Source: a virus
Virus record (IMG/VR): IMGVR_UViG_3300035703_000375
Location: 1-26,706 of that record
Length of the DNA stretch: 26,706 nt
Strand: one strand, 5' to 3'
The notes under the pieces were generated by a model. It saw only the letters and a program-made list of their open reading frames with translations, was not told the origin of the DNA and did no database searches. Positions 1-26,706 of this stretch are shown here, piece after piece. Every line of letters starts with the position of its first letter. Positions within the stretch are counted from its first letter, which is position 1. A program made the translations under genes and the position numbers.

Positions 1-125
1 GGCTTGCGGAGGCTTTGCTTAAGATTGCAGAAGGATCTTCTTGTTGTGCATGTCGCGGCAGCGTAGAGTTGGTATCAATAGCCGATAAAGCCCTTGCCGC
101 CGTGAAAGGAGGAAGCGATGAGTGA
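1..125 (+). CDS. 3' end of a small phage gene, cut by the window edge
   Basis: A frame open from the first bases (codons from position 3) gives 40 residues before TGA at 123-125. It contains a CCAC cysteine cluster and ends in KALAAVKGGSDE. The stop lies just inside the next gene, whose ATG is at 118, so the two overlap by 8 bases, as expected of translationally coupled phage genes. The composition looks coding: an amphipathic helix, the Cys cluster, then a second helix. I recall similar C-termini in small hypothetical phage proteins next to genes beginning MSDTPRTDA, but no function is known to me. The start is outside the window. Confidence 0.65.
   Translation, partial: LAEALLKIAEGSSCCACRGSVELVSIADKALAAVKGGSDE
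105..112 (+). promoter_or_regulatory. strong Shine-Dalgarno site (AAAGGAGG)
   Basis: AAAGGAGG lies 5 bases before the ATG at 118 and fixes that start. It is worth marking because nearly all other genes in the window lack such a site. Confidence 0.8.
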
Positions 126-495
126 CACACCGAGAACAGATGCAGCGTGCCATGCGACCTACGCTCAAGGAGTTGCTTACATCCCGCTTGTCGGATTCAT
201 GGAGCAACTGGAACGCGAGCTAAACACTGCAATCCGTGAACGAGACAATGCGCTCAAGATTTGGCGAATGTCCTCCGTGTGCCGGAATCTTGCATATCAG
301 CGAGACAGGCTGGTGTCCGCGCTACAAAGCGTGATGGACTATCGTCAAGGCACCCCCCCATACGATTTCCACCAATACAGAGAAGCAGAACGGGACAACA
401 TGGCGCACGATGCGTGGCAGGTCGTGGAACAGAACTGCTTGAGCCTATTGTCCGAAACGTCCGATAGATCAGACGCAAACGCGATTAACGACTAG
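118..495 (+). CDS. hypothetical protein with MSDTPRTDA-type N-terminus
   Basis: This encodes 125 residues from an ATG with the best ribosome binding site in the window. The N-terminus MSDTPRTDA is a recurring opening of small phage proteins of unknown role. The middle (about residues 25-50) is a charged helical stretch with EQLERELNTAIRERDNAL, likely a short coiled coil. No membrane segment, metal site or catalytic motif is visible. It overlaps the preceding gene by 8 bases, so it belongs to the same rightward operon. Function unknown. Confidence 0.8.
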   Translation: MSDTPRTDAACHATYAQGVAYIPLVGFMEQLERELNTAIRERDNALKIWRMSSVCRNLAYQRDRLVSALQSVMDYRQGTPPYDFHQYREAERDNMAHDAWQVVEQNCLSLLSETSDRSDANAIND

Positions 496-533
496 TTTAT
501 CGTACACTGTGGCCAAACGCAGACAAGTAAAAC

Positions 534-746
534 ATGAACCCGAACGCCGACATGAGAACGACAAAAAGTGAATATGTTCGGCAATGCTTGATGTGTGTGA
601 ACTTTGAAAAGCGAACTGACACACAAGGCAGTCGTGGGTGGTGTAAGAAGAATTCTTTCAACACAGAGCCAGACAACCTTTGCAGGTGCTACGACTGGAG
701 CCGAACGCCGACAAGTGAACCGATGCAGTCAAACGATGACAACTAA
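534..746 (+). CDS. small Cys-rich protein, possible zinc-binding fold
   Basis: This encodes 70 residues. Five cysteines are visible: a CLMC pair near residue 18, then C in GWCKK, and a CRC pair near residue 50. The spacing suits a small metal-binding or knuckle fold, but no named family is recognised. The ATG at 534 is preceded by an A-rich leader with no Shine-Dalgarno site. An alternative ATG at 552 would give MRTTKSEY, keeping all the cysteines. Its end overlaps the start of the next gene (ATG at 736), as is usual in this operon. Confidence 0.65.
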   Translation: MNPNADMRTTKSEYVRQCLMCVNFEKRTDTQGSRGWCKKNSFNTEPDNLCRCYDWSRTPTSEPMQSNDDN

Positions 747-936
747 ACCTACAAGGAAAAAGAACGAATACCCAGCATGGGTCTGCGCAGACTGCGGCGA
801 TAAATACGGTCGCAGAGAGTGCGGCATCGCAACGTGGCATCCAGATACCTGCGGGATCTGCGGACAAGAAGCTCTTTGCACTGAGCCTAGGGATTTTGGC
901 CACCTCAGGGACGAATACAAAAACCACAAGAAGTGA
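736..936 (+). CDS. phage zinc-ribbon-like protein (TWHxDTCxICG...TEPRDFG)
   Basis: This encodes 66 residues. Two CxxC knuckles are present, CADC at residues 17-20 and CGIC at 39-42, with TWHPDTC between them and TEPRDFGHL after. I recognise this as a widespread small phage zinc-ribbon type whose function is unknown. The frame stays open upstream to 604, but that extension is out of register with any plausible domain and lies on top of the preceding gene. The ATG at 736 gives a compact protein with an 11-base overlap and is preferred. The stop TGA overlaps the next ATG (TGATG at 934-938). Confidence 0.8.
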   Translation: MTTKPTRKKNEYPAWVCADCGDKYGRRECGIATWHPDTCGICGQEALCTEPRDFGHLRDEYKNHKK

Positions 937-1340
937 TGAGAACGAAAAAACAGGACGAAGAGTGTCCATATCCGCCGAGTTCAACACCGATTACCGATGA
1001 GGCCCACGCCCGCTGGGCCCAAGGCAAGGTCAGCTGGATCGACGAGATGGCCAGACTGGAACTCGAATCGCTAGAGCAGGCGCGGCTATTAGGTATGTCC
1101 GCCGAACGTGAGTGCGCGCTACGCGGAGAACTCGAACGGTGGCGCAACTGCGCTCGACAACTCGCTGCGTTAGGCATGAGTAAAGATTTCCACACTAGCG
1201 GAGAATGGAACAAAGCAATGGATTTTTATCGTAAATTGCAATCTGGGTGCGATCAAGTTCAGAATAAACAAGATCCATTTGAATCACCAGACCACGACAA
1301 CGATGATTACACGTACGCAGAAACATACAACCCACAATAA
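936..1340 (+). CDS. hypothetical protein with central helical region
   Basis: This encodes 134 residues from the ATG at 936, which overlaps the preceding stop as TGATG. A GTG one codon earlier (933) is possible. About residues 20-85 are rich in E, R, L and A and probably form helices or a coiled coil, with paired cysteines (ECALRGELERWRNC). The C-terminus is acidic and low in complexity (DHDNDDYTYAE). No domain is recognised. Its place in the operon suggests an accessory early protein. Confidence 0.7.
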   Translation: MRTKKQDEECPYPPSSTPITDEAHARWAQGKVSWIDEMARLELESLEQARLLGMSAERECALRGELERWRNCARQLAALGMSKDFHTSGEWNKAMDFYRKLQSGCDQVQNKQDPFESPDHDNDDYTYAETYNPQ

Positions 1341-1345
1341 ACAAG

Positions 1346-1534
1346 ATGAAACCTAGAACATACAAGATACTGACAGATGCCATAGAAGATGGAATACGTT
1401 TTGGCTGGAACCGAGCGCACAAACACACCGATCAACCGGATCGAGAAACCATCTTTGTCGAAATGCACAATGCAATCATGCTGGCTATCGACGAGAATTT
1501 TAGCTTTGAGGATGACATCCCAAGGCTTGATTGA
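1346..1534 (+). CDS. small hypothetical protein
   Basis: This encodes 62 residues and starts 5 bases after the preceding stop. The protein is probably mostly helical. It begins MKPRTYKILTDAIEDGIRFG and ends in an acidic tail (FEDDIPRLD). Three histidines and several acidic residues are scattered without a recognisable metal-site pattern. The leader CAATAAACAAG before the ATG is A-rich with no clear Shine-Dalgarno site. Function unknown. Co-directional spacing and coding-like composition support it as real. Confidence 0.65.
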   Translation: MKPRTYKILTDAIEDGIRFGWNRAHKHTDQPDRETIFVEMHNAIMLAIDENFSFEDDIPRLD

Positions 1535-1564
1535 TAAACATTAAGTTGCAAAAAACGAAACCAA

Positions 1565-1894
1565 ATGAACAGCCAAGAACTAATTGATAATGTACGTCAG
1601 TGGGGGATAGACCGAGGAATCACAGGCCCACAAGGGCAAGGAACTCTCATCTCCCAGCTAGACAAAGCCTACGAGGAATACGTTGAGACACTAACGGCGG
1701 CCCACAACAAGGATCGCTACGAGACCATTGACGGCATCGGAGACATGACGGTGTGTCTAATCCTCGCAGCGGAACTTGCAGGAACAACTTTCGAGGAATG
1801 CCTTGAAGCGGCATGGATGCAAATCCGTGATCGCAAGGGCAAAATGGTAGACGGGAAGTTTGTGAAAGAAAAACCAACCAATACAAAACAATGA
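1565..1894 (+). CDS. MazG-like nucleotide pyrophosphohydrolase
   Basis: This encodes 109 residues. The layout fits the all-alpha NTP pyrophosphohydrolase family: WGIDRGI near the N-terminus, a first helix with acidic ligands (LDKAYEEYVET, about residues 32-42), and a second with DGIGDMTVCLILAAEL (about 56-71). The paired E/ExxE and D/D positions are the expected magnesium ligands. Family members hydrolyse NTPs or dNTPs to monophosphates. In phages they are thought to adjust nucleotide pools or act on alarmone-type nucleotides; the substrate here is unknown. It ends in an ATGA overlap with the next gene. Confidence 0.8.
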   Translation: MNSQELIDNVRQWGIDRGITGPQGQGTLISQLDKAYEEYVETLTAAHNKDRYETIDGIGDMTVCLILAAELAGTTFEECLEAAWMQIRDRKGKMVDGKFVKEKPTNTKQ

Positions 1895-2091
1895 ATACAC
1901 AAAGTGCAAACAAGAAACTCCGCCAATGGGTATTGAGCGGGAAGGCAATCACTCCAATCCAAGCCCTTGAGAAGTGGGGCATTTTCCGACTTGGGGCAAG
2001 AATCCTTGAACTGCGTCAGGAAGGTCACAATATCGTGACAACCATGATGGAGAAGAATGGCAAGCGATTCGCCAAATACCAACTAGCATGA
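1891..2091 (+). CDS. small helix-turn-helix protein
   Basis: This encodes 66 residues and overlaps the previous stop by 4 bases (ATGA). The sequence runs TPIQALEKWGIFRLGARI (about residues 21-38), then LRQEGHNI and NGKRFAKYQLA. I recognise this as the short phage helix-turn-helix type (Pfam HTH_39-like, from memory), with a wing ending in GKRFAxY. Such proteins are expected to bind DNA, but target and role are unknown. The leader ACCAATACAAAACA resembles the motif found before several starts on the other strand. Its own stop overlaps the next ATG (2088) as ATGA. Confidence 0.8.
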   Translation: MNTQSANKKLRQWVLSGKAITPIQALEKWGIFRLGARILELRQEGHNIVTTMMEKNGKRFAKYQLA

Positions 2092-2291
2092 AGCCACGAA
2101 GGGACAACTGGTGCGGCGACAACCTTGCCGAGTAAGCCGAGGATGACGATGATGAAACCCAGCACTTCAACTGGAAGAATAATCCTATCCGAGCCTTATT
2201 CGACAACCCGTCCCAACGCTCGCACCAGTCGTCCCTAGACTACGATAACGAATTAAACTACTATTTGCCCCGCTATGGAAAAGAGATTTAA
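2088..2291 (+). pseudogene. small reading frame broken by one in-frame TAA
   Basis: An ATG at 2088 overlaps the previous stop as ATGA, the junction style of this operon. It reads 15 codons (MKPRRDNWCGDNLAE) and meets TAA at 2133-2135. The same frame then stays open for 51 codons to TAA at 2289, passing through an acidic run (AEDDDDE) and a Tyr/Asn-rich end. The downstream gene starts at 2275, so it would overlap this frame by 17 bases, again as expected. A CAA-to-TAA change would explain the break. It could be a recent nonsense mutation, a sequencing error, a read-through site, or a genuine 15-residue peptide followed by spacer. Confidence 0.5.
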
Positions 2292-2517
2292 GAAAGTAGT
2301 AGTCAACCCAAAGACGGGCAGGAAGAACACCATCCGCTATGGTCAAGCAGGCCCAGCCAAGGACGGTGGGGATCGCATTAGACCCGGCACGTCCAAGGGC
2401 GATGCCTATTGTGCTCGTTCCGCCAAGATTAAAGGTGACTGGAAAAGCGACCCGAATAGTCCCAACAACCTATCCCGCCGCAAGTGGAAATGCCGTGGGA
2501 GCAAATCAATGAAATAA
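2275..2517 (+). CDS. conserved small basic phage protein
   Basis: This encodes 80 strongly basic residues. Distinctive blocks are KTGRKNTIRYGQAGPAKDGG, DRIRPGTSKGDAYCARS and SPNNLSRRKWKCRG. I recognise this as a recurring small phage protein, but no function is established to my knowledge. The charge pattern and the two cysteines suggest nucleic-acid binding, which is inference. There is no Shine-Dalgarno site before ATG 2275. The stop TAA at 2515-2517 shares a base with the next ATG (TAATG). Confidence 0.75.
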   Translation: MEKRFKKVVVNPKTGRKNTIRYGQAGPAKDGGDRIRPGTSKGDAYCARSAKIKGDWKSDPNSPNNLSRRKWKCRGSKSMK

Positions 2518-2714
2518 TGAGTGCTGGTAAAGGTGACGCACCGAGGCCCGTAGACATGAAAATCTATGGGGATAACTATGACCGAATCTTCAGAAAAACC
2601 GATAGATCAAAAAACGTACCGATTCCGCTGGAGGAAGAAAGCAAAACCGGAGGAACAACAGACAGTCAAAAGGACTGTCAGTCTAACGCCGGAAACGCAC
2701 CAGAGGATTCTTAA
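2517..2714 (+). CDS. small phage protein, GKGDxPRP type
   Basis: This encodes 65 residues from the ATG at 2517, which overlaps the previous stop as TAATG. An upstream in-frame ATG at 2484 would lie inside the previous gene and is less likely. The first 30 residues (MSAGKGDAPRPVDMKIYGDN, then YDRIFRK) match a small phage protein type that I recognise, of unknown function. Those proteins normally end soon after the YDRIF segment. Here about 35 more residues with low-complexity character lie over the next gene in another frame, suggesting a lost stop or a frameshifted tail. Confidence 0.65.
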   Translation: MSAGKGDAPRPVDMKIYGDNYDRIFRKTDRSKNVPIPLEEESKTGGTTDSQKDCQSNAGNAPEDS

Positions 2715-2904
2715 CTACGCTCGTCGCTCCAAGATCGGGTTCTCCAAGGCAGTAGAGAAACTGCTCGACACCGAGGAGTCCCGTGCTATGGAACCGCTAG
2801 TCACCATTGACTGGGACAAGGTGCGCAGGATGAAACTTGGCAACCACTACATGAGCATCGACCTGTTCCGTAATGGGAGCCGCAGAAGATACAAACGAAA
2901 ATAA
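2578..2904 (+). CDS. ribbon-helix-helix-like DNA-binding protein
   Basis: This encodes 108 residues from the ATG at 2578, which has GGGGA (2568-2572) at useful spacing. An ATG at 2566 would add four residues. Residues about 31-64 (VKRTVSLTPETHQRILNYAR, then FSKAVEKLLD) form the strand-helix-helix pattern of ribbon-helix-helix regulators. A basic N-terminal arm and a basic C-terminal tail (RNGSRRRYKRK) flank it. A role as repressor or DNA-organising protein is inferred. It overlaps the GKGDxPRP gene by 137 bases in another frame and the helicase loader by 32 bases. Confidence 0.65.
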   Translation: MTESSEKPIDQKTYRFRWRKKAKPEEQQTVKRTVSLTPETHQRILNYARRSKIGFSKAVEKLLDTEESRAMEPLVTIDWDKVRRMKLGNHYMSIDLFRNGSRRRYKRK

Positions 2905-3466
2905 ATCACCGAAAATGAGAGGATTCCCTTCACGCTACAAGAATGCCCCGGAATGTGTCGGAGACGGCTGGTGGGGACACTACAAGGCTGCAATCCCTAT
3001 CGTCGATTCTGGGGGCATTGTGGTGCTTTACGGCGGACATGGTACAGGCAAGACCCGCATGGCCCAGAAACTAGCCTCCGCTGCCAAGCCTCCAAACCGC
3101 TCCTACAAGGTTTTCGGGGTCTCCAAGGATGTCTATCCGGTCTACACCACGGCAGTCAATCTGTTCATGCAGATCCGAGACACCTACCGGCGGGACTCCG
3201 AGATGTCCGAGAAGCAACTTCTGGACTCCTACTGCGAGGCGTCGGTGCTGGTTATCGACGAGATCCAAGAGCGGGGCGAGACCCAGTTTGAGGACAGGAA
3301 GTTGACCCAGATCGTGGATGCCAGATACCAGCATGAAAAACCCACTATCCTGATCTCTAACTACAACCGGGAGCAGTTCGCCAAAGCATTGTCCCCGGCT
3401 ATCCTAGACCGAATCAGAGAGAATGGCATCGGATTGCACTTTGATTGGCCATCCTATCGTAGGTGA
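2873..3466 (+). CDS. DnaC-like AAA+ ATPase (helicase loader)
   Basis: This encodes 197 residues. Walker A is GGHGTGKT (residues 54-61), Walker B is VLVIDEI (125-131), sensor I is LISN (160-163), and ILDRIRE (177-183) carries the candidate arginine finger. This is the DnaC/IstB type of AAA+ fold that loads replicative helicase onto DNA. The DnaC-type N-terminal zinc region is not obvious. With no transposase nearby, a replication role is favoured over IstB. It is the last gene of the rightward array. Its helicase partner is not in the window and may be phage- or host-encoded. ATG 2873 overlaps the previous gene; an ATG at 2915 is an alternative. Confidence 0.8.
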   Translation: MGAAEDTNENKSPKMRGFPSRYKNAPECVGDGWWGHYKAAIPIVDSGGIVVLYGGHGTGKTRMAQKLASAAKPPNRSYKVFGVSKDVYPVYTTAVNLFMQIRDTYRRDSEMSEKQLLDSYCEASVLVIDEIQERGETQFEDRKLTQIVDARYQHEKPTILISNYNREQFAKALSPAILDRIRENGIGLHFDWPSYRR

Positions 3467-3503
3467 CACTTCCGCGATTCCCGTTTGGGAACTGGCAATT
3501 CCC

Positions 3504-3539
3504 GCCAAACTACTAAATTAGCACAGGTTAGTAGTTGGC
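3504..3539. terminator. inverted repeat between convergent operons
   Basis: The left arm GCCAAACTACTAA (3504-3516) pairs with the right arm TTAGTAGTTGGC (3528-3539), giving 12 pairs with one bulged A around an 11-base loop. Just upstream, TTCCCGTTTGGGAA (3477-3490) forms a second small hairpin. The location between two converging arrays fits a bidirectional terminator. There is no clean U-run on either side, so the mechanism is uncertain. The right arm includes the stop codon of the minus-strand gene. Confidence 0.5.
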
Positions 3540-3694
3540 TAGTCCCGAGCAGCGAGGATCAACCCCACGTTAGCCAAGGCATATGCCGTCCAAGTCAGCG
3601 CCCAGGGCCAGTCGCCTTTGACTCCATAGGACAAGCCGACCCACGCGTAAAGCACAGTGACGATTCCGACGATGTGGGATTCGTTGAGGATCAC
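3539..3694 (-). CDS. small two-helix membrane protein, possible holin or lysis accessory
   Basis: This encodes 51 residues from a GTG at 3694 that overlaps the endolysin stop as GTGA, the junction style seen elsewhere here. The longer frame from ATG 3733 would run 43 bases into the endolysin gene and adds no plausible domain. Two hydrophobic segments are visible, IVGIVTVLYAWVGLSYG and WALTWTAYALANVGLILA, separated by VKGDWP. It is the last gene of the late operon. Size, topology and adjacency suggest a holin or related lysis membrane protein, but no family is recognised. Confidence 0.6.
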   Translation of the reverse strand: MILNESHIVGIVTVLYAWVGLSYGVKGDWPWALTWTAYALANVGLILAARD

Positions 3695-4347
3695 TTTTGT
3701 GAGGGACCTTGGACAAGCTTGGCATACCACCAATCGGAGATGCCTTGGGCGATAGCGTCTGCGATCTCCAAACTTTGTGTCTTGGCGGCCACCCAGTCCT
3801 TCTTATTCGTTCCAAAGAATGGTTCAGCAATGACAGCTGGACACGGCATCTTGCGAAGGAACGTGCCACCACGCTCGGATGACTTGATTGGCTTGATGCC
3901 GCGCCGCTTGATCGAGGGAACTTTCCCAAGGAATCGCTCCTCAATCTTGCAGGCTAGTGCCATGCCATCTTTGCTGGTGTGCCAATAAAGCCACTCATGC
4001 CCATTGGCTGTTGCTCCAGCAGCATTAAAGTGCAGTTCCACGGCTGCATCTGCCTTCCATGTCTTGAGTAATCCAGCAAGCCAAGCCATAGCGGTAGCAT
4101 ATCCACCACCATCGTAAATCTTAATCACCTTGGCATTGAAGTTTTTCGCCTCCAAATGTTCAGCGATCATGTCCGCCAGCACGTTATTGTAATACCACTC
4201 ATTCGTCCCATCCACGGACAAGGCTCCACCTTCGTGGCGGTTCTTCACTAACCTGCTGTGGCCCACGCAAATAGCAATGTTTCCACGTTTAGTTGGTGCA
4301 GTTGCGAATTGTAGATACGATGATATTTTCTTGATTATGTTCTTCAT
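3691..4347 (-). CDS. N-acetylmuramoyl-L-alanine amidase (Amidase_3-type endolysin)
   Basis: This encodes 218 residues. The zinc ligands of the Amidase_3 fold are visible: H30 in CVGHS, E50 in TNEWYYN and H106 in ELHFNAA. The catalytic glutamate is E175 in AEPFFG. The enzyme would cut the amide bond between N-acetylmuramic acid and L-alanine in peptidoglycan at the end of infection. The first 20 residues are basic and mildly hydrophobic (MKNIIKKISSYLQFA) but have no clear signal peptide, so export probably needs a holin. No separate cell-wall-binding domain is seen. The leader before the ATG is ACCAATACTAAC rather than a Shine-Dalgarno site. Confidence 0.85.
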   Translation of the reverse strand: MKNIIKKISSYLQFATAPTKRGNIAICVGHSRLVKNRHEGGALSVDGTNEWYYNNVLADMIAEHLEAKNFNAKVIKIYDGGGYATAMAWLAGLLKTWKADAAVELHFNAAGATANGHEWLYWHTSKDGMALACKIEERFLGKVPSIKRRGIKPIKSSERGGTFLRKMPCPAVIAEPFFGTNKKDWVAAKTQSLEIADAIAQGISDWWYAKLVQGPSQK

Positions 4348-4359
4348 GTTAGTATTGGT

Positions 4360-4599
4360 TTATGGCTTGCTGTAGACGTTGGATATTTTTCCATTAAGAC
4401 AAATCTTGCGACTTTTTAGCTCTCCCAATTCGATTAGCCTCCTCAAATGTGAGGCTGCCGTATTTTCTGGTAGCTTGCGCCCATCCTTGGAGGCTTCTTG
4501 GATAAACTCTTTAAGCGTAAACTCATCCTCCCGCTGCACGTTATCGTTGAGCGACTCGAGCGCGGTAAGAATTGCCGATTTGTTTCCGATTTTTTTCAT
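4360..4599 (-). CDS. small winged-helix-like protein
   Basis: This encodes 79 residues. The order is helix (SAILTALESL), helix (TLKEFIQEASKDG), helix (NTAASHLRRLIELG) and a basic beta wing (ELKSRKICLNGKISNVYS). This is the layout of a winged helix, although no family is recognised. It sits between the endolysin and the phosphoesterase gene. A regulator of late genes is possible but not shown. The leader is CTAACCAACAAAAACACC with no Shine-Dalgarno site. Confidence 0.65.
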   Translation of the reverse strand: MKKIGNKSAILTALESLNDNVQREDEFTLKEFIQEASKDGRKLPENTAASHLRRLIELGELKSRKICLNGKISNVYSKP

Positions 4600-4605
4600 G
4601 GTGTT

Positions 4606-4617
4606 TTTGTTGGTTAG
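4606..4617 (-). promoter_or_regulatory. recurrent start-proximal leader motif CTAACCAACAAA
   Basis: Read on the minus strand, this 12-mer ends 6 bases before the ATG at 4599. It differs by one base from identical 12-mers before the starts at 11410 and 14506. It occupies the place of a ribosome binding site. Confidence 0.4.
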
Positions 4618-5412
4618 TTAGTCTGCGGTGTAAACTCTGCGATGCACAAGCGGAAGTTCCCCCTTCTCAACCTGCCTCATGTCGAGGATGACAACCGAAG
4701 GTTGTGGAACCGCGTCTGGCACGACACGGTAGCCGTAGCGGGTGAGACCCTGCCATGCGCCGGTGATGACGCTGATCTGGTTGCCATCGTCCCAGATTCC
4801 GTGCCTATGGCGATGCGCCCTGCACATGACCTTCGGGACTGCTTTGCCAGCCCTCGCCCGGCTGTGAGTCATATTTCCTAGCATGATGCTATGAGCAGAT
4901 GCCTCAAGGTAGCTGCGAGCTGTGGCCGAGATATGGTGCGCAAAATTCATGAGCGTGCCGTTCACCTCAAGATCCAGCGTGTCCCATGCGTTTTGCCCGG
5001 TAGCAGGGTTCTTGGTGGCACCTAGCGCACGCCCGATGCGGATCTCGTCATTGCGGCTGTGGGCCTCTGTCCCCTTGATGATGTGCAGCTTGTGGCAGGT
5101 CTCCGCAAGAAACCCAAGCACTTGTCTCACGGCGTCCGTCTGGTCGCCGGGATCTGGTGTCATTACTTGCAGCGTCTTGTGGTGGATGCCGTCCACGAGG
5201 TCGCCATTGACGACCAGATCGAACTGATCCTTACCGATGACCTTTTGCGCCCAGACCAGCATATCCTCCCAGCACTCCCACAACCACTTCTGGAACTCGT
5301 TTTGCCCAACAGGATTGCCTTCGTTGGAAACAAAGTCTTTTGGCCATAGCCCGACAGTACTGCCAACGTGGAGGTCGCTCATGAGCATCACGAGCTTTGA
5401 TGTAGTTTTCAT
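4618..5412 (-). CDS. calcineurin-like metallophosphoesterase
   Basis: This encodes 264 residues. The metal-binding motifs appear in order: SDLHVG (D13, H15), VNGDLVDG (D71), a GTEAHS block at 114-119 in the place of the usual GNHD/E, FAHH (157-160) and CRAHRHRHG (198-205). These support a two-metal phosphodiesterase or phosphatase. The substrate cannot be read from sequence: nucleic acid, cyclic nucleotide or a phosphoprotein are all possible. It lies in the lysis part of the late operon, an unexpected place for a replication enzyme. The ATG at 5412 overlaps the end of the next gene upstream by 4 bases. Confidence 0.8.
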   Translation of the reverse strand: MKTTSKLVMLMSDLHVGSTVGLWPKDFVSNEGNPVGQNEFQKWLWECWEDMLVWAQKVIGKDQFDLVVNGDLVDGIHHKTLQVMTPDPGDQTDAVRQVLGFLAETCHKLHIIKGTEAHSRNDEIRIGRALGATKNPATGQNAWDTLDLEVNGTLMNFAHHISATARSYLEASAHSIMLGNMTHSRARAGKAVPKVMCRAHRHRHGIWDDGNQISVITGAWQGLTRYGYRVVPDAVPQPSVVILDMRQVEKGELPLVHRRVYTAD

Positions 5413-5714
5413 GGATTTAGTTTGTTTTCAAGTTTCTCCCACGCTGGGAAGAAAATATTGTCGATAGCACGGACGATGCTTTCCTCGTCAAAACGATCAG
5501 CGAATGAACAACCGCTGACAGCAAGAGCAGCATGAATAACCTCATGCCTCAATGTATCTTTGAGAATCTTAGGATTGGCAAGGCATTTCTTTGACAACAG
5601 GATTTGCCTGTCATCAAACAGCATTTGACCCCAATCATCGTTCTCAAGATCACGAAATAGGATCTTAAACTTCTGACCTCCTATGCTGACAGATCTCGGT
5701 GTTTTCTGTCTCAT
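5409..5714 (-). CDS. HExxH metallopeptidase-like protein
   Basis: This encodes 101 residues. HEVIH at 57-61 sits in a hydrophobic helix (TLRHEVIHAALAVSG), the hallmark of zinc metallopeptidases. An acidic pair in FDEES (76-80) could supply the third ligand. The N-terminal part has short strands ending in ILLSKKC, as in the SprT/phage-metallopeptidase type. At this length it is a minimal domain without a visible signal peptide. It overlaps both neighbours as ATGA (5409-5412 and 5711-5714), so it is co-translated with the phosphoesterase and the lipoprotein. Substrate unknown. Confidence 0.7.
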   Translation of the reverse strand: MRQKTPRSVSIGGQKFKILFRDLENDDWGQMLFDDRQILLSKKCLANPKILKDTLRHEVIHAALAVSGCSFADRFDEESIVRAIDNIFFPAWEKLENKLNP

Positions 5715-5977
5715 TGATCTCCTATGATAATAGCTCGTCGATAGGCGTAGTGAGAGAAGAACTTCTGACCATCCCCATCCACATACCCTTCCTTGAAATG
5801 GTAACGAACGCTAGGAAGGAGGGTCACCGTCACAGGGTTGCGTAGTGCTGCCTCGTTTTCTCTTGAGACGCTTCGCCAGTCGCTCCAGCCGCAACTGGGC
5901 AATAGGGCTGCCATCAGCAGCAAGGCGGTCAATCTCGTCCTCAAGGTGGTCGAGTTCTTTTTCACGCTGCCAATCAA
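5711..5977 (-). CDS. small lipoprotein, candidate outer-membrane spanin subunit (Rz1-like)
   Basis: This encodes 88 residues. There is a basic N-terminus, a hydrophobic stretch (LTALLLMAALLPSC, residues 16-29) and a cysteine at 29 fitting a lipoprotein cleavage site, although proline at -2 is unusual. The mature part ends in VTLLPSVRYHFKEG and a Tyr-rich segment. It is not proline-rich as classic Rz1 is. It starts inside, and in a different frame from, the upstream helical gene, overlapping it by 167 bases, the arrangement typical of Rz/Rz1. The spanin assignment is inferred from position, topology and overlap. A free-standing lipoprotein is the alternative. Confidence 0.6.
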   Translation of the reverse strand: MIGSVKKNSTTLRTRLTALLLMAALLPSCGWSDWRSVSRENEAALRNPVTVTLLPSVRYHFKEGYVDGDGQKFFSHYAYRRAIIIGDQ

Positions 5978-6029
5978 CCCATTTCACATAGGCTTGGCAA
6001 GCAGAAATTATTGCTAGGACAAAATTCAC
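5811..6029 (-). CDS. small membrane-anchored coiled-coil protein, candidate inner-membrane spanin (Rz-like)
   Basis: This encodes 72 residues from a GTG at 6029 overlapping the previous stop as GTGA. It has a short hydrophobic N-terminus (MNFVLAIISACQAYV). A charged helix follows with WVDWQREKELDHLEDEIDRL and LRLERLAKRLKRKRG (about residues 17-59), a probable coiled coil. This suits an inner-membrane spanin subunit, which bridges to a lipoprotein partner, but it is shorter than lambda Rz and the membrane segment is only about 15 residues. The overlapping lipoprotein frame strengthens the idea. Confidence 0.5.
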   Translation of the reverse strand: MNFVLAIISACQAYVKWVDWQREKELDHLEDEIDRLAADGSPIAQLRLERLAKRLKRKRGSTTQPCDGDPPS

Positions 6030-6178
6030 TGGGCATCAGCAGCTTTCAGCAGCCCGATGCCAGCTGTGATTGCGGTAATGGTGGCCCCAAAATCCACATT
6101 TTGCCCATTCAGTAGGGCAACTGCGGTATTTACGACTGCCGCCAAAATCGTCAAAACACCCAATGCTGTAGTTTTCAT
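6026..6178 (-). CDS. 50-residue hydrophobic membrane protein, holin-like
   Basis: ATG at 6178 to TGA at 6026-6028 gives 50 residues with two hydrophobic segments: MKTTALGVLTILAAVVNTAV, then FGATITAITAGIGLLKAADA after the polar turn NGQNVD. It fills the gap between neighbours and overlaps the next start as GTGA. I recall similar very short hydrophobic proteins in lysis regions of environmental phages, but no function is established. It may be a holin, an antiholin or a membrane accessory protein. Confidence 0.6.
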   Translation of the reverse strand: MKTTALGVLTILAAVVNTAVALLNGQNVDFGATITAITAGIGLLKAADAQ

Positions 6179-6182
6179 TATG

Positions 6183-6398
6183 TTAATTTATTTTGTTTTT
6201 TTGTTTTTTGCTTTTCCCAGACTGAAGAAGGTTCCTCAATGAGATCAATGCAACAATCAAAAGCACGATGGCCGTAGAAAGCCTAACCCATGCCTCGATA
6301 GCTTCCACAAATGTCACCATAAACCCAGTTGCGGATGCTACCACACCAGTGATGCCGTTGGCAATAGTGTGACTTTGGCTATCTACAATGCCCCTCAT
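6183..6398 (-). CDS. holin-like small membrane protein
   Basis: This encodes 71 residues. Two hydrophobic helices are visible, ITGVVASATGFMVTFVEAIEAW (about 16-37) and LSTAIVLLIVALISLRNLL (about 40-58). A strongly basic tail follows (GKSKKQKNKIN). Two-helix topology, size and basic C-terminus fit a small holin, which would form the membrane lesions that release the endolysin. The start overlaps the previous stop as ATGA (6395-6398). Among the three small membrane proteins in this region it is the best holin candidate; none can be assigned by homology here. Confidence 0.6.
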   Translation of the reverse strand: MRGIVDSQSHTIANGITGVVASATGFMVTFVEAIEAWVRLSTAIVLLIVALISLRNLLQSGKSKKQKNKIN

Positions 6399-6700
6399 GG
6401 CGTGTCAGGATCAATAATGTCTTGGGGATTAACGTCAACCCTAGCATCCAATCCGCCAAGGTCATCAATGATTTGGAAAAACTCTGGGAAATCAACCGGC
6501 CTCAATGGAGGATTACCAATCAGCGGGGTATTCATGATGTCATCGTCGCATGGAACAAAGGAGAGTCCAGCATGGTATCCAGTAAAGATGTGGTAATCCC
6601 CCGGCAACCAGAAAACAGGCAGCCCACGGGATGTTTGCGCCAAGGCCACCGCATCATTTGCGGCTTGTGCTTGTTCTTTGTTTACAGCAAATCCGATCAT
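6395..6700 (-). CDS. hypothetical protein downstream of the fibre gene
   Basis: This encodes 101 residues from the ATG at 6700, which overlaps the fibre stop as ATGA. The longer frame from 6730 would intrude into the fibre gene. The N-terminal MIGFAVNKEQAQAANDAVAL is helix-like. The middle holds LPVFWLPGDYHIFTGYHAGL and the acidic C-terminus is rich in D, P and I. No domain is recognised. Location directly after a fibre gene could mean a chaperone or an accessory virion protein, but this is a guess. Confidence 0.65.
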   Translation of the reverse strand: MIGFAVNKEQAQAANDAVALAQTSRGLPVFWLPGDYHIFTGYHAGLSFVPCDDDIMNTPLIGNPPLRPVDFPEFFQIIDDLGGLDARVDVNPQDIIDPDTP

Positions 6701-7521
6701 GGCAGTGTGAGTCCAGAACACGCCTCCCACATTGTCTTTAGGGCAGCCGTGTATTGGTCGGCTTGGGTTGTTGTCATGGCTAACCCAGCATGGGCAGCAC
6801 CAATCTGTGATGTGGAATAGCCAGAGATTGAGCCTCCGTTATTTACAGCCATTAAATTTATGGCAACAGTAGGGAATCCTCCAGTCGAAGACGCTGTACT
6901 TGTCCCAAGTGATGAAACGCCAGATGTTTTTCTTTTTCTGAAAAATCTTGAGTTTGATGCTGTTTCAGAAACAACATAGATGCCAAGTCCATCTTGTGAT
7001 GTAGAGTTAATGTCAACGCCAATTCCACCACCAACAGTCATTGGACTAGAAGTGTAAATAAGCGAAATTCTAATCAGTTTTTTGCTGGTTTGCGTAACAC
7101 CAATTGGAACATTGAAAGATCCAGAAGATTGTGGCGAGTAAATTAAACAAGAAACAGAAGCATTGCCGTCAGCCAAACCAATGGTGTCTGGGCTTGCATC
7201 CATTGCAAGCCTACCAGTTGAACCATTCCCTTGAATGTAACCAGTTGCATGCGTAACTGTGCCGCTAAATGTTCCACTATTTGTGGTGATTAGATCAATC
7301 GCATTTGCAGCAGCCACCCCCCAAACAGGAAGATAAAGCCTCTTCAATTGATCGTACCAGCCTTCGTCCTTTCCAGTCTCATAGAAAGTGCTGATTGATT
7401 TCTTTTGCGCTCCACTAACTGTAGCGCCAGCAGCTACAATATCGTCGATGTACGCCTGTGCGTCAGGGTCTAATGCAGTCGGCATAAACCCACCAATTCG
7501 ATTTGCCAGTGCGTAAAACAT
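6697..7521 (-). CDS. lectin-like virion or fibre protein
   Basis: This encodes 274 residues. An N-terminal helical part (to about residue 65) includes DPDAQAYIDDIVAAGATVSG, a layout I know from phage fibre-associated proteins. It is followed by a beta-rich Gly/Ser/Thr domain with features of a concanavalin-like sandwich: GYIQGNGSTGRLAMD near 93-107, then VSCLIYSPQSSG and alternating strands. The C-terminus (TTTQADQYTAALKTMWEACS) returns to helix. A role in receptor or glycan binding is inferred. It overlaps the upstream gene by one base (TGATG) and lies between the connector-type gene and the lysis block. Confidence 0.65.
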   Translation of the reverse strand: MFYALANRIGGFMPTALDPDAQAYIDDIVAAGATVSGAQKKSISTFYETGKDEGWYDQLKRLYLPVWGVAAANAIDLITTNSGTFSGTVTHATGYIQGNGSTGRLAMDASPDTIGLADGNASVSCLIYSPQSSGSFNVPIGVTQTSKKLIRISLIYTSSPMTVGGGIGVDINSTSQDGLGIYVVSETASNSRFFRKRKTSGVSSLGTSTASSTGGFPTVAINLMAVNNGGSISGYSTSQIGAAHAGLAMTTTQADQYTAALKTMWEACSGLTLP

Positions 7522-8141
7522 CAGTAGCGAAGTTGCATGTTAGAGTTTGTCATGATGCGCTGCGACACAATTGTTTGTGTGTGCTGCTCGTCCAACTTCA
7601 TAAGCTCATCTTGAAGAATTAAGTCAGCTTCCTGCTCGGCAAGTGCTGCCTTTTCTTGCTGACCTTCAGCCCGAAGGTAATCCGCGTATGTTCCGTGAGC
7701 AAGATACTCAAACCACTCATCCGGGACTGTGGTCGTGGAACCGCTCGTCCCATCCCCATAGGTATCGGAGAATTGCTTTTTGTATGTCACCCAAGCAGCC
7801 GTGGGAGCGAGGGTTCCTGCAATAATGGTTGCCCCTGCACCAGTCACCATAAAGTCAAACTCCTGCACTGAAGCAGTTTGATATGGCTGCTGTTTATGGA
7901 TACGCAGAAATGTGTCAATCGAGTCTTTTCCGGACTCGGTGAATCCAATCAAGTTTGATGACACGGTGCGCTCCTCGCCAACCTTAAGAAATCTTGTCCA
8001 ATAGTTGGACGCTCGGTAGGCCCGCTTGGCCCGACGATTTACCATCGCCTTAATGCGTGGCAATTCACGAGATGCGAACACGACACCACAAAGTGCCTCA
8101 ATAAGTGGCAAAAGATCAGTGGTGTAATTCTTGGTCTGCAT
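7521..8141 (-). CDS. probable head-tail connector or tail tubular protein
   Basis: This encodes 206 residues. The N-terminal block LLPLIEALCGVVFASRELPR, then IKAMVNRRAKRAYRASNYW and FLKVGEERTV, is the kind of conserved opening I associate with podovirus adaptor or tail tubular A-type proteins. The middle is beta-rich (VTGAGATIIAGTLAPTAAWV). The C-terminal 60 residues form charged helices (LAEQEADLILQDELMKLDEQ). Position downstream of capsid, decoration protein and a small hypothetical, and upstream of a fibre gene, supports a structural role. The exact type is uncertain. Confidence 0.6.
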   Translation of the reverse strand: MQTKNYTTDLLPLIEALCGVVFASRELPRIKAMVNRRAKRAYRASNYWTRFLKVGEERTVSSNLIGFTESGKDSIDTFLRIHKQQPYQTASVQEFDFMVTGAGATIIAGTLAPTAAWVTYKKQFSDTYGDGTSGSTTTVPDEWFEYLAHGTYADYLRAEGQQEKAALAEQEADLILQDELMKLDEQHTQTIVSQRIMTNSNMQLRY

Positions 8142-8144
8142 GGA

Positions 8145-8435
8145 TCACATCTTGTGGACGGCCATTGTAGGCTCTAATCGCTGAAAGTCACGAACAAATT
8201 CCCTATCCTCCCAGCACTCATGCCCATATTTATGTACCATCTGAAGGTACTCCCGCTGCGGTATCTCCGCAAGGTGTCTCCAGTTCTTCTTGGGAGCGTA
8301 TTTCCGCGCCTCTTTAGCGATAGAAGCAGCATCCGCCTCGCGGTATTGCTGTAGAGAATCAAGAAACTGCCGTCCCGTGCATAGTTCACGGATGACAGCA
8401 GCAGTCATCGCCTCTTCTGAAGGCTTAAGCAACAT
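8145..8435 (-). CDS. small hypothetical structural-operon protein
   Basis: This encodes 96 residues from the ATG at 8435. The longer frame from 8483 would begin inside the hairpin upstream and is not favoured. The protein is probably all-helical and basic: LLKPSEEAMTAAVIRELCTG, a Lys-rich middle (KEARKYAPKKNWRHL), then HKYGHECWEDREFVRDFQRL. No family is recognised. It stands between the decoration and connector-type genes, with a strong hairpin just upstream that could lower its expression relative to the capsid genes. Confidence 0.65.
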   Translation of the reverse strand: MLLKPSEEAMTAAVIRELCTGRQFLDSLQQYREADAASIAKEARKYAPKKNWRHLAEIPQREYLQMVHKYGHECWEDREFVRDFQRLEPTMAVHKM

Positions 8436-8452
8436 GGTGTTTATGCAAATAT

Positions 8453-8481
8453 GGGTAGGGGAGGTTAGAACTCCCCCACCC
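8453..8481 (-). terminator. strong hairpin after the capsid/decoration genes (terminator or attenuator)
   Basis: On the minus strand, GGGTGGGGGAG (8481-8471) pairs with CTCCCCTACCC (8463-8453), giving 11 pairs, one of them a G-U, with a 7-base loop. It begins 10 bases after the decoration-gene stop. The following bases (ATATTTGCAT) form only a weak U-tract, so partial termination or transcript stabilisation is likelier than a full stop. This is the usual place for phages to separate abundant capsid transcripts from downstream genes. Confidence 0.6.
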
Positions 8482-8491
8482 AATATTAGGA

Positions 8492-8941
8492 TTAGGCGTA
8501 TTGCGACAGGTTAACGATACCAATACCAAACACAACTTCACCAGCAGTAATGTTGGCGATGTTAGCATCGGTAACAGTAAGGTTAATCGCGGTAGCAGTA
8601 CTGACGGCACGCGCAGGAAGAAGACCAGCTTCAAACGTGGTGGTTCCAGCAGCTTGGGTGAAGTCCACACCAGTATTGCTGGTTGGAACTCCAACAGTCA
8701 TTGCGTCCACATCAAGGTCTTTGATGAATGCTTCGGCTTCAGCCGCAACACCAACGTCAAACACCAGTGTGGTTGTGCCAGCAATATCAACCGTGTTGGT
8801 CACGGAAACAATCGACACAGCACCACCGGCAGGAATGGTGGCCAATTTCTTGGTTCCACCATTACCGATTGTCTTGAGATCCTCCCAAGTAAGTTTCACA
8901 AAGTCGGTGTAAACACCGCGTTCGTTATTAGACAGTTTCAT
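8492..8941 (-). CDS. probable capsid decoration protein
   Basis: This encodes 149 residues, starting 27 bases after the capsid-gene stop. It begins MKLSNNERGVYTDFVKLTWE and then becomes a Val/Thr/Ala/Gly-rich beta domain (VSIVSVTNTVDIAGTTTLVF, VDFTQAAGTTTFEAGLLPAR, INLTVTDANIANITAGEVVF). There is no signal peptide or catalytic motif. A small beta-rich protein immediately after the major capsid gene is most often a head decoration or head-fibre protein. The leader AGAAATAGAATAAATAA has no Shine-Dalgarno site. Assignment rests on position and composition. Confidence 0.6.
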   Translation of the reverse strand: MKLSNNERGVYTDFVKLTWEDLKTIGNGGTKKLATIPAGGAVSIVSVTNTVDIAGTTTLVFDVGVAAEAEAFIKDLDVDAMTVGVPTSNTGVDFTQAAGTTTFEAGLLPARAVSTATAINLTVTDANIANITAGEVVFGIGIVNLSQYA

Positions 8942-8968
8942 TATTTATTCTATTTCTACTTGTTAGGA

Positions 8969-9961
8969 TTAGTATGCAATCTTGCCGTGTGCTTGCGGAG
9001 TGCGGCAGACGAGCGTACCCGCCATGTCCACATAACCACGCTCACCACCACCTTGGTTCTCAAGGCGAGTGGAACCCAGCGGGATAAGTGTCGCGAAACC
9101 GAGATACTTGGGATCGAGGACATAACCCACATTCGTCGTAGCAGTCGGCATACAGGCAGGGTTGCCGTTCACGATGCGGACCAGACCGAAGTCACTGTCG
9201 AAGAGGCTCACCGAAAGGGTGATCTTCTTGGAGGTGGCATCTTGGTTCACATTGTAGATGTTTTCATTGCTTGCTCCACCGTCATTACGGGTGAAGTTGG
9301 CAACAACCTTGCGAAGCGCAACGTTGGCAACAAGCGTAAGGTTGCCGATCTCGCCGGTCTGGGCGAAGATGGAACCAAGAACATCGTTAAAGCCAGATTC
9401 CGTGAGCGTTGCGGACACAATCGAACCTGATGGCGTGCGGAAGGCAGCCGGAACATCCGACGGGCCAGCGGAGTCGAGCCAGTCACCAAGTCCGCGAAGG
9501 GCGTACGGAGTGCCAGCACCATCTTCAACCGAGCGGTCGTTGTTGGAGCAGATAGCAGCTTCCGCGTCACGCTTGATTTCACGCATACACTTGGCTTCAG
9601 CTTGAGCCACGTTTGCAGGGCCAACACTGGTAACAGCGTTCTGGAGGTTCGACACCAGATAGTCACGGCGGAAGATCTGGGTGTAGTTTCCAAGGCGCGC
9701 ACGGCCAGAGAACTTGTCGTCAAACGAGGTGATGTCCGAACCTTCTGCGATACCAGAAGTACTGGGGGACGCAAGGCTATCCACAACCCACTCATGGAAG
9801 GTCGAGGTGGCCTTACCCTTGGCGCAGAGCGAAAGGATTGGGGTTTCTTCAGGAGCGAGAATCGTCAAGACATCGCTAAGATCCTCCCGGTTGCCGATGG
9901 CTGGGCCAACCCCAGTCTTCGCGGCGGGAGCCGACGGTTGATATGTAGTGCTAATAGGCAT
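8969..9961 (-). CDS. major capsid protein (SU10/DUF5309-like)
   Basis: This encodes 330 residues. The block NREDLSDVLTILAPEETPIL, followed by CAKGKATSTFHEWVVDSLA (about residues 24-65), is the conserved opening I associate with SU10-type (DUF5309) major capsid proteins of the HK97 fold. A helical spine region follows (NVAQAEAKCMREIKRDAEAA, about 118-137), then beta-rich peripheral and axial domains. No long N-terminal delta domain is seen, which fits the separate scaffold gene just upstream. It should be the most abundant virion protein. The leader is AGAAAGATAAAACA. Confidence 0.85.
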   Translation of the reverse strand: MPISTTYQPSAPAAKTGVGPAIGNREDLSDVLTILAPEETPILSLCAKGKATSTFHEWVVDSLASPSTSGIAEGSDITSFDDKFSGRARLGNYTQIFRRDYLVSNLQNAVTSVGPANVAQAEAKCMREIKRDAEAAICSNNDRSVEDGAGTPYALRGLGDWLDSAGPSDVPAAFRTPSGSIVSATLTESGFNDVLGSIFAQTGEIGNLTLVANVALRKVVANFTRNDGGASNENIYNVNQDATSKKITLSVSLFDSDFGLVRIVNGNPACMPTATTNVGYVLDPKYLGFATLIPLGSTRLENQGGGERGYVDMAGTLVCRTPQAHGKIAY

Positions 9962-9981
9962 TGTTTTATCTTTCTATGTTG

Positions 9982-11016
9982 TTATTTGAATTGTGCAATT
10001 CGGGCGGCAACAAAATCTTCCACACTACCTGTTTGTTCAAAACGAGAGTAGGCTTCTTTAGCCTTAACCTTGACATTCTTCCCAGATCTTGCAGCACCAG
10101 CCCCATTGGGTGAAGAGGGCGGACTCGCCTTCAACTTCGATCCCATGCCAGTCTCAAGTTTGGATTTCCTGCCAAAGATAGACTTTGCAGCGTGAGCAAG
10201 AATATACTCAATCTGCATCCCAAGCTCGGGGATTTCTTTTCTCAATCTGCCAACCAACGGATCAGACAACATATTCTGGAAGTTCTTTCCAACATCGGAT
10301 TCTGCATCCTCGATCTCTGGAACCTCCTTGCGAGCCGCTGTATTGTATTGTTCCGTAAGACTTGCGATCTGTTGGCTCTTTACAATCTCTTGATGCTGGG
10401 CTGGCAAGAACTTCGTAATTGCATCCCTTGCATTGCGATTCGCTTTGCGAACTTGTCTCTTGGTGAACTCGGAGTTTCCAACCACGATGATGTCATCGAG
10501 GCCATAATCTTCATGCTCCTCAAGAATGCGATCCGTTGTTTCAAGTGTCTCCTCAAGCTCCCTGTACTTGGCTTGCAACCCCTCAACGGAGTCGATGTCG
10601 CCAAATGGATTGGATTCCTTGGGGATCTCCCGAACTGTCTTCTCAGTAATCGTGCTAACCTTCTCTTCAAGGGCTTTATTCTTCGCGGTCAGTTCCCCGA
10701 TCCGCTCAAGAAGTCGGCTCTTGCCTTTCTTGGCTAACTCTTTGATTTGCTCTGGAGACAGACTCAACAGATCTATGTCTGATTGAGACTCTTCCTCACC
10801 TTCCTCCTCAGACTCCTCGTCAACTTCTTCAGTAGTCTCTTCTTCGGATTCAACCTCCTCAGCTTCCTCTACCTCATTAGTCTCCTCGGCCTCTTCTGGC
10901 TCTGGTTCTGGTTGTCCCTGCGATGCTTGGATTCGTTGAGACATAAGCTCCTCGAAACTCAAGTTTTCTCCACTGGTTTTATCGTCTCCAGCGTCTGACG
11001 GATTTTGTGCTGTCAT
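9982..11016 (-). CDS. capsid scaffolding protein
   Basis: This encodes 344 residues. The N-terminus is extremely acidic (about residues 37-80 are nearly all E and D). A lysine-rich coiled coil follows (LSPEQIKELAKKGKSRLLER, then LTAKNKALEEKV, about 87-120). The rest is helical, with a basic, Gly/Ser-rich linker near 295-325 and a helical C-terminus (YSRFEQTGSVEDFVAARIAQ). This is the usual layout of scaffold proteins, with a basic or helical C-terminal capsid-binding end. Position directly upstream of the capsid gene agrees. It would leave or be degraded during head maturation. No protease motif is visible. Confidence 0.8.
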   Translation of the reverse strand: MTAQNPSDAGDDKTSGENLSFEELMSQRIQASQGQPEPEPEEAEETNEVEEAEEVESEEETTEEVDEESEEEGEEESQSDIDLLSLSPEQIKELAKKGKSRLLERIGELTAKNKALEEKVSTITEKTVREIPKESNPFGDIDSVEGLQAKYRELEETLETTDRILEEHEDYGLDDIIVVGNSEFTKRQVRKANRNARDAITKFLPAQHQEIVKSQQIASLTEQYNTAARKEVPEIEDAESDVGKNFQNMLSDPLVGRLRKEIPELGMQIEYILAHAAKSIFGRKSKLETGMGSKLKASPPSSPNGAGAARSGKNVKVKAKEAYSRFEQTGSVEDFVAARIAQFK

Positions 11017-11209
11017 GTCTATTTACACCAGTTAACGCCCGGCGGTGGCGAGTTCGTGGTGAGACAAACACAAAACCAATAATATGTCAACACCCCCAGA
11101 AATGAGCAGGGCCGGGAGTTATTAAACCCCCGACCCGCCCAACTAACCAATGAAGCGGGAACACCGAGAAACCCGCCGAGCCGATATGAAACTCAAATTA
11201 TGGCAAATG
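11017..11209. other. largest intergenic gap of the late operon (193 bp)
   Basis: No convincing gene is seen here. The gap holds the strong hairpin at 11109-11136 and a small repeat GCGGG/CCCGC (11155-11159 and 11172-11176). On the minus strand there is a TTGACA hexamer at 11090-11085, and another at 11213-11208 that begins in the preceding stop codon. Neither has a good -10 box at 16-18 bases, so a promoter for the scaffold-capsid block is possible but weakly supported. Confidence 0.5.
11109..11136 (-). terminator. strong hairpin upstream of the scaffold gene
   Basis: GGGCCGGGAGTT (11109-11120) and AACCCCCGACCC (11125-11136) pair over 12 positions, with two G-U pairs in the minus-strand transcript, around a 4-base loop. 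No U-run follows on either strand, so it may be an attenuator, a processing site or a stabilising 5' structure for the scaffold-capsid message. Confidence 0.5.
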
Positions 11210-11410
11210 TCAAGATAGTAATTGCAGCATCTCGTCCAAAGTGGCAATGCTACCGGCTACCTTCATGACCTCTTGCTCGGTGCTACATTGGCGCAAATCA
11301 CCAAAGAATCGCTCGCGCTCATCCCGCAGGAATTGCAGGATTGCCTTGTATTCGTCCCGGTCTCGCAGCCCTTCGACTGCTTGCTGGATGTTTGGTTTCG
11401 GTATTTCCAT
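11210..11410 (-). CDS. conserved small helical phage protein near portal
   Basis: This encodes 66 residues, probably all-helical. The central LRDRDEYKAILQFLRDERER followed by FFGDLRQC, and the C-terminal VMKVAGSIATLDEMLQLL, are blocks I recall from small proteins between portal and capsid genes in environmental phages; the function is unknown. A structural or assembly-accessory role is inferred from location. The leader is CTAACCAATAAATCA, in which the preceding gene's stop codon is embedded. It is the last gene before the 193-bp gap. Confidence 0.7.
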   Translation of the reverse strand: MEIPKPNIQQAVEGLRDRDEYKAILQFLRDERERFFGDLRQCSTEQEVMKVAGSIATLDEMLQLLS

Positions 11411-11413
11411 TGA

Positions 11414-11425
11414 TTTATTGGTTAG
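11414..11425 (-). promoter_or_regulatory. recurrent start-proximal leader motif CTAACCAATAAA
   Basis: This minus-strand 12-mer ends 3 bases before the ATG at 11410 and is identical to the one before 14506. It includes the TAA stop of the preceding gene. There is no Shine-Dalgarno site. Confidence 0.4.
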
Positions 11426-11565
11426 ATTTTTCCCTTTTCCATAGCGCGGATCTTGCGTTCTTGTCGCAGCATTTCCTTAGTTGGCTTGCATCCAGACCCT
11501 TTGTTGGCTCGGATATTGTCCCATAGTCCGCGCTCGGAGTAGGAACCATCCTTGCGCTTAATCAT
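11422..11565 (-). CDS. small conserved phage protein (ERGLWDNIRANKGSG type)
   Basis: ATG at 11565 to TAA at 11422-11424 gives 47 basic residues. The block DGSYSERGLWDNIRANKGSG, then KPTKEMLRQERKI, is a signature I recognise from tiny phage proteins; the function is unknown. This start has AAGGGG six bases upstream, one of few good ribosome sites here. An in-frame ATG at 11583, right after the previous stop, would add six residues (MKKGKN). Confidence 0.7.
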   Translation of the reverse strand: MIKRKDGSYSERGLWDNIRANKGSGCKPTKEMLRQERKIRAMEKGKI

Positions 11566-11584
11566 GTTTTTCCCCTTTTTCATG

Positions 11585-11707
11585 TCACTTCAGCTTTGAT
11601 GAGATTCTCCGCACTTTGGATACTTTGGCGACCTTGCCATCTTTGCGCTTCTTGTTCTCCTCGCGCATCTTGCGCTTGAACCTTTCGTGGGGTAGTTCGC
11701 CTTTCAT
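11585..11707 (-). CDS. tiny lysine/arginine-rich protein after portal
   Basis: ATG at 11707 to TGA at 11585-11587 gives 40 residues. The start overlaps the portal stop as ATGA (11704-11707). About half the residues are K, R or E (HERFKRKMREENKKRKDGKV), and the C-terminus is basic. Strong coupling to portal and the exact fit between neighbours support it. A nucleic-acid or capsid-interior role is possible. No family is recognised. Confidence 0.55.
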   Translation of the reverse strand: MKGELPHERFKRKMREENKKRKDGKVAKVSKVRRISSKLK

Positions 11708-13770
11708 TGCTGCATTCCTTGTGTTGTTGCCCCGCCCATTTGTGCTGGCTGGGTTCCAATTCTTCCGATTTCAGCATTTTGCATCTGCTGAAGCATAAAC
11801 TGGTATTGCCCTGCGTATTTCTGAAGACGCTCACCAAACGCTTGATCCTGTTGCGCCCTAGCCGCGACATCCGGCTGCTGTAGGTAGGCTTGGACAAGCT
11901 GTAGGGCAACCTGTGCGCCATTGGGGCGGGCTGGGACTTCGATGCCAGAGTAGATCTTGGCAAGGTCGTCGGTCACATCCTTCATCAGCTTCTCTTGAGC
12001 TTCTTCCGCAGGCTGCATAACGTAATCAGCAAAGATTGGATTGATGCTCGCAGCCGTGAACTCAAGAAGCTTATTGATGTCAATGCGACCATTGCGATCA
12101 AACTGGATCAACGAGATCATGTTCTTCAACTGGGTTTCCGCAGTCTCTGGGTCTGTCTCCTTGGTATCGAACGAAACCACAATGCTGTAATCGTCATCCG
12201 CGCTACCCTTGGTCATGATCTGCGGATTAGGGTTTCCGGTCACTTGGAAGAATACTTCATCCGGCCCCATGCGCTGATACAGCTTCCACGCCAACGTCAA
12301 AACGTCCCGAACGTGGTCAAGGAACTTGTTTACGATGAACTGCTGGCGGATAGCCGAGAAGGGCGAGCTTGGATCAAGACCAACTGCCCTGTCCGCCTGT
12401 TGCACCATCTGTGACTCAATGCGCTCGCTACCGGGGTCAAACGGAGGCACAGGGCCAAACGTGACTTCTCCAAGGCGGCGGTAAGGAACCCTGCGCCCCG
12501 GCCCCCAGTCTGACGGCGGGCGGCCTGCTGGGTGCATGATTGGAGGTAGGGTCGCCAAAGATGCACGGTCAATTCGGCTGTCACGCTCGGTCTTGATCTG
12601 CATCTGCGGCCCGCGGAGGATGTCGGAGAACGTCATGGTCTCATACATCCGCTTCTGGTCGTTAGATAGGCGTGTCACCACGAATGGGTAATCGTCATAT
12701 CCATTGAGCAGTTCGTGCTTGGCATAACCCTCGGTCGTAGGATGGAACACTGTGCAGTAAATGCCCTCGCTGCCATCCTCTTCGTCGATGAGTCGTTGGT
12801 AGGCGTAAACCACCATCACGAGATCGTTGTCGTCGGTGATTGGCAGCCGGTCGATTGTCTTTTGTTTCTCTCCATCAACGTAGAATGAATCCTTACCTCG
12901 CAGTGTAGAGATGGCGTTGTCAACCCACTTCCTATCCCATCCTTCGTTCTCCACCTTTTTCTCAAGTTCCTGCGAGGTAAGGAAGGTTCTCCAGAACACA
13001 TACGGGCTACGTTGTGGGTCGGAAACGTACGGCGGGAAGATCACTTCACCGTCTGGGGCGCAAGCGTAAACCACTGGGCAGTCCACACTATTGCGTGGCA
13101 TCGGGATCTCCGAGATTCCAGTCTTGCGTAGTTCCTTGATGGCTTTCTTGGCACGCTTATCAGAAATCGCAGGGAAAGCCTGCTGAAGCGTTGCGAGCAC
13201 CATCTCGTCATTGTTACCCAAGGCAATCATTTCAGCCAAATCTGGGGCGATCTGGGCGATTTGCTCTAGCGTCACCGCCTGCTTGTAGGTTCGCTTTTCG
13301 CGAGTCCACCCAACGTAGGAAATCATAATCCCCTTTTCCAACAGGTAGTTGGCCCCAAGTTCCATTTGGTTCTTGAAGTCAGGGATGTAGGTCTTACGCA
13401 TCCACTTTAGGAATGCAGATACGATCTGCGCCCTTGGGATACTAGCCATGCTGGTTGGGAACGCCTTGATGTGGCTCCTCTCGAGTGCTTGGTCTAGGAT
13501 TGAAACGTAAGCATCAATACGTTCGCCAATGACATTCACCTCCATGTCGGAAGCACCCTGCCAAGGGAAAGCGTTCGGCCCTTGCTTCCGCAGGTCATCA
13601 GACTTGCCGTCCCAAACATTGCGCCGCTCTTCGTAGGATCGCAGGCAAGCCTCAAAATACTCCTCCAGATCAAGAAGGCAGGTATCGAATGCGTTCTGCA
13701 AAGCAGTCACATCCGGTTCGTTGTCCAAGTAAATCATGGACATTTCTTGATCTTCAGTCGGATCGCTCAT
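11704..13770 (-). CDS. portal protein
   Basis: This encodes 688 residues, a usual length for large portals of podovirus and SU10-like phages. The N-terminal part has RRNVWDGKSDDLRKQGPNAF and PWQGASDMEVNVIGERIDAY, a pattern I associate with portals. The middle includes MISYVGWTREKRTY, CPVVYACAPDGEVIFPPYVS and MYETMTFSDILRGPQMQIK. The C-terminal part is helical with a Gln-rich tail (LQKYAGQYQFMLQQMQN). The portal forms the dodecameric DNA gate at one capsid vertex and docks the terminase. Genomic position between terminase and scaffold agrees. It starts as an ATGA overlap with the upstream gene. Confidence 0.85.
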   Translation of the reverse strand: MSDPTEDQEMSMIYLDNEPDVTALQNAFDTCLLDLEEYFEACLRSYEERRNVWDGKSDDLRKQGPNAFPWQGASDMEVNVIGERIDAYVSILDQALERSHIKAFPTSMASIPRAQIVSAFLKWMRKTYIPDFKNQMELGANYLLEKGIMISYVGWTREKRTYKQAVTLEQIAQIAPDLAEMIALGNNDEMVLATLQQAFPAISDKRAKKAIKELRKTGISEIPMPRNSVDCPVVYACAPDGEVIFPPYVSDPQRSPYVFWRTFLTSQELEKKVENEGWDRKWVDNAISTLRGKDSFYVDGEKQKTIDRLPITDDNDLVMVVYAYQRLIDEEDGSEGIYCTVFHPTTEGYAKHELLNGYDDYPFVVTRLSNDQKRMYETMTFSDILRGPQMQIKTERDSRIDRASLATLPPIMHPAGRPPSDWGPGRRVPYRRLGEVTFGPVPPFDPGSERIESQMVQQADRAVGLDPSSPFSAIRQQFIVNKFLDHVRDVLTLAWKLYQRMGPDEVFFQVTGNPNPQIMTKGSADDDYSIVVSFDTKETDPETAETQLKNMISLIQFDRNGRIDINKLLEFTAASINPIFADYVMQPAEEAQEKLMKDVTDDLAKIYSGIEVPARPNGAQVALQLVQAYLQQPDVAARAQQDQAFGERLQKYAGQYQFMLQQMQNAEIGRIGTQPAQMGGATTQGMQQ

Positions 13771-14036
13771 GGAATGTGTTCAAATTGTTCTATTAAGTCC
13801 CGTTGGATTCTACCAACTTTTATGGTTCTGCCAACTAATTTATTAGTGAACTTTGGTGAAATGGCAATTTTAATGAGTTCACCGTTTAGGTCACCAGCCA
13901 CCCACCTAGGGTTGGGCATTTGACGGATTACCCTAATTTCAAATGTTTCGTTGGTTTTTACTTGTTCTGGCTCGGCTTGTGGTTCCAATTCGGTTTCCAC
14001 AACCTTCTTCGGTCTTCCTCGTTTTTTTGTACTCAT
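13767..14036 (-). CDS. small protein with AT-hook-like N-terminus
   Basis: This encodes 89 residues. It opens MSTKKRGRPKKVVE, containing the KRGRPKK pattern of an AT-hook, which binds the minor groove of AT-rich DNA in other proteins. An acidic linker follows, then a compact domain with IRVIRQMPNPRWVAGDLNG and RTIKVGRIQRDLIEQFEHIP. The second part does not match a family I know. It overlaps the portal start as ATGA and begins two bases after the upstream stop. The DNA is visibly more AT-rich than portal or terminase. A role in packaging or as a captured accessory gene are both possible. Confidence 0.65.
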   Translation of the reverse strand: MSTKKRGRPKKVVETELEPQAEPEQVKTNETFEIRVIRQMPNPRWVAGDLNGELIKIAISPKFTNKLVGRTIKVGRIQRDLIEQFEHIP

Positions 14037-14038
14037 AA

Positions 14039-14506
14039 TTATTCTAATTCCTTAAATTGATCACCCCAACCATTGGGAAACTCAATACCGTTATTTAACC
14101 TCAAGTACTTAATTGTTCTTATTGTCATATCTAAATACCCACCACAGCATTTCTTTAGGTTTCCAAGCAACTCTTCTGTTGACTTAAACTCCCACCCCCA
14201 AAAAATATCTGGCGAGCCGGGTGGCCTTAAATAACGACCATCTAATGTAAATTCATTGAAGTTGTTGTAAAACGGATTTATGCAAAAAATATGACCAAAG
14301 TGGTTCATTGCTTTAACTTGAGCATCGTACCACTCAAATGGGCACTCTCCTTGCTGGAATGTCCATCGTGAATCTGGGTTGTAATCGTCTAGCGTTGTGC
14401 TGTTTGAGGATTCCAATATGGATTTGTATCGTTCCTCACTTGGTAACTGGTAAAGTTTACGATACCTTTGTTCATATTCTTCTTCAAGTTCTTTGATTGT
14501 TTTCAT
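14039..14506 (-). CDS. unknown AT-rich gene between terminase and portal
   Basis: This encodes 155 residues. The N-terminus is a charged helix (KELEEEYEQRYRKLYQLPSE). The middle is aromatic and mixed: WTFQQGECPFEWYDAQVKAM, then FGHIFCINPFYNNFNEF and GRYLRPPGSPDIFWGWEF. The C-terminus has NLKKCCGGYLDMTIR. I recognise no family. Codon use is strongly AT-ending compared with the terminase on one side and the portal on the other, suggesting a later insertion. The ATG is preceded by CTAACCAATAAACGAAAA, which contains the terminase stop. Confidence 0.65.
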   Translation of the reverse strand: MKTIKELEEEYEQRYRKLYQLPSEERYKSILESSNSTTLDDYNPDSRWTFQQGECPFEWYDAQVKAMNHFGHIFCINPFYNNFNEFTLDGRYLRPPGSPDIFWGWEFKSTEELLGNLKKCCGGYLDMTIRTIKYLRLNNGIEFPNGWGDQFKELE

Positions 14507-14512
14507 TTTTCG

Positions 14513-14524
14513 TTTATTGGTTAG
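14513..14524 (-). promoter_or_regulatory. recurrent start-proximal leader motif CTAACCAATAAA
   Basis: This minus-strand 12-mer ends 6 bases before the ATG at 14506 and is identical to that before 11410. It spans the terminase stop codon and takes the place of a Shine-Dalgarno site. Confidence 0.4.
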
Positions 14525-16119
14525 TATCCCCCGCCACCCTGTCTGGTGACTAAAGTTCTTTTGGCATCCACATGGTCGATGTCGGCAATGGATGCGTAGC
14601 GTAGCACGTCAATCGGATCTTTCCATGCTTCTTTTAGCCCTGCTTCCCCCGTGTATTCTGACAATGCTTGAATGATGTTCTCGCATTCATCAGTGACATA
14701 AAAGTGTGGGCGGTTAATGGAGTCCATCGGCTTGGTGGTGTCCCAAGACATCTTTCCTATTAGGGCTTGTAGACCATCGTCGATGTCTAGTCCCGGAGCA
14801 GGAATACACACCATTCCTTGATCGTTCAAGTCCTCAATAATGCTAGATGCCCCGTCTGACGATTGGTATTTGGCAGCACCAAGGCGTGGGTCAATAAGTC
14901 GCTCAAAGATCTCCTCGTCTCCTTCCAATTCCTTGATGAGGTCGATGTAGTCCTTGATTCCGAATCCTTGTCCCTTTGCGCCCGGCCCAGGCTGCCACTT
15001 CCCAGCCTTCCACTCCGCCCAGTCTCCTACATCCACTCCCGGCCACTCTCGGTAGACGTAAAACGTACCAGACCCATCCACGGCGATCCAACACATGAAC
15101 CAGTTTTTTGCACCAGCAGGGTCTATAACGTGGTATCTTGTGATTCCCGTTTCGGGAACTTGATCTGACTTGATAACGTTTACCGCCTTATTGAACTTGG
15201 GGAACTTGGTGGCATGGGACTTGACTGGCACTCCGTAAGCACGGATTAAGATTTCTTCCCTCGGCCTACCAATTAGGGTCTCACGGATTCGCTCATAGCC
15301 TCCGAACGGGTTATCCTTACTGTGGAAGTAATGTACCGAGGCGTTTCGCTTTTTGCTCTTCTGGACATAAGGAACCATCTCATTGTTGAGAAGCTCGGCC
15401 TCGCGCACCTCAATGTTTTCAGCCCCGTCTAGGTACTCTTTAATGACCTCTGTGTATCCATCTTTGGGAGTAAATGTTAACAATAACTTGGAGTCACGGG
15501 TGGCTAAACGAAACCGCAATGTGTTAATTAACTCTGGGCCAATAAGATATTCGTCTAGCCAAGCTCCAATGTTGTGCCATACTGGAGTTCGGCTACCAAG
15601 TTCAGCACCCTCTAGGATTGAAGGGTTATTCTGATACTGGCTATACGTCTTAAAAATAATTTGCGACCCATTTGGGAGGATTAAAGAGTTGTCTGTGAAT
15701 CCATTCTTCTTGGTGTAACTGATGTATGCATTAGCTGATGTTTGTTTAATCTTGCATTCCGCTGGAAGCCATTTCCAAACTGCGCTTTGCTGTTGCCTAA
15801 TGCTGGCTTCTTTATCTTGAGCAAAGCACATGACCTCGGACTGTGGGTTATCAATCGCTGCACGAACAACACTGAATGCTCCCCACTGAGTCTTTCCGCT
15901 GCGGTTTCCTCCCAAAGCGACAATCTCGTTGACCTCCTTTAGTTGCTCCTCGGCCTTTTGCCAGTGTGGCAAACGAAACCCATACCGATACGGGTCTTTG
16001 TCGGCATTCTCAATTGCCTCATGGTAGACCTTATGCAAGGCAACCAGTTCTTCCGGCTCCATTACCGCGATCTCGTCATCAGATGGCGGGGTGAGAATTG
16101 GATGTTTTCTCCAGATCAT
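14521..16119 (-). CDS. terminase large subunit (packaging ATPase-nuclease)
   Basis: This encodes 532 residues. The ATPase half has Walker A GGNRSGKT (70-77), Walker B GAWLDE (185-190) and the coupling motif LLTFTPKDG (213-221). The RNase H-like nuclease half has HVIDPAG (D333), LIDPRLG (D410) and DPIDVLRYA (D504), the expected acidic triad. The enzyme cuts concatemers and pumps DNA through the portal. Its start overlaps the small-subunit gene as ATGA. Both catalytic halves appear intact. Which packaging strategy (cos or pac) is used cannot be read without a family comparison. Confidence 0.92.
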   Translation of the reverse strand: MIWRKHPILTPPSDDEIAVMEPEELVALHKVYHEAIENADKDPYRYGFRLPHWQKAEEQLKEVNEIVALGGNRSGKTQWGAFSVVRAAIDNPQSEVMCFAQDKEASIRQQQSAVWKWLPAECKIKQTSANAYISYTKKNGFTDNSLILPNGSQIIFKTYSQYQNNPSILEGAELGSRTPVWHNIGAWLDEYLIGPELINTLRFRLATRDSKLLLTFTPKDGYTEVIKEYLDGAENIEVREAELLNNEMVPYVQKSKKRNASVHYFHSKDNPFGGYERIRETLIGRPREEILIRAYGVPVKSHATKFPKFNKAVNVIKSDQVPETGITRYHVIDPAGAKNWFMCWIAVDGSGTFYVYREWPGVDVGDWAEWKAGKWQPGPGAKGQGFGIKDYIDLIKELEGDEEIFERLIDPRLGAAKYQSSDGASSIIEDLNDQGMVCIPAPGLDIDDGLQALIGKMSWDTTKPMDSINRPHFYVTDECENIIQALSEYTGEAGLKEAWKDPIDVLRYASIADIDHVDAKRTLVTRQGGGGY

Positions 16120-16667
16120 TCGATCACTTCGGCTTCGACTGTGACTTCTTTAGCCTTATTGGCAACCCTCATGCGTGCTTCCTCAATCATCTTGGCCGCG
16201 TCATCAATTGATGCCCCGCGCCGATGCTCAATTACTGTGGTAGCCATGCCGGATAGCTGTGATGCCTTGTCCGTCATAATGCCGACTGTAAGGGCAAGTC
16301 TGTCTGGCGAGATCATCTTGAGCTGATCTGGGTCATTCGCCAGTTGCTCGGACTTCTGGAACAGCAAATCCGTGTACTCCGCAGCAGCCATAGCGTAGCG
16401 AATCGAGAATTGCTTCCTGCGGGTCTCCAATGTGTCCGTGTGTTCCCACTCCAACCTGCGGATGGTCTCATGCCCCAATCCCGTTATGCGGCTAATCTCT
16501 GCAATCCTAGCCCCTTGTGCCAGCATCCATAGTGCCTTGGCGGCAACATGGGGTTTGCAGTTCTCAACACATCCCCTAGGGAGGTGCTTCGCCCTCTCGC
16601 GGATTTCCTCCATGAACTCCCGCATGGCTTGCGGAGAATCCACTTCGGTCAGTTTTTCTTCGGACAT
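16116..16667 (-). CDS. probable terminase small subunit
   Basis: This encodes 183 residues. A helix-turn-helix is visible (ARIAEISRITGLGHETIRRL, residues 53-72) after a helical N-terminus, followed by helices suited to oligomerisation (MAAAEYTDLLFQKSEQLAND). The C-terminus is acidic (VEAEVIE). The overlap with the large terminase (ATGA, 16116-16119), the size and the DNA-binding motif support the small subunit, which recognises the phage packaging site. Sequence conservation in this family is low, so position carries much of the assignment. It starts two bases after the preceding stop (TAACCATG). Confidence 0.75.
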   Translation of the reverse strand: MSEEKLTEVDSPQAMREFMEEIRERAKHLPRGCVENCKPHVAAKALWMLAQGARIAEISRITGLGHETIRRLEWEHTDTLETRRKQFSIRYAMAAAEYTDLLFQKSEQLANDPDQLKMISPDRLALTVGIMTDKASQLSGMATTVIEHRRGASIDDAAKMIEEARMRVANKAKEVTVEAEVIE

Positions 16668-16669
16668 GG

Positions 16670-16810
16670 TTATTTGGCCTTCACCGACCTTCTTACCTTG
16701 GCCTTGCCAGAATGCAACTCTTTTTTGAACTTGTCCTTTTGCTTGGTGGACAACGGAGACACGCTACTTAATAGGTAACGCACCTGCTTTTTAGTAGGGT
16801 TCTTGGGCAT
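16670..16810 (-). CDS. small basic phage protein next to terminase
   Basis: ATG at 16810 to TAA at 16670-16672 gives 46 strongly basic residues: KKQVRYLLSSVSPLSTKQK, then KELHSGKAKVRRSVKAK. I recall the pattern 'RYLLSxxSPLxxxQKxKxxxELHSG' from tiny genes near phage terminase genes. It fits exactly between the upstream stop (one base gap) and the terminase small subunit (two base gap). Function unknown. Confidence 0.7.
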   Translation of the reverse strand: MPKNPTKKQVRYLLSSVSPLSTKQKDKFKKELHSGKAKVRRSVKAK

Positions 16811-16811
16811 G

Positions 16812-19800
16812 TTATTCGGATTTCATTTGTTTTAGCATCTCCTCATCGGATTTCATCCCTTGATTAAGTTCAGAAAGGTATTGAGCAAACTCCTCATCTT
16901 CCGCTGCTTGAGTGTAAAGAGACGTAAGCCCACTCCTTGTGGTGAACAAGTTTTTCATCATATTCTTATATGCTTGTTCGGTGGCCTCAACTCCAGAATC
17001 TTTTGCAATAAACCGAATAATTCCAGACTTCTCCATAGCCCCGCTGCTCAAGGCCCCAGCCATTAACCAATTCCTAACCGGTTTGGTTAGCCCTTGCGCC
17101 ATGTAAACGCTAACACCACCAAGACCCATTGTTGCCCTTATGGTTTCATTGTCTTTTTTGGGGATTGGAGTTGTTGACTCCAAAACTCTTGCAAATGACT
17201 CTATGTAATCCGCTTGTTCCTTTCCAAGAACAACTTCCAGCTTGCTTCTCAAATCAGATGGTATCCTATCTCCAAAGTCATCCAGCCCATTCACATCCTT
17301 TAGAAACTTTTCAGAATCAAAAAATCTAATGTATGGTTTATTTAAAGTAAACCCTGCTGATGGATATTTATTCAACAATGCTCTTGTGAAATCTGCTTTG
17401 TAAAGATTTTTGTCTTCTGCATTTAGCGATTTCCACACATCCCTTGTTTGTGTAATTGTCGTGTTTGGGCTCAAGATAAATTGAGAAAGAGAATCTGGAT
17501 CTACCTTTTCAAAACCAGACTCTTTTGCCAACTTGTAAATTTGGCTGTTAGTTAACTTTTCAATGCCTTGCTCATAAGTTTTCCTAGCAATAATTGATTG
17601 GGTGACGCTGTTTATTGAATCCTGATCCAATGCTCCATAAAGCTGATTTACATCATCCATTGTTAGATTGGTATCCAACTTAGACTTTGCTAGAGCATTA
17701 TTTACTCCGCTCAATGATTTAACCATCCTATCTCCAGAATCACCCCACAAAGAACGGACAACCCCAACATCAAAATTAACCCTAGATGGCAGGTAACCAG
17801 TTCCAAGTGTTTTTTCGATGTATGCTTGTTGAAGTCCAAATATGGTCTTGTCGACTGCTTGTTTTTGCTCGGGAGTAGTAGCGTACTGCTTCAATGAGCT
17901 AACAACACGATTAATTGTGGTTGGTTCCTTTAGGACAAGATCAACTACATCGTATGGAGTTTTAACCTGCTCTCCAAGAACTTCTTTTAGTATTTGCCCC
18001 GGCGTGCCGCGCTCAAATGACATTCTAGCATCATAATTTGCAATTGCTTTTTTGCGTAAATCTGAAAGGCCAGCATTATCGTAAAGATTATCCCTCCATT
18101 CTGATAGTTTATTTGAAACTTCAGAAGCAACCTCCGCTTGAGTTCCAGCACCAGCAACTTGCCCGGGAGCAGGAGCGGCATCTTTAATGATTCTTATGTA
18201 TGTATCCAACTCATTTGCGCTAATTGGGCCAGTTGTCTGAATCAATTCTTCATATGCAGATTTTTGACTCGGAGATAATTGCCCTCCTTTATCAATAATT
18301 CTCTGCAATGCTGACAACCTTTTCTCTCCGAGTACTCTTTGCGTTAGTGCAGATTCAACTTTTTTAACTGCTGGATTTTCTTTTGGATACGACTCGGTTC
18401 TAAACTGCCTAATCAATGATCGCAATGCATTTGGGTCTGTGGATAAACCAGCAGAATCAGCTGCTTTATACAATTCATCATATGAATCATTTTTTATGCT
18501 AACAGCTTTTTGCTCAAACTCACCAATAAGCGATGTTAACCCATTCCCCAGTTCAGTTTTGTTAAATTCTGACTTTTTTAACCGGGAAATCTTGTCGTCC
18601 AAGTAACCCTCAATAACTTTTTTGGGTTGTCTTGTTTCAAATGAAAGCAAATCTACCAAATCAGACCTTTGCTTCAAAACATCAGAAGCTGTTTGAGTAA
18701 GTGCAGTTGGTTCACCCGGAATTTCACCCAAAAACTTTTCCCACTCTCCAGCTAGTGCCTCCTGCGTTCTACGCATCTTCCTTGAGAATCCTTTCTCTGG
18801 AGACATGCCAGCAAGAATTCTTTCCCCTGCCACAGCGCGAGGGCCGAACTCAATTGTTTTTGGTAAGGATACTTTTGCGGCTTCAGACGCGGACATCCTT
18901 GACGTCAACACATCCTTCGCTCTAGTAAGTTCATTAGCGTATCTATTGAACATATCCTCGCCAATCCTTCTTGATAAAAACTTAGCTGTCCCTGCTGTAG
19001 CAAGGTCAATTGGGTACGTTAATGCCGCTTCAGTTAACCTTTGTCCAGCAACTCTTTTTGGAGTTACCTCAACACCAGCAAGGTATTGCATCAGCATGTC
19101 TTGAGTTGCTCCGACACCAGCATAAGCACCACTAGCAGCAAGTGGGCTGCCTGTTTTACTTATGGTTATTGCACCAGCAATTGTTGGAGCAACCTCGGTT
19201 CCAAGTGAAAGTGTATCAGTAGGTTCCACATCTCCCTTGCCTGACAGTAAGAATGATCCATCACTCCTACGCACCACAAACCTATCTTTCCCATCAAGAT
19301 TTATGTCGAAAAGGTTTTCTCCTCCATACTTCTTAACGAGATACTCAAGTTTTGATTCTGGTTGGTTTAATGCAGCCAACTTGATCTTGTCTTCAGCAGG
19401 TAAACCAGAAGTATCAACTTTTTGTGGGTCAACACCAAGATAAACTCCAATGTCGCGTTTTAAGTTTTTCTCCTGTTTTTGTTTTGAAGCAACACTCTTT
19501 GATGGCATTGCGGGTGCGTACTTTGATGGTGCAAAGTAGCTTTTTTCTTTATAATCGCCACGAGCAAGTGATTCCGCAGCACTTGTTGTTTGTGACAACT
19601 CTTGCTCAGCGACTTGATCTTGTCGTGTATCGAGCCTTACTTGGATTCTTTCTGCTTCAGCAAGAAGTTGCTCCCTTTTATCTAGATATTCTCTAGCCAG
19701 ATCATTTTGTCCAGTTTCAACTGCCGTCTGCGTGAAAATAGAATATTCCCCAAGAAGATCATTGATTTCTTGAAGCTCTTCTTGCGGAGTTTTTTTCTTT

Positions 19801-19817
19801 GCGGATGTAGCGTCCAC
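16812..19817 (-). CDS. large internal virion or ejection-type protein
   Basis: This encodes 1001 residues from a GTG at 19817, eight bases after the previous stop. Layout: a coiled-coil N-terminus (to about 75), a short domain with LVKKYGGENLFDINLDGKDR (about 160-180), a Gly/Ala-rich hydrophobic stretch (about 205-248, AGAITISKTGSPLAASGAYA), a long helical body with many charged repeats, and a second Gly/Ala-rich hydrophobic region near 905-930 (TMGLGGVSVYMAQGL). This resembles podovirus internal core or ejection proteins, which enter the cell with DNA and help cross the membrane. No lytic transglycosylase or peptidase motif was recognised. The function is inferred. Confidence 0.65.
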   Translation of the reverse strand: MDATSAKKKTPQEELQEINDLLGEYSIFTQTAVETGQNDLAREYLDKREQLLAEAERIQVRLDTRQDQVAEQELSQTTSAAESLARGDYKEKSYFAPSKYAPAMPSKSVASKQKQEKNLKRDIGVYLGVDPQKVDTSGLPAEDKIKLAALNQPESKLEYLVKKYGGENLFDINLDGKDRFVVRRSDGSFLLSGKGDVEPTDTLSLGTEVAPTIAGAITISKTGSPLAASGAYAGVGATQDMLMQYLAGVEVTPKRVAGQRLTEAALTYPIDLATAGTAKFLSRRIGEDMFNRYANELTRAKDVLTSRMSASEAAKVSLPKTIEFGPRAVAGERILAGMSPEKGFSRKMRRTQEALAGEWEKFLGEIPGEPTALTQTASDVLKQRSDLVDLLSFETRQPKKVIEGYLDDKISRLKKSEFNKTELGNGLTSLIGEFEQKAVSIKNDSYDELYKAADSAGLSTDPNALRSLIRQFRTESYPKENPAVKKVESALTQRVLGEKRLSALQRIIDKGGQLSPSQKSAYEELIQTTGPISANELDTYIRIIKDAAPAPGQVAGAGTQAEVASEVSNKLSEWRDNLYDNAGLSDLRKKAIANYDARMSFERGTPGQILKEVLGEQVKTPYDVVDLVLKEPTTINRVVSSLKQYATTPEQKQAVDKTIFGLQQAYIEKTLGTGYLPSRVNFDVGVVRSLWGDSGDRMVKSLSGVNNALAKSKLDTNLTMDDVNQLYGALDQDSINSVTQSIIARKTYEQGIEKLTNSQIYKLAKESGFEKVDPDSLSQFILSPNTTITQTRDVWKSLNAEDKNLYKADFTRALLNKYPSAGFTLNKPYIRFFDSEKFLKDVNGLDDFGDRIPSDLRSKLEVVLGKEQADYIESFARVLESTTPIPKKDNETIRATMGLGGVSVYMAQGLTKPVRNWLMAGALSSGAMEKSGIIRFIAKDSGVEATEQAYKNMMKNLFTTRSGLTSLYTQAAEDEEFAQYLSELNQGMKSDEEMLKQMKSE

Positions 19818-19825
19818 TTTAATTT

Positions 19826-20800
19826 TTACTTGCTTTTAAGTTTTGCTCTATCGGCCTCAAGTTGCTTTCTAGCTTCATCTAGATTGAAAGATGGCCGCGT
19901 CTCTTCTGCAACTTGGCCATCTTCTGAGACACCAAATGCTTTAAGAATTGAATTGTCGTTTTTGATTGCTCTAATCCGTCTTTGGATTTGATATGGATTC
20001 TCTCCCTTCTCTTGTCCTTCAAGGATTGCGTCAGCAATTTTATCTTCTTTCTTTGCAGCCTCGCGCAAAAACATTACAAGTTGCCTGTTTGTTTTTTCAT
20101 CAAGGCCAATGCCCGGTGAAATTCTATTAGTAAAGAATTCCATTTCTGCATTTGAGATCGCACCTTTTGTTTTTTGGACATATCCAAGTGCAACGTTACC
20201 ACTCAATGCTCTAAATTCTTCTTGAGTTGCAACATCTGGTGCTTGGAATCCAAGGTCAGCAGCAAATTGTTTGATTGGCAAAACCAATGACTCAAACCTT
20301 CCTGTCTTTAGGTTTTGATCCAAAAGATTCCCCATTCTATTTACTTGTGGCAACAAGTCAGAAGCTGATTCTGCTTGTGCTCTCCTTTCATTCAGAATCG
20401 TGTATTGTGCCTCAAGTTCTTTTTGTTTTGCGTTTTCTTCTGGTGATGCGTATGTTCTAGGTGATACTTCTTTTAATTCTCCTGAAGAACTTATTTGGAA
20501 AACACTTGGGCTTGGCCGACCATCCAACATGGCAGCTTCTTCTTCTTCAGTTAGAGTCTTGAAGGTAGCTCCTTTGCTTGGTGATGACTTGCTAGCTTGA
20601 GAAAACAACATTCCTACATCATTTGAAAGTGCTACAAATGTTGTTGGATCTTGGTTTTTGATGGCATTAGCCAAATTTTCCCTGTAAATCTTTGCATCAT
20701 CACCGAAGCCACGACTTTCAAGCAATGAAAGCCTTGACTCAATCTTGCTTACCTCAGATCGAATGTTGCTGTTTGGGGAAAGTAAATCTACCAATTTCAT
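19826..20800 (-). CDS. probable internal virion protein
   Basis: This encodes 324 residues, mostly helical. The N-terminal 75 residues are charged helices. A disordered Ser/Pro-rich part follows. A helical domain (about 185-240) contains FRALSGNVALGYVQKTKGAI and EMEFFTNRISPGIG, a block I associate with phage virion-internal proteins. The C-terminus is a charged helix (LDEARKQLEADRAKLKSK). It sits between other internal proteins and the 1001-residue gene, starting two bases after the preceding stop. The specific role is unknown. Confidence 0.6.
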   Translation of the reverse strand: MKLVDLLSPNSNIRSEVSKIESRLSLLESRGFGDDAKIYRENLANAIKNQDPTTFVALSNDVGMLFSQASKSSPSKGATFKTLTEEEEAAMLDGRPSPSVFQISSSGELKEVSPRTYASPEENAKQKELEAQYTILNERRAQAESASDLLPQVNRMGNLLDQNLKTGRFESLVLPIKQFAADLGFQAPDVATQEEFRALSGNVALGYVQKTKGAISNAEMEFFTNRISPGIGLDEKTNRQLVMFLREAAKKEDKIADAILEGQEKGENPYQIQRRIRAIKNDNSILKAFGVSEDGQVAEETRPSFNLDEARKQLEADRAKLKSK

Positions 20801-20802
20801 TA

Positions 20803-21261
20803 TTAGAAAATAATTTGTTGTCCAGCATTTGGAGTAGCAACTGATGCAGTACTTCCACCACCCATTGATGCACGCCTTGCGCGGGCTGCTTCTAATTGCT
20901 CGCGATCAACCATCATGTTGAAAGAGTTTCTAATTAAGCCTTCAGCATTTTGTGCAATACTGGCTTGCTCAAACAATGACAAACTTGGATCATTCATTTG
21001 AGTTAACACAGATTGCGCTTGCTCTTTGAATCCCGGCATAGAATCTCCAACCAAGTTAATCGCGCTCTGAATCTGCATTTCTGCTGACTTTTTGGTAGCA
21101 TTTAGTGATTGGTTTTCTTTTTTCTTTTGCTGATATTGATCTATCAACCCAGAAACAACTTGAAATGGTGCTGCTCCTGCTGCTCCACCTGCTGCTGCTG
21201 CTCCAGAATAGTCTGGTGTTCTGTATCCAGACGTAGGTACTTGTCCTGCTACTAGTGCCAT
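20803..21261 (-). CDS. small internal virion-type protein
   Basis: This encodes 152 residues. An Ala/Gly-rich N-terminus (YSGAAAAGGAAGAAPFQVVS, residues 18-37) leads to a helical middle (IDQYQQKKKENQSLNATKKS) and a Gly/Ser-rich end. Similar Ala/Gly plus helix proteins are usual among podovirus internal proteins. No named family is recognised. The next start is two bases away on each side, so it is clearly part of the virion operon. Confidence 0.6.
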   Translation of the reverse strand: MALVAGQVPTSGYRTPDYSGAAAAGGAAGAAPFQVVSGLIDQYQQKKKENQSLNATKKSAEMQIQSAINLVGDSMPGFKEQAQSVLTQMNDPSLSLFEQASIAQNAEGLIRNSFNMMVDREQLEAARARRASMGGGSTASVATPNAGQQIIF

Positions 21262-21265
21262 AATT

Positions 21266-22249
21266 TTAAACGTATCTATAGTTAACCATTCCTGCTGGTG
21301 ACATCCCCGACATCATGCCAGAACCTCCGCCACCACCAATCATGCTACCCAATCCTGACAATCCAAGCGATAGTCCACCAGTAAATGGGGCTGCTGCAAT
21401 ACCAATTAGGTTCCCAATCATTCCTGCTCTTGTTTGTTTTGCTTGCATGTCGGCTTGGTATTGAGCCATATTCCGCGCATCAAGCGCACCAGCACGCTCA
21501 CGGGCTAGGTTGAGTGGCAGGTTGTAGTCTAGTTGCGGCCCAAGCGATTGACCAAGTTCAAGACCAGTCAATCCAAGCCTCGTTCCTGCCTCATATGACG
21601 CTGGGGTGGCTCCAAGCATACGGAGTCCCGGTTGCGTGTAGAAAGAAGATGCAGCCTCAAATGAACGTCCTCTTGCTCCTGCTGCTTCTGCGCGCTTGGC
21701 TGCCAAAACATTTTCTCGATTCAAAACCTCTGCTGCCACAGATCCAGTAGACCCAAGCATACCCCTTGCACCGAATGACTCACGAGCGCGTTGCTCGGCT
21801 CCTCGTTGTTCTTCTGGAGTAAGCCCACGTGCTGCTTGTGTTGCCCTTTCAGCCTCGGCGGCTTCCATTTCCACAATTCTTTGTTGTTCTGGAGATAGCG
21901 TACCAGCAAGCGTCCTAAACAACCCAGTCTGGCCAGTCATCGTGCCAAGTTCCTGCGCTCGCAGATCGGCCATTTGTTGCGCTGCACCAGTTCCAGCTTC
22001 TCGTTGAAGGCCAAGAACTCCACCTAATGCTTCACCACCAAATCCAAATGCTTGCTGCAAAAACTGCGGGGTGTATTGACCTTGCATCCCCAAAAACATT
22101 GGTAATGCTTGGCCGTAATACCCAGACACTCCTGCTAATTGCTGTTGTGTAACGCTAGGTTTGCCCTTTTTGCCGGGAGCAAAAATATCAGTAGGCGTAG
22201 GATATGATGGAGCACTGCCGCCGCCGAAAAAATCTTTAAGAAATCCCAT
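21266..22249 (-). CDS. Gly/Ala-rich internal virion-type protein
   Basis: This encodes 327 residues. It begins MGFLKDFFGGGSAPSYPTPT. A long helical body follows with many E, A, R and Q (IVEMEAAEAERATQAARGLT, EQRARESFGARGML). The end is hydrophobic and Gly-rich (about 275-318: NLIGIAAAPFTGGLSLGLSG, then GSMIGGGGGSG). This pattern is common in podovirus core or ejection proteins that insert into membranes. No enzymatic motif is visible. The leader before the ATG is A/T-rich with no Shine-Dalgarno site. The specific role is inferred. Confidence 0.6.
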   Translation of the reverse strand: MGFLKDFFGGGSAPSYPTPTDIFAPGKKGKPSVTQQQLAGVSGYYGQALPMFLGMQGQYTPQFLQQAFGFGGEALGGVLGLQREAGTGAAQQMADLRAQELGTMTGQTGLFRTLAGTLSPEQQRIVEMEAAEAERATQAARGLTPEEQRGAEQRARESFGARGMLGSTGSVAAEVLNRENVLAAKRAEAAGARGRSFEAASSFYTQPGLRMLGATPASYEAGTRLGLTGLELGQSLGPQLDYNLPLNLARERAGALDARNMAQYQADMQAKQTRAGMIGNLIGIAAAPFTGGLSLGLSGLGSMIGGGGGSGMMSGMSPAGMVNYRYV

Positions 22250-22258
22250 AATCTTATT

Positions 22259-22330
22259 CTATTTATTTAGTGAAACAAATAACACAATAGTGTCACCTGT
22301 ATTGGTTGTAAACGTTTGCTGTGTAGTCAT
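22259..22330 (-). CDS. possible 23-codon gene in a short gap
   Basis: ATG at 22330 to TAG at 22259 gives MTTQQTFTTNTGDTIVLFVS plus LNK. It fills the gap between the fibre gene and the next virion gene, with AAGG 7-10 bases upstream. It could be a remnant of a longer gene or chance. No family is recognised. Confidence 0.3.
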   Translation of the reverse strand: MTTQQTFTTNTGDTIVLFVSLNK

Positions 22331-22354
22331 GGTATGCCTTGGCTATGTGTTGGT

Positions 22355-23203
22355 TCACGGAGCAAGCTCAGTAAGCGTTAACGTGGAAATTGTTCTAAAG
22401 GAATAGTCTCCAGCATCTGTATCGGAATTAGATCTATTTATGTATCCAGTTATTGGTGAATACACTTTTGCTTGTATTTTGTATGTAACAGTTGATGCAG
22501 ATCCCGGAGACGAATCAATAAAGTCAATAACACTGCTCTCGTTACTGTGCGACCCATTGTAACCACCATTTGAAGTTGCCCTCAATCTATTCCCAGAAGC
22601 ATCTCCTGTTGCAGCATCAATTACTGTACTATCTCTAACAATTCTCAAAGCAACCCCGTGATTGCCATTGTTTGATGAAGAACTTACATTTGCCTGTACC
22701 CTTACTTTTCCAGAAGCAGAAGCAATAGCCCTTGTAAGAGTCAAACTCAAATTAGTAATATCCGTCCAAGAGGTTGTCGTTGATGTGATTGTTTGGGTAT
22801 CAGTTTTTACAGCTTGAACAACTTGAATCGGGAAATTGGATGGCAAACTTAATTTCGCAAATGTTACACTAGAATCAGCAATCTTTGCGGTGGTTACAGC
22901 ACTATTGTCAATTGTTGCAACTCCAGCCGAAACAGTGAAATCTCCAAAATCTGAATTGGAAAGTTTGGCTGGAGTTACATTTGCGTCTGCAATTTTTGCA
23001 GTAGTTACTGCGCTATTTGCGATTTGACCCGTGTTTACTGTCTTAACCGCAAGTTGACCACCGCCAGTTACCTGAAGCGTAACATCATCAGTAGTGCCAG
23101 AACTGCCAGCAACAAACGCCGCAGAATCTACTAGATTATTAAGCCTTGTGCTTGTAACCTGTTCTCCGTCAGCAAACGTAGTTCCTTTAGTTAGGATAGC
23201 CAT
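22355..23203 (-). CDS. tail fibre or appendage protein with short repeats
   Basis: This encodes 282 residues. The N-terminus (GTTFADGEQVTSTRLNNLVD) resembles the virion-attachment opening of phage fibre-type proteins. Residues about 57-120 carry two copies of a repeat (NSAVTTAKIADANVTPAKLS and NSAVTTAKIADSSVTFAKLS) that forms fibrous trimers in related proteins. The C-terminal 150 residues are a Ser/Thr-rich beta domain likely to contact the host surface. The receptor is unknown. It follows the nozzle-like gene by two bases. Confidence 0.7.
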   Translation of the reverse strand: MAILTKGTTFADGEQVTSTRLNNLVDSAAFVAGSSGTTDDVTLQVTGGGQLAVKTVNTGQIANSAVTTAKIADANVTPAKLSNSDFGDFTVSAGVATIDNSAVTTAKIADSSVTFAKLSLPSNFPIQVVQAVKTDTQTITSTTTSWTDITNLSLTLTRAIASASGKVRVQANVSSSSNNGNHGVALRIVRDSTVIDAATGDASGNRLRATSNGGYNGSHSNESSVIDFIDSSPGSASTVTYKIQAKVYSPITGYINRSNSDTDAGDYSFRTISTLTLTELAP

Positions 23204-23205
23204 AA

Positions 23206-25686
23206 TTAGAATTGTGAAATGGTTTGTCGATTCGTGACTGTAGCATCAACTGAGATTGAGTTGATTTTGGGTCGCCCAATTCCCTGTGATCCTGACAGGT
23301 TTGGCAAAATTGTCAATTGACCATAGAATCCACGGGTATTTCCTATACGCATCCGCAAACTAGCTGTTTCATTAGGTGGTAAATCTTGACCGATTAGCGT
23401 GTTGATTTGGCCAATCTGATACTTGTCAGCGTCTGGATCTTCAGTCGAAAACTGGAATACAGCATCCGTGTTTTGATCGTTTGCCTGACATTGAACTTGA
23501 GCCACGGAGAACCTTTTGCGGTCATATGTTCCAAGGGTATACCCCCTAGTCTGAAGCTCATACAAAACATTGTATGCTGTAGAGCCTCCAAGTGGGTCCA
23601 AAGACGCGCTGTCTATGGGTGTATCGTTGGCATTTGCCTCATGGATGCCGCCTTGGTCGTTGACGTAGAATAGAGAGTTTCTAGCACCAACCTTCCCGTA
23701 GTGCATGTTGATAATATTGAATTGTCCATTGGCGAATGTATCCACGGATTCCCACGCTTTATTGAGCGTATTGAAAATCAAAACTGTGTTATTGCCATTT
23801 GCATCATTAGCACCAACTTCAGAATCCAGCGGAACCGCAATGTAATAACGATTATCGTAGAATGCAGCCACTGCGTTATCAGCTAAAGACTTATTGATTC
23901 GATCAATAAACGGCTGAATGCTTTTGGATAGTGGCTCACCAGTGCCCCGAAGATTGTAATCATTGAGGAACTCGACTGCGTAAACACCATTGTCAGACAA
24001 GAAAAACACTTGGTTGGCAAACCCAACAATTGATTTTCTAGCCAAGCAACCAACCTCACTGGTTAATTCCGTGACAACCGTATCCTCAAGGCTTCCTTGA
24101 GTTCCCTTGACTAAGTGGATGCTGTTCCTATTGAACACAATAAGGTTATCGTCGTAGAACGAGTGGAATCCAACAGTGAAGTCGGCAATACCTGCGGTGA
24201 TGCGGAACTGGCTGAAGATTTGATCGTAGGTGTCACCATCGAGAATGTCAGACGCAAGGATCTGGTCACGCTCAACCCGATCTGTGTAGGTCGGAGAGGC
24301 CGCTGTGCCACCAACATCGTACCAGAACGGAACCCACAAGCGTCTCTGGAAGTAGCTTCCCCAAGGAGGTGCTGGCATATGGGTAAACCCACCACCAACA
24401 GAGAATCTGCCACCAAACTCAAATACATCAGATGATGATGTATTGTAGTCACCTACTGGAGCATACCAAGTTATTGTTGTTGCATTTGCTGATATGACTT
24501 GGAAGCTTTTACCCTCCATTGATGCCAGACCGGAAGTGGTGGTTTCATAAATTGTAACAAAATCACCAGCTTTGATTGTTGTATTGCCAGTTACTGTAGC
24601 TGTTACCAGACCACTAACAACATCAACATCCTTGGCCTGAATACTAAATGTTTGTGGCTGAGTATACGTTCCACCAATAACCTTGGTAAACCCGGAGGCT
24701 TTCATTACTGCATTGGTTACACCCAGTGCTCCAGTTCCACCGCCGGGCGCAGCATTGAACACAAACACGTCAGCACTTGTAACGCTAGCAACAGTGTAGA
24801 AGCCATCGCTTGGAGCGTACGTCCCAGTAAGCCCAGATATGTAAATTTGGTCTCCAGCGGTAAGCCCATGTGCCTTAATTGTGATGGTTACAGGAAATGG
24901 GAAACCGCTTGTCAATCTTTCGGCAGCCTCAATTGGCCTGCCTTGTGGAATCCACTCCCAAGCCTGATTCTTCCCACTGCGGAAAAGGTAGACCTTATCA
25001 AATGCCTGTATCATGTTCACTTCACCAGACACAATGGAACCACTTGGATAAGGTATGTTTGCTACTGAATATGTTCCAAGATTAACCTTCTTTGCAACTA
25101 GTCCTGTGGCAAGAATAATGCTTTCGTCATTGTTGCTTGTTGGATCGCTAAACAAACAAGATCCCAAAATGGATGTTACAGCATCATCATCAATCTGTGA
25201 ATTGATGTACCCATAAGTTCCATTGACTGTTAGAGTGGGGTTGTCAGCAATTGTGTAAGAAAATGTAAGTGTTGTGGCTGATGCAACAGTCATTTGGTAG
25301 GAACCAGCCTTAATCCCTGTGATCGGTTCCGTTGTGACCTGAACATTACCAAGCGTTGCGTATGCTGTACCAGTGAGGCCATGTGGTAGTGTAAATGTTA
25401 GAGTTACAACATTACTTGAACTTGCCGCGCTGGAAATTACCTTGTTTGAGTTAATCAAGAAGAATGGCAATCTCAACGGTGAACCGCTGGAGGCCAACGC
25501 ACCACTACGCAGGGCAATCCCTTTTCGTGGTTGCCAATACCCATCCATGCGACCATTCTTGGACAACACCACCTCCCCAGCTTGCAACTGATTAGGCTGC
25601 AACCGCTGGTTCATACCAACAAACCCCGGGTCACCATCCGTTAGGATGTTGTCGTCAAGTCCCCCAAATGAACGGTATGCTGGCAT
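23206..25686 (-). CDS. tail nozzle-like protein (T7 gp12-type)
   Basis: This encodes 826 residues, close to the length of T7 tail tubular protein B. The C-terminal part (from about 480) has the nozzle-type segments FHSFYDDNLIVFNRNSIHLV, then SEVGCLARKSIVGFANQVFF, LSDNGVYAVEF and FYDNRYYIAVPL. Three beta domains appear inserted in the N-terminal half: about 90-160, 264-330 (AHGLTAGDQIYISGLTGTYA) and 346-412. Such domains recur in phage tail proteins and may bind sugars or give rigidity. The protein would form the distal tail tube. The ATG at 25686 is one base after the upstream stop (TAACATG). Confidence 0.7.
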   Translation of the reverse strand: MPAYRSFGGLDDNILTDGDPGFVGMNQRLQPNQLQAGEVVLSKNGRMDGYWQPRKGIALRSGALASSGSPLRLPFFLINSNKVISSAASSSNVVTLTFTLPHGLTGTAYATLGNVQVTTEPITGIKAGSYQMTVASATTLTFSYTIADNPTLTVNGTYGYINSQIDDDAVTSILGSCLFSDPTSNNDESIILATGLVAKKVNLGTYSVANIPYPSGSIVSGEVNMIQAFDKVYLFRSGKNQAWEWIPQGRPIEAAERLTSGFPFPVTITIKAHGLTAGDQIYISGLTGTYAPSDGFYTVASVTSADVFVFNAAPGGGTGALGVTNAVMKASGFTKVIGGTYTQPQTFSIQAKDVDVVSGLVTATVTGNTTIKAGDFVTIYETTTSGLASMEGKSFQVISANATTITWYAPVGDYNTSSSDVFEFGGRFSVGGGFTHMPAPPWGSYFQRRLWVPFWYDVGGTAASPTYTDRVERDQILASDILDGDTYDQIFSQFRITAGIADFTVGFHSFYDDNLIVFNRNSIHLVKGTQGSLEDTVVTELTSEVGCLARKSIVGFANQVFFLSDNGVYAVEFLNDYNLRGTGEPLSKSIQPFIDRINKSLADNAVAAFYDNRYYIAVPLDSEVGANDANGNNTVLIFNTLNKAWESVDTFANGQFNIINMHYGKVGARNSLFYVNDQGGIHEANANDTPIDSASLDPLGGSTAYNVLYELQTRGYTLGTYDRKRFSVAQVQCQANDQNTDAVFQFSTEDPDADKYQIGQINTLIGQDLPPNETASLRMRIGNTRGFYGQLTILPNLSGSQGIGRPKINSISVDATVTNRQTISQF

Positions 25687-25687
25687 G

Positions 25688-26706
25688 TTAAATAATTACA
25701 AAAACAGAACAATCAATTGGATTGATTCCGGGTTGATTGGCTTGGTCTGTATCATAACAAAGAATTTGAATTACTGAACTTGTTTTTTTAACTGGACCAC
25801 TGGTAGATGTCCATCTTGGAACGATCAATACATTTCCATTTAACGGGTTACTTTGAACCCCGGAGCCAGTAATACAATAATTAGTTGATGGCATTTCAGA
25901 GTTAAAGCTTATTTCAAAAATCCCTTCAGTTATTCTTTTGACGCTGGAAACGTTACCTGAAGACTTGATCAAAACATTTGAGTTATTCGTTGACGCGCCA
26001 CTGTCATCTTCATTCCTTGTCCCATTGAACTGAACGTATGCCCTAATTCCAAATAATGGAGCAGATCCAGTCTGTGACCCGAAACCTAATGTAGTGCGTT
26101 GCGACGCTGCATCTACATCATCTATCAGGGCTCTTCCAGCAGCCGTACAGGTGATTTCCTCAATGTCACCAGAACCGGAACTTGATCTGCCGAGAATCCT
26201 ATCTGTAGAAGTTACATCTTGAATTTTTGCATACGTTACAGAGTTTGATGCAATGGTTGTTGTACCACTGCCAGCAGATGCCGTTACGTCTCCAGTTAAT
26301 GCACCACGCTGTATACCCCCAGAACCAGTAAACTCTAAACCACCACCAACAGTTAGTTGCTCAACATCCCCAGAACCGCTGCTGTCTCTACCAAGAAGTC
26401 TGTCAGACGTTATGTTCTGTATCTTGCCTAAAGTTACTGAATCATTGTCGATAGTCCAGACAGTTCCAGAACTACTTACAGTGATGTCGCCATAGTCCCC
26501 ATCACCGGGGACACCTCCGCTTGCACCAGTAGATGCAATTGTGATTCCACCAGACGTATTGGTTACAGTAACATTAGCTCCAGCCGTAATCGTTGACTTG
26601 CTGAACCCCGAGCCATTGCCGATAAGCAACTGACCATTGGAGGCCGACTCTAGCTTGTCCGCGCTAATCTGACCATCCTCAATGTTGTCACCCTTAACCT
26701 TGGTTT
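25688..26706 (-). CDS. tail fibre protein, 5' end outside the window
   Basis: The frame is open through the right edge, so the gene is partial. At least 338 residues are visible. A TTG at 26629 is not the start: the frame continues upstream with DNIEDGQISADKLESASNGQ. Repeated blocks occur, including DRLLGRDSSGSGDVEQLTV and DRILGRSSSGSGDIEEITC, joined by GALTGDVTASAGSGTTTIAS. A short C-terminal beta domain follows (ITEGIFEISFNSEMPSTNY). These repeats are typical of trimeric phage fibre shafts. It probably binds the virion at its N-terminus, which is missing here. Confidence 0.7.
   Translation of the reverse strand, partial: TKVKGDNIEDGQISADKLESASNGQLLIGNGSGFSKSTITAGANVTVTNTSGGITIASTGASGGVPGDGDYGDITVSSSGTVWTIDNDSVTLGKIQNITSDRLLGRDSSGSGDVEQLTVGGGLEFTGSGGIQRGALTGDVTASAGSGTTTIASNSVTYAKIQDVTSTDRILGRSSSGSGDIEEITCTAAGRALIDDVDAASQRTTLGFGSQTGSAPLFGIRAYVQFNGTRNEDDSGASTNNSNVLIKSSGNVSSVKRITEGIFEISFNSEMPSTNYCITGSGVQSNPLNGNVLIVPRWTSTSGPVKKTSSVIQILCYDTDQANQPGINPIDCSVFVII

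Follow-up and report, generated by a model that had tools for sequence, protein, structure and literature searches.

The DP1 subunit of archaeal PolD is a 3′–5′ proofreading exonuclease that possesses an OB domain and has the polymerase DP2 as its partner. Its active site contains the metal ligands D360, H362, D404, N450, H497, H560 and H562 and the catalytic H451 (accessible portion of PMC10721889). Mre11/SbcD, which is partnered by Rad50/SbcC, shares the same phosphoesterase fold. Among proteases, the HExxH active site is common to SprT/Spartan (SPRTN) and IrrE/PprI, and mycobacteriophages encode SprT-like proteins that are structurally similar to human Spartan (entry 6MDX); the available part of the paper that describes them (PMC12363180) names neither a linked nuclease or winged-helix cassette nor a location in a lysis block.

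Here we consider a phage locus in which proteins resembling both kinds of enzyme appear to be encoded side by side. The DNA analysed, hereafter the window, is the whole 26,706-base virus record IMGVR_UViG_3300035703_000375, and its lysis block includes genes for an HExxH protein, a calcineurin-like phosphoesterase (MPE) and a winged-helix-like protein (wH). Comparison with the described systems reveals both likenesses and differences. The best match of the MPE, by fold and by sequence profile, is DP1, and in a motif alignment the two have in common the catalytic His, six of the seven metal ligands given in the accessible DP1 source and a WQ..T stretch. Unlike DP1, however, the MPE is a lone phosphoesterase domain of 264 residues with neither an OB domain nor a polymerase subunit, its neighbour is the small wH, and the position of DP1 N450 is variable in its GTxxH motif. 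Similarity to Mre11 is lower than to DP1, and inspection by eye of the listed neighbouring genes revealed no Rad50/SbcC, the window itself being a fragment. The HExxH protein, like the mycobacteriophage proteins in the available text on them, resembles Spartan entry 6MDX, in its case weakly and by predicted fold; its mere 101 residues leave space for neither a zinc ribbon nor a DNA-binding tail. Literature searches, including the accessible parts of PMC12363180, PMC10721889 and PMC11686378, found no description of this cassette.

Results

All of the genes concerned lie on the minus strand. In transcription order, the block contains two small membrane ORFs (6398–6183 and 6178–6026), an i-spanin-like membrane ORF (5811–6029) that overlaps the next gene, an o-spanin-like lipoprotein of 88 residues (5711–5977), the HExxH protein of 101 residues (5409–5714), the MPE of 264 residues (4618–5412), the wH of 79 residues (4360–4599) and the endolysin, an N-acetylmuramoyl-L-alanine amidase (Amidase_3, E 1.6e-19; 3691–4347); the membrane ORFs and the lipoprotein were labelled by eye. 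The original prediction, that a phosphoesterase, an HExxH gene and a winged-helix-like gene are embedded between the endolysin and a spanin-like pair, is thus borne out in its coordinates, as is the coupling that it described: both junctions read ATGA, joining the stop of the lipoprotein gene to the start of the HExxH gene (5711–5714) and the stop of the latter to the start of the MPE gene (5409–5412). The wH and endolysin genes are not overlapped, with spacings of 18 and 12 bases. Also as predicted, the three are not standard lysis genes, and an assignment as holin or spanin parts was rejected, family searches having found no such homology. Where they are not tied to searches, the labels spanin, PD-(D/E)XK, RuvC, HNH, intein, DUF1353 and DUF4406 are names that we presume to be apt. 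Against the close relatives L002 and L003, respectively, dN/dS is 0.026 and 0.039 for the HExxH gene, 0.039 and 0.064 for the MPE gene and 0.019 and 0.051 for the wH gene; all three are under purifying selection, and these low values support them as genes. An exchange of the MPE and wH together as one clean recombination unit between the window and L002/L003 is not supported by the identity profile, which is a mosaic. The window contains no Rfam match at the gathering score and no detected tRNA. Elsewhere in the block, L005 and L008 have an M15-like peptidase (by eye, resembling the Peptidase_M15_4 protein of L101) in place of the Amidase_3 endolysin, and the lipoprotein is common to the window and to marine phages in which the HExxH protein accompanies a different nuclease.

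The original assignment of the MPE as a calcineurin-like phosphoesterase, weak for the single sequence (Pfam Metallophos, E 0.051, below the cut-off), becomes clear once its relatives are included: of the 43 members, 29 match Metallophos with E values of 0.1 or lower, the best being 1.7e-7. The metal-site motifs of this superfamily are D-x-H, GD, GNH(D/E), H and GHxH, with GNH(D/E) present in most members. Across the 43 aligned sequences, window included, twelve columns are invariant (D13, H15, G17, N69, G70, D71, G75, G114, H118, H159, H200 and H202), and GTxxH stands where the superfamily has GNH(D/E), such that the Asn is lost and the other motif residues are invariant. The AlphaFold2 model (pLDDT 91.5, pTM 0.91) has PolD DP1 as its best solved match both by Foldseek (E 3.3e-10) and by VIA (Z 19.2 over 221 residues at 2.9 Å), the next families being Vps29 (Z 15.5), Mre11 (14.2) and LpxH (14.1). 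Z reached at least 8 in 447 of 996 aligned chains, and the 50 listed matches are all, we take it, of the calcineurin-like phosphoesterase fold; the predicted MPE structure has that fold. The MPE sequence profile also matches DP1 (E 3.4e-6), and the top single-sequence match is the NCBIfam PolD small subunit (E 6.1e-5), although its 22 bits fall far short of the 445 that the model requires; beyond this sub-threshold match NCBIfam offered nothing usable. Compared motif by motif, D13, H15, D71, H118, H159, H200 and H202 of the MPE correspond to D360, H362, D404, H451, H497, H560 and H562 of DP1 as numbered in the accessible source; since the position of the remaining ligand, N450, is variable in the MPE, its metal site may differ from that of DP1. 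The predicted fold and the ligand match support, short of proof, the suggestion that the MPE is a nuclease. Members of this GTxxH subfamily were found in only two records by tblastn of the window MPE against GenBank phages, and in 84,980 species genomes a single narrow peptide pattern yielded 140 candidate stretches, three of which were confirmed as relatives; this one scan with one pattern does no more than hint at rarity in cells. The subfamily, close to the PolD exonuclease subunit, is widespread and apparently mostly viral.

The HExxH protein scores below the cut-off of Pfam SprT-like (PF10263; E 3.9e-4, 20.7 bits against 25.6) and has no Pfam match to Peptidase_M78 (IrrE/ImmA), the cut-off of which is exceeded by one homologue, L360 (23.5 against 22 bits). 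It matches PHROG family phrog_1233 (E 1.3e-9), which has no known function, and the top match in the viral library BFVD is named SprT-like (E 3.1e-9, 42% identity). Its predicted structure (pLDDT 92.1) resembles that of a minimal SprT/IrrE-like metalloprotease, with the Spartan SprT domain as the best fold match (Z 7.7), then IrrE (6.4), selecase (6.3) and Wss1 (5.6), all of them under the Z of 8 that we count as secure; Foldseek matches are weak (E 0.02–0.04). H57, E58 and H61 are invariant in an alignment of the window protein with four relatives, and the protein also bears an E77-E78 pair. The zinc ligands that the original prediction depended on are largely kept, in that HExxH is present in 110 of 126 distinct homologues, but 15 read HExxE (one is a fragment). 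By eye, neither this protein nor the MPE has a lipobox or obvious signal sequence, and tblastn against GenBank phages returned no record for the window HExxH, for the HExxE protein of L037 or for the HExxH protein of L102.

The wH of the window has no clear helix-turn-helix match in Pfam (E about 0.1). Its relatives resemble the HTHs of regulators: among 25 of them (set A4), six match HTH_24 (best 1.2e-8) and five HTH_20 (best 5.8e-9) at E ≤ 0.1. Ten representatives of the small partner genes gave nothing in Pfam in five cases and sub-threshold matches in the other five, and PADLOC returned only AbiEi (0.028) and Csa3 (0.037) for the wH.

The MPE and wH occur together well beyond the relatives of the window. 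We gathered 83 MPE loci (the best 80 of 144 relatives, two GenBank records and the window), which fall into 15 single-linkage clusters at 50% identity, with ten loci in the window's own cluster and 73 more distant. Directly 3′ of the MPE gene, in loci with room, ten of the 15 clusters have a small HTH-like gene and three have another small gene that looks nucleic-acid-binding (a zinc ribbon in L010, other HTHs in L038 and L047), with the exception of a methyltransferase-like gene in L044 of the L038 cluster; nothing clear lies there in the remaining two (L014; L043/L048). These readings were partly made by eye, and Pfam backs only some of them. More objectively, wH profiles were searched against 8,607 ORFs (E < 1). 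In MPE loci outside the source cluster, the window-cluster profile had 11 matches, all directly behind the MPE, and the profile of the second cluster had ten, again all behind the MPE; that of the largest distant cluster had none outside its own cluster. The wH profiles of the window cluster and the second cluster also match one another (E 6.1e-7, probability 92%), whereas the comparison with the largest cluster was not significant. In loci without a window-type MPE, the first two profiles had six and five matches, most of them behind another phosphoesterase that carries the canonical GNHD motif, with L095 as a match not in that position. None of 30 other window proteins matches in the 73 distant loci at E 1e-4, so the MPE–wH pair is not explained by a single phage lineage. 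The HExxH gene is a less constant companion: a search for HE..H within 3 kb of the MPE found it in seven of the ten window-cluster loci and in two of the 73 others (L043 and L048, in both of which it seems to share four bases with the beginning of the MPE gene), and in one further distant locus, L037, the order is MPE, wH, HExxE.

The phosphoesterase can be exchanged. Relatives of the HExxH protein led to phages in which the HExxH gene is followed by the GNHD-type MPE and then a wH, although the two types of MPE are not recognisably related (profile comparison probability 0.8%). In a sample of the best 80 of 224 relatives of the GNHD-type MPE, a wH lies downstream in 68 of the 72 loci with room, an HExxH gene is present in 58 of 75 with room (53 adjacent, five about one gene away), and the full triad occurs in 50 of the 67 with room on both sides, corresponding to 17 of 24 clusters at 90% MPE identity and two of three at 70%. 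The window-cluster wH profile (E ≤ 1e-3, 5,291 ORFs) had 70 matches in position in these loci and two elsewhere, both further downstream of the MPE. Some of the 80 phages share other genes with the window, including DnaC-like (20/80), g7521 (22/80) and tail-region genes. The exchange is visible in DNA: between L329, with a window-type MPE, and L348, with a GNHD-type one, the HExxH gene is 93.2% identical over 294 bases, DNA similarity is absent across the MPE and into the beginning of the wH, and it returns further inside the wH (86.7% over 150 bases). L365 and L348 show the same pattern, with 89.0% in the HExxH gene and 87.0% inside the wH. Tblastn of the GNHD-type MPE of L101 against GenBank phages returned no record.

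The N-terminal part of the wH may dock on its own type of MPE, but this is no more than a suggestion, the evidence from whole-segment identity being mixed. The N-terminal parts in L005/L091 (0.46 vs 0.33), L012 (0.38 vs 0.33) and L366 (0.62 vs 0.46) are nearer to GNHD-type wHs, that of L323 is tied between the MPE types, and in L329 and L365 the N-terminal part shows no greater closeness to GNHD-type wHs. A K-[IL]-G-type motif, picked post hoc, is found in nine of ten wHs behind window-type MPEs and in none of 67 behind GNHD-type MPEs, with wHs that lack the anchor motif omitted (one window-type, three GNHD-type).

Seen from the HExxH protein, the company is wider and still nuclease-like. Among the best 80 of 163 relatives in a scan led by the L087 protein, 74 have a phosphoesterase or nuclease of one of four types downstream on the same strand within 2.6 kb: 46 a PD-(D/E)XK-like protein, 19 a GNHD-type MPE, eight a window-type MPE and one a phrog_284 exonuclease, a protein that fills the MPE slot in L087; six have none of the four in that interval. 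HExxH and enzyme genes are directly adjacent in 36 of the 80; where they are not, the gap reaches about 2.6 kb at most. A wH match accompanies seven of the eight window-type MPEs, 17 of the 19 GNHD-type MPEs and none of the 46 PD-(D/E)XK-like proteins. When these HExxH proteins are clustered at 80% identity, 18 of 19 clusters have at least one locus with an enzyme anywhere in it, counting two that rest on readings by eye (L295 and L360) and two that also include enzyme-free loci; in the enzyme-free cluster, L362/L368, all members sit beside TerS, as do the relatives in L095–L098. By eye, L295 has a RuvC-like protein and L360 a further MPE-like one, on both of which Pfam is silent; neither enters the tally of 74.

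From the side of the PD-(D/E)XK-like protein (best 80 of 92 relatives, from marine phages), 76 loci have a same-strand HExxH gene, and in the remaining four the contig extends no more than 517 bases upstream; the two genes overlap by four bases in 17 loci, others having intervening genes. The window amidase is shared by 74 of these 80 loci, the lipoprotein by 63 and the i-spanin by 62, and none of the remaining window proteins tested has a match in the flanks, which were covered to 3 kb at most. The motif of this protein was read by eye from an alignment (E56, D77, [D/E]86-x-K88); the assignment is backed by neither PDB nor PHROG searches, and tblastn against GenBank phages found it in one record only. 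Throughout, the loci are metagenomic contigs, many of them related and hence not independent, with ORFs called by a simple script.

Discussion

The computed gene order, conservation, enzyme swaps, predicted folds and conserved active-site residues lead us to favour, with somewhat less than even confidence, the reading of the trio as a late DNA-processing cassette within the late/lysis operon, comprising a nuclease, a DNA-binding partner and an SprT/IrrE-like protease. The MPE would be a nuclease that uses two metals, like those of the PolD-DP1/Mre11 type, with the wH as its DNA-binding partner, in presumed contact with it, and the HExxH protein would be a small metalloprotease that might act on DNA-bound protein beside nucleases. 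Since the MPE–wH pair and the PD-(D/E)XK-like protein fill comparable slots behind the HExxH gene, the simplest reading is that the pair does the nuclease job and that the HExxH protein works beside nucleases. Its SprT/IrrE-like predicted fold and its nuclease-like company suggest that the cleavage of DNA-bound protein may be coupled to that of the DNA, and because the genes sit in the lysis block, the cassette would act late in infection. At about the time of packaging and lysis, it could clear DNA–protein obstacles or degrade nucleoprotein that has not been packaged or belongs to the host. The neighbourhood alone is not proof of this, since lysis blocks collect accessory genes.

A more ambitious version, which we consider possible but distinctly less probable, is a two-step machine for clearing nucleoprotein, built into lysis cassettes, in which a minimal Spartan/IrrE-like protease is combined with an interchangeable nuclease: a DP1-like or GNHD-type phosphoesterase with its wH, the phrog_284 exonuclease or the PD-(D/E)XK enzyme. 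Like SPRTN with MRN in DNA–protein-crosslink repair, such a machine might free DNA for packaging or dissolve the host's nucleoid at lysis.

It is worth considering whether the genes belong together at all. They may be accessory morons that have unrelated jobs at a hot spot in the distal late operon and are held there by ancestry or recombination, not by joint function, an explanation that we regard as unlikely, if less so than the others below. The original prediction staked its case on a conserved gene order, with the three genes found apart in most relatives as the contrary outcome, and the result is divided. The order is conserved, but modularly: most of the distant clusters keep the MPE and wH side by side, whereas the HExxH gene is missing from nearly all distant MPE loci and from 17 of the 75 GNHD-type loci with room (best 80 of 224), and the MPE itself is swapped. 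Likewise, the triad is present in three-quarters or so of the alternative-phosphoesterase loci with room (50 of 67), but a phosphoesterase and a wH match occur together in only 24 of the best 80 of 163 HExxH relatives. The loose side of this record is what morons would produce, as are the undetected wH in all 46 PD-(D/E)XK-type loci, the exchange of endolysins in the same block and the HExxH relatives that lie beside TerS. Against this explanation, the wH follows the MPE in phages with no other tested window protein in common, and the exchange between L329 and L348 was confined to the cassette's middle gene, the partners being retained.

Slightly less probable, in our view, is a role in counter-defence, in which the MPE would degrade a cyclic nucleotide or another abortive-infection signal and the wH and HExxH protein would regulate or assist it. 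The accessory-slot position fits this idea, and the calcineurin-like superfamily does include nucleotide phosphodiesterases. However, the closest fold to the MPE, well ahead of others, is a DNA exonuclease subunit, and the same slot holds the phrog_284 exonuclease and the PD-(D/E)XK-like protein in other phages. A known defence or counter-defence family was rejected in its own right, as PADLOC has nothing for the MPE, the HExxH protein or the three swap partners tested.

Less probable again is a regulatory switch, with an ImmA/IrrE-like HExxH protein cleaving or controlling a wH repressor that times the late or lysis genes, and the MPE serving as a phosphatase input. IrrE and PprI among the fold matches, the Peptidase_M78 score of L360 and the regulator-like HTHs of the wH relatives would suit such a circuit, but the supposed protease and its substrate part company too readily, with wH–MPE pairs where the HExxH gene is missing and the HExxH gene without a detected wH in 46 of 46 PD-(D/E)XK loci (best 80 of 163).

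We think it very improbable that lysis is aided by changes that an LpxH-like MPE and a protease make to the envelope, a version of the envelope target raised in the original prediction: the genes lie in a lysis block, LpxH is a fold neighbour and the marine HExxH phages share the endolysin and spanin-like genes with the window (best 80 of 92), but DP1 is the better fold match, the partner is of a DNA-binding type, the swap partners point to nucleic acid, and the fold and the lack of export signals, judged by eye, led us to reject envelope enzymes as the main reading.

Returning to the late DNA-processing cassette, its wider interest lies in genes that are usually overlooked, namely those of unknown function in lysis blocks. 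One small protease-like gene is found time and again in the company of a nuclease-like gene, which has been replaced by members of unrelated families without displacing its neighbours, and this repeated pairing and exchange therefore allow a testable claim, that protease, nuclease and DNA-binder do one late job. If this is true, phages have their own pared-down version of the pairing of protease with nuclease that is known from DNA–protein-crosslink repair. The original prediction of an undescribed functional set agrees with what we find, a recurrent trio absent from the descriptions that our literature searches covered; that many related viruses keep the trio while swapping the DNA cutter suggests an undescribed late DNA-processing step. 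The analysis also defines the GTxxH phosphoesterases as a subfamily.

The setting of the phrog_284 exonuclease in L087 differs from that of other members of its family, as the phrog_284 proteins of S-CBS1, BU2-1 and KBS-S-2A sit among replication and recombination genes. In the two cyanophages among these three, an endolysin gene follows at a distance of about 1.7 kb, on the opposite strand.

Conservation around the phosphoesterase–winged-helix junction

The DNA spanning window positions 4511–4690, which comprises the 3′ end of the calcineurin-like phosphoesterase gene (4618–5412, minus strand), the spacer and the 5′ end of the winged-helix-like gene (4360–4599, minus strand), is 95–98% identical to that of the two close relatives of the window, L002 and L003, when compared in 60-base steps. 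Measured in the same way against the same two loci, the phosphoesterase stretch at 4691–5110 is 68–93% identical. Within phosphoesterase residues 243–264, codons that specify the same residue are 95–100% identical among the window, L002 and L003; against L005, a relative with what by eye is an M15-like peptidase instead of the Amidase_3 endolysin, only 50% of such codons are identical. Elsewhere, at 6812–7111 within the gene at 7521–6697, DNA identity to L002 and L003 drops to 57–66%, as would be expected of a variable tail or receptor-binding gene.

Gene content of related loci

The phosphoesterase is also encoded in the GenBank phage record ctMEh928 (MW202647.1; L009), as an unannotated ORF at 5306–6094 that is 40% identical to the window protein and is followed by a winged-helix-like CDS, the two overlapping by 4 bases. 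The L044 phosphoesterase gene (1283–3121) runs to 612 codons, its middle part appearing intein-like by eye (HINT/LAGLIDADG-like) and placed after the conserved loop of the His159 type. Directly behind the phosphoesterase in L119 and L162 lies a gene judged HNH-like by eye, which separates it from the winged-helix match further downstream.

The gene immediately preceding the phosphoesterase is DUF4406-like by eye in four of five loci (L045, L063, L070 and L077; L062 is without it), with small membrane and endolysin-like genes upstream of it in turn. This arrangement is another lysis-type block, in which the slot of the minimal HExxH protein holds this different gene. In L007, a gene at 3887–4279 that is DUF1353-like by eye sits directly upstream of the HExxH gene, at the position of the window's spanin-like pair.

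Behind the window's endolysin lies a small membrane ORF (3733–3539, minus strand; VGLSYGVKGDWPWALTWTAYALANVGLILAA), possibly a further gene of the lysis block. By eye, look-alikes are present behind the endolysin or the winged-helix gene in L005, L100 and L101.
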